Below are positions 1 to 64,000 of a stretch of DNA of 64,000 nt, one piece after another. The translations under genes and the position numbers were made by a program. Position 1 is the first letter of the stretch. Each line of letters opens with the position of its first letter. Source of the stretch: a virus; the IMG/VR virus record IMGVR_UViG_3300030098_004539, positions 18,619 to 82,618 of that record, one strand, 5' to 3'. The notes under the pieces were generated by a model. That model did not search any database. It was given only the letters and a program-made list of their open reading frames with translations, and was not told the DNA's origin.

Positions 1-1
1 A

Positions 2-3000
2 AGCACTAACGTCGGTAGTGACTCTGACGGTTCTAGTGCAAGCGGCTCTGTCCACGGTAAGCTTAAAGACGTTAAGTCGGCAATCTCCAGCATGACTGTT
101 CCTACTGCTGCTCAAAATGCTGACGCAGTTTGGGACGAAGCCATCAGTGGACATACCGGATCAGGATCTACTGGTGCGGCTCTCGGAGACATACTTGCTG
201 ATACCGCAGCTATGCAACCCATTATTGCTGCTCTCCCCGACAGTGGTGCTCTTACTAGCCTAGCTACTGCAACAGCACTTGCTACCGTTGATAGCAATGT
301 CGATGATATCGAAGCTGCGATCGGTGCTCTTGGAGATGCGGCCTCTGCTGACTACGCTACCACCCGTACTGCAATGGCTATGATCCGAAAGCTCGGTGCT
401 GATATCGCTACAGCAGATGCTGTAGTTGATGGCATTCAATCCGACCTTTCTAACGGTACTGACGGTCTCGGAGCCCTCAAGACTCTGATCGACACTGTGG
501 ATACCGTTGTAGATGGCATCCAAACTGACCTCTCTAACGGTACTGACGGTCTCGGAGCCCTTAAGACTCTGATCGATACTGTAGATACGGTAGCAGACGC
601 TATTCTAGTAGATACCGGAACTACACTACCTGCTACCCTCGGTAGTCCAGCCGGTGCCAGCATGTCAGCCGATATTGCTGCTATCAAATCTGATACCGCT
701 GCTGCGGTAGCAGACCTGGCTAATGGTACTGATGGTCTTAGTGCTCTTAAAGCGCTGATTGATATTGTTGATGGTAACGTTGACGATATTGAGGCCGCAG
801 TTGGTGCGCTTGGTGATGCAGCTTCTGCTGACTACGGTACTAGTCGTACTGCAATGGCTATGCTCCGCAAACTCGGTGCTGATGTCGCTGTTGTCGATGG
901 TGTAGCAGATGCTATCTTGGTCGATACCGGTACTACGTTGCCGGCTACTCTCGGTAGCCCTGCTGGCGCTAGTATGTCGGCTGATATTGCAGCCATTAAA
1001 TCTGATACCGCTGCTGCGGTAGCAGACCTGGCTAACGGTACTGATGGTCTTGGAGCACTCAAGACTCTGATTGATACCGTAGACACGGTCGTAGATGGTA
1101 TCCAAACTGATCTTTCCAACGGTACTGACGGATTAGGCGCTCTTAAAACGCTTATCGATACTGTAGATACTGTGGCAGATGCCATCTTGGTTGACACAGG
1201 TACTACGTTGCCTGCAACTCTCGGTAGCCCTGCGGGTGCCAGCATGTCTGCGGACATTGCGGCTATTAAGGTCGATACTGCTGCTGCGGTAGCAGACCTG
1301 GCTAACGGTACTGACGGTCTTGGTGCTCTTAAGACGTTAATCGACAATGTTCAGACTGCTGTTAACGCTGTTCAGAACAACACTCGATTTGTTGCTGCGG
1401 TTCCTGGAAAACTTAACCGCCCTGCGTCGGGTTCGGAAGCTGTAGCAATTGCATGCTACCTTTACGACGAAGCCGGTAACATGGAAGATCCAGACAGTAA
1501 TGAACTGTTTGTTAAGATCTCCCAGATGGACGGGACAGCACTTGCAGGACGTTACTTTAGTGACTCTGGACTTTCGTCGGCTATTTCGGCTTCCGGTTCC
1601 GGTACTTTTAGTGGGTACTACCCGCTTACTAGGGTTTCCGCAGGTAAGTATGCATTCTTCTACAAGAATGATACGGGCCACGACGAGGAAAACCTTGGTG
1701 TTGAGTTTGGTTGGGTAGAAGGATCGACGGCCCGCTACCAGGGTCGTGCAATGCAGATTAGTGATGCTGCCGACCTTGATACCATCAAGTCTACAGTAGA
1801 CGGTATCCAAACTGACCTCTCCAACGGTACTGATGGTCTTGGCGCTCTCAAGACTCTGATTGATACCGTAGATACGGTAGCAGATGCTATCTTGGTCGAT
1901 ACCGGAACTACACTACCGGCTACTCTCGGTAGCCCTGCTGGCGCTAGTATATCGGCTGACATCGCAGCTATCAAATCTGATACTGCGGCTGCGGTAGCTG
2001 ATTTAGCTAACGGTACTGACGGATTAGGCGCTCTTAAAACGCTTATTGACACGGTCGATACTGTAGTTGACGGTATTCAAACCGACCTCTCTAACGGTAC
2101 CGATGGTCTTGGAGCACTCAAGACGCTTATCGATACTGTAGATACGGTAGCGGATGCCATCTTGGTTGATACCGGTACTACGTTGCCGGCAACTCTTGGT
2201 AGCCCTGCTGGCGCTAGTATGTCAGCCGATATTGCAGCTATCAAATCCGACACTGCTGCGGCGGTTGCGGACTTAGCTAACGGTACTGATGGTCTTAGCG
2301 CTCTTAAGGCTTTAATTGATGTTGTTGACGGAAATGTCGATGATATCGAAGCTGCAATCGGTGCTCTTGGAGATGCTGCTTCTGCTGACTATGCTACCAC
2401 CCGCACTGCAATGGCTATGCTCCGAAAACTCGGCGCTGATGTTGCTGTTGTTGACAGTGTGGCAGATGCTGTCTTGGTCGATACTGGAACTACACTACCT
2501 GCAACTCTCGGTAGTCCAGCCGGTGCCAGCATGTCTGCGGACATTGCAGCCATTAAATCTGATACCGCAGCAGCAGTAGCTGATTTAGCTAACGGTACTG
2601 ATGGTCTCGGAGCCCTCAAGACTCTGATTGATACCGTAGATACTGTTGTAGACGGTATTCAGACTGATTTGTCTAACGGTACTGACGGCCTTGGTGCTCT
2701 TAAGACTCTGATTGATACTGCGGACGCTGCAATTGATGCTGTTGGTGTAGACCTCGGCAACTTTAGCGGTGGAACCAACCTTCAATCTGCTCTGGCAGTA
2801 ATTGGTAGTGGCTTTGATGACCGAAACGTCAGCATGGCTGTTTCCTCGTTGGTCGGTGACAAGCACCTGTTTAAGGTTGCAAGCAATAGCTTCTCCGGTG
2901 GTGCTGGAACGTTTGTTCTGACTCGAATCGGAGCAGGGTACCCCTCACCAAGTGCGTCGGATGATGTATACATCGGCGGAGCTTTCCGAGTTCTTGCAGG

Positions 3001-3736
3001 CGGTGTTGTTGGTCGCGATGTTGCGGTTACTGACTACACGGGCAGTAGTGGCTCTGTAGCTTACGCAGGTGCTACGCTGACAGATGACGATGTCGTTGTC
3101 TTCATGCCGCAGTTTTCTAATGTCGGTCAATCTGATGATGCAGCAGCGTCGAGTGCGTCTGATGCAGGTAAGAGTGTTTTTGCTCGACTCCGCTACATTG
3201 CAGAACTGGTTTCTACTCAGAAGGCTATTCAGCGCGGTACGTTTAAGAAGTACCTTAAGCGTTCGACTGCTGGTGTTCTTAGCAACGATCCTACGGACGG
3301 TGCTGAGTCGGCATCTAGCACTTCTACGGCGGCTGCATACGAAGCTCTTGATGTTGTTACGATTTCCTTTGACGAGGGGTCGGACGCTTCTATCGAAGAT
3401 GTCTTCGCAGTCTTCAAGTGGAAGCACCAGGGCACCAATGGTGGTGGCGGTGGTAGTATTACTACTCGCTGGTACGTCTCTGGACTATCCAGTGCTCCTA
3501 GTGCAGGAGACGCGATTAGTGGTGTAAGTGACGCTGTTGCAGTGTCGGGTGAGTTCGCAGGAACTACGACGGCGGCTACAAGCAGTGTTAGTGGTTTGTT
3601 GAACAACAACGCTCTTAGCGCGTTTTCAAATGGTAAGATCCACCTCATCCTTGCAGGAAAAGCCGGTACTGCCGGAGATACCTGCACTGGGTGGATTTAC
3701 AACTCCTCCAGCGTAGAGGTTACTTACGAAGTATAA
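2..3736 (+). CDS. Repetitive phage structural (fibre/tail) protein, N-terminus cut by window edge
   Basis: The reading frame is open from base 2 without a stop. The first ATG (92) has no ribosome binding site and lies inside repetitive sequence, so the gene starts upstream of the window. The visible part has two arrays of near-identical modules (12 copies of [A/S]NGTDGL[G/S]ALK and six of VDTGTTLPATLGSPAGAS) on either side of a non-repetitive domain at about residues 430-557 counted from base 92. A unique, Gly/Ser-rich C-terminal domain starts near residue 890. The motif VWDEAISGHT near the left edge and the VDTGTTLPA repeats are known from tail-associated proteins of tailed phages. The periodic, Leu/Ile/Val-spaced repeats suggest a fibrous, probably trimeric shaft; that is inference. 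The gene ends just before a strong terminator. Confidence 0.75.
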   Translation, partial: STNVGSDSDGSSASGSVHGKLKDVKSAISSMTVPTAAQNADAVWDEAISGHTGSGSTGAALGDILADTAAMQPIIAALPDSGALTSLATATALATVDSNVDDIEAAIGALGDAASADYATTRTAMAMIRKLGADIATADAVVDGIQSDLSNGTDGLGALKTLIDTVDTVVDGIQTDLSNGTDGLGALKTLIDTVDTVADAILVDTGTTLPATLGSPAGASMSADIAAIKSDTAAAVADLANGTDGLSALKALIDIVDGNVDDIEAAVGALGDAASADYGTSRTAMAMLRKLGADVAVVDGVADAILVDTGTTLPATLGSPAGASMSADIAAIKSDTAAAVADLANGTDGLGALKTLIDTVDTVVDGIQTDLSNGTDGLGALKTLIDTVDTVADAILVDTGTTLPATLGSPAGASMSADIAAIKVDTAAAVADLANGTDGLGALKTLIDNVQTAVNAVQNNTRFVAAVPGKLNRPASGSEAVAIACYLYDEAGNMEDPDSNELFVKISQMDGTALAGRYFSDSGLSSAISASGSGTFSGYYPLTRVSAGKYAFFYKNDTGHDEENLGVEFGWVEGSTARYQGRAMQISDAADLDTIKSTVDGIQTDLSNGTDGLGALKTLIDTVDTVADAILVDTGTTLPATLGSPAGASISADIAAIKSDTAAAVADLANGTDGLGALKTLIDTVDTVVDGIQTDLSNGTDGLGALKTLIDTVDTVADAILVDTGTTLPATLGSPAGASMSADIAAIKSDTAAAVADLANGTDGLSALKALIDVVDGNVDDIEAAIGALGDAASADYATTRTAMAMLRKLGADVAVVDSVADAVLVDTGTTLPATLGSPAGASMSADIAAIKSDTAAAVADLANGTDGLGALKTLIDTVDTVVDGIQTDLSNGTDGLGALKTLIDTADAAIDAVGVDLGNFSGGTNLQSALAVIGSGFDDRNVSMAVSSLVGDKHLFKVASNSFSGGAGTFVLTRIGAGYPSPSASDDVYIGGAFRVLAGGVVGRDVAVTDYTGSSGSVAYAGATLTDDDVVVFMPQFSNVGQSDDAAASSASDAGKSVFARLRYIAELVSTQKAIQRGTFKKYLKRSTAGVLSNDPTDGAESASSTSTAAAYEALDVVTISFDEGSDASIEDVFAVFKWKHQGTNGGGGGSITTRWYVSGLSSAPSAGDAISGVSDAVAVSGEFAGTTTAATSSVSGLLNNNALSAFSNGKIHLILAGKAGTAGDTCTGWIYNSSSVEVTYEV
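292..1350 (+). repeat. First in-frame repeat array of the structural protein
   Basis: Modules of types VDDIEAA-IGALGDAASADY, VDGIQ-DLSNGTDGL and ADAILVDTGTTLPATLGS alternate here. Amino-acid copies are almost identical, but the DNA copies differ mostly at third codon positions. The duplications are therefore old, or diverged under strong protein-level constraint. Confidence 0.8.
1780..2735 (+). repeat. Second in-frame repeat array of the same protein
   Basis: The same module types as in the first array resume after the unique middle domain, in a similar order, including one VDDIEAAIGALGDAASADY copy near 2335. The layout suggests that a whole array was duplicated around, or split by, the middle domain. 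Confidence 0.8.
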
Positions 3737-3762
3737 TACTTCTACGTAAGTAGTGAACTAAG

Positions 3763-3804
3763 CCCCCACTCCTAGAATTTCTAAGGGTGGGGGTTTTTTC
3801 TTTT
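3763..3804 (+). terminator. Rho-independent terminator after the repeat protein gene
   Basis: CCCCCAC (3763-3769) pairs with GTGGGGG (3787-3793), with weaker pairs inside, followed directly by a T-rich tract (3794-3804). It lies 26 bp after the stop codon. The 119 bp that follow up to the next start hold no coding sequence or convincing promoter that I can identify. Confidence 0.9.
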
Positions 3805-3923
3805 ATAGCGAATAGTTAATCTGGTGTAGAGTGTTGGTGAAAATAAGCCTTCTTTTTTAAGAATGTGCTCTCGTGTAAAGGGTCCGATTTTTATGAGACT
3901 CGTTGGAATAAGGAAAATTAGGA

Positions 3924-4322
3924 ATGTTAAACACTGTAAAACCAGTACACATCAACTTGAGCCTAGACTCCACAGCGGGTGCTGGAGACACTTCAGGTAT
4001 TTATACCTACGAAACTGTTCCTGATACTACAGTGGCCCTTAAAGTAACCGTACCGGGGATGGGAGCGGGACCAAATCCTTCTGTAGGATCTAAATCTACG
4101 TGGCGAAAAGCTACTTGGATTTGGCTTCGTAATATGGACGTAGCTCACGATATTGCGATTAGTTTTGATAACGGTAACAATTTTGTCACTATTCAAAACG
4201 CAATTGCTGCTTCAAATAGTTATGATACGTTTTCTGCGAGCTTAATGTTTAGGCATTTTTATGTAAAAGCTCTTACAGGTACCGCACTTGTTCAATGCAT
4301 CGTTGGTATTAATCAGAGCTAG
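3924..4322 (+). CDS. Small structural protein of unknown role
   Basis: A 132-residue protein rich in Ser/Thr/Val/Ala, with alternating hydrophobic stretches typical of a beta-sandwich. It has no signal peptide, membrane segment or catalytic motif. An AAGGAAAATTAGG sequence precedes the ATG. It is the first gene after the terminator and probably opens the neck/tail transcription unit. The size and fold impression would suit a head-decoration or neck protein, but I recognise no family. Confidence 0.6.
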   Translation: MLNTVKPVHINLSLDSTAGAGDTSGIYTYETVPDTTVALKVTVPGMGAGPNPSVGSKSTWRKATWIWLRNMDVAHDIAISFDNGNNFVTIQNAIAASNSYDTFSASLMFRHFYVKALTGTALVQCIVGINQS

Positions 4323-4338
4323 CTAAGGGGTAGGGGCT

Positions 4339-4695
4339 GTGAGTGATGAAGATTCAAACGATCCTCCGAGTGACACTATGATGAGTAAGATTCAAACATA
4401 CTGGCCAATTTTTGTAGCTGTTGTAGTAGCTGTGGTGTGGGTAACTTCGACTGTTGTGTCGGCGTCTCTTTCTGTAGCTAGTGTCAAATCGGATGTAGAG
4501 ATCAACCGACGAGACATTGCAAAAGGTGACGAGAAAGTTGAGAACCACCAAAAAACAGTACGTAAAGTTAACAATCGGTTAATTACTGTAGAAACAGACA
4601 TTAAACATATTCGGGTACAGCAGAAGCAGAACCACGAAGACATTAAGTCTGAGCTAAGGATTCTCCGACAAGACATTAAAAAAATGTCTAACTAG
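4339..4695 (+). CDS. Membrane-anchored coiled-coil protein
   Basis: 118 residues with a GTG start (an ATG at 4378 is the alternative). A short acidic N-terminus is followed by one hydrophobic segment (about residues 21-45, rich in Val/Ala), then a long charged heptad-like region to the C-terminus. Predicted topology is N-in with the coiled coil outside the cytoplasm. This resembles i-spanins or XhlA-type phage membrane proteins, but it sits among structural genes, far from the other lysis genes, so the role is open. Confidence 0.6.
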   Translation: MSDEDSNDPPSDTMMSKIQTYWPIFVAVVVAVVWVTSTVVSASLSVASVKSDVEINRRDIAKGDEKVENHQKTVRKVNNRLITVETDIKHIRVQQKQNHEDIKSELRILRQDIKKMSN

Positions 4696-4704
4696 GAGGA
4701 TCTA

Positions 4705-5589
4705 ATGGCAGTTACACCACAAGTATTTACTACAATTCAGATTCCGGTAAACCAGTGGCGCTGGCTTCCGGTTACTTGTGTAAGCGATGCTGGCGTTGCT
4801 CAAATCGATATAGTTTCAAGTGCTGCCAAAGTGTCGTTTATTCGATACGGAGAAATTTCTCCTACGGTATACAATAATGCCGCAGGTTTTGAGAACGATA
4901 ATTCTGTAATAGTAGCGGCTACGACGTTACCTATTGGTACGACAACAATTAAGCTATTAGACACAAGCAAGTTTCCTCCAGACAATGGTTATATTCACTT
5001 AGATCCTGGTAACGCCAACGACGAGAAACTTCAATACTCGTACAATAACGTATCTACAGGGGAACTAACTATTTCCCCTACGACTAAAGTTCACGCTCCA
5101 GGAGAGATGGTAGGGCGTGTTGATTGGGTACAAGTTGATAAAGTTAACGCCCCCGGAAGTTACTTATTATTACTCCCTCCGACTATTCTTAATAAGGTTG
5201 ATCTGTTTACGTATATCGTAACAAATATTGGCGGTGGTAACGCATTTCAGCCGTATTACAATACGATTGATATCATAGGGAGCCTTGATCCGGTTTCGAT
5301 GACGACCCCGTCGTTAGCTACTTGTAAGCTATACGGGTTTGTTGTTGACTTAACAGGTTCTCCGATAGCTAACACGGGAGTTTCTGTAAAATTGTTAGCT
5401 GTTCCTTCTACTATGAGTAACGCTGGATTGTACGACAATATTGTGTCTGCTAAAACAGATGCTAATGGTTACTTTGAGATAAGCGTCCTTCAACAGGCCA
5501 CGGTAGATATTGTGATTGCAGATATTGGTTATCGTCGCACAGTTACGGTTCCCAGTACTACGTTAGCTAAACTGTTCGAGCTTTCATAA
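4705..5589 (+). CDS. Structural protein with C-terminal carboxypeptidase-regulatory-like (Ig-type) domain
   Basis: 294 residues, preceded by a perfect AGGAGG ribosome binding site that overlaps the previous stop codon. The last 90 or so residues read CKLYGFVVDLTGSPIANTGV, then KTDANGYFEI, then a beta strand ending GYRRTVTVP. This is the usual outline of a carboxypeptidase regulatory-like / transthyretin-type beta-sandwich, common as an accessory domain on phage virion proteins. The N-terminal 200 residues are beta-rich and unrecognised. The stop overlaps the next start (TAATG), indicating coupled translation. A virion surface or neck role is likely by context. Confidence 0.6.
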   Translation: MAVTPQVFTTIQIPVNQWRWLPVTCVSDAGVAQIDIVSSAAKVSFIRYGEISPTVYNNAAGFENDNSVIVAATTLPIGTTTIKLLDTSKFPPDNGYIHLDPGNANDEKLQYSYNNVSTGELTISPTTKVHAPGEMVGRVDWVQVDKVNAPGSYLLLLPPTILNKVDLFTYIVTNIGGGNAFQPYYNTIDIIGSLDPVSMTTPSLATCKLYGFVVDLTGSPIANTGVSVKLLAVPSTMSNAGLYDNIVSAKTDANGYFEISVLQQATVDIVIADIGYRRTVTVPSTTLAKLFELS

Positions 5590-7067
5590 TGGCGATTACT
5601 TCGGTCACATCTATTGCTGTAAACCATGACGAGTACAGCAGGTTTGAGCAAGACAGGGCGGTGATCGAAGCTGTCGTATTTGTAAGTGGTACAGTTAGTG
5701 CGACTGCTTCAGAAAACACGTTAACTTTTGAAATTCGTAAGGCTCGAAGAAACAGGGACGTAGTTGTTTATACCTTAGATGTAAACGCTGCTACGTATTT
5801 TGGTTTAGGGGCTGCCGCTAATTTTGACGCCAACGCTCCTTTGTACGTTAATTTAGATACTCGTCTAGCGGTATCGTCTCCTTCACTAATCAGCCTTATT
5901 CGTCGCGGTGAGTATTTTGTTAAAGTTTACCGAAGTGACGACACTTCTCCTTTTACTGCTGCTACTACCAAGGATTCTTCTGACTTTTGGATTAACCCAG
6001 TAACTGTACACCGTATGAAGAAGGATTGGTGTTTTGGGATTGATTTCCAGTCTTCAGATCTTAGAAACTGGCGGTTTGATCCTCGTCAGATTACTGGCGT
6101 ATCGATTCAAGAGGTTAGCAGAAACCACAAACTATCTTTTTTTCCTCTTAATTACACAGTAGACCCTGCCGGTAATAAGTTCCTTTCTTGGAGTGACGGT
6201 AGCCTTATTCCGATAAGTACTGCGTATAGCGAGTACATGTTACCTTCGGGTGGCCCGAGTTCGGAATACATCGTAGTAAAGGTAGACCATAATAGGCTGC
6301 CTACTTCTACTAAGCAGGAAGAGTTATTTATTGAAGAGATGACTCTTTCAGACACCACTATCCGAAGGTATTTAAGTGATTCAATTGATCACATAGAGAA
6401 CACTTTAGTTCAGGTGTACATTGAGCCTACGTCTATTGTTACGGATGTAGACCCGTCCGAGCTTACATACAGTGGCAGTGGTGGTGCACTGGTCATTAAC
6501 AGTGACTACGATTTTATTAAATCTCCTATTTCGTTCTTCCCTCGAAGGCCTGGACAATGGATTGATATCCAGTTTCCTTTTCCTAGTCTTCTTTCTGTAG
6601 ATCAACTTTACGGAGCGGTAGCTAATACCCGCGTAGTCCACATCAATCCAGAGTGGATTGAGGTCTCAGAAAAGTCTGGGTACACACAGTTAGTACCCTT
6701 CAACACCGAACTAGCTTTTGATTTTATCGGACTTATTTGGGTTGAGGCGTTACGAAGCGCAACACCTATTCCTAATTTCTGGCACTACAATCTTATAGCA
6801 GGCCTTAGGGATTGTCCGGGAGATATCTTAGAGTTGATAGGGAAGCATGCTGCTATTCCTATCCTTACCGCAGCCGGTGCCGCGTTCCGAGGAGGATATT
6901 CTAGTCAGTCTATTTCTCGTGACGGTGTGTCAGAGAGTGTTTCTTACACCTCGTCTGCTATTTACGGCATTTATAGTGCTAGTATTGAAGATTATAGAAA
7001 CTGGATTCGCGAGCATTTACCGGCTATCAAGAATAGGTACCGTGGACCACAGATGATAGTGATGTAA
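5589..7067 (+). CDS. Structural protein, probable neck/connector region
   Basis: 492 residues, starting in a TAATG overlap and ending in another TAATG overlap with the next gene. The N-terminal 130 residues look like an Ig-type beta domain. The C-terminal 100 residues are mixed helix and Gly/Ser-rich, with a segment GGYSSQSISRDGVSESVSYT followed by a helix and RNRYRG-like basic end. I recall similar Ser-rich SISxDGxS segments in phage head-tail connector or neck proteins, but this is a weak resemblance. Its place just before the gp10-like and terminator-like genes fits a neck component. Confidence 0.5.
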   Translation: MAITSVTSIAVNHDEYSRFEQDRAVIEAVVFVSGTVSATASENTLTFEIRKARRNRDVVVYTLDVNAATYFGLGAAANFDANAPLYVNLDTRLAVSSPSLISLIRRGEYFVKVYRSDDTSPFTAATTKDSSDFWINPVTVHRMKKDWCFGIDFQSSDLRNWRFDPRQITGVSIQEVSRNHKLSFFPLNYTVDPAGNKFLSWSDGSLIPISTAYSEYMLPSGGPSSEYIVVKVDHNRLPTSTKQEELFIEEMTLSDTTIRRYLSDSIDHIENTLVQVYIEPTSIVTDVDPSELTYSGSGGALVINSDYDFIKSPISFFPRRPGQWIDIQFPFPSLLSVDQLYGAVANTRVVHINPEWIEVSEKSGYTQLVPFNTELAFDFIGLIWVEALRSATPIPNFWHYNLIAGLRDCPGDILELIGKHAAIPILTAAGAAFRGGYSSQSISRDGVSESVSYTSSAIYGIYSASIEDYRNWIREHLPAIKNRYRGPQMIVM

Positions 7068-7852
7068 TGTCAGACAAGAAGAAAAACATCGCCAGGAGAT
7101 TAAACCAGCAAACTGGTCTGGGGGTGACTTGGTCTGACAATTTTCGGATGCAAGACGGTCTCATTGCTAACCGAGGCCAAGTAGTAGTCCATGAAATTGG
7201 ACTTTCTTGTACTTGCCGGTCTGGAAACTGGGGGGAAGATGTTGTTGGGGGAAGTGGTAAGTTTTCGTGTAGCAATTGTGAAAACGGTATCCTCTATCGT
7301 AAACCTCTTCAGATTATGGGTCTTATTTCCAGTATTTCTTCAAATCGTCAGTTGATTGAAACTGGATTCATTAACCCAGGAGATTGCGTACTTTCCGTTT
7401 CTCCTAATTTGAAGAACCCGCCGTCTGACTTTGATAAGATTACGTTTACGTGGCCTGAGAATGTCGGTGACGGACAAGTTATTATTCGCGGAGAATCCAT
7501 AGACGCAATGCTTGGTTTGAAAGAGAACGAAGATTTTCTTCATTACCAAGGCGCAGAGGCTATTTACTGTGAAGACGAGAACGGTAAAGAGTATCATGAG
7601 AACGTGGATTTTTACTTTAAAGAGAAGAAAATAGTTTGGACTAACCCTCCGGCTTTAAGAACTCGATATACGATTAAGTATAAAGCGTATTTAGAGTGGT
7701 TAGTTTATGATTCTCCGATGTCCCGTCGCGACCAAGATCGAGATTTAGGTTTTAGAGTTGTCCTTCGTAAGAAGCACCTTGTGAATCTGAGAGATTCAGT
7801 GGACGATAGTCCTCTGGACAAAGCTCAGTTTAGGTCAAGAGTGAGGGCGTAG
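7067..7852 (+). CDS. Virion-associated protein with zinc-ribbon-like Cys cluster
   Basis: 261 residues. Near residues 47-67 the sequence has CTCRSGNW, followed after a Gly-rich loop by CSNC, which would form a four-Cys metal site. The C-terminal half is mixed alpha/beta with many charged residues and no known motif. It is translationally coupled to its neighbours on both sides. A head-tail adaptor role is possible by position, immediately upstream of the gp10-like gene, but the family is not recognised. Confidence 0.5.
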   Translation: MSDKKKNIARRLNQQTGLGVTWSDNFRMQDGLIANRGQVVVHEIGLSCTCRSGNWGEDVVGGSGKFSCSNCENGILYRKPLQIMGLISSISSNRQLIETGFINPGDCVLSVSPNLKNPPSDFDKITFTWPENVGDGQVIIRGESIDAMLGLKENEDFLHYQGAEAIYCEDENGKEYHENVDFYFKEKKIVWTNPPALRTRYTIKYKAYLEWLVYDSPMSRRDQDRDLGFRVVLRKKHLVNLRDSVDDSPLDKAQFRSRVRA

Positions 7853-8587
7853 ATGTCTACTAAAACTACAGATCTATTTACTAGGCGACAGGTTAAAGAT
7901 TACGCAGTCGTAGACTATAAAAAGTTTAAGGCTCAGACAGACGTTCGTATGTTGGCTCTGGCTGCGGCAGCTTTGGTTAAGTGGGTAGATCACGCTAAAG
8001 CTACTTTCAGCGCGTCTACCAGTGCTCGTTACTTAGAAGCGTTGTATTGGGAGCCTGATAATCCCGAACGGATTGTGCTAGGCATTAAACCCGGTACGTT
8101 TGGAGCCCTTTTAGAATATGGTCTTGGAGAAAGAGACCTTCGAAGTGTCTTTTTGAAAAAGGCCAAGATTTCTAAAGACGGGCACCTGTACCGGCGCATA
8201 CCTGTCGGTAAAATTCCACGTCCTGCTAGTACACAACCGTTTATTGCCAGCGTTGATGGAATTAGATCTGCTGTCAGTAAGATGGAACCACAAGTAGCTA
8301 AGTTCGTTATCCAAGGACAGATGTCTCGTTTTGGAAAAGCCAACGTGACGGCGCACAACACTCAACAAAGAGGCGCGTTCTTACCTACAGGGGAACAGCA
8401 GTTCAGGGTCATCTCGTCTAATAAGGACGTTAAACGACGAGAACGACTAGGCAAACCAAGTGACTCTTGGAAACATCCAGGCATTAGAGCAGCACTTATA
8501 GGAAATCAAGTTTCCTCGTGGATGGATCTCAATCGCGAGTCGTTTACACAAGACATGTTCCAAGGGGACGCAGGCATCACTTCATGA
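7853..8587 (+). CDS. HK97 gp10-like tail-completion / neck protein (candidate)
   Basis: 244 residues. The first half has a helix-rich N-terminus, then a beta segment with LLEYGLGERD, a basic stretch and a PRPASTQPFI segment. That outline matches the HK97 gp10-like (tail-completion) family: a central Y/EFG-type turn and a P-x-P-F near the end of the core. It directly precedes the tail-terminator candidate, as is usual. The stop overlaps the next start as ATGA. The C-terminal 90 residues are extra and basic. Moderate confidence, since the assignment rests on order plus faint motifs. Confidence 0.5.
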   Translation: MSTKTTDLFTRRQVKDYAVVDYKKFKAQTDVRMLALAAAALVKWVDHAKATFSASTSARYLEALYWEPDNPERIVLGIKPGTFGALLEYGLGERDLRSVFLKKAKISKDGHLYRRIPVGKIPRPASTQPFIASVDGIRSAVSKMEPQVAKFVIQGQMSRFGKANVTAHNTQQRGAFLPTGEQQFRVISSNKDVKRRERLGKPSDSWKHPGIRAALIGNQVSSWMDLNRESFTQDMFQGDAGITS

Positions 8588-9984
8588 TTATACCTGAAAT
8601 AATCATACAACGTGTTCTAGTAAATGGAATACGACGGATACGTAATATTCCGTGGAAGTCTGATCAACTCTTTAAAAGTGTTCCTCAGAGCTTTGCACGA
8701 CAGTTCTATGAGCTTGTATCTAAAACGCCTATCGACGTTACGATCAATTACCCCAGAGAAGATAGCCAGTTTCCGTGCATAGCTATCCTTCTTCGAGCAG
8801 AAGAAGAAACCGACATGTTCCTGGGAGACCTTTTGTCGGCAGGGTACGACAACACAGACAGCTTGTTTGGGTCCGAAGGCTTCTTCTACTCTAAAGGAGA
8901 AACGTCAAAGACCGAAACCTACGGCCTGACCGGAATGCTAGGAGACGGTAACGTCTTTGAAGATACGCCTAAACTCTTTGATAAAGACGTACAAACGTAC
9001 AAAGAGATTAGAGGCTCTGGGCAGTCTTGTAGCTATCTCCTACAAGTAATGACGGACGATCAAGACTTTACGATTTTCCTGTATCACATGATCCGATACA
9101 TCATCCTTGCAGGAATACCTACGTTTACCGCTAACGGTATGCATCAAATGCGACTCAGCGGTACTGACTTTCTCCCACAAGCCTCACAACAACCTAATTT
9201 CATATTTATGCGGGGTATAAATATGAACTTCTTGTACTTTGCGGATTACTTCCTCAAAGAAGGCGACCCCGAACTTGAAGCCGTTGCTAAAGCGTTTGTT
9301 ATCAATATCGGAGACGCAAGAGGAGATAGCCCGGATATGCTAGCGCAGGTTCAAAAACCCGCCATAACAGCAGTATCTATCTCTACGGGAACGTTAAGCA
9401 GTACCGTAAACAATATAATTGTCTCCGGTATAAATTTTCAAAATGGATTAAGTATCGAGTTTATAAAAACTGAACCAGGATCTACGTTCTACATTAAAGG
9501 TAGTGATGTAGGACTTGTGGCCTCTAACATAAACGTAGGAAGTACAGAACATAGCATCGAGTTTATACCTACGTTAGCCGGAACAGCTACCTCTACAACA
9601 AAAGACTTTGTTGCAAACTCCTCAGACACCGTACCCACAAATCTGCTTGCAGGAATGTTCTTAGAAGTTATCGGACCCACGTCCCATACAGCATATGGTG
9701 AAAAACGTAGGATTATTAATTTTACATCGGGTACAGGCGGCTCTATAACAGTGGTTAATGAGTTTTCTGCCTCCCTCTCAGGGGCTAAAGTTCAAGTAAT
9801 TACTCAAAGTGCAGTAGGTCCTGCGGCTACAAGCGTAACCTACGTAGACGGTTTGGCGGTCACAAAACAATTTACTTTCGATTTAACAATAGGTGCAGAA
9901 GTAGATACTGGAGTATGGGATATTAAAATTACCAATCCGGATTTAATCTCAACTACCTTAACTAAATCGTTTACTATTACTTAA
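8584..9984 (+). CDS. Tail terminator-like protein with C-terminal Ig/IPT-type domain
   Basis: The frame extends upstream to 8518, but the ATG at 8584 forms an ATGA overlap with the previous stop and is the likely start, giving 466 residues. The first 265 residues are alpha/beta and contain the strand-like FPCIAILLRAEEETDMFL; by position, between the gp10-like gene and the sheath, a tail-terminator or sheath-stabiliser role is inferred. From about residue 260, PAITAVSISTGTLSSTVNNI begins beta-rich IPT/TIG-like sequence, an accessory Ig fold. The fusion makes it much longer than usual terminator proteins. Confidence 0.5.
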   Translation: MIIPEIIIQRVLVNGIRRIRNIPWKSDQLFKSVPQSFARQFYELVSKTPIDVTINYPREDSQFPCIAILLRAEEETDMFLGDLLSAGYDNTDSLFGSEGFFYSKGETSKTETYGLTGMLGDGNVFEDTPKLFDKDVQTYKEIRGSGQSCSYLLQVMTDDQDFTIFLYHMIRYIILAGIPTFTANGMHQMRLSGTDFLPQASQQPNFIFMRGINMNFLYFADYFLKEGDPELEAVAKAFVINIGDARGDSPDMLAQVQKPAITAVSISTGTLSSTVNNIIVSGINFQNGLSIEFIKTEPGSTFYIKGSDVGLVASNINVGSTEHSIEFIPTLAGTATSTTKDFVANSSDTVPTNLLAGMFLEVIGPTSHTAYGEKRRIINFTSGTGGSITVVNEFSASLSGAKVQVITQSAVGPAATSVTYVDGLAVTKQFTFDLTIGAEVDTGVWDIKITNPDLISTTLTKSFTIT

Positions 9985-10025
9985 ATAAAGTATTAATGTT
10001 ATACCCGAAATCGCGGTGGATTTAG

Positions 10026-10268
10026 ATGGCTACTAAGAAAACTTCAAAACCTGTTGAAAAAAAGGCACCTAGCGCCCCTAAAAAGAAAGAAGAGGTCGCA
10101 GGTCCGCCAGTGGCATTGGTGCACGATCCTGCGCTAGATGCCCAAACATATTTGATGAGTATTGGTACACGGCCTCAAAGGCTGGCACCTATGGTAGCCT
10201 GGGCAAAAGGCAAAGGCTTATCTGTAGCAACCTTTTCCCAGTGGGAAGAGTTGTTCAAGACTTTTTAG
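10026..10268 (+). CDS. Small basic protein upstream of the sheath gene, unknown
   Basis: 80 residues. The first 27 are Lys/Pro/Ala-rich (KKTSKPVEKKAPSAPKKK), and the rest is a compact helical region ending QWEELFKTF. A GGTGGA ribosome binding site precedes the ATG, and the gene ends 10 bp before the sheath start. It has no recognisable family. It could be a small structural or assembly factor. Confidence 0.55.
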   Translation: MATKKTSKPVEKKAPSAPKKKEEVAGPPVALVHDPALDAQTYLMSIGTRPQRLAPMVAWAKGKGLSVATFSQWEELFKTF

Positions 10269-10278
10269 GAGAGCGTAA

Positions 10279-13050
10279 GTGGCAAAGTTTATTACATTTA
10301 ATGGGGTCACGCTCTACCATCCTGGTGGATTAACTAAAGTTGATGCTACCGGAATGGCGCAGGTTGCTGCGGGGGCTAGTGGAATCGTAGGCGTTATCGG
10401 GGAAGCAGATTACGGACAGCCGCATACGGCAGATAGTCCGAAAGTCTACACCTTTACCGACCCGGACGCGGCTTCTGCACTGTTCAAAAGTGGACCTCTT
10501 GCTGATGCAATCGATTTCCTTTTTAATCCGTCAAACGATACGCGTATCCCTGGCGGTACTCAGCAATTAGTTGCTATTAAGAGTAACGCAGATACGCAAG
10601 CTACGACGGGCTCTAACACTGCCGATGCCGTTGGAAACCAAGTCGGGAACGCAGTATCTTTGACGTTCACTTCTGTGGTGTACGGTAAGTTTGCTAGCGC
10701 TATCTCTGTTAAAGTGGCCCGAAACGAGGCGAACACAGATACATTAGACGTTACCGTAACAGATGGAAACACTGCGACTACAGAGACGTTTACTCAAATT
10801 TGTGGCAAACCTCTCCTAGACGTTCAATACGCTCCTAGTACACCCGTTCAAGTTGGACTTGAACACACTACTGATGCTGGTGCCGGTAGTGCCAACGAGT
10901 TAAAGTTTAGTACTTTTCCTGGAGCTATTACTGCTTCAGATGAAGGTCGTTACGTACAAATTACGGCATCCACGACCCAAACACACTTAGTTGGGCAGGT
11001 ACGTCGTATCCGAGACAGCGGGGTTAATGTAGGAGCAAAGACTATTACTCTTGCAGGGGACTTTTGTAATGCTGACGGTAGTGCGTCTGCTAACCCTGCA
11101 ACAGGAACCTCGTTTAGAATCATCCGAGAAGCTATCGGACCTTTCTTTGTAAAGTCCTATAACGGAACTACTAAGAAAATAACTGTAGAAGGTAATGCAG
11201 ATGACCAACCTGCGGGTTGGACTACCGGAGAGTCGCTTTTCTGGGCTGCGACGGCAGATGTGGCTTTATATGCAAGTGCGCGAAATGGTCCTTGCTACAT
11301 TCACATCGTGTCTGGGACGGGCGCGGGCCAGATTCGCCGGATCGATGCTGCCCCTACATCGGATGCTGCTACCCGTACTACGACGTTTGCTTTAATTAAC
11401 GGGTTTGCTACTAGTCCCGACAGTAGTTCCAAGTTTGTGTTTATTAACGCCGTACCTAAAAACACAGCAGGTACAGCGGATGCTCCTACTGCTACCGGCG
11501 GCAACGCTATGGGTGAGGGCGCGTTTGGTGTTATTGGCGGTGCGACAGGGATTTCTACATCTTTAACGCTGCAAGTACGCCCAGGTTTTGGGGAGCCGGC
11601 TGCTCATGGAGGAGCAACTGTTACTAAAAATAACGCAGGCCCTGCGCGTGCAGCCGATTGGACGTGTACGTTAAATGCTGAACTGAACGTACAGTCTTTA
11701 GTTACGGCAATTAACAACGGTAACACGCTTACGTCACCCTCGATTACTAAAGGGTCAGACTGTACAACAGGTGCATGGAAAGCTCGGGTAGGACTGGGCC
11801 GCGCAGGTACGTTACCTACCAGCAGGTTTGATTTTACGGCCAAAGCTAATGGAGCTTATACGTCAGCCGCAGGTGCTGCTGACGGGGTTGATTGTCTTTG
11901 TGACTTCAGCACAGACTCTCCTGCGGGTAAAGAGAATGGAGATTTTGGTGCAACACCTCACCGGTACCACCGATTTACCGACAATCTCACGTTGTTAATC
12001 GATACACTCAATGCACAGAGTGCGTTAGTGACGGCAGTGCGAGGACCTAGAGGAACAGGCGCTGCTCCTGCTGGGGGTAATTTCGGGGACGGCGTACCTG
12101 CATTTGCAACATACCCATTGACCTCTGGCGGTGCATATAATGCAACAACCGCTTCTGGTCTAGCAGCCTGCTTTGACGAATTAATTAAGTATCGGCAAGA
12201 CACGGCAGTGGCTCTGTGGAGTGCGGACGCGACTAATTTTACGATCGATTACGTACACTCGTTATTGGCGACACACGCTAAAAACGGTGCTGGCGCGTAC
12301 AAGAACGAAGTTGATTGCGTTGCTGCTTACCGACCTAACAATGCGATTACTGCTTCCGCAGCGACTGAGCTTATTGAAGAAAAGTCTTCAATTCTTAATG
12401 ATCGTAATGTCGCTTTGGTCTTCCAGGACATTAAACGTCCCGCCATGACAGGTAGCGTGGTGCAGTTTGAGCCTCACATGCTTGCTTGTGCGGTTGCCGG
12501 AATGCAGGCTGGAGCTACAGTTGGTACTCCGCTTACTTTTAAGCTGGTGCGAGCCAATGAAATTCTTTGTAACAACGCTCGCGTCGATACCTTAGACAAG
12601 AACACCTCTGACCAACTTTTACAAAACGGTATTTTGTTTACCGAAAAAGTAAAAGGTCAAGGTTACCGTATTGTTAAAAATATTAGTACGTATACTGCTA
12701 CAGATAATGTGGCGTATACAGATCGACACGTTAACTACGAACTCAATTACATGGCGTACGACCTACGTACGTTTATTGAAAATAGGTTTACGGGAGTAAA
12801 GGCGACTCCTGCTGTAGTTGCTTCAGTTAAAAGCTCGGTAATCACTAAGCTAGAAGTCTACAAGAATGATTTAGAAATCATTGTTGATAGTCAGGACTTA
12901 AGTACTGGAGCTACTTTAAATGCCTATAAGAATCTCAAAGTAACCATTTCTGGTGATATCTGTACAATTCGTTTTGAGATATTCCCAGCGGTTGGTATAA
13001 ACTACATAACTTTCGAGATTTTTGCTCAACTCCCCACACTCAGCGCATAA
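10279..13050 (+). CDS. Contractile tail sheath protein
   Basis: 923 residues from a GTG start with a clear AGGAG site. The N-terminus (GVTLYHPGGLTKVDATG, then GIVGVIGEADYGQP and VYTFTDPDAASALFKSGPLA) is typical of phage tail sheath proteins. So is the C-terminus, with DRHVNYELNYMAYDLRTFIE followed by the final helix and FEIFPAVGINYITFEI. It is clearly longer than T4 gp18 (659 residues); the surplus lies in the middle as Gly/Thr/Ala-rich beta domains likely exposed on the tail surface. It polymerises around the tube and contracts to drive it through the envelope. Confidence 0.9.
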   Translation: MAKFITFNGVTLYHPGGLTKVDATGMAQVAAGASGIVGVIGEADYGQPHTADSPKVYTFTDPDAASALFKSGPLADAIDFLFNPSNDTRIPGGTQQLVAIKSNADTQATTGSNTADAVGNQVGNAVSLTFTSVVYGKFASAISVKVARNEANTDTLDVTVTDGNTATTETFTQICGKPLLDVQYAPSTPVQVGLEHTTDAGAGSANELKFSTFPGAITASDEGRYVQITASTTQTHLVGQVRRIRDSGVNVGAKTITLAGDFCNADGSASANPATGTSFRIIREAIGPFFVKSYNGTTKKITVEGNADDQPAGWTTGESLFWAATADVALYASARNGPCYIHIVSGTGAGQIRRIDAAPTSDAATRTTTFALINGFATSPDSSSKFVFINAVPKNTAGTADAPTATGGNAMGEGAFGVIGGATGISTSLTLQVRPGFGEPAAHGGATVTKNNAGPARAADWTCTLNAELNVQSLVTAINNGNTLTSPSITKGSDCTTGAWKARVGLGRAGTLPTSRFDFTAKANGAYTSAAGAADGVDCLCDFSTDSPAGKENGDFGATPHRYHRFTDNLTLLIDTLNAQSALVTAVRGPRGTGAAPAGGNFGDGVPAFATYPLTSGGAYNATTASGLAACFDELIKYRQDTAVALWSADATNFTIDYVHSLLATHAKNGAGAYKNEVDCVAAYRPNNAITASAATELIEEKSSILNDRNVALVFQDIKRPAMTGSVVQFEPHMLACAVAGMQAGATVGTPLTFKLVRANEILCNNARVDTLDKNTSDQLLQNGILFTEKVKGQGYRIVKNISTYTATDNVAYTDRHVNYELNYMAYDLRTFIENRFTGVKATPAVVASVKSSVITKLEVYKNDLEIIVDSQDLSTGATLNAYKNLKVTISGDICTIRFEIFPAVGINYITFEIFAQLPTLSA

Positions 13051-13068
13051 TTTAGGAGATTTCGAAAA

Positions 13069-14472
13069 ATGCCAAGTCTTACCGCAGCCGATCATCAAAA
13101 CATCTTAAGCGTACTTCAACATTCGCTTAATGGTGACACTTCTGTCCTGATTCCTTCGGGCCAGGCATTCTACGTTCCCGGAACAAGTGTTCCTCTCTCC
13201 CTTAATTACGACGGCTTTGTTACGAAGCGCGGTACCCTGAGTGAATCATCTCCCGCAAGCGGAGCTATTCTTGTTCTAGAGTCTGCTGCTCAAGCTGCTC
13301 AGTTCCGTGCAGGAGACGTATGTTACCTAGTAGGTAATGCTTTTGCTGGAGCCGTTAACGCTTCTGACAACACGGCAGACCAAGTTACGGTTTCTAGTGT
13401 TAGCGGACAGCAAGTCATTGTTACTGGACGCGCTGGCGGTATTTATTCCGTAGGTGCTAGCCTCGTAGTACTGGACCAAGCCCAACCGGGTGGCTACGCT
13501 GGTGGAACTTCTGACGGTCCTGCTATTGGAAATCAGGCTCTCGGAGAGTTGTTAGCGGCACTTGAGGCTGCTTGTGGCAGCACCGGGACTGCTGGGGGCG
13601 GGGGTCACAGCGCTACGACAATCAAAATTAACAATCCGGCGTCGGCTTGGGATGAAGAAGGCGCTATGGTAGGCGCTACCATTACAATGCTTACGGCTAC
13701 TGCGGCAAACAACGTAGGAGTATCGGCTAAGGTTGTAAGCACCGGAGCAGGCGGCAACCCTACGGTAATATTGACTCTGGCAGATTTCAAAGACTCTGAT
13801 GGGGTCGCGCTTACTCAGTGGCCTACTACCCCGAGTAATGGTGATACCATATCTATCTCCCTTGACACTTCTGAAGGTAAAATTGCGGAGCTACAACAGG
13901 CCGGAGGAGACTGGAGCGTTGGTATAGCTGCGATGCTTACAATGCATCGCAGGTTAGACGAAGCTAAGGATGCTCCCGAAATTCCTCTCATCGACGAATG
14001 GAAAGTTTCGGGGCAGAAGACAGGCGCTATTCTTCGTTTAAAAATGCCTGAGGGTCGCCTTAGCGGTAATGCATATACAGACGCTTCGGACACGAGTATT
14101 ACGGTAGAAATGGACCCTGCTGTAGGAGATATCCCAGCCCCATTGAGTGGAAGACTTCGTGTAATCAACGCACAAGATGGAGTAGGTAGTACGCCGTGGA
14201 ATGCTGTCAGCGCTCCACTTCCTTCTAGCGGCGCGTTTGTTTCTTACACTCGACTAAAGAAATCTAACGTACTTAATCTCGGCGCAGCCGGAGTTCTAGG
14301 ATCTAATATTCCTGGAACTAGCGGTGTCGGTCGTGTAGTAGAAATTGAAGGCGCTAGCTGTGGATTTGCTAGCAACTCTGGTTTTGCTCCGCAACCCGAC
14401 AACAAGTACTTAGTAGGTCTGTTGTATCAGCTAGTCAACGCTGTTCACGCATACAAAATTCTTGGCGCATAG
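13069..14472 (+). CDS. Unknown structural protein between sheath and tube
   Basis: 467 residues with AGGAG upstream. Sequence is rich in Ala/Gly/Ser/Thr with beta character, has a Gly-rich linker near residue 180 (GTAGGGGH), and no cleavage signal or catalytic motif. Sheath and tube genes are often adjacent; here this gene separates them, so its product is probably tail-associated. It may be a second tube-like or decoration protein. No family recognised. Confidence 0.55.
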   Translation: MPSLTAADHQNILSVLQHSLNGDTSVLIPSGQAFYVPGTSVPLSLNYDGFVTKRGTLSESSPASGAILVLESAAQAAQFRAGDVCYLVGNAFAGAVNASDNTADQVTVSSVSGQQVIVTGRAGGIYSVGASLVVLDQAQPGGYAGGTSDGPAIGNQALGELLAALEAACGSTGTAGGGGHSATTIKINNPASAWDEEGAMVGATITMLTATAANNVGVSAKVVSTGAGGNPTVILTLADFKDSDGVALTQWPTTPSNGDTISISLDTSEGKIAELQQAGGDWSVGIAAMLTMHRRLDEAKDAPEIPLIDEWKVSGQKTGAILRLKMPEGRLSGNAYTDASDTSITVEMDPAVGDIPAPLSGRLRVINAQDGVGSTPWNAVSAPLPSSGAFVSYTRLKKSNVLNLGAAGVLGSNIPGTSGVGRVVEIEGASCGFASNSGFAPQPDNKYLVGLLYQLVNAVHAYKILGA

Positions 14473-14491
14473 ATAATTACGAGGTTTAAAA

Positions 14492-14974
14492 ATGGCTGAA
14501 GTCTTTACCGGAGCACGAGCAAAATTTTATATCAATGGCCAAGCTATTGGTTATTGTGCTGGGGTTAGTGGTGAAGAAGCCATTGACTACGAACCCGTAG
14601 AGACGCTTGACTTCTTGGAGGTCCGGGAACACATTCCTGTTTCTTACCGGGCCTCCTTGAGTGCGGCGTTCTTCCGACTGGTTGGGTCCTCCTTAAAGGA
14701 GTACCTTGGTCGCCAAAATAACCTTGGTGGCATGGAAATCTTCCCTAAGTTCGATAACATCCTTACTTCCGGTGTCCTCTCAGCAGCAATTCATAATACG
14801 AAGACAGTTGCTAACGAGGGTGAAGTAGCTGGGGCTATTCCTGATATTATTGCTAAGTTTACTTCGGTGCGTGCCGCTAGTAAAACGTTTGACGTATCTG
14901 CTCGTGGTGTTGTAACAGAGAATTGTTCTTTTGTTGCTATCAAACAGATGGACGAGTCAGAACTCAACGCGTAG
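14492..14974 (+). CDS. Tail tube protein
   Basis: 160 residues, the usual size. It reads as a gp19/Mu-type tube protein: an N-terminal KFYINGQAIGYCAGVSGEE segment, a central VETLDFLEVREHIPVSYRAS strand pair, and a C-terminal FTSVRAASKTFDVSARGVV strand followed by a short acidic end. Position between the sheath and the frameshifted chaperone is the standard one. Hexamers of this protein would form the inner tube through which DNA passes. Confidence 0.8.
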   Translation: MAEVFTGARAKFYINGQAIGYCAGVSGEEAIDYEPVETLDFLEVREHIPVSYRASLSAAFFRLVGSSLKEYLGRQNNLGGMEIFPKFDNILTSGVLSAAIHNTKTVANEGEVAGAIPDIIAKFTSVRAASKTFDVSARGVVTENCSFVAIKQMDESELNA

Positions 14975-15007
14975 TTAAATATACTTTTATAGAAATCAGA
15001 GGAAAAT

Positions 15008-15490
15008 ATGCGGGACTTTACTAAGTCTTTCAGTATCGACTTTACGTCTACAATGGACGGACAGCGGTACATGGGGACGTTTACTGTTAAGAAGCTCACT
15101 ATTGGTGACTTATCTAGGTTAGGTGCTCGGAAGGCACAACTTTGTGGCGGATATACAACAGGTCTTGGTGTCGAAGCCGGCAACAGTATTGATGCTGGTA
15201 CAGCGATGCTTAATGAGATGATTGCTCATTGTGAGATTGCTCTCTTGTCTAAGCCGGATTGGTTTGACCCAGAGAAGCTCATCGATCCAAGCCTCCTGAA
15301 CAGTGTGTACGAGGAGGTGGCCGCTTTTGAGGCTAATTTTCTCGGAACTAAATCCGAAACTAGTGGGGAAGGATCTGCTGTCAGCAGCAAAGTACCAAGC
15401 AGCGATGAACCTCCGGGGACAGGGGGACGAGCTAACTCCATTGCGGATGTGGTGGACAAAAAAATACCAAAAATCTCCCCGCTCGCCTGA
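15008..15490 (+). CDS. Tail assembly chaperone, short form (G-like)
   Basis: 160 residues, with an AGAGGA site before the ATG. It lies between tube and tape measure, where lambda-G / T4-like chaperones are encoded, and its end overlaps a second frame that encodes the T-like extension. The N-terminal half has the two-strand start (FSIDFTSTMDGQRYMGTFTV) and a helical middle common in such chaperones; the end is Ser/Pro/Gly-rich linker. It would coat the tape measure during tail assembly and be absent from the virion. The role is inferred from position plus frameshift architecture. Confidence 0.7.
   Translation: MRDFTKSFSIDFTSTMDGQRYMGTFTVKKLTIGDLSRLGARKAQLCGGYTTGLGVEAGNSIDAGTAMLNEMIAHCEIALLSKPDWFDPEKLIDPSLLNSVYEEVAAFEANFLGTKSETSGEGSAVSSKVPSSDEPPGTGGRANSIADVVDKKIPKISPLA
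15455..15466 (+). other. Programmed frameshift site (A7 run) in tail chaperone gene
   Basis: The G frame reads GAC AAA AAA ATA here, with seven A in a row (15458-15464). The T frame lies +1 (equivalently -2). A tRNA-Lys on AAA 15461-15463 could move +1 onto AAA 15462-15464 with full re-pairing, or back 2 onto 15459-15461. The -1 frame closes within about 60 bases, so the common -1 shift would not yield the long product. Confidence 0.65.
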
Positions 15491-15833
15491 ATACCTCTCC
15501 TACACCATATTTGAGTTGCTAGTAGAGTTCTTTGAAGACTACTACGACCAAAACCGTGGCGAAATGCATAACCTCGATCTACCCTTCTCCGGTACCGGAG
15601 ATTCTATGGTGGATAAGTGGGAAAGAGAGATACGTTCAGGTATCGTACCTGACCTAATGGAAGATTTACCCAAGGAAGAGGCTGAGAAAGTCGTCAATTG
15701 GAGTAAAAAAGCGTATAAGAATAAAACCAACAAAGGTAGAATGCCTATTGCCGACGACGGCAATATAGGTGACCGAATAAAAGAATTAGATCAACTGCTA
15801 GGTAGTGATGGACACTTCGAGGAAGAGTATTAA
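15465..15833 (+). CDS. Tail assembly chaperone extension (T-like), expressed by frameshift
   Basis: From the slip site onward this frame encodes about 122 residues (YQKSPRSPEYLSYTIFELLV, then acidic helices ending GHFEEEY). The composition is protein-like: helical, amphipathic, acidic end. The upstream part of the frame, back to 15303, is a shadow of the G gene. No ATG with a ribosome binding site lies near its beginning (first internal ATG 15564 lacks one). Hence it is most likely translated as the G-T fusion of about 275 residues that recruits the tape measure to the tube protein. The stop overlaps the tape measure start (TAATG). Confidence 0.65.
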   Translation, partial: YQKSPRSPEYLSYTIFELLVEFFEDYYDQNRGEMHNLDLPFSGTGDSMVDKWEREIRSGIVPDLMEDLPKEEAEKVVNWSKKAYKNKTNKGRMPIADDGNIGDRIKELDQLLGSDGHFEEEY

Positions 15834-18004
15834 TGGCTAAGGACGCTGTTAGCGCTAGTATTCTAAAGTCGAATCTAGAGCTTCTTAAAAAAGAAGGCCA
15901 AGAACTACTTAACCTGTTCGAAAGCGTTAACAAGCAGTCTCAAGCACTGGGTACAAATATGTCCCAGTCTGTACGAAGCGTCGTTGGAGAAGTTAGACGC
16001 CTTGAATCGTCACTGTCCGGGCTACAAAGCCGTTTAAACCGACTTACAAGTACCTCTAGTGCGTTGGGAGCCGCTAATATTAGCGGGGCGCTAGGGGCGC
16101 TTACAGGGCAAGGTAGGGGGTTTTCCGGAGGCGGTGGATACGGAGGAGGAGGGGGAGGATACCGTTCTGGCGGACCTCTCTCAGGAGGTATGTTTGGCGG
16201 CGGTGGTGGATTAGGTGCTACTGCTGCGAGGATATCAAGGCCCGTTCTAAAAAGTTTACCTTTTGTCGGACCCTTTTTTGCTAACGCTGCTGCTGGTGCG
16301 GGGGGAATTTTTGACTTTTTCTCCGGCGCAATGATGGGAGGTATGAGGCAGTCATACGGTGCTCGATCTGCTATGGAAAGAGCTTCCCGTACTATGGGTG
16401 GGTTGTCTGGTGTCAGTAATTATGGCCAATTTAGAGCTATGGGACGACGGCACGGATATAGCCCTTTTGAGACTCATGGCCTTTCAGGAGACTTTCAGTC
16501 TGCCATAGGTAATCTGTACCAGACTAAATTCTTCCCTAATCTCCACTTTGACGGAGAACACATGCGCCGCAGTTCTGGTGGTCGCTTTTTGGGGGGTCGT
16601 GGAGGGTACCAAACACATGCGCCGTTGGCTGATTTTACAGGTCGCGCACAGGGAATGGGGTTAGATCCAAGACAGGCACTAGGTCTTATGTCGGGCCTAC
16701 GAGGTTTAGGTCGAAACGTTTCTTTAGCAGGTGCTCCCTCAGAAGCCTACTATAGACACGTCCGTGGTAGTGGTGCGGGATACTCACCGGTAGAGGGTGT
16801 AGGTGGTGGTGCTCCGGCGTTAGATCTCTTGCAGCGACTAGGAGGCATGACTGAAGTCTTGATGAGTAGGGCGGGGATTTCTGGTGCGGCAGCTAGGGGT
16901 GCAGAGCGTCGATATAGGAACCCTAGGTTACTTGCTGGAATGGCCTCGCTAGTTAATATGCAGATGGGTACTGGCGTTGCTGCGGCAGGTTCAATGCGGG
17001 ACATGGGGGGCATGTTAGGCATCCTACAAGACCGAACTCGTGGCGGGTTTGACCCTCAGGTAGCAAATTTGTTGGCTCAAAGGCTGTTTCAAGGGTCTCT
17101 TAATCCGGGGGGAGGAGAAGCGGGAAATCTGCTTATGATGCGTGCCGGTGGATTTGGTAACCCGAACATCCGAGGTGTTCAGGCTCAGGCTGCTCGGATG
17201 GGTATGGACCCTTCAATTATTCGTCGTCGTAATTTCTTGGAGTATAGACGGTGGCGAGAAAGTAATCCGGGAGATCGTGCACGGGCAGGGCTTGCACAGA
17301 TTGCTTTTGATTACAGAGGGAATGCTGGTGCCGCAAGTCTGGCTTTAGCTGAGACGCTTGGTATAGGCCAAACGTACGCAGACCGTTTGTGGGCTATGGG
17401 GCAGAGAGGTGAGTTTGGTTCGGGCATAGATAAGTTGATGAAAGAGGCGCTGGGTGCGAGAGTGCCGGGTAAGGCATCTGGTGCAGGATCGACTGCGATA
17501 ACTCAGACGATTGCTCAGTACGAACAAGCGTTATTACGGGTAAGTAATCAGATTGGTGGGGCAGTTAGGGCCATAAATAATCTACAGGTGAAAAATCTTG
17601 ATTCAATCGCAAAAGGCTTAGGATCGGTACGTAGGGAGTTTAATAAACTAGCGAACGATACTACCAAAATAAAAGAGTTAGGGGAGGTTTACAGAGGTGT
17701 TGCTACCGCTACCGTAGAGCTTATGAAGGCCATTATTAAAGCTGCTCCGAAGGAGTCAAAGAGGTCAGATATTAGGCTTAAGAAGAACATCGTTAAGGTG
17801 GGTGTGTCTGACTGGGGCATTAATATTTACGAATTTGAATATAAGAGTAAGCCCGGTCGTTTCCGTGGAGTTATGGCTCAAGAGTTGGTAGATACATACC
17901 CCGCAGCTTTGTCGGTAGGACAAGACGGTTATTACCGTGTAGACTACAGCGTATTAGACGTACCTTTTGAAAAGGTTTTATCTGTTTCTGAAGCACACCT
18001 TTAA
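15833..18004 (+). CDS. Tape measure protein with C-terminal peptidase S74-like domain
   Basis: 723 residues. A coiled-coil N-terminus (residues 1-75) is followed by a Gly-rich stretch (about 95-125), a hydrophobic patch near 130-165, a long Gly/Ala/Met/Arg-rich helical body, and helices near 540-640. Place after the chaperone and before the hub is that of the tape measure. The last 80 residues match the S74 intramolecular chaperone outline: SDIRLKKNI with the Ser645-Asp646 pair, then FEYKSKPGRFRGVMAQELVD, then VDYSVLD. S74 domains normally end tailspikes and fibres, so its presence here is odd. At 0.15 nm per residue, the tail would be about 100 nm. Export or a structural-fibre identity is the alternative. 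Confidence 0.7.
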   Translation: MAKDAVSASILKSNLELLKKEGQELLNLFESVNKQSQALGTNMSQSVRSVVGEVRRLESSLSGLQSRLNRLTSTSSALGAANISGALGALTGQGRGFSGGGGYGGGGGGYRSGGPLSGGMFGGGGGLGATAARISRPVLKSLPFVGPFFANAAAGAGGIFDFFSGAMMGGMRQSYGARSAMERASRTMGGLSGVSNYGQFRAMGRRHGYSPFETHGLSGDFQSAIGNLYQTKFFPNLHFDGEHMRRSSGGRFLGGRGGYQTHAPLADFTGRAQGMGLDPRQALGLMSGLRGLGRNVSLAGAPSEAYYRHVRGSGAGYSPVEGVGGGAPALDLLQRLGGMTEVLMSRAGISGAAARGAERRYRNPRLLAGMASLVNMQMGTGVAAAGSMRDMGGMLGILQDRTRGGFDPQVANLLAQRLFQGSLNPGGGEAGNLLMMRAGGFGNPNIRGVQAQAARMGMDPSIIRRRNFLEYRRWRESNPGDRARAGLAQIAFDYRGNAGAASLALAETLGIGQTYADRLWAMGQRGEFGSGIDKLMKEALGARVPGKASGAGSTAITQTIAQYEQALLRVSNQIGGAVRAINNLQVKNLDSIAKGLGSVRREFNKLANDTTKIKELGEVYRGVATATVELMKAIIKAAPKESKRSDIRLKKNIVKVGVSDWGINIYEFEYKSKPGRFRGVMAQELVDTYPAALSVGQDGYYRVDYSVLDVPFEKVLSVSEAHL

Positions 18005-18022
18005 GCTACTCAAAGTGAGATT

Positions 18023-21000
18023 ATGTCAATATATAGCCCAGACGGTCCTAGAGTAGAAACTAAAGGGGCTTCTAATACAGAATGTATTGTCTTTGTGCAC
18101 ACACACGACAGAGGACCAAAGAACCCTTCTCAGTCGTTTGATTTATCTCCCTATATTACAGGCGTATCTACCTCCCAACATATAATGGGAGGGGGCTCTG
18201 CTTCTATAGATCTTCCAGCAGTCGATCACATCGAAGACATTATTGCTGCGGGAGATATCGTGAACATCTACTTCAATACCAATAGAAGTAGTGACAACAT
18301 GTATAACATTGGGAGAGTAAGGACTTTCTTTGGGTATATAACCAGTGTATCGAAGTCTGTTTCTGTGGGAGCAGAAGGAGAAAAGGTCACTACGTATGGG
18401 ATCTCCTGTAAAGATTTTAGTAAGTGTGTGAGAGACACTCAGATCTACAACAACCCACACTTAGCTAGTCAGGCCAGAGGTAGCAAAGAAGACGTTATCA
18501 GGAGCGACTTAAGCACAAACCTCGGAGGAATCGCACTCCTCCACCAAGGTATAGCTCTCCAAGGTACCCCCCGACAGATTATTGTACAAAACCTTATGCG
18601 ATTCTTAGGATTTGGAGGGCAGTGGGCACTCCCCCTCTCCTACGATGAAAAACTTCCGGGTAAGTCTTCGTGGACTTTTAAAGTTGATGAAGGGGGTAAA
18701 GGCTCTGTCATTAGTAGCTTACAAGCTATAACTGTGGAAATCCTTCGAGGAAAATCGAACACAGATGAAGCGCTTAGGAAAAAATATATAGACGCTATTG
18801 TAGCTCTTTCTAAACAGTCGATTGATAAAAAGAAAACTATATCTGCTCTGTGGGATAACGTAGATGAGTCAGGCGTGTCACCCAAAATTAAAGCGATCAT
18901 TGAAGAGCTTAAAGCAAAGTTTAAAAATCTATCATATAAGTTAGTACCCCCAAAAAATAAAGACGAAGAAAGTCATATAAATAACACCTTTTTTAAAATT
19001 AAAGGGGTTAACCAGAAAAAGATGTCTTCCAGCATATTGGGGACAGAAAACTCTACAGAAGTGACTTTAGAAGAGCAGGGCCTGTGGGGGGACATCCACA
19101 CAGTCACGTCGCGTGTTATCAACGAAATTGAAGGTGTATCAAAGGACACCTTGACTAATGCCCCTGATTCTTTTCCCAAAGCTAATCAATATGCTCAGGC
19201 TTTTGACTCCTCGGAAAACAATAGAAAAGTCAAAACCATGTTCAATATCATGTGTTTAGACTACATGGAAAACGTTAAAGGTTATTGGGCTAATCTTGCA
19301 GTTCTTAATTTTGCAGGCTCTTTATACTCTGCCCTAGAGGTAGGAGCAAACTCGTCTATGAACGAGTTAATCTTTGACCTTAGACCCTCTCCTGAGTTTG
19401 AAGCAAAAGAAAAAGACGGACTAGGTGTGCCTCTAAAAGGAGCTATTCCTATGGTTCCTGCGGTGGTCTTACGTAGAAAACCGTTTACTAATTATAAAGT
19501 TCCAGGGGCTAAGGAGGATATAGGAAAGGCAGATGTATCTGAGCACTTAGTCGTTGGAGGGTACCAATCGAAAGCTGGAAAATCAGGCTTTGACCAACTT
19601 GTAGTCAATAGTGGAGGAGCACTGGGCGTAGGAGGAGCTACTGCTATTGACGCTACTAGCATGGGTTCCGGTATGAAGGAGCGCGAAGCGGCTATTGACT
19701 TGCTATTAAAAAACTCAGGCGTGAATAAGGCGTTACAGGGTAAGTTCGAAACAATTCAATTAAAGCGAGTGACCCCTCCTACCAAAAAGAAATCTGCAAA
19801 ACTTGTTGGTGGTAAAAAAATTTTAGAGCGTTGGGCTAAAAAAATAGAAGAAATTGCAGAGAGGGCAGAGAAAGAAGGGGTTAACAATAACAAAGCGTTA
19901 GTTGAACTTTTCAGCGAAGCAACATCTGCAACAGTAACGGAAGATCAAATATATGAGATCCAATTAAGAGGAGCCAAGGTATCTACGCAATTAGCTAAAG
20001 CAGCGTTGACGTCTACTGTTACTTTGCCTCGTCCTATATTTAGATCTCCAGATAACAACAGAATCTTAAAAGAACTAGACATGTCTAGGACACAATACGT
20101 CTTAGGAGTTTTAGCCTCTATAGATGACACCTCAACTAGTACGAGTAAGTTTTTTGCTTTTGAAGCAGCGGACGGAGAAGGAATGGCCTACACTACCCGC
20201 ACGGCGAAAGATATCGGTTCAGGGAACGTAACAGGAACTACTAAAGCTGAAAAAGAGATCAAGCGCGTAGCTGTGGCTCCAGGCAGTGACATAAAGAGTA
20301 TTGCTGAAGAATTTAAAAGTCGTGCGGCTATTGTTGAAAAAGAAAATAAAGAAGCCGCAGACGTCAATGACCTTGACTGGCACGTTCTAGATTACATGAG
20401 TATCTTTCCAACCGATATTTTATCAGAAAATTATACAAGAGGAGATTTTGGGGTTGTTAATTTTTTAGAATACTTTGGAAAAACTATAGGAGGTTTTGAA
20501 GCCCAACGACTTTTCTTGGGTGTCGTCATGCCAATTGTTACTCCTATATCTGTGTACAGATTTGGTGTTCGAGTATTTTCTCAGACAACTGACTTCGTAC
20601 AGTCGTTACTTACGGGGAACTCCGAGCACCTTTTTGAAAAGAATATCTTACTAAGATGGGCTGTGTGCCAAGATATCTGGAACCAACATAACCATGAGTT
20701 GCTTGGCGGCAGCATGACTTTACGAGGCATGCCGGGTTTAAGACCCGGATACCGAATAGATAGACCCGACACTAACATGTCATTTTATGTAGAACAGGTA
20801 GCGCATTCGTGGACTTACCCAGGACGACTAGAAACTCAGGTTTCTGTGTCTCACGGCCAACCTATGAACCTAGAAAATGCTTTAGATTACTACAGACCTT
20901 CTTCAAGTGGGCCTCCACATAAAAGCGAGAGACAAAATCTAGGGAAGATATTTAAGGTGTCTGAGTTTAAACGAGGCGGTACGGATGTAAAACTAAGTAC

Positions 21001-21103
21001 TCCAGGCACGTTTACAGGCAGCGACGGCGTTGGTCGTCAGCTAAATGTAAAGTCTAGGAGTAAAAATCCGAAAGACGATCTTCCTTCTAAGAAAGAGAAA
21101 TAA
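18023..21103 (+). CDS. Baseplate hub protein (gp27 / gpD-like)
   Basis: 1026 residues. Residues 35-150 read as the first hub barrel: DLSPYITGVSTSQ, a GDIVNIYF strand, FFGYITSVSKS and YGISCKDFSKCV, the pattern of gp27/late-control-D-type hubs. The C-terminal region (about 900-985) has GSMTLRGMPGLRPGYRI and FYVEQVAHSWTYPG, the usual closing barrel that carries the spike. A large central insertion (about 250-850), with many Lys/Glu helices, makes it much longer than T4 gp27 (391 residues). Stop overlaps the spike start. It would form the trimeric hub at the tube tip. Confidence 0.7.
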   Translation: MSIYSPDGPRVETKGASNTECIVFVHTHDRGPKNPSQSFDLSPYITGVSTSQHIMGGGSASIDLPAVDHIEDIIAAGDIVNIYFNTNRSSDNMYNIGRVRTFFGYITSVSKSVSVGAEGEKVTTYGISCKDFSKCVRDTQIYNNPHLASQARGSKEDVIRSDLSTNLGGIALLHQGIALQGTPRQIIVQNLMRFLGFGGQWALPLSYDEKLPGKSSWTFKVDEGGKGSVISSLQAITVEILRGKSNTDEALRKKYIDAIVALSKQSIDKKKTISALWDNVDESGVSPKIKAIIEELKAKFKNLSYKLVPPKNKDEESHINNTFFKIKGVNQKKMSSSILGTENSTEVTLEEQGLWGDIHTVTSRVINEIEGVSKDTLTNAPDSFPKANQYAQAFDSSENNRKVKTMFNIMCLDYMENVKGYWANLAVLNFAGSLYSALEVGANSSMNELIFDLRPSPEFEAKEKDGLGVPLKGAIPMVPAVVLRRKPFTNYKVPGAKEDIGKADVSEHLVVGGYQSKAGKSGFDQLVVNSGGALGVGGATAIDATSMGSGMKEREAAIDLLLKNSGVNKALQGKFETIQLKRVTPPTKKKSAKLVGGKKILERWAKKIEEIAERAEKEGVNNNKALVELFSEATSATVTEDQIYEIQLRGAKVSTQLAKAALTSTVTLPRPIFRSPDNNRILKELDMSRTQYVLGVLASIDDTSTSTSKFFAFEAADGEGMAYTTRTAKDIGSGNVTGTTKAEKEIKRVAVAPGSDIKSIAEEFKSRAAIVEKENKEAADVNDLDWHVLDYMSIFPTDILSENYTRGDFGVVNFLEYFGKTIGGFEAQRLFLGVVMPIVTPISVYRFGVRVFSQTTDFVQSLLTGNSEHLFEKNILLRWAVCQDIWNQHNHELLGGSMTLRGMPGLRPGYRIDRPDTNMSFYVEQVAHSWTYPGRLETQVSVSHGQPMNLENALDYYRPSSSGPPHKSERQNLGKIFKVSEFKRGGTDVKLSTPGTFTGSDGVGRQLNVKSRSKNPKDDLPSKKEK

Positions 21104-23205
21104 TGAGCCGATTTAGCGACACAGAAGAAGATAGTATTGAAGGGGGTCCTTGGGCGACACACGGGGTAGTGGACGAGGACAACGAACAAGTGGCCGCTTC
21201 TCGATTAATTTCTTCGGGAAACAAAACTGTCGATGAAATCTATTACCCGATCTTAGGCGTCATCGACGCTGTTTATTACGCTGACGACCCTAGTAACGAA
21301 TCTAATTCTTCTAAAAACCACAAAGATTCTAACGTCTCTTTTAATGAAATTTTAGCTAACACTGAAGAGACTTATTATCAAAAATCTGTTGCCGTCACAC
21401 GCACCAAGGGCGCTCGGATAGAGGCAAGAGTTAAGATTGTGTCCGGCCCTCAAGGTCGTAGAAACAGTGGCCAATTTATAGAGAAAGTTCCTGTTTGTAT
21501 CGGATTTGGTGGAGTACACAACTACGGGTATGTGGTTCCAACGGCCACTACTAATACAGGAGTACTTGGCTACCGAGGGACTGAAGATGGTGATTATTGT
21601 CTGGTTCAGTTCATTGGGGGTAGTTGGTTAAACCCTGTCATAACTAGCATTTGGCCAAACCCTCTCAATACTCAAGACCCCCCTAGTGTAGCAGACGGCG
21701 GGAGCGCGTACGCACGTATTAGTGGTACTGAGATTTTAATTGATTCAGAGGGAGACTTACTTCTTGATGCTCGTGGTGCGAATGAGCGGGTGATCAGTGA
21801 TTCTGAGAGTGGAAATTACGTAAGAAAGCCTGCGTCTGGAAACGACGGAGCTATCACAGTTGTTACGCGCAATAACATTTATGTTGCAGCAGGCTATCCA
21901 AACGAAAACGAGTCGGCAGGGTCTTTACCTGAGGGGACAGCAGTTCTTCAGGCTAGTAAAGACGTGGAGATGTTTTCCACACTTCAGTCTGTTAAAATCT
22001 ACAGCAAGAGAGAATCTAAAGACGACGACGGTAAACTCACACGAGTAGACATTCAAGGACCGAGGGGAAGTCTTCGACCTGCGGCTAGAAAGTACGATCG
22101 AGTAAAGATTACTTCTGGAGATAGTGGAGACCTGTTTGAATATATTAAGCAGATGAGTGTGGCTATTAATTCTGCTGGAAAACTTCTCACAAAATCTATC
22201 GACCCTGGTGCAGCAGCGGCAGGAGAAATATTAAGCAATTTTGTATCTAATAATCCCGTTCCGACATACCAAACAGGTCAAATAACTACAGGCAGCGATT
22301 ACTGCTACATAGCAGGAAAAGGTAATGCTAGCGATGTAGGTTTTGACGAAAACGGTATTAAAGATCAACTCGGAGAATCTATCTCTCCTGAAACTCTTGA
22401 AGACTTTAAGAATTCATGTACCGCAGAAGCGGCATCTGACACAGTCACGGGGCTTACCTCTGAAGAGAGTAGCGCCGCTATGTTGTCTGGAGTCTCTGGA
22501 GGACTAAAGACCGCAGAAAAAGCTCTGGAGTTGGTTCCAGGAGGACAGCCCTTTGCTATTATAATTGGAGAGGCGCTTCCAAAAGTTCTTGGACTAGTAA
22601 CTCAAACGCTTCTTTCGTCTCCTGATTCAGAGATGAAGGATGTTAATCTCCCTAGCGGAGCTAACATGGAAGACGTTGTCGGGGAGGATGGAACAGGAGG
22701 GGCTTCTGGAGAAGTAGCGACACTATCTTCAGAGGTAGACACACTGAAATCTATCGAAGAGGACATCAAAACTTCTTGGGAAGTTTACAGACTTAATCCT
22801 ACAGAAGAAAATGCTAACGCAATTCCGGTAAATCCTAACCGCGAAAACAATCCAACTATTGTTGGAAACCAACCAGATCCTTCCCTCGACCCTCCAGGAC
22901 CTCCTGTCAAAAATTCAGGGTACTGGTATACCAATGACGACCTAACAGACCCTCTATCACTTTACTATGACGGAGACGCAATATCGTCTCGTCAAGAACA
23001 AATGAAGTCTTTAGGGGATGAGATAGGGGATTTAATAGAAGGTATACCGTTCCTATCTCCAACAGAACAGAAAAGTATTGAACTATCCACCGCGCTTGCC
23101 GAAGGAGCAGCTAGTGAAGATTATTCAGAAGTAAATAATTTAACTGGAGGAAGTATCGAGCAATCTGCTAATAGTTGCATAGACAAAAAGATATCTGAGG
23201 CTTAA
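21103..23205 (+). CDS. Baseplate central spike protein (gpV / gp5-like, OB-fold)
   Basis: 700 residues. Residues about 100-190 contain an OB-fold signature of gpV/gp5 spikes: ARVKIVSGPQG, a GFGGVHNYGYVVP turn, then EDGDYCLVQFIGGSWLNPVI and TSIWPNP. Beta-rich sequence follows (about 195-330) with ISGTEILIDSEGDLLL, suited to a beta-prism or needle. The C-terminal half is acidic and low in structure. I see no lysozyme-type catalytic motif, unlike T4 gp5. Coupled by overlap to the hub gene and 3 bp from the next gene. Confidence 0.7.
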   Translation: MSRFSDTEEDSIEGGPWATHGVVDEDNEQVAASRLISSGNKTVDEIYYPILGVIDAVYYADDPSNESNSSKNHKDSNVSFNEILANTEETYYQKSVAVTRTKGARIEARVKIVSGPQGRRNSGQFIEKVPVCIGFGGVHNYGYVVPTATTNTGVLGYRGTEDGDYCLVQFIGGSWLNPVITSIWPNPLNTQDPPSVADGGSAYARISGTEILIDSEGDLLLDARGANERVISDSESGNYVRKPASGNDGAITVVTRNNIYVAAGYPNENESAGSLPEGTAVLQASKDVEMFSTLQSVKIYSKRESKDDDGKLTRVDIQGPRGSLRPAARKYDRVKITSGDSGDLFEYIKQMSVAINSAGKLLTKSIDPGAAAAGEILSNFVSNNPVPTYQTGQITTGSDYCYIAGKGNASDVGFDENGIKDQLGESISPETLEDFKNSCTAEAASDTVTGLTSEESSAAMLSGVSGGLKTAEKALELVPGGQPFAIIIGEALPKVLGLVTQTLLSSPDSEMKDVNLPSGANMEDVVGEDGTGGASGEVATLSSEVDTLKSIEEDIKTSWEVYRLNPTEENANAIPVNPNRENNPTIVGNQPDPSLDPPGPPVKNSGYWYTNDDLTDPLSLYYDGDAISSRQEQMKSLGDEIGDLIEGIPFLSPTEQKSIELSTALAEGAASEDYSEVNNLTGGSIEQSANSCIDKKISEA

Positions 23206-23208
23206 TAA

Positions 23209-25239
23209 ATGTCTGCTCCAACAAGTGTAACTGGTGGAAAAATTGCTACTTTTTCAGAAGGTAAAGCTGATGTTTTTGGCCGAGTTAATAATTGGGCAGC
23301 AGAGGCCGGTGGCTGGGCGGTAGACGCTTTTACCCCTAAAGCCTCAGAAATATTTGAGAAACGATCTGCTACTCAAATATTCACCACCCACGAAGGAATC
23401 GCCTTAGAAAGTATTAAGGGCGGAAGAACTACAGAATTTAGTGAGAATGAAAACCTGTATGGTTTTAGTATTCTACGGTTCACTAAAGGTATAATTGGGG
23501 GTGGATGGTTCCCCGCTAAAGTAAACAACCTGCTTTCGTCTAACCTAGACTCGTTTATATTAGGTAACGACGAACTAGCAGGGGCCAATAGTTACTTCTT
23601 TAACCTTCACCCCAAAGCCCTTAACCTTAGCGAACCCTTTGCAACACACATCATGCCCACACAAGGTGGCGGGGTTTATGTTGAATCACAAGGTATTGTT
23701 CTTCGTACGCTAACTATAGCAGGTACTACAGGGTACCGACCTGCAATGGTCGGGATACCAGGGGATAACAATAACAATATCATTCCTCACCAACCAGGGG
23801 AGCCTACAGGGTTTTTAAATCTTTTAAAGTTACGAAATCTTTTTCGTAATTATGCGGATCTAAAAAAAGATAAAAGCCTTTCTTATAAAGTATATTTAGT
23901 TTGGTATAACAATAAAGAGCAAGAGGCTTGGTTCTTTGAACCGACAAACTTCTCTACGATGCGAGATGCTGCGTCTCCGTTTACGTACGACTATTCAATT
24001 TCTGGAACGCTCACTCAAAAAGTAAGTTTTTCTACTGTCGTAAACACGATTAACCCAGACCCTACAAGCATACACTTTCAGATAGCTACACTTCGACGAA
24101 GTGCTGCAATGATAAATAGTATCGTAGGAGGCCTCATTCCTGGACTAGGGAATGATGTAGTCGGGGACGTGCAAAACCTTACTAGACAAGTGCTTGACCA
24201 AGTAGACTCTATTGACAGGGCAGCAACTGGTGTGGCTATGAACGTAGCGGCCATAGCTCAAATACCTACAGTCTTAGTAGCGGCTGCGTACCCCCTTGTT
24301 CAAGGTCTTAAAAAAAGCATCAGCGATCTTGTTAAGAATCAAGAGGCAATCTGGGACACAGATTATGATGCATGGGCTGACAACTGGACAGCAAACAATG
24401 AAAAGTTCCTTGAACTGTTTCAAGCTACAGATGAACTTACGTGGGCAATGACGGCCATTGGCCAACCAGAGAACATAGCAGACATAGTTAGCTCTACCAA
24501 AGCTCCAGGATCACCGAGCGTTGATAAGAAAAAACTATCACACCCTAACACCGGAGCAGATTACTCAGACTCTGAGTGGCGTCCTGTTAAAATTCCTAAA
24601 GAGACAACCCTCGCTGACCTTGTCTTTAATTCACTAGGAGACGACAGCGCTGTTGCTGCGGTAGCAGAGTATAACGGACTAGAACCCCCTTTTATAACAG
24701 ATACACCTGTCTACGTAGGAGCGTTTACTAAGTTTTTAACTCAAGGGGATATAATTTATTTACCTTTCCCGAAAGAACTGGTGTCTGGAGACATCAACAC
24801 TAAGATTAATCCTCTTAAGACTTCTTTAAGTCTTTACGAAGAATCACTAGGAAGAGACTTAAGACTTAATAAAAGTACCCAAGCTACGACAGGTGTGTCA
24901 GAATTCAACCTAACAATTAGCCCTACCGGAGATTTAGACCTCGTGGGCGGGCGAGATAATATTATACAGGCTATCGATATTAAGTTAAATACTGAGCGCG
25001 GAGAACTAGCGCCTCACCCAGAATTTGGAATAGTCTTTGTGGTAGGACATAAAGGAAACAGGAACTTAAATTTCAATCTATATTTATCTTTAAATGATAC
25101 TATGTTAAGTGATGGTAGGATTAAAGAGCTAGTAGACACTAGAGTAAATATCTCAGGCGACATCGCAAGCGTGAAGACGAAAGTACATGTAATAGGCCAC
25201 GTCCCTTACGTCCCGGTGTCATTTACGATGGTAGGGTAG
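23209..25239 (+). CDS. Baseplate wedge protein: LysM domain fused to gp25-like domain
   Basis: 676 residues. The N-terminal 440 residues are a baseplate-type alpha/beta region. Residues about 457-518 form a LysM-like module (TTLADLVFNSLGDDSAVAAV, then AEYNGLEPP and GDIIYLPFP), as in the gp53/gpX tail proteins. Residues about 554-664 match the gpW/gp25 family: DLDLVGGRDNIIQAIDIKLN, TERGELAPHPEFGI, then VKTKVHVIGH. gp25 initiates sheath polymerisation at the baseplate wedge. Having the LysM and gp25 parts in one chain is a gene fusion relative to T4, where gp53 and gp25 are separate. Confidence 0.75.
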   Translation: MSAPTSVTGGKIATFSEGKADVFGRVNNWAAEAGGWAVDAFTPKASEIFEKRSATQIFTTHEGIALESIKGGRTTEFSENENLYGFSILRFTKGIIGGGWFPAKVNNLLSSNLDSFILGNDELAGANSYFFNLHPKALNLSEPFATHIMPTQGGGVYVESQGIVLRTLTIAGTTGYRPAMVGIPGDNNNNIIPHQPGEPTGFLNLLKLRNLFRNYADLKKDKSLSYKVYLVWYNNKEQEAWFFEPTNFSTMRDAASPFTYDYSISGTLTQKVSFSTVVNTINPDPTSIHFQIATLRRSAAMINSIVGGLIPGLGNDVVGDVQNLTRQVLDQVDSIDRAATGVAMNVAAIAQIPTVLVAAAYPLVQGLKKSISDLVKNQEAIWDTDYDAWADNWTANNEKFLELFQATDELTWAMTAIGQPENIADIVSSTKAPGSPSVDKKKLSHPNTGADYSDSEWRPVKIPKETTLADLVFNSLGDDSAVAAVAEYNGLEPPFITDTPVYVGAFTKFLTQGDIIYLPFPKELVSGDINTKINPLKTSLSLYEESLGRDLRLNKSTQATTGVSEFNLTISPTGDLDLVGGRDNIIQAIDIKLNTERGELAPHPEFGIVFVVGHKGNRNLNFNLYLSLNDTMLSDGRIKELVDTRVNISGDIASVKTKVHVIGHVPYVPVSFTMVG

Positions 25240-25240
25240 T

Positions 25241-27181
25241 ATGGCGGTTTTTACCCCCAAGACATCTGAACAGATATTAAGAGATGCAATAAACTATTTG
25301 TATCTGAATACAAATATATCTGACTTTAATGTGGGTAGTGTAATTCGGACAATCCTCGAAACGATGTCTATCGAGGACGCTAATCAGTACTACCAGATGT
25401 ACAGTATCCTTAACGCCTTTTTCTTGGACGGCGCTGAAGGAACTGCCTTAGACGACCGGGCTGCTCAGTACGGAGTTACTAGACGCCCTGCTACCAATTC
25501 AGCAGGTCAGGTTGTTTTCTTAGATACTAATCTTCAACGATCTTTTTTAGTAAGTAATGTTGAAGTAGGAGCAACCTCTCTCTTCGTAGAAGATGCCTCC
25601 ATTTTTGGAGCAGCACCTTTTATAGTTCAACTAGGAGAAAGCACTAACGTAGAGCAAGTAGCGATTAACGCAGTTGATGCGACTACCGGAGAGTTAACAA
25701 TTAACCCAGGTGCAGCCGCGCCGTTAAATACAACTACCTATAGTCACGTAGCAGCCTCCGTAGGTGCTGATGAAATCGACAACCTAGGTAGCTTAGTTTG
25801 CCTCTATGACCCCTCTACCGCTGACAGGACTATTCCGACTGGCGTTACGATCCGCGCAGAGCCCACAAACATTACTTTTGAAATCGAGTGCATCACTACA
25901 GAAGTGGGCCTCCACCAGAACGGTTATTTTACCAGTAACCCGGTAAACGTCAGAAGTAACACTGTCGGAACTTCAAGCAATATACCCGCCAGAAGAGCAA
26001 ACCAAATTATAGGTGGATCTCCTTACGCAGGGGCTTCGGTTGTAAACCTGAAATCTATCTCAGGAGGACGAGACGCAGAACTTGATGAAGAGTTCAGAAC
26101 TCGAATACGAGAACACGTTGCTGGATTATCCTCCGGTACCGTTACAGCTATTCTCAGTAAATTGCTTGTTACAACAAACGCCGCCACTAACTCTATTGTT
26201 ACGAGAGCACACGTCGTAGAAGATTTTGACGCAGAGTTAGTGTACGCATATATCGACGACTCAAGTTCCTCAGGTATCGCTAACAGTGAAGAAAGGTTTG
26301 CAGAAGATTCTGTAGCTGTTGCTAAACCTGCTGTAGGTGGAACCGTTATAGACCTAGCAAGCCTTACCGGGTTTGTAGCTACTACAATCTCTAACCAGTC
26401 GTACATCATTATACACCCAGCAACTGAAGGAAAAGATCCTTTTGTGACTCGGTACGGGAACCTTAATCAAAGTCCCCCCCAGCTTCAGGAAATCCCCGCC
26501 GCTCCTCAAATGCCAATCTTGGTCATAGGGGATGTTGTGTCTTTATGTGAAGCAATCTCCATCAGCACCGAAGAAGGAAGGAAATATTATCAATTAGATA
26601 AGTTTCCTGTAGGAGATGACCTCCTCAAACTATACGTAGTGACGGGGAGTGAGCTTGGAAACGCGACTTTACAAACAAAGTTAGATTCTGGGGCGTGCAG
26701 TACAGGGTCGGAAGACTTCATACTCAACGAAGCTACAGGCCAGATAGAGTTTCTAGAGGGAAAAATACCCGTAGCTGGTAGCGGATTATACGCTATATAT
26801 GAAAATTATACTAATTTGTTAAAAGAGGCCCAGACTGTAGTTGACGGTAACTTAAACGATATCGTTAATTACCCAGGGGTTCGGTCTGCTGGGGTAAAAG
26901 TCTTAGTCAGACCATCCAAGAGGACGCCAGTAGACGTTACTCTAAATATAACTATCGACTCTAGTCTTACAGACCTCGATACGTCAGGATTTTTAGCAAA
27001 ACAGCTTGTTATATCTTATGTTAATAACCTCGGTATAGGGGAAAGCGTTATCCTGGCAGAGATAATCGAGCGAGTCATGGGTGTTTCAGGTGTCACAAAT
27101 GTGCACGTCCTTACCCCACAAGCTGATGTTACGATTAATGGGGATAGCGCAGCGTATGCTGACAACATTCTTGTTGTTTAG
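25241..27181 (+). CDS. Baseplate J-like wedge protein (gp6 / Mu gp47-like)
   Basis: 646 residues. The N-terminus (ILRDAINYLYLNTNISDFNV, GSVIRTILETMS, then LDGAEGTALDDRAAQYGVTR) is the hallmark of baseplate J proteins. The middle ELDEEFRTRIREHVAGLSSG segment and the C-terminal VTLNITIDSSLTDLD ... VMGVSGVTNVHVL segment also fit. It forms the ring of wedges around the hub. It follows the gp25-like gene directly, as in most contractile-tail phages. Confidence 0.85.
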   Translation: MAVFTPKTSEQILRDAINYLYLNTNISDFNVGSVIRTILETMSIEDANQYYQMYSILNAFFLDGAEGTALDDRAAQYGVTRRPATNSAGQVVFLDTNLQRSFLVSNVEVGATSLFVEDASIFGAAPFIVQLGESTNVEQVAINAVDATTGELTINPGAAAPLNTTTYSHVAASVGADEIDNLGSLVCLYDPSTADRTIPTGVTIRAEPTNITFEIECITTEVGLHQNGYFTSNPVNVRSNTVGTSSNIPARRANQIIGGSPYAGASVVNLKSISGGRDAELDEEFRTRIREHVAGLSSGTVTAILSKLLVTTNAATNSIVTRAHVVEDFDAELVYAYIDDSSSSGIANSEERFAEDSVAVAKPAVGGTVIDLASLTGFVATTISNQSYIIIHPATEGKDPFVTRYGNLNQSPPQLQEIPAAPQMPILVIGDVVSLCEAISISTEEGRKYYQLDKFPVGDDLLKLYVVTGSELGNATLQTKLDSGACSTGSEDFILNEATGQIEFLEGKIPVAGSGLYAIYENYTNLLKEAQTVVDGNLNDIVNYPGVRSAGVKVLVRPSKRTPVDVTLNITIDSSLTDLDTSGFLAKQLVISYVNNLGIGESVILAEIIERVMGVSGVTNVHVLTPQADVTINGDSAAYADNILVV

Positions 27182-27191
27182 GAGCTAGTTA

Positions 27192-30100
27192 ATGGCTATT
27201 TATGTAAAGCTTACTAGCGGGAGTGCTCCCGCACAGACATGGAGCGGTAGTAACCTCGGAGTCCCGTTTGATAACGGGGCAAGTGCCGGTAATGTTATTA
27301 TCCAAGCATTCTCTAACGCAGGTATGACCTCTAGTATCCCTGCCGGAAACGTTACTTGGGAACTGCTTAACGCTCCTGCCGGGACAACTAAGAATTCTGC
27401 TTGGTTTACTACCGCTAACGGAGGTTCTTTAGCAGGAGTTAACCCGCTGGCGTCGGGCGGGGGTCCTAGTCCTAATTTCCTACCGGATATTCAAGGTACT
27501 TGGTTTTTTCGGTGTACGCGTACAGATACCAGTGAGTCGATAGATTTTGTTGTATCTACTTTAAACGTAAAGACGCGAATGCGTATCCCGGCTGCGGGGG
27601 AAACAACTGAGTCTGATCAGGATACGACTAATCACGCGTACCCTGGAGGCTCTCCTAGTGGGCAAGGTTGGGCAAAAGATCGAAACTCCGCTATGGCAGT
27701 CATTGAAGACTTAGCTACTACAGGCGGCGTGCAGGTATGCTACTTTAATGATGCTGGAGGCATTGCCGGTGCTCCGTGGGGAGGAACCCTTAAAGCCGGT
27801 GCAGCCGTAGCTATTTCTGGAACTACCCAAATCAATCACACAACAGGGGAACACGTACCTACTGTTGTGCTGGCTGACGGCACCACTAACTACGAGTATA
27901 TCGGTATTGTTAAGTCGGGAGTCGATGGGAACACAGCTACTATCCCTAACCAGAGCCTTATTTGGGTATCTCGTTCTGGTATTGTAGATTCAGAAAATGG
28001 GATCATTGACACTCAAACCGTCTCAAAAGTAGTAGGGGAGATTCTCTACCTCTCTAACACTAAAGGTATCCTTCAACGAGGAACTGACCGGTTTGCACTA
28101 GGGGCGGCAGCTACACCTAAATACGTCGTTCCGGCATGTATGGTGCTTACGCAAGCACTGGGAGCTAGAGTTCTTTCTCTTCCGAGGGAGTACCTGGGAG
28201 GTATTTCCGCAGTCACGGACGATCAAAGTTTCCGATTTGTGGGCTTGGGAGACTTTAGAGGACTGCGCGTAGGTAGTAGTGAAGCGGCACAAGTAGCTGG
28301 AGAACTTACTGGAGCTATCGAAATGATAGCTACCAATAAAGAATCTGGGGGCATTACAGCAGGACAGGTCTGTATGCTCTACTACGACGTAGCCACAAAC
28401 AAAATGAACGCCTACATTGGGGACTCAAACCCCAATAACGTTGCCGTCTCTGTTTACAAAAAACACGGTATTATTGGAGTAGCAGTACAGGCTGTAGCCT
28501 CCAGTGCTGTAGGACATTTTGTGGTTTATGGTCCCGCTACTACAAACCTTAGTACTGCCGCTAACTCAGTTAGGTACCAAGATGTTTATGTAGGGTCTTC
28601 TCGAACAGGAACAGCTAACGTAGGTAAGGCTGTTTTGTTTAGTGAAGTTGCAGGAAACGATCAGTGGATGGACGCTTCGTCTAATACCTCCTATAATGCA
28701 GGAAACTTTATTATCCCTGTAGGTCACCTCGTTACTGATGCAGCTTCCGTTAGAACGGTTGTTGTGGGCTTCCACAAACAGACAGGTTTCTTAGACTCCA
28801 CAATAGGTGGCTTAAGTGATCAAGGGCTTAACTCTGGACTAATAACTACTCCAGGTACGTCTCCTCTAGCTTCTGTAGGAAGGTCTCGTAACAAGAGCAG
28901 CCTCAGCATTCAAGATAGCGCTGTCACTCTAACAGTTGATAACGAGGCTACTACGGTTAAAGTAGCCGGCTCTGGGGCCGACGACCCCATCGTTGAAGTA
29001 GACCTTTACGAGTGTAAACTTCCAGGTACTGCACTATCGGCTACTGTCCCAGGAACAGCGTTAGCTGGGGCTCGCAGCGCAGGAATGCCCTGGCCTGGTG
29101 CGCCTCTTGTTCCTGCTACACCTTTGTACGGAACGTTTAATTACGACTACCGACTCGATTACGCGACACACGGAGTCGCTACCGGTAATGAGATCTATGA
29201 TAACCCTACGCGAGTCAAGATTTACGGGTACACTAAAGGTAATAACGTATCGATATTAACACTCAAGACAAAGCTACGCTTTAATGTAAAGTCGCTTATT
29301 GATGGGACAGTCATGCTCCCTACTACAAACGAAACTCCAGACTATCCGTTCTGGACGTACCTTCTAAATCTGCCAGAAGTGTCGATTACAAATACGAATG
29401 CTGGGGTGGCTACCCAATTTAAAGAACTGTGCTTTGACGTACCCATCTACGACAACAACACGGTTCCAAGTGCGGCAGGAAACAAAGTAGGTTCTACTGG
29501 AGTACCTTCTTTAAGTTTTATTAATCCAGGACACTCAAAAGAAGTAACAACTACGTTCCCGGTTTCAGGAAACTTTAAAAATAGAATCCTTACAGTTGAT
29601 GCTGTAATTGAACGTACTGACGGCAGTGGTACTGATTTTTATGTTACGCATGTAGTTTTAGAATCCGACAAGAGATCTCAAGCTCCAGACCGGCACAGCT
29701 ATTTCGAAGCCTGCTGGCCTGCGTACGCGTTTTTAAACGATGCTGGGGCATTTGATATTGTTGACGAAGGCGCAACAGTCAACGCTGGACCTCCCGCAGG
29801 TGTAGACGTTGACTTGCGAGGCGTGGAAAATAGTAGCGCCCGAAGTAGTACGTTAAACGATATTGTAGGGTTTATCCCTAGGGACTCTCGGGCACCTACT
29901 CCCGGTGCAGCAATAGCTTCAAGTTATGCCCTACTGATAGATGGAAAATTTTCAGGAGCAGCAGGAACTGCCTCGGGAGATACTTTAACTCTTAAATTCT
30001 ACGTTAAAGAAGTAACCGCTACTACTGTCTGTACAAACTCCATATCGGCTGCCGCTCCTCTTCTAGTCAACGGCGCTACAAATTCTTGGACGCCCGTGTT

Positions 30101-31742
30101 TACAGCAGCCTCTGGAGAGGTTGCTAACACTCGGCATACGCAAACCTTTAATCCTCCCAGCAATGACAACGTTATTGGATGGTGGTTTAAAGTAGAGCGA
30201 GACGTCTCTGGAGGAGTTAGCTCTGGAGGCGCGTCTGCAAACATTAATGGGGCAGAAGTTTTCTACCTCATGTCTAACGTTGGTCTTCACCAATTAACAG
30301 ACAATAACGATGCAGCGTATCAAAACCCAAATACCCCAGAGGCTATCTACGAACAACACGTTCTCGGTACTGCAATGGTTTCTACCACTACAGGAGCGTT
30401 AACAAAAAATTCATACGGGGATATCGCCGGAGCACTTCTCAGAGGTACAGACCCTACTGTTGTGTTTACAACGGCATTTGATGCTCGATACGACGACAAA
30501 TCCGGGGTTATTATAGACGTAATCGTAGGCGCTGAAGACAACGGCGGTACGCTTAAATTAAAACTCAGCGCTAACTATTCAGACTGTGGCGACCTAATGC
30601 CCGCAGCTTCGGTAGATATACAGACGTACGAAGTAGATAACTCTACCGCAGTTGCTGCCGGAGAAGTAAGGTTTCACAAGTTTAGTTTTTATGCTCCAGC
30701 AGACGTATTCTGGTCAAATCAGAACACCCCCGCCGGAACTTATGAAAACCCAAGCCTTAGTTCTGGAAGCAACAAAGGTACGGTTCGGTGGACTCTTACC
30801 CGAACAGACTCACAATCATACGACCTTACAGTGTTAAGTGCGACGGTACGTAGTGATAAATCAAATAAGACATCATTAGGTGGCGTCAATCTGATTAACG
30901 TGAACGAGAATTACGTTACCGCACGCGCTGCCGGCAGAGGACCTGTATACGTTCCCGGATACCCCCGTTACGACGGAAAACGGACAACGAACCTGTCCAT
31001 TCAACGATTTTCTTGGAAGTTTGTATCACCACCTGCGTGGCTAGTTGGAGGGTCTGGAATTGCCGGTTCAGCAGCAGCTTATTTAACTGTCCCAGGAACC
31101 GAAGGAATCGACCTGTCTGCGCGAGGACTGACGGGCGTATACTTCGGACAATACATCCCCTACAGCTTTGCCATCACGGACATCTACGGGTATTGCGGAC
31201 AACCGACAGGTGCAAACGTTCTTTCGCCATTAAAAGGCGGAGAATCAGGTACGGCTCAGATTGCTTTAGATTTTGGCATTCTAGAAATTCCTACTGCAAC
31301 AGGGGATGCAACCGCAACCGCAGGTACGGCAAGTATCCAAGATTCGATCATGGGAACTGCTCATAGCGGTGCGACAGGTATGGCCCGCACTATAGTGTAT
31401 CCTGGAGTACAAGGGTTCCCTCTTACTGTGTACCCAGACGCTAACGGCGCAGTGCGTTGGAATGCTACACAAATGAATAATGCCCCTGGCGGGACGGGTA
31501 CTCAGGCCGAATACTTACCTAAAGTTATTCTTCCAAAAGATTACAAAGGGCTTATCCCAACTAATTTAGCTGGGTCTCAATGGCAGTTAGTGTGCATGGT
31601 CAGGAACGTCTCAGGTTCTGAGGTGTTACCTCTAATACACTTGACAGTAGAGATTGCACTCTTGCCCCAATATAACGCAGACCGTTCAGGGTTAATGGGT
31701 GGATCTATTTCCAATACGACGAAAAAGACTTACGGGTATTAA
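27192..31742 (+). CDS. Very large tail fibre / baseplate-associated structural protein
   Basis: 1516 residues after AGGAG. The N-terminus is an Ig-like beta domain (about 1-130), followed by a segment RIPAAGETTESD ... GWAKDRNSAM; similar segments occur in phage fibre and tail proteins. The rest is beta-rich, Gly/Ala/Thr/Ser-rich, without coiled coil or catalytic motif, and contains several repeats of the style of jelly-roll domains (LPxTNETPDYPFW, NPGHSKEVTTTFP). Position after baseplate J suggests a wedge-attached fibre or baseplate decoration. Exact role unknown. Confidence 0.6.
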   Translation: MAIYVKLTSGSAPAQTWSGSNLGVPFDNGASAGNVIIQAFSNAGMTSSIPAGNVTWELLNAPAGTTKNSAWFTTANGGSLAGVNPLASGGGPSPNFLPDIQGTWFFRCTRTDTSESIDFVVSTLNVKTRMRIPAAGETTESDQDTTNHAYPGGSPSGQGWAKDRNSAMAVIEDLATTGGVQVCYFNDAGGIAGAPWGGTLKAGAAVAISGTTQINHTTGEHVPTVVLADGTTNYEYIGIVKSGVDGNTATIPNQSLIWVSRSGIVDSENGIIDTQTVSKVVGEILYLSNTKGILQRGTDRFALGAAATPKYVVPACMVLTQALGARVLSLPREYLGGISAVTDDQSFRFVGLGDFRGLRVGSSEAAQVAGELTGAIEMIATNKESGGITAGQVCMLYYDVATNKMNAYIGDSNPNNVAVSVYKKHGIIGVAVQAVASSAVGHFVVYGPATTNLSTAANSVRYQDVYVGSSRTGTANVGKAVLFSEVAGNDQWMDASSNTSYNAGNFIIPVGHLVTDAASVRTVVVGFHKQTGFLDSTIGGLSDQGLNSGLITTPGTSPLASVGRSRNKSSLSIQDSAVTLTVDNEATTVKVAGSGADDPIVEVDLYECKLPGTALSATVPGTALAGARSAGMPWPGAPLVPATPLYGTFNYDYRLDYATHGVATGNEIYDNPTRVKIYGYTKGNNVSILTLKTKLRFNVKSLIDGTVMLPTTNETPDYPFWTYLLNLPEVSITNTNAGVATQFKELCFDVPIYDNNTVPSAAGNKVGSTGVPSLSFINPGHSKEVTTTFPVSGNFKNRILTVDAVIERTDGSGTDFYVTHVVLESDKRSQAPDRHSYFEACWPAYAFLNDAGAFDIVDEGATVNAGPPAGVDVDLRGVENSSARSSTLNDIVGFIPRDSRAPTPGAAIASSYALLIDGKFSGAAGTASGDTLTLKFYVKEVTATTVCTNSISAAAPLLVNGATNSWTPVFTAASGEVANTRHTQTFNPPSNDNVIGWWFKVERDVSGGVSSGGASANINGAEVFYLMSNVGLHQLTDNNDAAYQNPNTPEAIYEQHVLGTAMVSTTTGALTKNSYGDIAGALLRGTDPTVVFTTAFDARYDDKSGVIIDVIVGAEDNGGTLKLKLSANYSDCGDLMPAASVDIQTYEVDNSTAVAAGEVRFHKFSFYAPADVFWSNQNTPAGTYENPSLSSGSNKGTVRWTLTRTDSQSYDLTVLSATVRSDKSNKTSLGGVNLINVNENYVTARAAGRGPVYVPGYPRYDGKRTTNLSIQRFSWKFVSPPAWLVGGSGIAGSAAAYLTVPGTEGIDLSARGLTGVYFGQYIPYSFAITDIYGYCGQPTGANVLSPLKGGESGTAQIALDFGILEIPTATGDATATAGTASIQDSIMGTAHSGATGMARTIVYPGVQGFPLTVYPDANGAVRWNATQMNNAPGGTGTQAEYLPKVILPKDYKGLIPTNLAGSQWQLVCMVRNVSGSEVLPLIHLTVEIALLPQYNADRSGLMGGSISNTTKKTYGY

Positions 31743-31755
31743 TAGGTGATAAGGG

Positions 31756-32685
31756 ATGGCGTGTCTTGGCTGGGGACTATCAGAATGGGGTGATGACCCT
31801 TGGGGCGGAGGGGATCAAGTGGCTCCCTTTATATCCTCGATCAAGCCTGCGTGCGGCTCTACGAACGTTAATATCAACACCCCGATCGTTATCACCGTCT
31901 GTGACGACGGTTGCTCGGGAATGGGTATCGACTGCATCCGCATCTACGTCAATGGTACTCTAGTCTACGACGGTACCGGCCTTAACACAGGAAACCTTAA
32001 TACCGGGTTTAAGGCTCCGTGTAATCAAGCCTGTAGTAGCGTTACTATTGCTACAGACACCACTACCGGACAGACCTGCTACACATTTAAAATGTGTTGT
32101 ACGTCTTTTATATGCGGTAGCACCGTAACGGTCAGTGGAACTTTCTGTAACGCTAAAGGGGAAACAGTCAGTATCGGAGACTGTTCCTTTTCTACACAAG
32201 CGTGTAATTCAATATCTGGAATCGAGATTATCGATGAGCGACACATCGTAGTCAGATTCAATAATCACATGCTCCCTAACCCTACGCTTAATGGAGCGTT
32301 GTACGATACCGCAAGCTGGAGCGTATTGCCCGTCTCAGGAGGTTTTGTCTCAGGACAAGCTATCGACGTACAAGCAGTTTTAGTGGAAAAGACGTTCTTA
32401 CCTAAAACTGTTATACTAGAAGTCAGCCCTCTTCGTAGAGGGGCTATGTACGAGGTTGTAGGCTCTTCTGCAATTCTCGACATCTTTAAGCAAGGCCTTA
32501 CATCAACAGGACACTCTACTCTTTTAGCCCGAAAAACTAAAGTAGATAGTATGATAGAAAAGTTACCCAGAATGTATAAAACTAGAATTAATTCTGGGGC
32601 CGAAGACGATCAGAAAGTAATATCTATTTGGCAGATATTTGCTGCTCTTGGTATAGAAGATGAGCGTAAGAGCGGAGATTATTAA
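31756..32685 (+). CDS. Cys-rich baseplate-region protein
   Basis: 309 residues. The first 165 residues contain 14 cysteines in an Ig-like sequence (CDDGCSGMG, CNQAC, MCCTSF, then CNAKGETVSIGDC), while the rest has almost none. The opening CLGWGLSEWGDDPWGGGDQV is Trp/Gly-rich. The C-terminal part (about 250-309) is helical: TKVDSMIEKLPRMYKTRI then IWQIFAALGIED. Cys-rich virion proteins may bind metals or form disulfides after release. The stop overlaps the next start (TAATG). It sits where gpI-type wedge proteins occur, but similarity is not clear. Confidence 0.55.
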   Translation: MACLGWGLSEWGDDPWGGGDQVAPFISSIKPACGSTNVNINTPIVITVCDDGCSGMGIDCIRIYVNGTLVYDGTGLNTGNLNTGFKAPCNQACSSVTIATDTTTGQTCYTFKMCCTSFICGSTVTVSGTFCNAKGETVSIGDCSFSTQACNSISGIEIIDERHIVVRFNNHMLPNPTLNGALYDTASWSVLPVSGGFVSGQAIDVQAVLVEKTFLPKTVILEVSPLRRGAMYEVVGSSAILDIFKQGLTSTGHSTLLARKTKVDSMIEKLPRMYKTRINSGAEDDQKVISIWQIFAALGIEDERKSGDY

Positions 32686-35600
32686 TGGGCCAGAACACGT
32701 TACCTCCTGGTGTACAAACTTTTCTAAGTTCGGAAATGGGCGCTCAGTTACAAAGCGCCATGCGTTCTCTTTACGAGAACATCATGCTAGATACGGCTGA
32801 TGGCAAACAGCTTACAGACTTGGCTATAGACCTTGGTGTTCCTAGACCACCTGCTATTTTTTCAAACGATGACTTGTGGAGAGCTTCTGTAAAGGTACTG
32901 GCGTACGGACACAAGCACACACGTTCTGCTGTAGCCAGTTTTATGGAGCTTCTTCTTGGGCCGATCACTTCACAAGTAACTACGCTATCTAGAACTACTT
33001 ATACGCAGATTTCAAAAGGCGATACGCTGACGATTAATCCGCCATCTGCTAGTGCGGGTAATTACACGGTCAGTGAAGTCCTTACCCACCACCTTATTTT
33101 CCCCGCAGCAACGTTTACAGTTCCTGAATTAAATGTTTCCTACAAAATAGACGGGACCACTAGTGGTTACGGAAATCTTGTGGAACTGTCTGATGGAAGA
33201 CAGGCTCTAGTAGACGTTACGGTGTCGTTTGTAAACACGCACCCGTATGACTTTATTACTAAAATAAATGCTGATATTCCTCAGTACGGGAAGTTGACGT
33301 TTAATAAAAACGCTATTGCACCGTATAAAGAGGAAAGTTTTACTTACCAATTCTACGACGGCAAGCGGTCGGGGATTCTTAAGTTAGAGACTTCTGGAGG
33401 AAAAGCTCCGACAGTTACTCACAATCAGTTTGTTCGTATACGATCAAGCGTATTAAACGCTTCTGTAAAGACGGGCGCTTTAAGTATCGAAATTAAAGAT
33501 TCTACTAATTTCCCTACAAGCCCTGCAATGGTCCCTACCATCCAAGCAGGCGATAACATCACAATTTTGACAGTTCCTCCTGTGACCCCTGCGGGTGCAG
33601 GAAACATTACAGCGGTTAGCAAGCACGAACTTACTATTGGCGGTGGTGGCCTTCCTGTTCCGGGCGCTCCCTTAGAGGCAGAATTTAAGTACATCGTTAC
33701 TGCTCCAGGCAGTACTGAACTTAGTGGTGGTCGAGGACATTTCTTAAGTAAGAAGGGAAAGATTTTAAGTGCAACTCGTTTAGTCGATTACACTGTAGAC
33801 TTCTTAAAGTTATTAAAGCCTTATGTTTCAGGGTCTAAAGAGCCTTTTAGTATTGTTATCAACCGAGGCCACAATAACGAAGAAACAATTGAGGTTCTTT
33901 CTCGGGCAGGTACTACGATTAACTTGGCGTTAAATCCTAATGACGCTCTTAACGAAACTTCTCTGCTTAAGTTTGATCACGACAAAGGAGAAACTGTAGA
34001 GGTCTTTACAAAAGAAGACCACTCTACAGGGGCATATTTTGCCCTTAACGGTACCGGGACGACTGTTGCTGCCGTTAGTGCGGGGTCTACTCCAGGCTCT
34101 ATTGTAGATACCGTCAACACTCCGTTTGTTGCTGAAAACGCAAACGCGTCTTATGGGGATGAGCTAGAGATTGTAACAACTGTTACAGGTGGTCCTGCGG
34201 TTGGAGAGAGAAGGACGATCACTACTATTGGTGGCGGAGGGACCACGGCTAACGTATCTCCTGATTTCACAGGACTTACTACGATCGGATGTACTTACCG
34301 TGTGCGAAAGTTATACAAGCCCGGAACAGATAGGTTTTTATACCTAGCAGACTCTTCTATGTTTCCTGCGGCTAACTTCTCAGTAATATTGGATCGAGGC
34401 ACTACCCAAGAAGAGGTAGTTTGGATTGACCAAAATACGTTAGCTACTAATCGATTGCGTATCGCAAACAGCGACAGCGGAACAACGTTCGTAACCAAAA
34501 AACATAATTTTGGAATGAGTGTTGAGCCTGCACAAGTTTTAATAAAAAGCTGCAATTGGGACATTATAGAAACCCGCGCTACGGGAGAATTTACACTGGC
34601 TATTGAGGGTGGTTGTATCCCCTCTCTTGAGATTAAGGACGCCTGGTATCTCCATGAAAAAACCCCAGCACATTTAGTAAACGCCTCTAGCGATGTCGGG
34701 GCGGGGGGTCAAATCGGTCAGGTGCGCGGAGACGATGTAGTAGGTGGTGTTCCTACAAACTTTACTTATCTTCCAGATGCTCCTCTTCAAGCAGCAGTGG
34801 CGGCAGGGCAGTCTTTCTTCATGCTAACTAACAGCAACTTTGTCAGGTTGTTAGGAAACGCGGTTGGGGACAAAACTATTAAAAGTCCTAATTTAATTTT
34901 TCGGCCAATCTTTATTGATGATGGAAACGCTAAAGAAGAGAAATTAGTTACAACTATTAACCGTCACTATTACGGAACAGTTCTTCAAAACGTAGCTCCT
35001 GGAGCAACTACATTTATCTCCAGTATTGATCTTGCAGGAATGACTGTTGTTTTAGGGCAGTGGAACGGTAAGTACGCGGGGAAGGCTCCTTTTGTAGAAA
35101 CAAGAACAGTTGGGGGCGGCGATTCGGTGTTAATTGCGGCAGGTAACCCGTTTGCAGGAAACTACACAATAACTGTTGCTGCTTTGGACTATGAACACGT
35201 TGCTGGGGAAAGTATTGTACCCGACCCTGTAAGGCTTGATACCAGTTTTCCTTTCAAGAACTCGTATGCAGTTCCTGCAAATGCATTAGTAAATTATATT
35301 TACGCCCACCCCAGCTACCGGGCCGAATCTGATATTATCAAATTTCAAACAATGGAGACTCTTACCGACGCTAATTATCCTGCAAGCACTGCGTATGTTA
35401 GAAAGCGGGGGACTGGCGAACTTTCCAGGTTCGTTGTAAATGATGAGATTTACATAAAAGGCGGAGCAGGTGCGCCGTTAGGAGAGCGTAGGAGTATTGC
35501 TGCCGTTGGAGGAATCGGCAACAAAGTTATTTTTGTAGGGGAAGACGATACGTTTAGCGCTACAGTAACTGATGGTGACGAATTTGATATTCGACCGTTT

Positions 35601-37685
35601 CTTCAGAGTGGGGACATCTCTGACAACATAGAGAAAGACATTTCAGCTAACGCCAACTCTGCTCAGTCGGCAGCGTTAAACTCTGTAAATTTAGAGTCGT
35701 ATGCTGGCGGTCACAAGTCTATCTTTCCAGGGTGTTATATTTATAGGTTGTTGAACGATGACGGCACTGAGGCAGATCAACCGTCTTACGACACAAAGAA
35801 TTTACTTTCTTCTTTTGCTGCTGAAGATGCTTCCGCAGCGTATAAGTTACCTGGACCTCGTCGCCTTATAGCCCCTCCGACTATTCCGTACGGAGTATCT
35901 GTTGCTCCTGCTGTAGGAATAGGAATACTTAAATCTGCTGCTCTTCCTATAGGGGTGGATTTAAGTGAAAAATATATTGAGATTTTAGGCCCTACAGACT
36001 CTTTAGATTATAGAAGAGTAATAAAAATTAATGGTGTTGTGGGGAGTGATGCAGGGGTTGGGATAGTACCTTTACTGCACCCTCTCTATGAAGAGGACAT
36101 CGTACACGAGTTCCGAGTTTTAGGTGCCCAGAACGCTACGGCTCTTGTTCCTGGGGACAGTTATTGCTGGATAGATTACCCGGAGTTATTTCCAGACCCT
36201 GCACAAGGTGATTTTATTATCACTGTAGATCGAGGGGGTAACCAGATGGAAGACCTTCAGATCACCACTTGTGTAAATGCTCTTGGTCCTAATTACGGTA
36301 GATGCACTATTAACGCTGTAGAGAAGGTAGAGGGCGCGTTTAATCCAGGAACGTCAGTAGAGCTTAAGGTAACTAAGCTAGTCACAAGTTCTACGAGTGG
36401 TTCCTCCGCTGGAGGCTTATACCTAGCGTTTGGTTATGGATTTGATTCGTATAAGGTTCAAGATGTTGGATTAGGGGCAGATTCTACTCTAGCGGGAAGT
36501 GATGTTCAGCAGGTAAATGACGTAAACATTGTCCCCGCAGGAGTTCACCCTCCAGTAAGTTATGAGTCTCCCTCAACCGTTACTACTAAGTTAAAAGGTG
36601 GAATGTACGTTGTTCCAAACGCGGGGTTAAAACTTCCTACACCTACGTTAGCAAACACTAGGGTACGTTGTCAGATCATCCAAGCTACAGGAATTGCTCC
36701 TGCTGTTTCGTCTCAAATAAAAATATCTGATTTTAATTTTCTAAAACAAAAATATAAATCGTTTATTGGGGGAACAGTATCTACCTTCGGTACGATAGGT
36801 ACACAAACAATTACAGATATAGACCCTGTTAATTCAACTTTGACAGTCGTGCCTGCCTATACGGCGTCAACGCTTCCCCCTAACGGAGCGCCTATTGTAA
36901 TTCTGGCAAAGAAAGTTCCCTTTGATAATAAAGAGCGTCAGTCAGAAATAGATTACTTTTTTACTCTTGGAAAATTCGGATCAACGACAGGCACTACCCA
37001 TAACGGTATTTTTCCTACGGTAGAAGCTGTTGGAGGAAGCACTACGACTTTAGTTAGATTAACTAACAGTAAACCCCTTTCTACAGCTTTAGTGGGTAAC
37101 TCTCTTTTAAGTATTACTCCAGGTAGCCCTATCTTAGGACAACGACGACAGATAGTAAAAATTACTGAAACTGCTCCAGGAATAAGCGGATTTGATCAAG
37201 TTGTAGTCTTCCCGGCGTTTTCAGCAGGAGTGCCGGCTGGTGATGAACTTGCAATTATACCTGCAAAAGACTTTAAGTTTTCTAACTTATCTGACCTTGC
37301 GGGCGGAGTATACACCGGTATAAACGCACCTAATCCAATCAACACTAATGGAACAACTTATCCTGCACTCACTACTTCAAGTTTATCTACAGGGGTAAAC
37401 AGGGAGTATGGTATCGTCCAAGAATATGTTGAGTATTCGTCTAGGAGTGGTAGGATTCTCACGTTGTCAGAACCTTTTTATTCAAAATACGATCATTTGC
37501 CCGGATCTACAGTAGTTTTTGGTACCGGCCAATTTGCTACCCAAGGTTACGGAAGAGACTACAGACCATTTTTAACTTCTAGTTACTTAGATCTTTTATT
37601 CAAATCAGGGATTTTAGACTTGAACTCTTTATTCTGTGCTGCTGGGATTGAAAGTAAAACTGAAGTTACTGAGTTAGGAAGCTGA
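32685..37685 (+). CDS. Giant baseplate wedge-like structural protein
   Basis: 1666 residues. The first 100 residues (DGKQLTDLAIDLGVPRPP, then DDLWRASVKVLAYGHKHT) resemble the helical N-terminus of baseplate J proteins, in which a Leu-x-x-Leu-Ala helix and a Gly-x-x-R turn precede the wedge domain. This may be an anchoring module. Beyond it the protein is a long series of beta domains with repeated TTIGGGGTTANVSPDFTG-like units. It is probably a wedge or peripheral baseplate protein connecting to the fibre encoded next. This is inference from order and composition. Confidence 0.55.
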   Translation: MGQNTLPPGVQTFLSSEMGAQLQSAMRSLYENIMLDTADGKQLTDLAIDLGVPRPPAIFSNDDLWRASVKVLAYGHKHTRSAVASFMELLLGPITSQVTTLSRTTYTQISKGDTLTINPPSASAGNYTVSEVLTHHLIFPAATFTVPELNVSYKIDGTTSGYGNLVELSDGRQALVDVTVSFVNTHPYDFITKINADIPQYGKLTFNKNAIAPYKEESFTYQFYDGKRSGILKLETSGGKAPTVTHNQFVRIRSSVLNASVKTGALSIEIKDSTNFPTSPAMVPTIQAGDNITILTVPPVTPAGAGNITAVSKHELTIGGGGLPVPGAPLEAEFKYIVTAPGSTELSGGRGHFLSKKGKILSATRLVDYTVDFLKLLKPYVSGSKEPFSIVINRGHNNEETIEVLSRAGTTINLALNPNDALNETSLLKFDHDKGETVEVFTKEDHSTGAYFALNGTGTTVAAVSAGSTPGSIVDTVNTPFVAENANASYGDELEIVTTVTGGPAVGERRTITTIGGGGTTANVSPDFTGLTTIGCTYRVRKLYKPGTDRFLYLADSSMFPAANFSVILDRGTTQEEVVWIDQNTLATNRLRIANSDSGTTFVTKKHNFGMSVEPAQVLIKSCNWDIIETRATGEFTLAIEGGCIPSLEIKDAWYLHEKTPAHLVNASSDVGAGGQIGQVRGDDVVGGVPTNFTYLPDAPLQAAVAAGQSFFMLTNSNFVRLLGNAVGDKTIKSPNLIFRPIFIDDGNAKEEKLVTTINRHYYGTVLQNVAPGATTFISSIDLAGMTVVLGQWNGKYAGKAPFVETRTVGGGDSVLIAAGNPFAGNYTITVAALDYEHVAGESIVPDPVRLDTSFPFKNSYAVPANALVNYIYAHPSYRAESDIIKFQTMETLTDANYPASTAYVRKRGTGELSRFVVNDEIYIKGGAGAPLGERRSIAAVGGIGNKVIFVGEDDTFSATVTDGDEFDIRPFLQSGDISDNIEKDISANANSAQSAALNSVNLESYAGGHKSIFPGCYIYRLLNDDGTEADQPSYDTKNLLSSFAAEDASAAYKLPGPRRLIAPPTIPYGVSVAPAVGIGILKSAALPIGVDLSEKYIEILGPTDSLDYRRVIKINGVVGSDAGVGIVPLLHPLYEEDIVHEFRVLGAQNATALVPGDSYCWIDYPELFPDPAQGDFIITVDRGGNQMEDLQITTCVNALGPNYGRCTINAVEKVEGAFNPGTSVELKVTKLVTSSTSGSSAGGLYLAFGYGFDSYKVQDVGLGADSTLAGSDVQQVNDVNIVPAGVHPPVSYESPSTVTTKLKGGMYVVPNAGLKLPTPTLANTRVRCQIIQATGIAPAVSSQIKISDFNFLKQKYKSFIGGTVSTFGTIGTQTITDIDPVNSTLTVVPAYTASTLPPNGAPIVILAKKVPFDNKERQSEIDYFFTLGKFGSTTGTTHNGIFPTVEAVGGSTTTLVRLTNSKPLSTALVGNSLLSITPGSPILGQRRQIVKITETAPGISGFDQVVVFPAFSAGVPAGDELAIIPAKDFKFSNLSDLAGGVYTGINAPNPINTNGTTYPALTTSSLSTGVNREYGIVQEYVEYSSRSGRILTLSEPFYSKYDHLPGSTVVFGTGQFATQGYGRDYRPFLTSSYLDLLFKSGILDLNSLFCAAGIESKTEVTELGS

Positions 37686-37686
37686 T

Positions 37687-40600
37687 ATGCCTAAAGAACT
37701 AAATCTCTCGGCCAATGAAAGAATTGATTTAGAAGACTTTCAATACGGAACGCGAACCTTCACTGTAGATTCGCTACGGGCGCATGTACAACGGTTATTA
37801 AGTGGGGGGTATCGAGGAGGTTTTGTACTTGAGGGTTTCCGTGTAGAGATCCCAAGTGAAAAAACGGATATGGAAATTACCGTTTACAACGGTATAGCCT
37901 TAGACCGAGGCGGTAGGATCGTTTCGTACGAAGAAGGCAACCTCTTCTTAAACAATCCTAAGACCCCATCCCAAACGGTCCCTCTTTTAGATGGCGCTCT
38001 TAAAAACTATGTAACTGTAGAGTTTACTCTCCAAGACGCCGACAATGATCAACGCGCTTTTTGGGACCCAACGTATGAAAACAGTCCTATCAAAGATTCT
38101 GCGTCTAATGACGTTCCTCAGCCAAAAGGTAAAGAATTTACTATAACAGTGCCTACTCGAAAAGCGCAGTCGTGGAGAGTAGACGTAAGCGCCACAGGGT
38201 TTGAAGATTCCACAGACCCTAACAAACTCCGTATTCCTATTGCTATTATTCCCGTTGACATAGCAGTGCCTGAAATCGATCTCGGAGCAAGTGATTTAGA
38301 ATTAGCGAGTACCACATGTATTGAACAACCTATTGTAGGTACTGCCGCTACCGATACCCTTGGATATGTTCGATGCGCTAATACTCGTCTTTTTCCAGAC
38401 GCAGGAACGTTTGAACTTTACGACCCCGAAACCAATGTTGTTCGAGCTTTCGCAGGCGGCGACAACACCTTACAAATCGTAAATAACGACAGAGAAAATA
38501 ACATTCTCTACGTAAAAACAGACAAGAATATAGACTCTGCTATTCAATACACTGCTGCCCCTCGCGTAGGGGATGTTGTGCGCCTTACTACTGTAGGTGA
38601 AGATTTTCTTGCAGGAGGCAGTAAGTACGATTGCCGTCCTATGTTTTTCTCGTTTACGGACGATGTCGCGTCTACAAGTGAGCTTACAAATCCGTTCACA
38701 GTTGGCGGACTTCTCACAGGCGATCGATATACTGCAACCCGAAACAATAGGTATTGGGCGTCTGCTGCACTGTTAACAAATCCAAGCACAACCGGCGACA
38801 CTACAGTAAACTACCCTTCGACTAATTACGGCCAGCAAAAGGGTGTATCTGTTCCTGCTAACCGAGTAGAGAACCGATTAAAACAACAACAAGATTTCTT
38901 TAGAGCTTTAAGTGCGATCTTACAGGAGTCTAAATACGGACTACCGTATGACATAGACAGCACTGCAAGTGAAACTACCGTGACGTCGTCAACCTCTACT
39001 ACAGGGGTTCTGTACACATTAGGTATTCGAAACACGTCGTCGCCCCAATACATCGTAGATACGACAAAGTATTTTTCTCAATCTCTTATAGGAAGTTACG
39101 TCCAAGGTACTGACTCTTCAGTAGCGGCTAACTACGGACAACGTCGCATCATTACAGACGTATTAGGGTCTCACGTACTAGTTACAGATACATGGCCTGC
39201 TACATGGGAGTCAGGTAAATCTTACCGAGTAGAAGTAAATTATCCCAACACCGAAGATCCCACACTACGTAAGCAGTTTGTAGATACTCGATACACCGGG
39301 TCTCTAGGAGAAGTTTACGACGGTCGTGTAGACCAATTCACTAACTCTTACGCAGAAGATTTAAACCGGCGCTTTTCCGTTAATAAGGTCGCCACCATTA
39401 CTGTAGGTGATGGGATCAATACCCACGGCGATTTTACAGGCGGCACCGGAATTATTGCTGCGTTTGCTTTAGCGTACGCTAAAAAGCGCGGAGCGCATAT
39501 TCACATTAAACGCGGCACTTACTACGTCCCGTGCCCAGACGCTACGCCAATATTAATTGGCCCTAACACGACAGTCACAGGGGAAGGAAAAGGCGCTACT
39601 GTAGTTAAGTTGTTAGGTAGTGGAACAAACGCTACGTCTACCCCTAACTACTTTTTAATCAGAGATTATTACGGAGAATACGCCACAGCACCCTTAAGCA
39701 GTTACGAAGAGATTGTCTGTAAAAACATTAAGTTTAAAGACTTAACGTTAGAAAGCGCAGACCAAACGACTACTGGGGACGGTAAAGGAAGTGCTACTTG
39801 GGACGTAGGAGACGGTTACCCCGTTATTTCTAACGCTCCACTTGATTTCTCTTTAGAACCTAATATTTGGGGAACAGGCGACCCTCAATCAGGAATCTGG
39901 CTCCCCCGAGTAAATGTTCCAGCAACCGCATCATTAGTCGATAACTTCTCTCTAGAAAACGTCCACGTAATAGGTGGAGGGCGCGGGGCCTGGTCTACCG
40001 GCTACGATACCACTTACGGTATTTATATAGTTTCTACCGAACAGGCTCTTACTAATTATTTAAATAAAAATATTTCTTTTAAAGGGTGTACCTTTGATTC
40101 TAATCGAGGAGGTACGGCAATTCTTAGAAGTTGTCGTCTCGTAGAAGTTTCTGGTTGTACTTTTAGAAACGCTAATCCTACCAGCTTAACCAGTGCCGGC
40201 GGCAATATGGCCCCTTTAGAGGGGATCACCTTCTCTTCAAGAGCGTCCAGCGCTAACGTACTAGACAATTATGAAGACGGGACAGAAGATGCTGATGGCG
40301 AAGTCTTAATCAGCAACTGCATTTTTGAAGGCCGTTTATACGGGCAAGATGAATCAGATCTTCGCTACCCAGCTAACGGAAGAGGGTGGATTAATTTTAC
40401 CCCTAACTACCTAGGGCAAGACGTTAACGTCGTAGGTTGTAATTTCCGAGGAGACGTAACAGGAACGAACGCAAACCACCCTGAGTCTTGGCGAAAAAGA
40501 AAGTGGGGTGTTCCATACGACGGAAGTGTGGTCGCTAACCCCATTACTTCGACAGGTATTGTAAACTGCTCACCGTTTAATATTGGAATATCTGGGTGTG

Positions 40601-43263
40601 AATTCCACACAATGAGATATGCAATTATTACTCAAATAGGATTTGTATCTGTCGATTCGTGTAATTTTTGGAACTGTGAAACTTCAATAACTGTACGTCC
40701 TGAAATTAATTCTCACCGATATAATTACGCTCGTTTTAGTGGATACGTAGATGGAACCGCTACTTGGTTAGCTGGGACAGCTACTGCTAATTTTTGGAAC
40801 GCCGCCGTTAATACGTCGTACGCTGGGTACTATAGGCAACCTTCTAACCTTGTATACCCAGACACCTATTTTAAAACCAAAGTTTCAAACTGCTCTTTTA
40901 TGAAAGGGTCTGTAGGGGTAAACGTTGGCTTGCCGTATTGGCGCGACACCGGAGAAGGCTTTTCATCTGTAATAAAAGATTACAGGTCTACTCTAAATGT
41001 TCAAGGGTGTTCGTTTGATCAACAATCAAATGCCGCCATCTCGTTTAAAGACTGTAACTTAGATACTCAAACCACTTTATTAACTTTTGACCCCGTTATT
41101 AATGAAAACTGGGGCAACATATCTGTAGATTCTTGCGACTTTTCTGCTGTGCCAGCTTCTGTAAAATTTTATGGAAAGCTTCAATCTTTAGTTAAAGACC
41201 ACAAAAGCATTTACTCTTCAAGCGATCACAGACTAGTCGTTAAGACTTTTAACTACACCAATAACAAACATACTTGGTGTGAGTACGATGGAAGACGTCG
41301 AACATTTAGTCCTACGAATATACTTACCGACACTAACGCAGGTGCCTTAGCATTTATTGTAGGACAAAGCGTTATTGCCCACGGTAATATCTTTAAAGAT
41401 TGCTATAACCTTAATGGTGTACCTCACTCCGCTCCAGGGGCAGCGGTCGTAAGTGATTATGAAATCTCTCCAGTATTGTTTGCTCTAGTAGGAGAGAACG
41501 GCACTAACATTGCAGACAATATCTGGGACCACTGTGTACCAACAGAAGATAGTAAAATATCTACGGCCCTTCAAATAGGTTTAGCAGGCGCAGAGCACGA
41601 CTCTCTGTCAGGTGGAGGCTCGCTAACTTACAACGAAGGCCCTCTTATATCGATTTGCGGAAACGAAATAGATGGGCGATCTGCACGAGGTGTTCAGAAC
41701 GGCGTCTACATTTCGCAAGTTTATCCAGAGGGTCAAAACAACATGACCGGTATGTCCACCACTCAGGCTGCTAACTCTGGCGTCTTAGATGGAGGACCAC
41801 ACATACGGCCAAAGTTAGAATTTAAAAATAATTCTTTTAAATTATTTGATGCTAATTTTGGGCTAGTGAGTGTTCAACACGCTAACTATATAGGCACCGC
41901 AACCGCAGGAAATTTTAATCTTGGTGGTGGGTATTCTAATTTTTGGGAGTGGTATTCCGCTGACGTTTCTGGAAACACAATTAACTTAAACAATAAAACT
42001 TTAGGCTACGCAGGTGCTGGAAAAGCAGGAAGCAAGCAATACGGAAACGATATTGGAACTAATTTAACAACCCACGCGTTTAACCTTGTTAATGGCGGGG
42101 GAGTTACCCGAGCTTTTGCTGCTGCTACCTCTAGGTATAGTTTCTTAGGGGCAGCTAACTCGGCACAGCCAGGAACTTATGTTGCTTGTGTTGACTTACG
42201 TCGATGCTTTAGAGGGGAGTCAGGGCTTCCAAATTACGCCGTGGGCGACGACCCTGATGTAGGAAGTATTGTTAATGTTGTTAACAACAACTTTGATATC
42301 TTACAAGCAGGTTTAGGTTCTACGCCTGCTAATAAAGATACACAAGAAATTATGGGATTTCGGGTTTCAAAATTTCCTATGGAAATTAACGTTCGTGGAA
42401 ACTCTTTCAACAGAGCCCCACTCTATATTAAGTGGTCGTGGTTATGTCCTTATCATACAGACTCTTCTCCTGTTTACAGCGACCACTTTGGCGGGTCTGC
42501 AATTAACATTAAAAACAACTCTTTCTACAACTACAGAACTGGAAACACGGTAGACATTAACCCTGCAACAGGTTTTGGACGAGATTGGAATCCAGACTCA
42601 CTTGCTCTCCAAACGGGGGCAGGTTACATGCAAGTTGTATTCAATGGCAATAGTGTTCGTAACTCTCAAAGTGGTACTGTAGGTCCAGCTACTGCCTTAA
42701 ATTGGAACACCGGTAGTGGGGGCGTCAGACTTTGGCATCCGGCACTAGAAAGTTGGGGACAAGCTGGCGCGGCCCCTGCGGGCAATCTGTGGACGTTAGC
42801 CGGAGGGTTCCACGTTAATCAAGACAACTGTTTCTATTTATGGAAAGTAGAACATAACTACCTTCAAGACCTTTATTTCAGACTTACCGAAGACTACAGA
42901 GGAGGGGCTTCAACTACGTTTACTACAGGCGAGTTGCGTTATCGTCCCGACTTATCTAAAACAGTTCCCGCGTCTACTTGGCAGCATAACAGTTTTTTAA
43001 TTTCTGTAGGATCTGCTACAGGAGCTACTACTAAGTGTAGTATTTTTGGATTAGACTGTTCTTTGGTCTTTCCAGCAACTAGTGTTGCTGGAGCAGGGCG
43101 ATTTGATTGGACCACACCGTATCCCGCAATGACCGGTGCAGGGACCGTTGATGATGCAAATCGCATTCAAATAAACTTTAATTACGGCGTTGTTGGAGGC
43201 TTAATAGTAAAAGCCGATACAACTGCGGGTACAGGCGGCGGCGGAGACGTCTTAGGAACTTAG
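37687..43263 (+). CDS. Beta-helix tail spike/fibre, probable receptor-binding protein
   Basis: 1858 residues. An N-terminal 230-residue domain (LNLSANERIDLEDFQYGTRT) probably attaches to the baseplate. At about residues 570-660 a pectate-lyase-type segment appears (GGTGIIAAFALAYAKKRGAH, then IKRGTYYVP and TTVTGEGKGATVV), followed by hundreds of residues of short turns with VSGCTFRN, GCNFRGD and CNFWNCET-like coils, the signature of a right-handed parallel beta-helix. Such proteins bind or cleave surface polysaccharides. No catalytic residues can be assigned from the sequence alone. It is the last structural gene before lysis genes, a usual place for the receptor-binding protein. Confidence 0.75.
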   Translation: MPKELNLSANERIDLEDFQYGTRTFTVDSLRAHVQRLLSGGYRGGFVLEGFRVEIPSEKTDMEITVYNGIALDRGGRIVSYEEGNLFLNNPKTPSQTVPLLDGALKNYVTVEFTLQDADNDQRAFWDPTYENSPIKDSASNDVPQPKGKEFTITVPTRKAQSWRVDVSATGFEDSTDPNKLRIPIAIIPVDIAVPEIDLGASDLELASTTCIEQPIVGTAATDTLGYVRCANTRLFPDAGTFELYDPETNVVRAFAGGDNTLQIVNNDRENNILYVKTDKNIDSAIQYTAAPRVGDVVRLTTVGEDFLAGGSKYDCRPMFFSFTDDVASTSELTNPFTVGGLLTGDRYTATRNNRYWASAALLTNPSTTGDTTVNYPSTNYGQQKGVSVPANRVENRLKQQQDFFRALSAILQESKYGLPYDIDSTASETTVTSSTSTTGVLYTLGIRNTSSPQYIVDTTKYFSQSLIGSYVQGTDSSVAANYGQRRIITDVLGSHVLVTDTWPATWESGKSYRVEVNYPNTEDPTLRKQFVDTRYTGSLGEVYDGRVDQFTNSYAEDLNRRFSVNKVATITVGDGINTHGDFTGGTGIIAAFALAYAKKRGAHIHIKRGTYYVPCPDATPILIGPNTTVTGEGKGATVVKLLGSGTNATSTPNYFLIRDYYGEYATAPLSSYEEIVCKNIKFKDLTLESADQTTTGDGKGSATWDVGDGYPVISNAPLDFSLEPNIWGTGDPQSGIWLPRVNVPATASLVDNFSLENVHVIGGGRGAWSTGYDTTYGIYIVSTEQALTNYLNKNISFKGCTFDSNRGGTAILRSCRLVEVSGCTFRNANPTSLTSAGGNMAPLEGITFSSRASSANVLDNYEDGTEDADGEVLISNCIFEGRLYGQDESDLRYPANGRGWINFTPNYLGQDVNVVGCNFRGDVTGTNANHPESWRKRKWGVPYDGSVVANPITSTGIVNCSPFNIGISGCEFHTMRYAIITQIGFVSVDSCNFWNCETSITVRPEINSHRYNYARFSGYVDGTATWLAGTATANFWNAAVNTSYAGYYRQPSNLVYPDTYFKTKVSNCSFMKGSVGVNVGLPYWRDTGEGFSSVIKDYRSTLNVQGCSFDQQSNAAISFKDCNLDTQTTLLTFDPVINENWGNISVDSCDFSAVPASVKFYGKLQSLVKDHKSIYSSSDHRLVVKTFNYTNNKHTWCEYDGRRRTFSPTNILTDTNAGALAFIVGQSVIAHGNIFKDCYNLNGVPHSAPGAAVVSDYEISPVLFALVGENGTNIADNIWDHCVPTEDSKISTALQIGLAGAEHDSLSGGGSLTYNEGPLISICGNEIDGRSARGVQNGVYISQVYPEGQNNMTGMSTTQAANSGVLDGGPHIRPKLEFKNNSFKLFDANFGLVSVQHANYIGTATAGNFNLGGGYSNFWEWYSADVSGNTINLNNKTLGYAGAGKAGSKQYGNDIGTNLTTHAFNLVNGGGVTRAFAAATSRYSFLGAANSAQPGTYVACVDLRRCFRGESGLPNYAVGDDPDVGSIVNVVNNNFDILQAGLGSTPANKDTQEIMGFRVSKFPMEINVRGNSFNRAPLYIKWSWLCPYHTDSSPVYSDHFGGSAINIKNNSFYNYRTGNTVDINPATGFGRDWNPDSLALQTGAGYMQVVFNGNSVRNSQSGTVGPATALNWNTGSGGVRLWHPALESWGQAGAAPAGNLWTLAGGFHVNQDNCFYLWKVEHNYLQDLYFRLTEDYRGGASTTFTTGELRYRPDLSKTVPASTWQHNSFLISVGSATGATTKCSIFGLDCSLVFPATSVAGAGRFDWTTPYPAMTGAGTVDDANRIQINFNYGVVGGLIVKADTTAGTGGGGDVLGT

Positions 43264-43272
43264 GACAAGACT

Positions 43273-43644
43273 ATGACTGATACAGTACTTTCATTAGCGT
43301 TAACGTTAGTAATCCTGGGTGGCGTCACTTACGGCATTGTTGCGTTTTCAAAACAATTAATCCGAGCTTCGTGGCGTCAGACCACTCGTATCGGCAGAGC
43401 TACTATGCTTTTACTTCCTATGTTAGTTGGAGGTCTACTTAGTGCAGTGTCTTGCGAAAGCCTTATTGAAGTAGTTTCGGGGCTTACAGGTGGGCCTAAA
43501 AAAGTTTCTCTAGGGGTAGGGGCTGCTTTCTTACTGGGTATGTTTAGTGGATCTTTTGCTACTCAAATCCACTCCGCAGTTCGAAGCCGTATTAAATTTG
43601 CAGCCGCGAAAGCCATCGCATCAGACGATGCGCCTCCAGCGTAA
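43273..43644 (+). CDS. Holin-like membrane protein
   Basis: 123 residues with three hydrophobic segments (about residues 4-24, 44-62 and 78-98) and a basic link (KQLIRASWRQTTRIGR) between the first two. Size, the three transmembrane segments and position directly before two spanin-like genes suggest a holin, which would open the inner membrane at the end of the cycle. No sequence family is recognised, so it could be another small phage membrane protein. Confidence 0.5.
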   Translation: MTDTVLSLALTLVILGGVTYGIVAFSKQLIRASWRQTTRIGRATMLLLPMLVGGLLSAVSCESLIEVVSGLTGGPKKVSLGVGAAFLLGMFSGSFATQIHSAVRSRIKFAAAKAIASDDAPPA

Positions 43645-43646
43645 CT

Positions 43647-44027
43647 ATGTTGTTAGTCTGGTCGTTTCTGCGAAGGACTATCTTTAGTCTAAAGTGGTGG
43701 AAAAAACATTGGTATCTACCGTGGATTTTCTTAGCAGGGCTTGTGGTCTGGGTACTGACTGCGGGTCGTATGTCGATAGCTTCGTTCGTCAAAAAGACAA
43801 ACGAAATTCAAGACGAAGAACGAACTAACATAAAAAACATAGAGGCTTCTTCAAAAGAAGAAGTCCGTAAATTAGAGGCCGCTGCTGAAAAAGATAAAGA
43901 AGCTGTGTCTGCTCGTACAAAAGAAAAAATAGATACAGAAAAAAAGAAAATAAAGAAACAGCAAGAACTAATCCGGGGAGATGGCGAGGCCATCAACAAG
44001 GCGTTGAACAATGCTATTCAAGACTAA
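43647..44027 (+). CDS. i-spanin-like protein (one TM segment plus coiled coil)
   Basis: 126 residues. A basic N-terminus (LRRTIFSLKWWKKHW) precedes one transmembrane segment (about 22-42), followed by a long, highly charged coiled coil (48-115) with ERTNIKNIEASSKEEVRKLE-type heptads. This N-in, coil-in-periplasm design is that of Rz-type inner-membrane spanin subunits. It overlaps the next gene by 17 bp. The spanin role is inferred from topology and neighbours. Confidence 0.5.
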   Translation: MLLVWSFLRRTIFSLKWWKKHWYLPWIFLAGLVVWVLTAGRMSIASFVKKTNEIQDEERTNIKNIEASSKEEVRKLEAAAEKDKEAVSARTKEKIDTEKKKIKKQQELIRGDGEAINKALNNAIQD

Positions 44028-44454
44028 GCTCGTTGCTTTCATATTACTTCTTATCTTTCCTACGATCTGCTCTGCACAGAACATCACGTTCTACAAGAAA
44101 GGAACGAAGCTTAAACTTCGACAAGACCTTCACTGTATGGATAACGACACAGCGCTTTTCGTTATCCAGAAGTTAGAGTTCTGCCCCACTGAGTGCGAAT
44201 TCAAACTTCAAGAGGCTAAAAAATTAGCCCAAATAGATATTAAACTCTTGAAAGACAAATTAGTTTTACAAGAAAAAAAATATCTTAGTATCGTAGAAGA
44301 GAAGGACCAGACCATAAGAAAGATCCAGACGGAAGCTATCGATGAAATGGATAAAGCTAGGAATTCCCTCTGGTGGAAAATCACTGTTAGTGTTCTGGGG
44401 GGCATTGCTCTCGGCGCTAGCACTACTTTTCTCATTATGAAGTATGTTAAATAG
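44011..44454 (+). CDS. Exported coiled-coil membrane protein, second spanin candidate
   Basis: 147 residues. An N-terminal signal peptide (about 1-22, with likely signal peptidase I cleavage after CSA) is followed by a Cys-containing segment (HCMDND, FCPTECEF), a charged coiled coil (about 70-115) and a C-terminal transmembrane helix (about 121-143). The sequence TIC near position 21 is not a good lipobox. An exported coil tethered by a C-terminal helix resembles a one-protein spanin without the lipid anchor. It overlaps the i-spanin-like gene, as spanin pairs often do. Confidence 0.5.
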   Translation: MLFKTKLVAFILLLIFPTICSAQNITFYKKGTKLKLRQDLHCMDNDTALFVIQKLEFCPTECEFKLQEAKKLAQIDIKLLKDKLVLQEKKYLSIVEEKDQTIRKIQTEAIDEMDKARNSLWWKITVSVLGGIALGASTTFLIMKYVK

Positions 44455-44502
44455 AGTCTCTTCGACCTATCCTTGTAGACCCTTCTAGTATAAAGTACTC
44501 AC

Positions 44503-44907
44503 ATGTTTGTTGTGAGACTTGTAAAAGGGAGTTCTGGAAAAGAATCGATGCTCATCGACGTAGATGACATCTTTCCAGAGTGCCAGAGGTTTATAAAAGA
44601 TACGAACCTAACAAAACTGTGTTGTTGGACAAAGCCCAACTCTTGTCATGTAGGTTCCTTTACCACTGACATGTCTGTTCTTGTAGAGCGTGTGTATAGA
44701 ATATTCTATGCTATGCCTCGGCTAGACCTCATCGTTCTTTATTGGTGGGCTCCTCACCCAGACGCTCCTAACAAGAAGCGTCGGTGGGGGCTTGTCATAG
44801 ATAGAGACGAAGAAAAAGAGATGCGGGTTAGTACCCTAAACAAGTGGGCGGTACATGCAATCGCTCATCGTGTAGGTAAACCTTACACTATCGATATGGA
44901 ATTATGA
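44503..44907 (+). CDS. Unknown protein at start of replication region
   Basis: 134 residues, compact, with a CCWTKPNSCH cluster near residue 45 and a C-terminal basic helix. No known motif. The 48 bp before it hold an AT-rich TATAAA (44489-44494) and an AGTACT hexamer but no ribosome binding site. It is the first gene after the lysis cassette and may belong to a new transcription unit. Confidence 0.55.
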   Translation: MFVVRLVKGSSGKESMLIDVDDIFPECQRFIKDTNLTKLCCWTKPNSCHVGSFTTDMSVLVERVYRIFYAMPRLDLIVLYWWAPHPDAPNKKRRWGLVIDRDEEKEMRVSTLNKWAVHAIAHRVGKPYTIDMEL

Positions 44908-44936
44908 TTGACAAAAGACTACTATGGTAGTACAAG
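44908..44936 (+). promoter_or_regulatory. Putative promoter/operator before the winged-helix gene
   Basis: TTGACA (44908-44913) matches the -35 consensus perfectly. With a 17-bp spacer the -10 would be TACAAG (44931-44936), which is weak. Within the spacer, ACTAC (44918-44922) and GTAGT (44927-44931) form an inverted repeat around TATG, a possible operator half-site pair. Confidence 0.45.
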
Positions 44937-44949
44937 AAAGATACTTTAA

Positions 44950-45162
44950 ATGATTGTAACAGAAGTTCAACTTAGGGTTCTTAAAGCATTAGATTCTGAA
45001 GGAGATGATTACGATCCCGATCACCGCCCTCGTAATAGCCTTGAACGACTTAAGAAGAAAGGGCTTGTACACGGGGATAAAAAGTCAGGGTGGTACTTAA
45101 CTTCTTCCGGCAGGTCTTACTTACGCGTACAAAAAATTATATCAAAACATAATATAAAATAG
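44950..45162 (+). CDS. Small winged-helix-like DNA-binding protein
   Basis: 70 residues. The pattern of helix LRVLKALDSEGD, helix SLERLKKKGLVH, then a beta wing GWYLTSSGRSYLR matches a minimal winged helix-turn-helix. Such small proteins often act as phage transcription regulators. It is preceded by a TTGACA-type promoter and lies 8 bp before the helicase gene. The fold is a pattern-based inference. Confidence 0.5.
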   Translation: MIVTEVQLRVLKALDSEGDDYDPDHRPRNSLERLKKKGLVHGDKKSGWYLTSSGRSYLRVQKIISKHNIK

Positions 45163-45170
45163 GGGGTTGC

Positions 45171-46652
45171 GTGTTAGCACCTACGCTGCATATCTATGCA
45201 AACTATACTTTTATAAAGGGAACTTTTGATCCCGACATCGTAGACAAGGCTTGTAGGTTTAGGAAGTCTGGTTACCGACATTCTACTGCGTATAAGAATC
45301 GCGTGTGGGATGGCTATACGCGCTTGTTTAGTCGAGCTAAGAATGCTTTCCCTACGGGACTTAAAGACCGAGTGCTCAAGGTATATAAGAAAAGTTACCC
45401 TAACATAAAATTTGTTATCGAAGACCACAGGGACTTCAAAAACAAAAAACAAATTCCTAAAATTGAGGACGTACCTCTTAACGGTGTAACCCTTAGGAAG
45501 CATCAAGTACGAGCAGGAAACTCTATGCTTAAAAAGAAGCATGGGGTTTTGTGGGCAAGTACTAACTCTGGAAAAACAGAGGTGGCGATTGCTTTGATTA
45601 AGGCTTTAGATGAGCCTGCTCTTTTTCTCGTAAAAGGTAAGGACTTAGTTCTTCAAACGTACGAGAGATTTAAAAAACGTCTAGGGGAAGAAGAGATAGG
45701 AATTATTACTTCTTCAAAGTGGGATGTAAGAAAGTTTACAGTAGCGTCAGCCGATACTTTAGCTCGCCGGTTTAACCCTAACAAGGTTACGAAAAACTCT
45801 GGCGATCGTAAGAAGCAGGTAGAAGAACTTTTAACGAGTATTAAGGTTGTCGTCATTGATGAGTGCCACACATTAGCGTCAGACGGATTGTTTTCAATCG
45901 TACGGTACTGCACAGCCCCTTACAGGTATGGGCTTAGTGGAACACCCTTTAAGCGGGGAGATAAGCAAGATTTAAAACTGGTCGCTTTAACAGGAGAGGT
46001 GTGCTGTAAAATTACAAACAAAGAGATGATCGAAGATGGTGTGTCAGTGCCTACTGACATCATGTTTGTAGATATTAATTCTCCACAGTTACCTGTCGGT
46101 ATTGATTACCAAACTGCTTACGACGATGGTATCGTTTATAACGACCATCGAAACAAGGTTATTTGCGATGCAACGTTAGAGTTCCATAAAAGGAATAAGC
46201 AAGTCCTTATCATCGTCAAAAAGATTGATCACGGACATGCTATTAGCAATCTTATATCCGCCACTAAAGAATTTGTGCCTCATCAATTTATACACGGCAG
46301 TATCCCTGCTGAGGAAAGAATGGAGGCTTTAGAAAATTTTAAAAATGGAATTACAAAAGTTCTTATCGCGAGTAGTATATTAGATCAGGGAGTAGATATC
46401 CCTAACATCAACGTACTCATATTTGCGTCTGGCGGAAATAGTTACATCAGAGCTATTCAGCGAATCGGACGAGGACTTAGGCTTCATGATAGTAAAGAGC
46501 GTCTCATCGTGGTGGACTTCAGCGACCGAACAAATAAATACCTTGCGAGACATAGCATCGAGCGGTTTCAGACTTATGCTGGTGAGCATTGTTTTGCAAT
46601 TGATATTGTTGATGGCGTGGGGGAGCTTGTAAGTGTATGTAACGGAGCTTAA
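45171..46652 (+). CDS. uvsW: UvsW-like DExH-box DNA helicase (SF2)
   Basis: 493 residues, GTG start after GGGGG. Motif I STNSGKTE lies near residue 130, motif II DECH at 230-233, motif III SGTP near 255, and motif VI QRIGRGLR near 430. The N-terminal 110 residues (YKNRVWDGYTRLFSR) match the substrate-binding region of T4 UvsW (503 residues), which unwinds D-loops and reverses forks, switching off origin-dependent replication. The length is nearly equal. The gene overlaps the next by 20 bp. Confidence 0.8.
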   Translation: MLAPTLHIYANYTFIKGTFDPDIVDKACRFRKSGYRHSTAYKNRVWDGYTRLFSRAKNAFPTGLKDRVLKVYKKSYPNIKFVIEDHRDFKNKKQIPKIEDVPLNGVTLRKHQVRAGNSMLKKKHGVLWASTNSGKTEVAIALIKALDEPALFLVKGKDLVLQTYERFKKRLGEEEIGIITSSKWDVRKFTVASADTLARRFNPNKVTKNSGDRKKQVEELLTSIKVVVIDECHTLASDGLFSIVRYCTAPYRYGLSGTPFKRGDKQDLKLVALTGEVCCKITNKEMIEDGVSVPTDIMFVDINSPQLPVGIDYQTAYDDGIVYNDHRNKVICDATLEFHKRNKQVLIIVKKIDHGHAISNLISATKEFVPHQFIHGSIPAEERMEALENFKNGITKVLIASSILDQGVDIPNINVLIFASGGNSYIRAIQRIGRGLRLHDSKERLIVVDFSDRTNKYLARHSIERFQTYAGEHCFAIDIVDGVGELVSVCNGA

Positions 46653-47013
46653 GGCTGGCGATCAGATCCTTATAACTTTAGATCGAGCTACTCCTGCTTA
46701 CCCTACAACTTCAGGCGACGTAGTCGTTTACAAGACAGGTAAGCAATATAAGAAAAGCCAGAACCTTCACTTTAATCAAGGAGAAGGGACGGTCATTCTT
46801 AACGACAGTAGGGTTTTAGTTATTCGGTTTTGTGACATAGGTAACGTAAGTTTTAACGGTGTAGCAGAGCTTGATTACTACGCTATTAAATCTATCTACC
46901 TTTATGAAGGAGAGACAAATGCAGCTACAGTGGCTGAAGGTTTAAACAATAAGCAGTCAGCGCCTCCTTCTAAGATTTACAGAAAGAAGGTGGTGCTCAA
47001 ATGGGTGGAATAG
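46633..47013 (+). CDS. Unknown small beta-rich protein
   Basis: 126 residues from a GTG start preceded by GGGGGAG with 8-nt spacing; this overlaps the helicase end. The sequence alternates strands (DQILITLDRATPAYPTTSGD, VVVYKTGKQYKK, VILNDSRVLVIRF) and could form a small barrel such as an OB or SH3-like fold. No catalytic or Cys motif. Its place in the replication operon suggests a DNA-metabolism accessory, unproven. Confidence 0.55.
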   Translation: MYVTELKAGDQILITLDRATPAYPTTSGDVVVYKTGKQYKKSQNLHFNQGEGTVILNDSRVLVIRFCDIGNVSFNGVAELDYYAIKSIYLYEGETNAATVAEGLNNKQSAPPSKIYRKKVVLKWVE

Positions 47014-47522
47014 TAAACCGACCTAAACCTGTCCCGTGCATTAAGCCTACGCACGTATGGATAACTACTGCTAGCGCGACCTGGACTAATCAAAAAGGTG
47101 CTCAGATTTTAGCTAAAAGGCGAGCAGGTATTTCTGAGTTCGTATTAGTTCCAGTAGCTCGAATAGAAAACACGCCTTTTAAAATAGTATCCAGGGAAGA
47201 GTTCCTTCCTCACATCGAAAAGTCTCCTTACGTGTACATGTACGGAGCTATCATTGATGGAGTTGAGGGTAAGGTATCTTATGGAGACGTCTCTGCGTTA
47301 ACCACTGAGACGTGGGGCAGTATTAATCATGCTGCTTCTGTAGGTACAAAGCATGAGAACCCTTATTCTCGTAAGTTTATTATGGCTCAGTTTGAGTCTG
47401 AAGCTAGAGAGCAATCTCCTGAGCCGATCACTCGACTCGTCACGGCAGATGAAATGCGAGAAGGAAAGCACACTTGTATGGTTGTAGCCGCTTTGATTGC
47501 AGGAGAGGTCAGTGACTATTAA
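47001..47522 (+). CDS. Unknown replication-region protein
   Basis: 173 residues, 13 bp overlap with the previous gene. The first half is Thr/Ala-rich (HVWITTASATWTNQKGAQIL), the second has a helical acidic segment (FESEAREQSPEPITRLVT). No motif recognised. Genes on both sides overlap it, so it is co-translated with the helicase cluster. Confidence 0.55.
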   Translation: MGGIVNRPKPVPCIKPTHVWITTASATWTNQKGAQILAKRRAGISEFVLVPVARIENTPFKIVSREEFLPHIEKSPYVYMYGAIIDGVEGKVSYGDVSALTTETWGSINHAASVGTKHENPYSRKFIMAQFESEAREQSPEPITRLVTADEMREGKHTCMVVAALIAGEVSDY

Positions 47523-47904
47523 AGCCAAAGATCTAACTCCTACAGTCACTACAGAAGTGATCCTTCACCACAACTACCCTATGCAAATTATAAGGTATAA
47601 AGACTCTCTGAGATGGGAGATTGCAAGAAACCGAGGAGGCGCAAAGTACAAGTTCGTTACACACTTTACAGGTCTTCTTATGTCTAACGACGTCGATACT
47701 AAAGTGTTCAATATCTATGGAGGACCGTACGCAGGGTCTGGCCTGGGCTATGATTTTTTGTCCAGAGGTGATAATGAAACCGCGTTAGCAATTATCCCCT
47801 GGAACTATGTGATGAAAATGTGGGTCATCACTCAAAAAGAAATTCCAGAAATCTCTGCCAAATACGGACGACTTAATATAGTCAAAACTAAGGTGACGTT
47901 TTGA
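47512..47904 (+). CDS. Unknown protein, short
   Basis: The frame opens earlier (TTG at 47497), but GTG at 47512 has GGAGAGG at the right distance and is the likely start, giving 130 residues. The sequence is compact alpha/beta with conserved-looking YPMQIIRYKDSLRWEIARNR near the N-terminus. No known motif. Its stop overlaps the next start (TTGA). Confidence 0.5.
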   Translation: MTIKAKDLTPTVTTEVILHHNYPMQIIRYKDSLRWEIARNRGGAKYKFVTHFTGLLMSNDVDTKVFNIYGGPYAGSGLGYDFLSRGDNETALAIIPWNYVMKMWVITQKEIPEISAKYGRLNIVKTKVTF

Positions 47905-48386
47905 GTAAATTATTACTATCGCACAATGCTCTATCAGACATTATAGAACTAAGATTTAAAGATAAGAATTTACAAGATTTTTTATCAATGCATATTCCAA
48001 GCAGCACTAGAACTTGGAACAAGAAAGATGGATGTTGGGCCATAGTACCACAAATACTTTCCGAAGTAATTGCCTATGCTCGACACTCTTTTAACCATAT
48101 AGATGCCAGTAGTCTTCCAATAAAATATCAACGTGTTGTTCAAAAAGCTCTGCAAGGTTTTACAGAAAGCTCAAGTACTTCTAATAAAAATAATAAAAAA
48201 TATATTATAGAGGAAGACTCTCCTTATACAACTCTTTATATTGAACACGGTGCACCAGACTTTGTGGTTAAAGCTGCATACAAAGCATTAGCGTTTAAGT
48301 ACCACCCTGACCGAGGGGGAGATACTGAACGATTTCAAGCAGTTACAGACGCTTACAACAAAATTATGGATGCTCTGAAGAAATGA
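47901..48386 (+). CDS. J-domain (DnaJ-like) protein with novel N-terminal domain
   Basis: 161 residues, TTG start in a TTGA overlap. The last 55 residues form a J domain: a helix AAYKALAFKYHPDRGGDTER with the HPD tripeptide and a following helix FQAVTDAYNKIMDALKK. J domains recruit and stimulate DnaK/Hsp70. The N-terminal 100 residues have a TWNKKDGCWAIVP segment that I do not assign. The usual Gly/Phe and zinc regions of DnaJ are absent. It ends 20 bp before a strong terminator, so it closes the helicase transcription unit. Confidence 0.75.
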   Translation: MSKLLLSHNALSDIIELRFKDKNLQDFLSMHIPSSTRTWNKKDGCWAIVPQILSEVIAYARHSFNHIDASSLPIKYQRVVQKALQGFTESSSTSNKNNKKYIIEEDSPYTTLYIEHGAPDFVVKAAYKALAFKYHPDRGGDTERFQAVTDAYNKIMDALKK

Positions 48387-48405
48387 CCTTTCTTTTTCTT
48401 TTTGA

Positions 48406-48440
48406 CTCTCCCCTTTAGGGGAGAGGTTTTTCTTTTTCTT
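48406..48440 (+). terminator. Rho-independent terminator after the J-domain gene
   Basis: CTCTCCCC (48406-48413) and GGGGAGAG (48418-48425) form a perfect 8-bp stem with TTTA loop, followed by TTTTTCTTTTTC. It separates the UvsW cluster from the structured element and helicase operon. Confidence 0.9.
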
Positions 48441-48510
48441 ATTATTAAATATATTAATAATTATATTAATTGATATTCTTTTTTTGGTACTTTTTTTCTT
48501 ACAGAAATGG

Positions 48511-48612
48511 AGTCTCTCAATCGATCGAATCCTTCGACAGTCGCTCCGCTCCTGCCTTTGGATCTCCGATTGAGAAGTGTGGAAGGGCTCCCTTCGGGTC
48601 GCCTTCCACAAA
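48511..48612 (+). ncRNA. GC-rich structured element (candidate noncoding RNA or replication signal)
   Basis: A GC-rich block in otherwise very AT-rich intergenic sequence. CTCAATCG (48516-48523) pairs perfectly with CGATTGAG (48567-48574), with an inner ATCC/GGAT pair. Immediately after, TGTGGAAGG (48578-48586) pairs perfectly with CCTTCCACA (48602-48610), with an inner CCC-TTC-GGG stem. No T tract follows, so it is not a terminator. It lies between a terminator and the TTG start of the gene before dnaB; the region 48441-48510 is low-complexity AT. No known RNA family is recognised. Confidence 0.4.
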
Positions 48613-48655
48613 AAATGGTTATAAAATCAACAATTTATGATTTAGGGGTTTTCTT

Positions 48656-49468
48656 TTGGAAAGATATCGTTTACCTCTCGATCCAGTGGTAGAGGTATTC
48701 AGCGTGGGCGAAGAAGAATTTATAAGCCGACGATCTAAAAACAGGTCACGGCGACCGCGCAGCAGAGACACGGTGCAGGATTCTGACACCTTCTCGGCAA
48801 AAATTTTAGGAACAAAAGTTTCGGTACTCGGTAGCGACGTAGCAGCGTTTGTTGGGGCGTACGAATCGCGATTAGCGGACTACTTGGACAAGCCTTTTTT
48901 GAGGGTGGTTCCAGAGGGTCTTCTGACGCGTAGCCTTAAAAACTTTCGAAGTTACGTTCTCGGAGCAGCCATATGCAAACACTACAAATTTCCAGAAAAA
49001 CGATTCATTGAAGTGCAGTTTTATTTTCACGACGAGTGGAAGGGCGTTGCTCCTCCGCTTCAATATGTGACCTCATTAATTTCCGAATGGAACTCAGTTG
49101 GAAGATACAGATCGTATTGCGAAAAGTTTAAAACAGAGATTGATTATTTTGGCGACGGAGACGACAACGTAGACTCCGCATATAAAGTTAAGAACACTCA
49201 TGTTAAATCCTTAGAGCCTACAAGCTCACTAGTAAAAATATATGAGGACATGATTGATTTTCAGATGTCCTCCAGTAGAAAGACTCGTAAACAAGTATTG
49301 AGGGTTTTAGGTAAACCCGGAAAGAATTATATCCCTTTACCTTATCTGCGTACTCTCCCTCTTTATAGGGAGTTGGTAGATGAGGATGCATGGGGAGCAG
49401 AAGCATATGATTTTGATTTCTATAAAAAAATAAAGTCAGAAATAGAGAATACCAAAAATGCAAGATGA
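48656..49468 (+). CDS. Unknown protein upstream of DnaB-like helicase, possible loader
   Basis: 270 residues from a TTG start (AGGGG 8 nt upstream). A basic N-terminal stretch (SRRSKNRSRRPRSRDT) precedes a mixed alpha/beta body with no catalytic motif. It overlaps the helicase gene by 11 bp. Genes in this place often encode helicase loaders or replication initiators, so that is a reasonable guess, not a recognition. It directly follows the structured element. Confidence 0.5.
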   Translation: MERYRLPLDPVVEVFSVGEEEFISRRSKNRSRRPRSRDTVQDSDTFSAKILGTKVSVLGSDVAAFVGAYESRLADYLDKPFLRVVPEGLLTRSLKNFRSYVLGAAICKHYKFPEKRFIEVQFYFHDEWKGVAPPLQYVTSLISEWNSVGRYRSYCEKFKTEIDYFGDGDDNVDSAYKVKNTHVKSLEPTSSLVKIYEDMIDFQMSSSRKTRKQVLRVLGKPGKNYIPLPYLRTLPLYRELVDEDAWGAEAYDFDFYKKIKSEIENTKNAR

Positions 49469-50768
49469 TCATGGCAGCGATACACAACAAGAGTTTGACT
49501 TAGATTTTCAAGTCGGCATTCTTTCGCTGATGTACAGGGACGTGAAATTTCTCTCGTACTGTGCTGACAATCTACGTCCTAATTATTTTTCTGATAAAGA
49601 TCTCTCTTGGATCTTTTCAGCCCTCCGGGTCCATTACACGGATACACGAGCGCTTATTAGTGAGCGGGCGATTAAGGATCGTTTACGTAATGCTATTCGC
49701 AGGGGCAGTCTTGACAAAGACCGGATAACGTTTATCCGTGACCTGTTTAAGCGCATGAATTTAGATGCGTTAGATGACGCAGGATACATTCAAGACAGAG
49801 TTGTTTCCTTCGTAAAGAAGAACATGATGAAGGATGCTTTTGTTGCAGCGTCTGAAGCGTACCAACGTGAAGAGTACGCCAAGGTCGTTAGCATCTTCAC
49901 AGAGGCATACAAGAAGTCGGACATTGTTCTTAAGTCTGGACAGACTTACCCGGACCTCGAAGACTTTGCAGAGAGGGTTAAGCGCCGTAACGTAGTCCGT
50001 CGTGTTGTTCCTACAGGGATAATGAATTTAGATAATTATCTACGAGGTGGGGGCCTCGGGGAGAAGGAGTTAGGGGTTATTTTAGCGCCGACGAACAGAG
50101 GTAAGAGCATGATGCTCAAGCACATCGCTGAGTTTAATATGACGCGGGGGCTTAACGGGTTGATATTTACTCTGGAGATGAGTGAGGATCGATACTTAGA
50201 CCGGTTCGATATGAGTCTGACCTCCATGACTACTTCTGAGATGATGGCTAATCCTGAAAGGGTAGAGAGGTGCTTAAAGCAGATAGGGGAAGACCCTACA
50301 TACGGGAAGGTCCACATTAAGGAGTACCCTACCCAGTCAGCAACGGTGTCTAACTTGCGTACCTATACGGAGAGCTTGCGAAGGGGTGGGTTTTTTCCTG
50401 ACTTCGTAGTGGTAGATTACGCAGATCTTTTATGCTCCGACACCAAGTACACAGAGAAGCGACACGAGCACTCTCACATCTACGAAACGTTGCGCGGCTG
50501 GGCAGTGGAAGATCAATTTCCTATATGGACTGCTACGCAAGCTAACAGAGGTTCTTTGAGTAAGACGCAGGTGACGGTAGCTGACATTAGTGAAGACTTT
50601 GGTAAGGCTATGATTGCCGATGTCATCATTGGGTTGTGCCAGAACAAGAAGGAAAAAGACCAGCAGGAGATGCGCCTGTTTATTGCAAAGAATCGAGACG
50701 GGTCTTCTGGGATGGAGGTTCCCGTTAAGACAGACTTTGCTCACGCAAGATTTTACGACGGCCCTTGA
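49458..50768 (+). CDS. DnaB-like replicative helicase
   Basis: 436 residues. An N-terminal helical domain (about 20-130) is followed by the RecA-like core: Walker A in LAPTNRGKSMM (near 210), a strand GLIFTLEMSEDRY, Walker B VVVDYADLL (near 320), and a Q/N motif ATQANRGSLSK. These match phage gp41/DnaB-type hexameric helicases; the 436-residue length suits that family. It unwinds the fork ahead of the polymerase with the primase encoded 1.4 kb downstream. A strong promoter-like sequence starts in its last codons. Confidence 0.85.
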   Translation: MQDDHGSDTQQEFDLDFQVGILSLMYRDVKFLSYCADNLRPNYFSDKDLSWIFSALRVHYTDTRALISERAIKDRLRNAIRRGSLDKDRITFIRDLFKRMNLDALDDAGYIQDRVVSFVKKNMMKDAFVAASEAYQREEYAKVVSIFTEAYKKSDIVLKSGQTYPDLEDFAERVKRRNVVRRVVPTGIMNLDNYLRGGGLGEKELGVILAPTNRGKSMMLKHIAEFNMTRGLNGLIFTLEMSEDRYLDRFDMSLTSMTTSEMMANPERVERCLKQIGEDPTYGKVHIKEYPTQSATVSNLRTYTESLRRGGFFPDFVVVDYADLLCSDTKYTEKRHEHSHIYETLRGWAVEDQFPIWTATQANRGSLSKTQVTVADISEDFGKAMIADVIIGLCQNKKEKDQQEMRLFIAKNRDGSSGMEVPVKTDFAHARFYDGP

Positions 50769-50793
50769 CAAGGTAGTCTCTATAGAATATAAA
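50765..50793 (+). promoter_or_regulatory. Strong sigma-70-type promoter
   Basis: TTGACA (50765-50770), a 17-bp spacer, and TATAAA (50788-50793). Both boxes are near-perfect and spacing is ideal. It overlaps the stop of the helicase gene and would drive the metalloprotease-like gene and the following primase cluster with host RNA polymerase. Confidence 0.7.
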
Positions 50794-50826
50794 GAGACTC
50801 TCTTTAGACGGAGGTCTTATATAATA

Positions 50827-51318
50827 ATGGATAAAAATATTTTTAATTGTTGGTTTACTTCTGAATTTCTGCAAAGTGAGTTTGATCGCCTGTTTGAAAT
50901 ATTCGTACCTCACGAATCTCCTTTGAGCGTCCGTGTAGTTGTGGGGCAAGAGGCTCCTAATGGAGAAGCTGCTCACGCGTTGTTAGGTCTTGGGATCATA
51001 GTCATGTATGCAGATTATCATCTTAAGCGTCCTCAAGAGTACAAGATGACGCTTCTTCATGAGGCGGGCCATTTTCTTTTTAACGAGGCAGATCATAGTA
51101 GTTTTTCAACTTACTTTTCTTTGTTACAACATAGGCAGCGGTTTGTAGATGAGGTGGTGATACCGCGACGTTTTGAGGATTTTATTTATTGTAGTTCTGA
51201 CGATGTGAAGAGCTACAGTTTTGCGTGTGGAGGGTGTGGAGATCGAGTTTCTTCTTCTTCTAAAAGAGTAAGGTGTGATGCGTGTAGTACGAACATGCTT
51301 TTGGTAGGAGGACTTTGA
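50827..51318 (+). CDS. SprT-like zinc metalloprotease domain protein
   Basis: Although the frame extends to 50614 inside the helicase gene, the ATG at 50827, just after the promoter and a GGAGG, is the likely start (163 residues). HEAGH in LLHEAGHFLF gives the HExxH zinc site; the C-terminus holds a CGGCG ... CDACST four-Cys ribbon. HExxH followed by a C-terminal zinc ribbon is the SprT arrangement, linked in cells to DNA-protein crosslink repair. The domain is short and the third zinc ligand is not obvious, so assignment is moderate. Confidence 0.6.
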   Translation: MDKNIFNCWFTSEFLQSEFDRLFEIFVPHESPLSVRVVVGQEAPNGEAAHALLGLGIIVMYADYHLKRPQEYKMTLLHEAGHFLFNEADHSSFSTYFSLLQHRQRFVDEVVIPRRFEDFIYCSSDDVKSYSFACGGCGDRVSSSSKRVRCDACSTNMLLVGGL

Positions 51319-51336
51319 TTTCTTTTAGGGCAGTTA

Positions 51337-51702
51337 ATGACCGATGAAGAGATAGAGTTGTGTTGTCGCGTGTCCCGTCACCCTTTGTGGGTGTGGAAAG
51401 AGGGAATGCTTGGTAAGCAGGAGGGGGGAGAGACTCTTAGGTTTACCGGGGAGGAAGATATGAGCACTTATTTTCCTTCTGTTTCTGATGCGCTCACTAC
51501 TTATCGAGTTTGGAAGTCTTTTAAAGATCTTAATCTAAAAGATTACGCGTACATTCTGTCTAAAGATGGCCGCATATATAAAGGGGGTTTTAAAAGAACG
51601 GGAGGGAAAGCAGTATTAATTTACAATAGTTATTGTGAAGGCGTCGTTGCTATAAGACTTTGGTTGTGGTTTGCTAACGTGTGCCTGAACTTGAATAAAT
51701 AG
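51337..51702 (+). CDS. Unknown small protein
   Basis: 121 residues. AGGG precedes the ATG. N-terminus has ELCCRVSRHPLWVWKEGMLG, an aromatic/Cys-rich patch; the rest is mixed alpha/beta. No motif recognised. It lies between the SprT-like gene and a Zn/HTH gene. Confidence 0.5.
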   Translation: MTDEEIELCCRVSRHPLWVWKEGMLGKQEGGETLRFTGEEDMSTYFPSVSDALTTYRVWKSFKDLNLKDYAYILSKDGRIYKGGFKRTGGKAVLIYNSYCEGVVAIRLWLWFANVCLNLNK

Positions 51703-51720
51703 TACTATTGATATAGATAC
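51691..51720 (+). promoter_or_regulatory. Possible promoter with palindromic operator before the Zn/HTH gene
   Basis: TTGAAT (51691-51696) and TATAGA (51712-51717) are spaced 15 bp apart, which is short. Between them lies a perfect 12-bp palindrome AATAGTACTATT (51698-51709), a candidate repressor site. Weak as a promoter, better as an operator. Confidence 0.35.
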
Positions 51721-51743
51721 TGCTCTCTACAAAACAGGAGAAT

Positions 51744-52187
51744 GTGGTGGGTGCTAGATCTCCCCGGCATCGGTGGCCCAATCTAGTAGATGCGTGTGCT
51801 AAGTGTGGAAAAACAAAAGATGAGATTTCTTATGGCCGAAGAGGTTTGTGTATCTCATGTGCACAGGCTGAAATATCCGCAGGTACTATAGATAATTGGG
51901 ACCCTCTCTCTCGTAAGAAAAGCAACCCTCGTAACACGAGTCCTGTGTACAAGACGGTGACTCATATAGGGATAGAAGAATTAAGTAGGAGAGTAGGTGT
52001 GGATCAGGAAGAGATACGAGAATGGTTAGAAGGACACCCGGTCCCTTCTGAATATGCTGAGGTAGTTAAATGTTTGTTGTCTGAAATACGACGCATGACA
52101 TCCTTGGCTAACAAGGGGGAACGAGAAGAGGAATTCTTTAAGTACGTAGATACGGGCCGTCGTATTTTTGACGGGAAGACGCTTTGA
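51744..52187 (+). CDS. Zinc-finger plus HTH-like regulator candidate
   Basis: 147 residues, GTG start after CAGGAG. An N-terminal four-Cys cluster (CAKCGKTKD ... GLCISCAQ) is followed by a helix-turn-helix-like region IGIEELSRRVGVDQEEIREW (about 70-90) and a helical tail. This layout suits a phage transcription regulator or DNA-binding accessory. It overlaps the primase gene as TTGA. The HTH call is by pattern. Confidence 0.5.
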   Translation: MVGARSPRHRWPNLVDACAKCGKTKDEISYGRRGLCISCAQAEISAGTIDNWDPLSRKKSNPRNTSPVYKTVTHIGIEELSRRVGVDQEEIREWLEGHPVPSEYAEVVKCLLSEIRRMTSLANKGEREEEFFKYVDTGRRIFDGKTL

Positions 52188-53176
52188 ACAGGAAACAGTT
52201 TCTGTCGAGCTTTGATTTTCAAGGCTACGTTGTATCTAAGTTTCCTATGATTTTGGAGACAAGTAATGAAGACCGTGTCCGGGTGACGTGTCCTATGTGT
52301 TCGGACACATCAGGGCACTTATACATATTGCTGTCTGCGGGGCTTGCGTACTGCCAGAAGTGTAAATACGATCCTAAGTCTCCTATCAGATTTATCTCCG
52401 ATGTAGAGGGTATCTCTATGCGGGATGTTATCAATATGGCTGACGGGTATGTGTCTTACTTGGATGTTTCAGTTGATGATGTAGTAGACGAGCTTTTCGA
52501 AGAAGAGGAATCTCAGTCGTTTGATTATGAGATAATGGTATTTGATGAGACGTTTGTACCTGTAGGTGTCGAGTCGTCTTCGAAGATTATTAATAATCTT
52601 GTAAGGAAGGCGAGAACCTATCTAGAGGATCGGGGGGTTACTCAGCAGCAAATGCTCGACTACGATATGCGGTATTGCTACGACGGAGATTATTCGGGGC
52701 GTGTAGTAGTGCCTTGTTATTATGAAGGTAACCTCGTTACTTTCGTAGCGAGAGACATTATAGGGTATAGCAGTCGCAAGTATTTGAACCCTACAGGCAA
52801 CAAGCAGTCAGATTTTCTGTTTAATTTTAATCCACAAATTACTGATACAGTTGTAGTAACCGAGGGTGTGTTTGACGCTATTAGTGCTTCTCGGGTGCTT
52901 CCCGCAGTGGCGACTTTTGGTAAGTCTTTGTCTTCTAGGCAGATCGAGTTACTTAATAAGATTAAGACTGTGATTTTTTACTGGGACGCTGATGCTTATC
53001 CTCAAGTAGAAAAGTATGTGGATAAGATCCAGAGTTCGTGTAGAGTGGTTTGCCACAACGATGGCAAGGACGCAGGGTCCAGAACATTTTTAGAGAATAA
53101 AGCCCTCATTGAGTCCGCTGTTAGCCTAGGCTCGGTAGACTATGAGATGTTTAAGCTAATGAAATTAAAGGGTTGA
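52184..53176 (+). CDS. DNA primase (zinc ribbon plus TOPRIM domain)
   Basis: 330 residues from a TTG start overlapping the previous stop. The N-terminal zinc ribbon (CPMCSDTSGH ... CQKC, about residues 36-62) is CHC2-like. The TOPRIM core follows: VVVTEGVFDAISA with the catalytic Glu near residue 226, then VIFYWDADAYPQ with the Asp pair near 268. It lacks a helicase domain, so it should act with the separate DnaB-like protein as in bacteria and T4. Length matches short phage primases. Confidence 0.85.
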   Translation: MNRKQFLSSFDFQGYVVSKFPMILETSNEDRVRVTCPMCSDTSGHLYILLSAGLAYCQKCKYDPKSPIRFISDVEGISMRDVINMADGYVSYLDVSVDDVVDELFEEEESQSFDYEIMVFDETFVPVGVESSSKIINNLVRKARTYLEDRGVTQQQMLDYDMRYCYDGDYSGRVVVPCYYEGNLVTFVARDIIGYSSRKYLNPTGNKQSDFLFNFNPQITDTVVVTEGVFDAISASRVLPAVATFGKSLSSRQIELLNKIKTVIFYWDADAYPQVEKYVDKIQSSCRVVCHNDGKDAGSRTFLENKALIESAVSLGSVDYEMFKLMKLKG

Positions 53177-53202
53177 CGACTACCGGAGTACTGTGGTAGT
53201 AG
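53173..53202 (+). promoter_or_regulatory. Putative promoter/operator before the ribbon-helix-helix gene
   Basis: TTGACG (53173-53178) overlaps the primase stop; TAGTAG (53197-53202) at an 18-bp spacing is a poor -10. ACTACC (53179-53184) and GGTAGT (53195-53200) form a perfect 6-bp inverted repeat across the spacer, resembling the repeat at 44918-44931, so an operator is more likely than a strong promoter. Confidence 0.45.
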
Positions 53203-53235
53203 CTATGTAATCTAGTGGCACGCTAAGGAGAAAAC

Positions 53236-53415
53236 ATGCGTTTAAGAGAAAGTAAAGATAAGAGGACTACTCGTAAGATAAAGATTCAGATCTACGTATC
53301 GCCTGTAGACCATAAATTGTTAGTAGAAGATGCTGAGAAGTGCGGGATCACCGTGTCGGAGTTAGTGAGGAGTTTAGTTAGATCTCACTACGACGATAAG
53401 TTGGATAGAGCTTAA
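53236..53415 (+). CDS. Ribbon-helix-helix (Arc/CopG-like) DNA-binding protein
   Basis: 59 residues, with AAGGAG before the ATG and a TAATG overlap with the next gene. A basic N-terminus (RESKDKRTTRK), one strand KIQIYVSPVDH, a helix KLLVEDAEKCGI and a second helix TVSELVRSLVRSHYDD form a textbook ribbon-helix-helix, where the strand binds the DNA major groove as a dimer. It lies just downstream of an inverted repeat and may repress its own operon. Confidence 0.75.
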   Translation: MRLRESKDKRTTRKIKIQIYVSPVDHKLLVEDAEKCGITVSELVRSLVRSHYDDKLDRA

Positions 53416-54008
53416 TGGATTTGCCGGAATGTTTCGGCAGCGAGTATTTCGATGAAAAGGGTACCGCGTGCCCTCATAAAGAATGTTTTTTAAGATACGA
53501 ATGTAAGAATGTTTACACGGTTGCCAAAGGGTTACGAAAAGAAGCTCGTAAAAAAGAAAAAATTAAAGCAGCCGCACTAAATCCTAAAAAAATAATAAAA
53601 AATTATTCGATAAAAAAGAAAAGTGGATATCAAAAACCTGGAAGACTCTTATATAAAGACGAAGGTACTTTAAGGGATACCTTACTGGCCGAGTTTAGAG
53701 ATTTTTTAGAAAAGTATTCTTTTACGGTAAAGGCTACGAAGTGCTTGCACTCGTTCATCAATGATGAGGGAGAGTTTGTATTAAAGGTAGACACTAGAAG
53801 GAAAAATTCTCTTCTGTGCTACATACGCAAAGGTTTGTCCTCTAAAGTAGAAGGTCAGGGACTTTTTGTTCGATCGTTGTTTGAGTCTGAGTCTCCTAAC
53901 TTTCCTGAGTACCTTTCGAGTGTTGTTGTAGTTAAGTCTTCTAGTGAATTGTTTAAATTAAAAGATGCTTTTGAAAAAGACAGGGAAGAAGTAGATGATC
54001 TTAAATGA
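53415..54008 (+). CDS. Unknown protein with N-terminal Cys cluster
   Basis: 197 residues, coupled to the RHH gene. The first 31 residues carry four cysteines (CFGSEY ... CPHKECFLRYEC), a likely metal site. A very basic stretch follows (LRKEARKKEKIKAAALNPKK), then a C-terminal alpha/beta domain. The basic, metal-binding N-terminus suggests nucleic-acid contact. No family recognised. It overlaps the next gene by 14 bp. Confidence 0.5.
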   Translation: MDLPECFGSEYFDEKGTACPHKECFLRYECKNVYTVAKGLRKEARKKEKIKAAALNPKKIIKNYSIKKKSGYQKPGRLLYKDEGTLRDTLLAEFRDFLEKYSFTVKATKCLHSFINDEGEFVLKVDTRRKNSLLCYIRKGLSSKVEGQGLFVRSLFESESPNFPEYLSSVVVVKSSSELFKLKDAFEKDREEVDDLK

Positions 54009-54255
54009 TTTCAAATGCTTAGATTGTGGAGAAGAAAAAGAATACCGTTATAAATATAAAGAAAGAGACAGTCTGGTGTGCGCTGCTTGTGGGAGTTCTA
54101 AATTAGAGCTTTTAATAAGTGCGCCTAACGTAAAAAAGTTGAACACCATGAATAAGGTAGAGCATGCGCTTAAAAAAAGAACAGTCGAAGACCACAATAA
54201 GCACAAAGGTAAACGCCTCGAAAGGGCGAAAGAAAAGCACAAGGGTTTCATCTAA
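53995..54255 (+). CDS. FmdB-like zinc-ribbon protein
   Basis: 86 residues. FKCLDCGEEKEYRYKYKERD, then CAACGSSKLELL, gives the two CxxC pairs of the FmdB/zinc-ribbon regulatory family, followed by a Lys-rich helical tail. Function in phages is unknown; a DNA- or RNA-contact role is likely. Its end overlaps the polymerase start by 92 bp. Confidence 0.65.
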   Translation: MILNDFKCLDCGEEKEYRYKYKERDSLVCAACGSSKLELLISAPNVKKLNTMNKVEHALKKRTVEDHNKHKGKRLERAKEKHKGFI

Positions 54256-56161
54256 GAAGGTCCCATTAAGTCGTGAAGAGGCTTTAGAGAAAGTTTTCTC
54301 TGTAGTCGATCTGAGTGAACTGGCGTCGGACGATACTTATGAGTTCACTTGTGTTGATACTTTAGAAAAACTTTTTTCCATGTATCAGCAGTTTTTAGAA
54401 GATGACCCTAAGACGGTTGCGGTAGATACCGAAACTCAGGGACTGAACTGGGCTCATCGGATCATAGGTGTGTCGTTGTCCTGGGACGACGACAAGAACT
54501 ATTACATCCCGATGCGTCACATAGGTGATGAGAAGCAGTTATTTGTTAGCGACTGTGTAGAAGTGCTTAATGAGATATTCTCTTATGATGAGAAGGATTA
54601 CGTATTCCACAACTACAAATTCGATTATCACAAGTTAACAAAAGAGGGCATCACCCTTAAAGGAACTATACATGATACGATGCTGATGCATTACATTTTA
54701 GATGAGAATGATCGACATTCTTTGAAGCATCTGGCGACCAAATATATAGATCCTGAGGCTGCGAAGTATGAAAAGGTGATCGCTGATATACGCCGCCGCC
54801 TTGCAAGGGCTTTAAAGATTAAGCTCGCAGACTTTGGGTTCGAGCACATCCCCGTGAACATAATGGTTCAGTATGCGTGCCGTGACACTTTGTACACTTT
54901 GAAGTTGTTTCGTCGTTTCGGAGAAGAGATTTATGCGGATGATGATGTTGCGTCGGTTTATCAGCGCGAGTTAAACCTGCTCCCTGTTTTGTGTTCGATG
55001 GAAGAGGAGGGGGTCTATATAAATCAGGACCTACTTTCTGAGAAATCTGAAATGCTACAGGAGACGATTGACGGTTTAGAGGCCGAGGTCTACGAACTGG
55101 CGGATTGTGAGTTTGATTTAAACAGTCCGAGCCAGCTTTCTCAGGTTCTACAGAACAAGGGCATTCATACATACCAGTATACCCCCAAGGGTAAGATGTC
55201 TACGGATCGCAAGGCGCTGAAGGGTATTTCAAAGAATTATCCTTTTGTTTCTAAGTTATTAGAGTATCGCGACCACTATAAGAATAAGAATTCCTATACA
55301 GACCCTTTGAGGAGCCATTGTGACGAAGGGAGCAGGATTCATTGTAGTTATTCACAGGCGGTGGCGGTGACCGGGCGGTTGACTTGCCGCAATCCGAGTC
55401 TTCAGGTCATTCCTCGATCCACAGGTATTCGTGATGCCTTTGTTCCTCCTTCAGAGGACTTCTTAATTGTACCGATTGACCTTAGTCAGATTGAATTGCG
55501 TTTGACCGCTCACTACAGCGAAGATCCAATTCTTTTGCATGCCTACACTGTAGGCGAGGACATCCATAGTAGAACGGCGGCTGAGATTTTTTCTATTGAT
55601 ATCGAGGATGTAGAGAAAGATCAGAGAACGGTTGCAAAGCCGATCAATTTCGGTATCATCTACGGAATTGGTCCTGGCAAACTGGCAGAGACGCTCGACG
55701 TTCCGGTGGAAGAGGCCAAGAAATATATAGATACTTATCTCGAACGGTATGCCGGTGTGGCAGAATTTATCGAGCACTATAAGAGGTTGGCTAAGAAGCA
55801 CGGTTACGTTAAGAACTTTTTCGGTCGGGTGCGACATCTTGAGTTCTTGAAAGACCCTCAATTGGAGCAGTGGCAGCGTGAGAGAGGTTACCGGCAAGCG
55901 GTGAACTTTGTCATTCAGAGCACTGCCGCAGACATGTTTAAGCTGATTATGCAGCGGTGTCATAAATTGTTGCAGGGTATGCGTTCTGCAATGGTTATGA
56001 ACATTCACGATGAGATCGTGTTTTACATCCATAAAGATGAAATTGATTTATTAATACCTATAAAGTCAGCGTTTGAGAAATGGGACTTCAGGGTTCCCAT
56101 TTTAGCGGACATCTCGTATAGCGATGTATCGTGGGGCGCTAAGGAGACGTTAGAATTATAA
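54164..56161 (+). CDS. polA: Family A DNA polymerase with 3'-5' exonuclease domain
   Basis: 665 residues. Exonuclease motifs: DTETQGL (near 87), HNYKFDYHKL (near 147) and YACRDTLYT (near 238). Polymerase motifs: A DLSQIELR (near 440), B RTVAKPINFGIIYG with the Lys and Phe that match E. coli Pol I (near 487-500), and C NIHDEIVF (near 613). No 5'-3' exonuclease domain. This is the replicative polymerase. The ATG at 54164 (AAGG upstream) gives a Lys-rich N-terminal extension and a 92-bp overlap with the zinc-ribbon gene; no later start codon precedes the exonuclease domain convincingly. Confidence 0.9.
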   Translation: MRLKKEQSKTTISTKVNASKGRKKSTRVSSKKVPLSREEALEKVFSVVDLSELASDDTYEFTCVDTLEKLFSMYQQFLEDDPKTVAVDTETQGLNWAHRIIGVSLSWDDDKNYYIPMRHIGDEKQLFVSDCVEVLNEIFSYDEKDYVFHNYKFDYHKLTKEGITLKGTIHDTMLMHYILDENDRHSLKHLATKYIDPEAAKYEKVIADIRRRLARALKIKLADFGFEHIPVNIMVQYACRDTLYTLKLFRRFGEEIYADDDVASVYQRELNLLPVLCSMEEEGVYINQDLLSEKSEMLQETIDGLEAEVYELADCEFDLNSPSQLSQVLQNKGIHTYQYTPKGKMSTDRKALKGISKNYPFVSKLLEYRDHYKNKNSYTDPLRSHCDEGSRIHCSYSQAVAVTGRLTCRNPSLQVIPRSTGIRDAFVPPSEDFLIVPIDLSQIELRLTAHYSEDPILLHAYTVGEDIHSRTAAEIFSIDIEDVEKDQRTVAKPINFGIIYGIGPGKLAETLDVPVEEAKKYIDTYLERYAGVAEFIEHYKRLAKKHGYVKNFFGRVRHLEFLKDPQLEQWQRERGYRQAVNFVIQSTAADMFKLIMQRCHKLLQGMRSAMVMNIHDEIVFYIHKDEIDLLIPIKSAFEKWDFRVPILADISYSDVSWGAKETLEL

Positions 56162-56631
56162 TGAAAGAAGAGCATTTCATAAAGATAGATACTCGTAGTT
56201 TTGATCTTCGGCCTCTTTACGAGGAGTTAGATCCAATTGGAGACGTTAGGATAGATCAGTCCGATCTGACTAATGAATTTATGCGACAGGCTGGTTTGGT
56301 TGCAGCCTACGGGTATTTGTCAGCAGAGGCGGAAAAAGAAGAAAAACTGATTGAGTATCAGTTGGACAGGCTCTATGCAAAACTTGATCACGACGTTCGT
56401 AGAGAGTTTGTTGCTGCGGGCGAAAAAGCTACAGAAACTAAAATAAGAAATTCGGTAATTACGCAGAAGGAGTACCAAGAAACCAAGTTAGAACTAATTG
56501 AAGCGCACAAGAATACTAAACTTTTCAAAGCGACGTGTACGGCGTTGAGCCATAAACTACAGGCGTTAATTAACGCCGGGGCTGACCACCGTAAATCGTC
56601 CAACGAACCAACAATCCTTCGGGAGAAATAA
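56161..56631 (+). CDS. UvsY-like recombination mediator candidate
   Basis: 156 residues, TAATG overlap with polymerase. The middle is a long helical region with YGYLSAEAEKEEKLIEYQLD and TQKEYQETKLELIEAHKNTK, ending in LSHKLQALINAGADHRK. The order of short N-terminal helix, charged coil, and final helix near a basic end is like T4 UvsY, which loads UvsX onto gp32-coated DNA. It sits between polymerase and the gp32-like SSB, beside recA. The match is by architecture and context, not by clear identity. Confidence 0.5.
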   Translation: MKEEHFIKIDTRSFDLRPLYEELDPIGDVRIDQSDLTNEFMRQAGLVAAYGYLSAEAEKEEKLIEYQLDRLYAKLDHDVRREFVAAGEKATETKIRNSVITQKEYQETKLELIEAHKNTKLFKATCTALSHKLQALINAGADHRKSSNEPTILREK

Positions 56632-56632
56632 A

Positions 56633-57616
56633 ATGGGCAAGTACGATAATTTTGTAAGTATTGATCATGGCAAGATGGCGGAAGACGATTCTCGTTTTTC
56701 AAAGCGTGCCAGCAAACGATTTGAACGACTGAAGATACAAGTAGGAACTCCTCGGGTTATCCGTTTTCTTCGGGCACCTACCGACCCCTCTTTTTACCGC
56801 ATTAGGAGTCAGCATTGGGGCATTCCGATCGGTCACGGGAACACACCTCCTCTGCTTTGTGCAAAGAAACACGGAACAGAATCTGACAGGTGTTACTTTT
56901 GTGAGGCGGTTAACGACCTCTTCAATAGCGGCGACCCAAATGACCGGGTACTTGGTAACAAGACGAAGGCAAACGTTAGTGTCATAAGTAACGTCATTGA
57001 CGTGAAAGACCCCGTTAACCCAGACGGTACACCAAAAGTGTTGATCTGGCAGTACTCTTGGAAGGTTTTTCAAGAGATTCGAGCTTACTTCCGTGACCCT
57101 GATTACGGGGACCTTACACACCCTGAAACTGGAAGAAATTTCCGAGTAACGGCGTCTCTGGTGTCGAGCCAGGGCGATCGTAAGTGGACGCGGTACGACC
57201 TACAAGTAGGTGCTAACCCTTCAGAGTTAGAAGTACCAGAAGCACTGGAGCACCTCTATGACCTGGATACATCGTTCCCTGTAAAGCTCTACTCTTATGA
57301 GGAGCAAAAGATGATCTGGGACGGAACTTGGGACCCGCGCTCCAATGCACCGCTGCCTGCCCCCTCTGCAACTGCGCTAGAGGAGACTCGTGAGAAACCT
57401 AAGGCCAAGGCCAAGGGATTAGTTGAAGCTCCGACGAAGTCTGTACCAGAAAAGGAAGATAAGTTTGAGGAGCCTACGCCAGCAGAGGACGAGTTCGAGT
57501 CTGCACCAAGCAAAGAGGATGACTGGGACGATATCCTCGATGAGGTGGATGACGAGAAGCAACAGGCCATCCGAGCTAAACTAGATGCTCTGAAGAAAGC
57601 AGCTAAGAAGGGTTAA
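56633..57616 (+). CDS. gp32-like single-stranded DNA-binding protein
   Basis: 327 residues. The core (about 35-215) carries a zinc-site-like segment with [17 protein letters not shown] and [10 protein letters not shown], the same place as the zinc loop of T4 gp32. A Lys/Arg-rich N-terminus ([13 protein letters not shown]) and a strongly acidic C-terminal tail ([14 protein letters not shown]) match the cooperativity and protein-binding ends of gp32. It protects single strands and recruits partners. Lies next to the RecA gene. Confidence 0.75.
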
Positions 57617-57618
57617 TA

Positions 57619-58671
57619 ATGAAGTTAAAAAGCTCCTCAAAGTCTAAGACGCCAAAGACTTCTACCACTAAGGCGTCTGCTAAAGAGTCCCCCTCAGATA
57701 AGGTTGCTGCGCTAGCAGCCCTTATGAACAATGTGTCAAAGAACTACGGAGATGGATCTTTGATGCTTATGGGGGATTCTTCTCGGCGCGACGTGGAAGT
57801 TATTCCTTCCGGGTCCATTGCAATGGACTACGCGTTCGGGATTGGGGGGTATCCTCGGGGACGGATCGTTGAGATTTACGGACCTGAGATGAGTGGCAAG
57901 ACTACCTTGACGCTACACGCTATTGCAGAGTGTCAGCGTCAGGGTGGTGTTGCTGCGTTTATCGATGCAGAGCATGCTCTGGACCTTGCGTATGCAAGTA
58001 AGATTGGAGTCAATACAGACGAGCTTCTGTTCTCCCAACCAGACTATGGAGAACAGGCGCTTAATATCGTAGAAGATGTTGTGCGTGCAGATCTCGTAGA
58101 TCTTATCGTCGTTGACTCGGTAGCAGCCCTTACACCTAAAGCAGAGATTGACGGTGACATGGAGAAAAACCATGTGGGGCTTCAAGCACGTATGATGTCT
58201 CAAGCTCTACGTAAACTTACTGCGGTAGTTCACAAGACTGGTACATGCTTGATGTTTATTAACCAGACGCGCCAGAAGATTGGTGTAATGTTTGGTAATC
58301 CAGAGACTACCCCCGGAGGAAACGCGTTGAAGTTTTACGCGTCTATCCGAGCTAGCATACATCGATCTACTGCTCTTAAAGACGGGGAAGAAGTAATCGG
58401 TAACGTAGCGAGGGTAAAGGTAGTCAAGAACAAGCTCGCCCCTCCGTTTAAACAGACTAAGATCACTATCTTGTTTGGCAAAGGCATAGACCACTGGGGA
58501 GACGTCGTAGACATGGCCGTAGAGAAAGGGCTCATAGAAAAAAGCGGCGCGTGGTTTAAGTACGAAGGCGAGTCCATCGGACAAGGGAAAGCAGGAACTG
58601 TTAAGTGGTTAGAACAAAACCCAGAACAGGCGTCTATTATTGAGTCGGTACTAAGAAAGGAGTTGACTTAG
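57619..58671 (+). CDS. recA: RecA recombinase, bacterial type
   Basis: 350 residues, full length. Walker [10 protein letters not shown] (88-96), the IDAEHALD region, VVDSVAAL Walker [17 protein letters not shown] with the L2 loop, and a C-terminal domain ([19 protein letters not shown]) are all present. It is closer in form to bacterial RecA than to T4 UvsX. It drives strand exchange for replication and repair, and the neighbouring UvsY- and gp32-like genes fit that role. Confidence 0.95.
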
Positions 58672-58698
58672 ACTCCAAAGGTTGATACAGGTATAGAT

Positions 58699-58926
58699 AT
58701 GAAGATTAAAGAAACGACCCTGGCTATGGGGCGAACTATAAATCTCGGTAATTTCGAGAGTCTAAGATTAGACCTATCTCTTACGCTTGACGTAGGGGAG
58801 TATTTAGAGAGCGTTGATTACGACGAAGTCGTACAAGACCTTGAAGATACTCTTTCTCGGAACCTGGAGGCTATTGCTGCTAGGCAGACGGGACAGGCTG
58901 AAGAAGTGGTCGAGGAGTTTATATAA
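58699..58926 (+). CDS. Small unknown acidic protein
   Basis: 75 residues, N-terminal beta (MGRTINLGNFESLRLDLSLT), C-terminal acidic helix. The stop overlaps the next start (TAATG). No family recognised. It follows the recA gene closely and may be co-transcribed. Confidence 0.5.
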   Translation: MKIKETTLAMGRTINLGNFESLRLDLSLTLDVGEYLESVDYDEVVQDLEDTLSRNLEAIAARQTGQAEEVVEEFI

Positions 58927-59099
58927 TGAGTTGGTTTTTAGTATCTGTGTTTCTTTCGTTCTCTTCCCCCGCACTTGATGTAGGGGAAACCAAACCTGAC
59001 ATCCAATGCGTCCACGACATTAATTGTGGGAAGGGAGATTGTTGGGTTGGTGTGTGTCAGGACAACGGGCACTGTGCTGCCTATCTTACTTGCGCGTAG
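58926..59099 (+). CDS. Small secreted Cys-rich protein
   Basis: 57 residues. Overlaps the previous stop (TAATG). A hydrophobic N-terminus (MSWFLVSVFLSFSSPA) looks like a signal peptide with cleavage near residue 16. The mature part has six cysteines at regular spacing (QC, NC, DC, VC, HC, TC), suggesting a disulfide-knotted peptide in the periplasm or outside. No family recognised. The ORF is real by overlap and by coding-like composition. Confidence 0.5.
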   Translation: MSWFLVSVFLSFSSPALDVGETKPDIQCVHDINCGKGDCWVGVCQDNGHCAAYLTCA

Positions 59100-59108
59100 T
59101 TTTCTCTT

Positions 59109-60179
59109 ATGAAGATAGCTTTATATTCTGATCTACACGCACACCCCTACAGTAACGGAAAGCTCCTAGAGCACGGTACGAACAGCCGTGTTCAAGACGC
59201 TGTAAATGTTATTGAGCAGGTGTACTCTTATTCACTAGAGAATGATGTGGACTATGTGTTTTTCGGAGGAGATCTTTTCGACAAACGCAAGTCGATCGAC
59301 GTAGATACGTATAACCAGATACATGAGACGATTCAGCACTGGTCTAGTCGTGTACCTACGATTATGATTCCAGGTAATCATGACCAGGCAAACAAATCTG
59401 GGAGCATCCATGCCCTCCAGAGGTTTCAATCTAAAGATTGTCTCGTAGCTAGTGAACCTGGGTGGTACGACCTCGGGGAGGGGGTACATCTTTTTGCTGT
59501 GCCTTACTACGATGATGGAGAAGTGATAGCGGATCACGTAACAGAAGGTCTAAAGAGTAAGCCGGAAGGGAAAAGGCACCTCTTGATGGTTCATTACGGC
59601 ATATCGGGAGCCAAAGTTGGTCCCTCTGATTACGTACTTCCGTGTGAACTTAACCTTTCTATGCTTCACCTGGATGAGTGGAGTAAGATTTTCAGTGGCC
59701 ACTACCATATAGGCCAGCAGCTAGGGAGTAAGTTCCACTACATAGGGTCTGCAATGCAGCACAGGTGGGACGACGTAGGTTTTGAGAAAAGTTTTGTAGT
59801 TTACTCGTCGGGGAGAAACTCCATAAAACGTATACCTACCCAAGCTCCTGAGTTTCTTGAAATGCGTGCGGGTGAAAAACCCAAAGTCAAAAATTGTTTC
59901 GTCCGAGTAGTTAGTGAATCTGAAATAGAGGAGGAAGAACAAGACGAGATAGTTAGTCGCCTTTTGGAGGAGGGGGCGTTATCAGTAGAGTTTAGGTATG
60001 AGCCTGAGTCTGTAAATAAGGGAAAGGCTGAGAGAATTGAGTTCTCTGAGTCGGGTGGTGAATATCAGATTTTGGATGACTATCTGTCATCAGATCTGGT
60101 AGACGTCTCGGCGCTTGACGTCGATAAATTACTTAATATTGGTAAGGAAATACTCACCTTAGCCCTGGAAGATAAATGA
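59109..60179 (+). CDS. SbcD/gp47-like nuclease subunit (metallophosphoesterase)
   Basis: 356 residues. Phosphoesterase motifs: YSDLHAHPYS (Asp8, His10), GGDLFD (near 53), GNHD (near 89), an MVHYG His (near 161), and GHYH (near 197). This is the SbcD/Mre11/T4 gp47 arrangement, with a 150-residue C-terminal capping region. Partner gp46/SbcC is not in the window. Together they would resect DNA ends for recombination. Ends in an ATGA overlap with the endolysin gene. Confidence 0.8.
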   Translation: MKIALYSDLHAHPYSNGKLLEHGTNSRVQDAVNVIEQVYSYSLENDVDYVFFGGDLFDKRKSIDVDTYNQIHETIQHWSSRVPTIMIPGNHDQANKSGSIHALQRFQSKDCLVASEPGWYDLGEGVHLFAVPYYDDGEVIADHVTEGLKSKPEGKRHLLMVHYGISGAKVGPSDYVLPCELNLSMLHLDEWSKIFSGHYHIGQQLGSKFHYIGSAMQHRWDDVGFEKSFVVYSSGRNSIKRIPTQAPEFLEMRAGEKPKVKNCFVRVVSESEIEEEEQDEIVSRLLEEGALSVEFRYEPESVNKGKAERIEFSESGGEYQILDDYLSSDLVDVSALDVDKLLNIGKEILTLALEDK

Positions 60180-60841
60180 AATTTATTATAAGTATTTTAA
60201 CGTTATTGTTCCTTATGTTCGACACTTCTGCGTTTGCGAGTAAGTGGTATGCAAATTACCTTAAAGATAAATGTGCCGAATGTATTGAGTGTTGTTATAA
60301 AGGAAAGGTTAAACGTGTGTCTTTCACTCAGTTTGACACTGCGCTTTTAGAAGTAGCCCGCACCAAATGTGCTAACGCTCGTCCCGAACGCGTGGACATG
60401 GAGCTTTTAAAGGACCTTCTATCTATAGAGAAGCGTTTGAATGTCCCCGAAAAATATCGAGGGGCTGTGTTAGCGGCAGCGTGTAGAGAGTCTGGGTATA
60501 ACCCTCTTCCTCGTAACGGGGACGGTGGGAAAGCAAAAGGCCTTCTTCAACTGCATCCGTGGTGGGAAAAGAGGTTTAAGGTGAACCGGGCAGATCCGGT
60601 AGCTTCTACTATAGTGTGGATGTCTCAGATATTGCGATCTGTCCCTAAAGCTAAGAGGAAGTGCGGTAAGCGCCGCGCTTTTGTGTCAGCCTGGGCGTGG
60701 GTAGCTTCAGGACCTAAGGGGTGGCGGTGTAGGAGCCCTCGACACGCAGGAACCCTTAAGCGGTGGCACAGGGCTGTACGACGTTCTATAGAGACACGCC
60801 GGCAGACCGATGGGACGGACTATAAACGCCTCACTAAGTAG
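60176..60841 (+). CDS. Exported lytic transglycosylase-type endolysin
   Basis: 221 residues. A signal peptide (about 1-22, cleavage after SAFA) is followed by a short Cys cluster (CAECIECC). The SLT-like core has the catalytic Glu in RESGYNP (Glu105), then GKAKGLLQLHP, typical of soluble lytic transglycosylases. The C-terminus is basic. It would cut peptidoglycan after export. It starts within the previous stop (ATGA) and ends head-to-head with the minus-strand gene, with no terminator between them. Confidence 0.7.
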   Translation: MKFIISILTLLFLMFDTSAFASKWYANYLKDKCAECIECCYKGKVKRVSFTQFDTALLEVARTKCANARPERVDMELLKDLLSIEKRLNVPEKYRGAVLAAACRESGYNPLPRNGDGGKAKGLLQLHPWWEKRFKVNRADPVASTIVWMSQILRSVPKAKRKCGKRRAFVSAWAWVASGPKGWRCRSPRHAGTLKRWHRAVRRSIETRRQTDGTDYKRLTK

Positions 60842-61183
60842 TTAGATAAGGACAAGCAGGGGGTCTTCTTCGTTGCCGGTAGCAGGAGACTGTTTAGGCG
60901 AATTAGCAGGAACCCCCTGCATGCCCTTGTTCACTTCGATACACCCCGCGTTTATAAGGCGAATAGTGGTACCCATCTCTACGGAGTAGAACTCAATGAC
61001 ACCTGTAGACTCTACCCGCATAGACCCGATTATCTCGCCCATAAAGACAGGGTTTCCGTCGATAAAGCACCCTACGAAACTTTTATAGACAGGTACGGGT
61101 TCTGGCTTAGGTGGAGGGCTACACCTCCCTAAAAAAAGAATTAAAATTAATGCGGCTATGGCGAGCAGAGTTTTTTTATTCAC
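60842..61183 (-). CDS. Membrane-anchored small protein, possible o-spanin-like
   Basis: 113 residues, GTG start overlapping the upstream gene by 8 bp (same minus-strand unit). One hydrophobic segment (about 7-20) is followed by LGRCSPPPKPEPVPVYK, a Pro-rich linker like that of small outer-membrane spanins or lipoproteins. The residue before Cys is Arg, so a classical lipobox is doubtful. The rest is a small beta domain with two Cys (VGCF, AGCI). Ends exactly where the endolysin gene ends. Role unknown. Confidence 0.5.
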   Translation of the reverse strand: MNKKTLLAIAALILILFLGRCSPPPKPEPVPVYKSFVGCFIDGNPVFMGEIIGSMRVESTGVIEFYSVEMGTTIRLINAGCIEVNKGMQGVPANSPKQSPATGNEEDPLLVLI

Positions 61184-62990
61184 AGATATTCTCGTCTAAA
61201 ATGTCGATAAGGTTGTGGTACATGGGGAGGACGTCGTAAGTTAGTTCAAACCATTTGCCGCCTGTCCCTGTAGCCACTTCCCCCCACGTCTCTTTGGCTT
61301 CGTATACTGGCGGAGTAAAAACATATATTTTTAGGTTAGGTACTCCAGCCGCTGTGCTTAAGACGTTCTGGATGGAGATGCTGGGTTTCATAAACGTTTG
61401 AAATGGTTCGTCGGTAAATACGATGATCACCTTGTTGGTGTTTTCCCTCCACGAAACTGAGAACTTATCTATTTCGGGGTAGGACTTTATGGACCCTTTC
61501 CACTTAAATCCGAACTTGTCTTGATAAGCAGGACTCCCACTTATGTCGTGCAAGATGAGGTAAAGAGCGTCCCCCAACATTTCTTTACTTCCTGTTTGGG
61601 ATAAATTTACTGCTACTGATATTTTAACAGAAAATACAGAAAACGAGGTTAAATCAGTTATTAAATGAAGCTCTTCCTTAAAAGTTTTTATGAAAGGGCC
61701 TTTGATTAATGACCACAGGATTACTTCTTCGTCGGAGTAGTTCTTTGCAAACAGTCCTAGAGCTTGGGAAACGGCAGCGATTTCCATATCCATACTACCC
61801 GACCAATCTAGTATGAAGACTATGTCGGTTTCCTGGAGTTCTTTACCTTCATCTACGATACCGTCGCAGTTATCGTCTACGCCGTTGCAGTTATCTTTAT
61901 CTTCAGGAACGATTTCCCCCGCACATAGATTAGGGTGGAATAGCCCGTCTTTGTCGCTTCCCCACACTCCTTGATTGCAGTAGACCTCTCCTGCTTGGCA
62001 GATCCCTACGTTGAGTGTTCCACTTTCTCCTGTATAGCAGGCAGAGAATAGGTCTTCGTCAATCAAGTGGTTACAGTTATCGTCAAAGTTATTACACTCT
62101 TCCTCTTCTTTAGGTGCTCCAGCGTAAGGATCACACGCTTCATTGGTAGGGAAGTAGTGACAGGCGGCGTAACACGGAGTGGTGATGATCGAGGTACAGT
62201 CTGGGTCTTCGCACACACAGGTTTTAAACCCTTCTCCGCAGAGAAGAGGAGGCTCTGTGCACGGGAAAAGAGTCCCTACGTCTTTGACGGTGCAAGCACA
62301 GTCTAGCCCTTCGTCTATTTGTCCGTTACAGTTGTTGTCGAGGCCGTCGCATATCTCGTCTACAGGGACTTGGGCTGTACAAGAAACCCAGTTCCCATCT
62401 TCACAATATTCAATACCTACACCACAGTCGGTAGAACACTCTTGTACTAAGTCCTCATCAGTTTGTCCGTTACAGTCGTTGTCAACTCCGTCACAGATTT
62501 CTTGTGGGGGAGACCCGCATCCTCCACAAAGATTTGTCTGCCCTTCGTCTATTTGTCCGTCACAGTTGTTGTCTTTTCCGTCGCAAATTTCTTCTGAACA
62601 AGGACTTATGCACTCTCCGTACTGGAATGTTCCTTTGTTACAGTATTTCTTTCGTTTCCCTGGGTACCCTTCGAGTGTAAAACACGCCTCTTCTCCTTGG
62701 AGGAATATAGAAGGGTCGCACTCGAACAACTCTTCGCACTCTCCGGTAGATATGACTTGGGGAGGGTCTACACAAATATCTACTACTACAGGGCGCTGCC
62801 AAATGGCGTTGTGAGGCGGGCAGAACCAATACTGTGTGCGATGGCAGTCTGCTTCGTAAGTGTCTGGAGAAGATAGACTTTCTATGTCTTTTATATCTTC
62901 TTGTATCGGTAAGGGAGAAGGTCCGCATGCGGGTAAACAAATGGGTACCGCTATTAAAAACAATATTAGATTTGATCTAGTAATAATCAT
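61176..62990 (-). CDS. Surface lipoprotein with MopE-type repeats and von Willebrand A domain
   Basis: 604 residues from ATG 62990 (a TTG 4 codons earlier is possible). The signal peptide ends in LPAC, a good lipobox. A Cys-rich region holds five MopE-type repeats (EICDGKDNNCDGQIDEG near 133, and four more near 163, 212, 296 and 365), each with Cys and Asp at positions suited to metal binding. A von Willebrand A domain follows: FILDWSGSMDM (DxSxS, MIDAS, near 389) and VIIVFTDEP. Such proteins face the outside and bind metals or partners. Rare in phages; it looks like a captured host gene, with its own minus-strand unit. Confidence 0.75.
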   Translation of the reverse strand: MIITRSNLILFLIAVPICLPACGPSPLPIQEDIKDIESLSSPDTYEADCHRTQYWFCPPHNAIWQRPVVVDICVDPPQVISTGECEELFECDPSIFLQGEEACFTLEGYPGKRKKYCNKGTFQYGECISPCSEEICDGKDNNCDGQIDEGQTNLCGGCGSPPQEICDGVDNDCNGQTDEDLVQECSTDCGVGIEYCEDGNWVSCTAQVPVDEICDGLDNNCNGQIDEGLDCACTVKDVGTLFPCTEPPLLCGEGFKTCVCEDPDCTSIITTPCYAACHYFPTNEACDPYAGAPKEEEECNNFDDNCNHLIDEDLFSACYTGESGTLNVGICQAGEVYCNQGVWGSDKDGLFHPNLCAGEIVPEDKDNCNGVDDNCDGIVDEGKELQETDIVFILDWSGSMDMEIAAVSQALGLFAKNYSDEEVILWSLIKGPFIKTFKEELHLITDLTSFSVFSVKISVAVNLSQTGSKEMLGDALYLILHDISGSPAYQDKFGFKWKGSIKSYPEIDKFSVSWRENTNKVIIVFTDEPFQTFMKPSISIQNVLSTAAGVPNLKIYVFTPPVYEAKETWGEVATGTGGKWFELTYDVLPMYHNLIDILDENICE

Positions 62991-63063
62991 AGTTAACAGC
63001 AATACATTAAGTCTATTAACTATGTTTAGGTTGGTTTAGTACCTAGTCAAGAAATATATATTT

Positions 63064-64000
63064 TTATACTTTTCCTTCTGCGTAAATAGCTGAACGAATA
63101 CCTTCGTCTCCGTCAACAAGAACAGCAGCTATGATCTTACGGTTTCCTACGTAACCTTTACGTGCATGCCACCGGTCCTCGCCTGACAAACTTGGAAGTT
63201 GGTAGCGTACAAATCCCCGGTCTTCCACTACTTTTTCGGAGTGCAAGTGTCCTGTGAAAACCATGTGGTGGTCACATTTTCCCCAGGAATCTGAAGCTTC
63301 TACAGCAGCTAGTCTTGCTAGATCAGATGTTTTGCTTACACCGTCTCCGTGGTGAAAACATAGAAGATTGTTCTTATAAACAATGTATTGTCGAGAATGG
63401 CCCGACTTGATGGTTGTGACATCGTCACAGTGGCGGTACCAAGCCTGAAGGTAAAGATGAAGGCTGATACTTAATAGCTGGTCATGGTTACCAGACATTA
63501 ACACCATCTCAACAGGAGCTACTTGGCGCAGTAAGTCGATGTAGTCACTCATCATCTCGCAACCGGTTGCTAAGATCTCCGACATGTTACCGTCGTTATC
63601 TTGGGGCGTACCTCGTGCCGTAGTAGCGTTATAAGTATCGGCGTTAAAAAAGTCAGAACCTAAACCAATAATGATTTTTTCAGGACGACCGTGTTTAGCC
63701 ACGACTGATAATACTTTTTCCGTAGAACTAATGAGCCTTTCTCGGGCAGTAGGTCGGTCGTATTTTTCACCACACTCAAAAACGTCTCCGTACTTTCCCC
63801 AGTGAAAGTCTGTAGGGCTAATTACAGCGACAAAGTCTTTGTCTGCTTTAGGAAGGTTGAGTTTAGGAACTTTTTTTGCTCCACCTTTTCTCACTACGTT
63901 TTCTAGTTTTTTGAGAGTGTGAGCTTCGTACTCTTGCCACTTTCTAGCGTCTGCTTGGATACCCTTCCACTTATCTCTTTCTAAACGTGTGTAAAGAGCG
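63064..64000 (-). CDS. Metallophosphoesterase, N-terminus cut by window edge
   Basis: Stop at 63064; the frame is open to the right edge without a stop and has no ATG there, so the gene begins outside. The visible part has about 311 residues: a charged helical segment, then phosphoesterase motifs SPTDFHWG, GLGSDFF, MSGNHDQLL, CFHHGDGV and FTGHLHSE, all with the metal-binding Asp/His/Asn. The fold suggests a phage serine/threonine phosphatase or nuclease-like enzyme. It is not the SbcD type encoded at 59.1 kb, as spacing and flanks differ. Confidence 0.8.
   Translation of the reverse strand, partial: ALYTRLERDKWKGIQADARKWQEYEAHTLKKLENVVRKGGAKKVPKLNLPKADKDFVAVISPTDFHWGKYGDVFECGEKYDRPTARERLISSTEKVLSVVAKHGRPEKIIIGLGSDFFNADTYNATTARGTPQDNDGNMSEILATGCEMMSDYIDLLRQVAPVEMVLMSGNHDQLLSISLHLYLQAWYRHCDDVTTIKSGHSRQYIVYKNNLLCFHHGDGVSKTSDLARLAAVEASDSWGKCDHHMVFTGHLHSEKVVEDRGFVRYQLPSLSGEDRWHARKGYVGNRKIIAAVLVDGDEGIRSAIYAEGKV

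Follow-up and report, generated by a model that had tools for sequence, protein, structure and literature searches.

A predicted phage lipoprotein with MopE-type repeats and an integrin-like vWA head, conserved among uncultured phages

Introduction

Why would a phage encode a protein with the features of a bacterial surface lipoprotein, and what might it do in the infected cell? We considered this question for a 64,000-nucleotide stretch of viral DNA (positions 18,619 to 82,618 of the IMG/VR record IMGVR_UViG_3300030098_004539), hereafter called the window. The preliminary description of this DNA had proposed that a gene on its minus strand encodes a lipoprotein built of five MopE-type repeats and a vWA domain with a MIDAS, that the gene overlaps a partner gene and is placed like a moron, that such a protein is unusual in a phage genome, and that its repeats point to a host in the Myxococcota or relatives, from which it might have been captured; a change of the host surface (superinfection exclusion), metal binding and adhesion were offered as possible roles. 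Here, we ask how far the sequence, its relatives and structural modelling bear out this picture, and which function they favour.

Results

The MopE-vWA gene (Table 1) encodes a protein of 604 amino acids, and its reading frame (61176-63002, minus strand) is open and intact, with the ATG at 62990 as the likely start codon. Read from this codon, the protein begins MIITRSNLILFLIAVPICLPAC. It carries a signal peptide followed by a lipobox Cys, the combination by which bacterial lipoproteins are recognised, and is predicted from its sequence to be lipidated. The lipoprotein signal on which the preliminary description hinged is thus present, and in 39 of 39 aligned homologues the lipid-attachment residue, Cys22, is invariant and the residue after it is never Asp. 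The Cys-rich N-terminal domain that follows has no Pfam match and belongs to no known family. An AlphaFold2 model of the whole protein reached a mean pLDDT of 85.3, with C-terminal blocks mostly at 90-97. The proposed architecture of lipobox, five repeats and vWA MIDAS is borne out by the lipobox itself, the score of the Pfam family PF11617 and the AlphaFold2 and Foldseek results.

Table 1. Features of the MopE-vWA locus; positions are those of the window unless a contig is named.
Feature	Position	Strand	Basis or remark
SbcD-like gene, left border of insertion	59109..60179	+	phrog_100, E=1e-53
Convergent exported protein, lytic-transglycosylase-like motif (CRESGYNP...GLLQ)	60176..60841	+	Motif only
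Small predicted lipoprotein gene, 113 aa (...FLGRCSPPPKPEP...)	60842..61183	-	8-nt overlap with MopE-vWA gene; own lipoprotein signal
MopE-vWA predicted lipoprotein gene	61176..62990	-	ATG at 62990; alternative start TTG 63002
vWA domain, residues 386-604, integrin-beta-like	61179..61835	-	AlphaFold2 pLDDT mostly >90; Foldseek; family profile
MIDAS Asp527	61410..61412	-	Invariant, 39/39
MIDAS Glu470, where usual Thr would be	61581..61583	-	Invariant, 39/39
MIDAS motif D395-W-S397-G-S399	61794..61808	-	D, S, S invariant, 39/39
MopE-type repeat 5 (CNGVDDNCDGIVD)	61851..61889	-	Motif
MopE-type repeat 4 (CNNFDDNCNHLID)	62058..62096	-	Motif
MopE-type repeat 3 (CDGLDNNCNGQID)	62313..62351	-	Pfam and motif
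MopE-type repeat 2 (CDGVDNDCNGQTD)	62457..62495	-	Pfam and motif
MopE-type repeat 1 (CDGKDNNCDGQID)	62547..62585	-	Pfam and motif
Cys-rich N-terminal beta domain, residues 42-130 (QYWFCPPH...)	62601..62867	-	Alignment; model pLDDT about 71-89
Signal peptide, residues 1-21, ending CLPA, then Cys22 (lipobox)	62928..62990	-	Cys kept in 39/39 homologues
Upstream (first) cassette gene, 3' part, DNA repair exonuclease/phosphoesterase	63064..63999	-	phrog_704; runs past window edge
SbcC-like gene, beyond cassette	L056:1184-3112		phrog_77, E=1.6e-118

In a Pfam search, PF11617 (MopE) scored 69.9 bits on the protein (cut-off, 27) over four stretches, and this family matches all 39 homologues at E<=1. 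Five repeats of the CDGxDNxCxG type start at residues 136, 166, 214, 299 and 368, and the number of repeat motifs per family member, counted with one pattern, ranges from two to eight. The repeat CDGxDNDCDGxID may be likened to calcium-binding DxDxDG loops; EF-hand matches were weak and were seen in 3 of the 39 members. Copper binding, which the name MopE might suggest, found no support and was set aside as the default reading: the copper site sits in MopE*, and a profile of the phage family matched no MopE structure in the PDB. The Cu(I) site of MopE* from Methylococcus capsulatus consists of two His residues and a kynurenine (PMC3423442), and with the M. capsulatus protein the phage family shares only the name of the repeat family. 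Similar repeats also occur outside the vWA family, in a viral-contig protein (L025:6476-8671) that matches only query residues 138-386.

Does the C-terminal part form a vWA head? The Pfam vWA family PF00092 scored 15.6 bits on the window protein, below its cut-off of 23.8, and matched 36 of the 39 homologues at E<=1 (best, 1.7e-6). In contrast, Foldseek with the AlphaFold2 model retrieved integrin headpieces and I domains at a probability of 1.00, with an integrin headpiece chain as the top match, and TM-scores by target length against integrin I domains were 0.6-0.69. As modelled, the C-terminal domain has a vWA fold with a MIDAS. Across the 39 aligned proteins, the residues D395, S397, S399, E470, D474, R515, D527 and Q531 never vary, W514 is kept in 38, and Glu470 always lies four residues before Asp474. 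In the WR motif (residues 514 and 515), the Arg precedes Asp527 by 12 residues in most members, including the window protein, and by 14 in three.

The nearest known structures are integrins. A profile of the full family had integrin beta-8 as its best PDB match (E=0.0034, spanning the vWA domain), and with the vWA part alone integrin beta-8 was the only PDB match (E=0.55); the spacing of 12 between WR and Asp is identical in this ungapped alignment. Judged from its residues, the MIDAS is of the integrin-beta type, with Glu for Thr and the WR motif, just as the integrin beta I-like domain (PF00362) has DxSxS, Glu at the third MIDAS position and WR 12 residues before the last Asp. In two members (L022 and L053) the distance from Glu to Asp is 31, which equals that between E220 and D251 of integrin beta3, whereas in most phage members the stretch from Glu470 to Asp527 is longer by about 25-35 residues; no sign of other integrin domains was seen in the phage proteins. 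Because PF00362 itself matched only 3 of the 39 members (best E=0.023), we describe a head that would work like integrin beta, without membership in that family.

How widespread is the protein? In two scans of IMG/VR contigs for relatives, full-length or partial and with the vWA module in common, at least 42 further contigs were found to encode them. Among the 39 distinct proteins aligned, identity to the window protein ranges from 33 to 65%, and in three pairs unsaturated at synonymous sites dN/dS (Nei-Gojobori) was 0.05-0.08, which indicates strong purifying selection on the family. Invariant MIDAS ligands at such identities, together with the low dN/dS, suggest that a function has been kept and that it probably rests on the metal site. 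A chance reading frame or a pseudogene was ruled out by the same ratios and by the rarity of the DWSGSM pattern (residues 395-400), whose degenerate DNA form occurs once in the window against 0.01 expected.

The preliminary description had called the protein unusual in a phage genome. This holds for cultured phages, in that tblastn against 50,697 phage records found no relative with either the window protein or a T4-like relative as query; it does not hold for uncultured ones, in which the family is conserved and occurs in more than one lineage. Of 36 records searched, 12 have the T4-type Gp23, and Gp23-positive and Gp23-negative records are interspersed on the family tree. Because many records are fragments, the absence of Gp23 means little for most of them; nevertheless, the Gp23 carriers and the SPO1-like capsid of the record containing the window (G000) together show that the gene is present in two or more unrelated types of phage. 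A T4-only gene is ruled out by G000, which has no Gp23 and a capsid protein closest to SPO1-like phages. Among the carrier contigs, a T4-like one has a tmRNA gene (L009:16712-17063; tag ANDNVANYALAA), and another encodes a Tubulin/FtsZ-like protein (L011:15162-16208).

What kind of genome surrounds the window gene? The record comprises 128,195 bases. Over 139 bases its two termini (L055 start, L058 end) are the same but for one mismatch, which makes a complete genome of about 128.06 kb probable. The genome belongs to a myovirus, in which portal, major head protein, tail sheath, baseplate wedge and terminase match PHROGs; no integrase was found in it. The best matches of its capsid protein (L055:15395-16825), at 41-46% identity, are SPO1-like Bacillus and related phages, and its terminase is nearest, at about 30% identity, to those of Aeromonas ST4, Pseudomonas and Thermus phages. 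The SPO1-like phages nearest by capsid are phages of Gram-positive hosts.

Among 97 selected reading frames of at least 100 aa in this genome, five pieces have minus-strand orientation: four make up a three-gene cassette of the exonuclease gene (split by the window edge), the MopE-vWA gene and the small lipoprotein gene, and the fifth is an isolated 140-aa reading frame. The cassette is the sole one on the minus strand in about 128 kb, and it separates the SbcD-like from the SbcC-like gene, an arrangement that is identical in the relative L006. The strand map thus confirms both the orientation opposite to the replication genes and the moron-like position that had been proposed. The overlapping partner gene is likewise real, beginning with a lipoprotein signal of its own; it is conserved in the nearest relatives (L005 and L006), and Pfam, PHROGs, NCBIfam and PADLOC gave no significant family match for its product.

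Could the protein be an accessory of lysis? An outer-membrane lipoprotein might, together with phage peptidoglycan hydrolases and exported proteases, remodel and weaken the envelope late in infection, and several neighbours would suit such a role. The lytic-transglycosylase-like exported protein adjoins the cassette in the window and in L006; it has no Pfam family, and its AlphaFold2 model (pLDDT 42.5) was too poor to confirm a transglycosylase fold. In other contigs, adjacent genes encode SLT transglycosylases (L028, L038 and L041), VanY (L024) and an amidase (L014). A lipoprotein of about 200 aa with the pattern HELVHLAL...DHEG, which by this HExxH signature is likely a zinc metallopeptidase, is encoded downstream of the MopE-vWA gene, either next to it or a short way off, in eight contigs (L007, L011-L015, L019 and L037; for example, L013:11722-12333), the L013 copy having no significant NCBIfam or PADLOC match. 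A lipoprotein with an HtrA/trypsin-like domain adjoins the gene in another contig (L018:5448-6500) and has look-alikes in L045 and L047, and there are further lipoproteins among the adjacent genes. Moreover, lipoprotein signals are commoner within two genes of the family (7/152) than elsewhere (6/748; Fisher p=0.002).

This excess, however, comes from only three lineages, with related contigs counted separately and a crude predictor that missed 15 of the 39 family members. Likewise, the five Pfam peptidoglycan hydrolases among 145 nearby genes stand against three genes with peptidoglycan-binding domains among 144 distant ones (among the 25 commonest families listed), so that the enrichment of peptidoglycan enzymes near the gene is weak. 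The amidase and the second transglycosylase of G000 lie about 75 kb away, the SLT gene of G021 and G022 lies about 14-15 kb away, the neighbours are not fixed, and the flanking genes appear to be early or middle ones. We consider a role in lysis unlikely; the idea of a fixed lysis cassette, in particular, loses weight in view of the distant-gene control and of endolysin genes that lie far away. We also noted a short protein that looks FlbD-like, that is, flagellar (L016:9532-9861, minus strand), and the close neighbours scanned gave one FlbD Pfam match (E=7e-18).

Did the gene come from a cellular host? Patterns from the vWA profile were compared with 84,980 bacterial and archaeal genomes, in which 47 stretches were found and two passed: one in Enterococcus that spans 26 residues and one on a 7-kb contig of a Halieaceae MAG. 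None was found in Myxococcota by this pattern scan, which would miss distant relatives. The Halieaceae contig (L026:5703-7109) has bacterial genes beside a truncated phage-like reading frame with a VGVGVG stretch near its start, and we rejected it as a cellular homologue because it is probably an assembly chimera within a species-representative genome; in an HMM search of 399 genomes of the same phylum, that MAG was the only match. Plasmid matches were partial and repeat-based, the best being in Persicobacter (Bacteroidota; E=5e-5). The protein on the Sandaracinus (Myxococcota) plasmid pSa001 (E=8e-4) resembles the phage protein in its CNG-DDDC-DG units followed by CxxxCGxxG and in a PF11617 score over the cut-off, but what aligns is 26% of the query, chiefly repeats, and the vWA head is left unmatched. 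We call the family virus-specific provisionally, since the pattern scan would miss distant relatives and covered Myxococcota weakly.

These results bear on the idea that the gene is a generic MopE-type surface gene, carried as cargo for the fitness of the host and recently captured from a Myxococcota-like one. The similar repeat units of the Sandaracinus protein and the isolation of the minus-strand cassette would fit a moron of this kind. On the other hand, the further viral contigs have a vWA module of their own, which, the one probable chimera aside, was not found in the cellular genomes scanned; the GC content of the gene (0.452) matches that of the window (0.449); and no integrase was found in 12 long carrier records. 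With no sister clade of host proteins found, recent capture is not supported, and neither is a Myxococcota host, because the closest cellular matches are confined to repeats and come from Bacteroidota as well as Myxococcota. We regard this origin and role as very unlikely.

Discussion

What, then, might the protein do? The lipoprotein signals and the invariance of the MIDAS argue for an exported, cation-dependent binding protein. We propose that it is made by the phage during infection, secreted and held by a lipid anchor in the infected cell, facing the surface or the periplasm. Its N-terminal Cys would receive the lipid, and if the E. coli +2 rule applies, the protein would end up in the outer membrane when the host is a diderm. 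The disulfide-rich, Asp/Glu-rich MopE-type repeats would make a stiff stalk, with calcium as a probable brace, that presents the vWA head, and the integrin-beta-type MIDAS of this head would hold a divalent cation and bind an acidic group of a partner protein. If that partner were an envelope component serving as a phage receptor, its engagement would stop further adsorption or DNA entry. Superinfection exclusion is thus the use that we think most likely for a head binding a target in the host envelope, a reading that we hold tentatively and with somewhat less than even confidence.

Two further observations favour exclusion. First, the flanks of the gene in other phages are often replication or nucleotide genes (Thy1, DnaB, gp32, RecA and RNR), which suggests early or middle expression, and expression at that stage would favour a change of the host surface such as superinfection exclusion. 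Second, the lack of an integrase in the long carriers fits virulent phages, for which early exclusion pays. A precedent is Llp of phage T5, a small, early-expressed protein that plugs FhuA and whose gene adjoins the one for the receptor-binding protein (PMC9586334). Like Llp and Cor, the window protein is a phage-encoded, predicted lipoprotein, and exclusion, by analogy, would resemble that by Llp with an unrelated protein. However, the phage family proteins have about 600-750 aa and a vWA head, a size well beyond that of the small lipoproteins known for exclusion, and no recognised receptor-binding-protein gene adjoins the window gene. Envelope hydrolases as neighbours in several lineages would fit lysis equally. 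PADLOC profiles of anti-phage defence gave no match at E<=0.01.

A stalk with an integrin-like head might also serve as an adhesin, sticking infected cells to other cells, to particles or to virions and so aiding transmission or changing predation. The E-type MIDAS, a fold and a profile closest to integrin domains, the variable length of the stalk and a legume-lectin match among the close neighbours would all be consistent with this, but clumping might hinder the spread of virions, and we consider an adhesin rather improbable. A structural protein of the virion, decorating tail or head, is extremely improbable: vWA proteins are known in other viruses, some with proposed roles in virion assembly (PMC7824862), but all members of the present family have a signal peptide and lipobox, and the gene lies outside the structural block of G000. 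The vWA proteins that phages use inside the cell, namely TerF and the chaperone pair MoxR-vWA, have the same fold, and no lipoprotein with a repeat stalk is described among them (PMC7824862), whereas the MopE-vWA protein combines a lipoprotein signal with such a stalk.

Taken as a family, the MopE-vWA proteins represent a widespread and conserved set of predicted surface proteins of uncultured large phages, unmatched in the cultured-phage collection or in PHROGs, and their invariant putative metal-binding site offers a target for point mutants. It is possible, if somewhat doubtful, that large virulent phages of several unrelated lineages share dedicated integrin-like, lipid-anchored surface receptors, in which a repeat stalk bears a head with an integrin-beta-type metal site; that these were passed from phage to phage and not captured singly from hosts; and that they serve to display a binding protein of the phage on infected cells. 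If the protein does exclude phages or alter adhesion, it would represent a new class of surface receptors that phages make, and it would help to identify the hosts of these phages.
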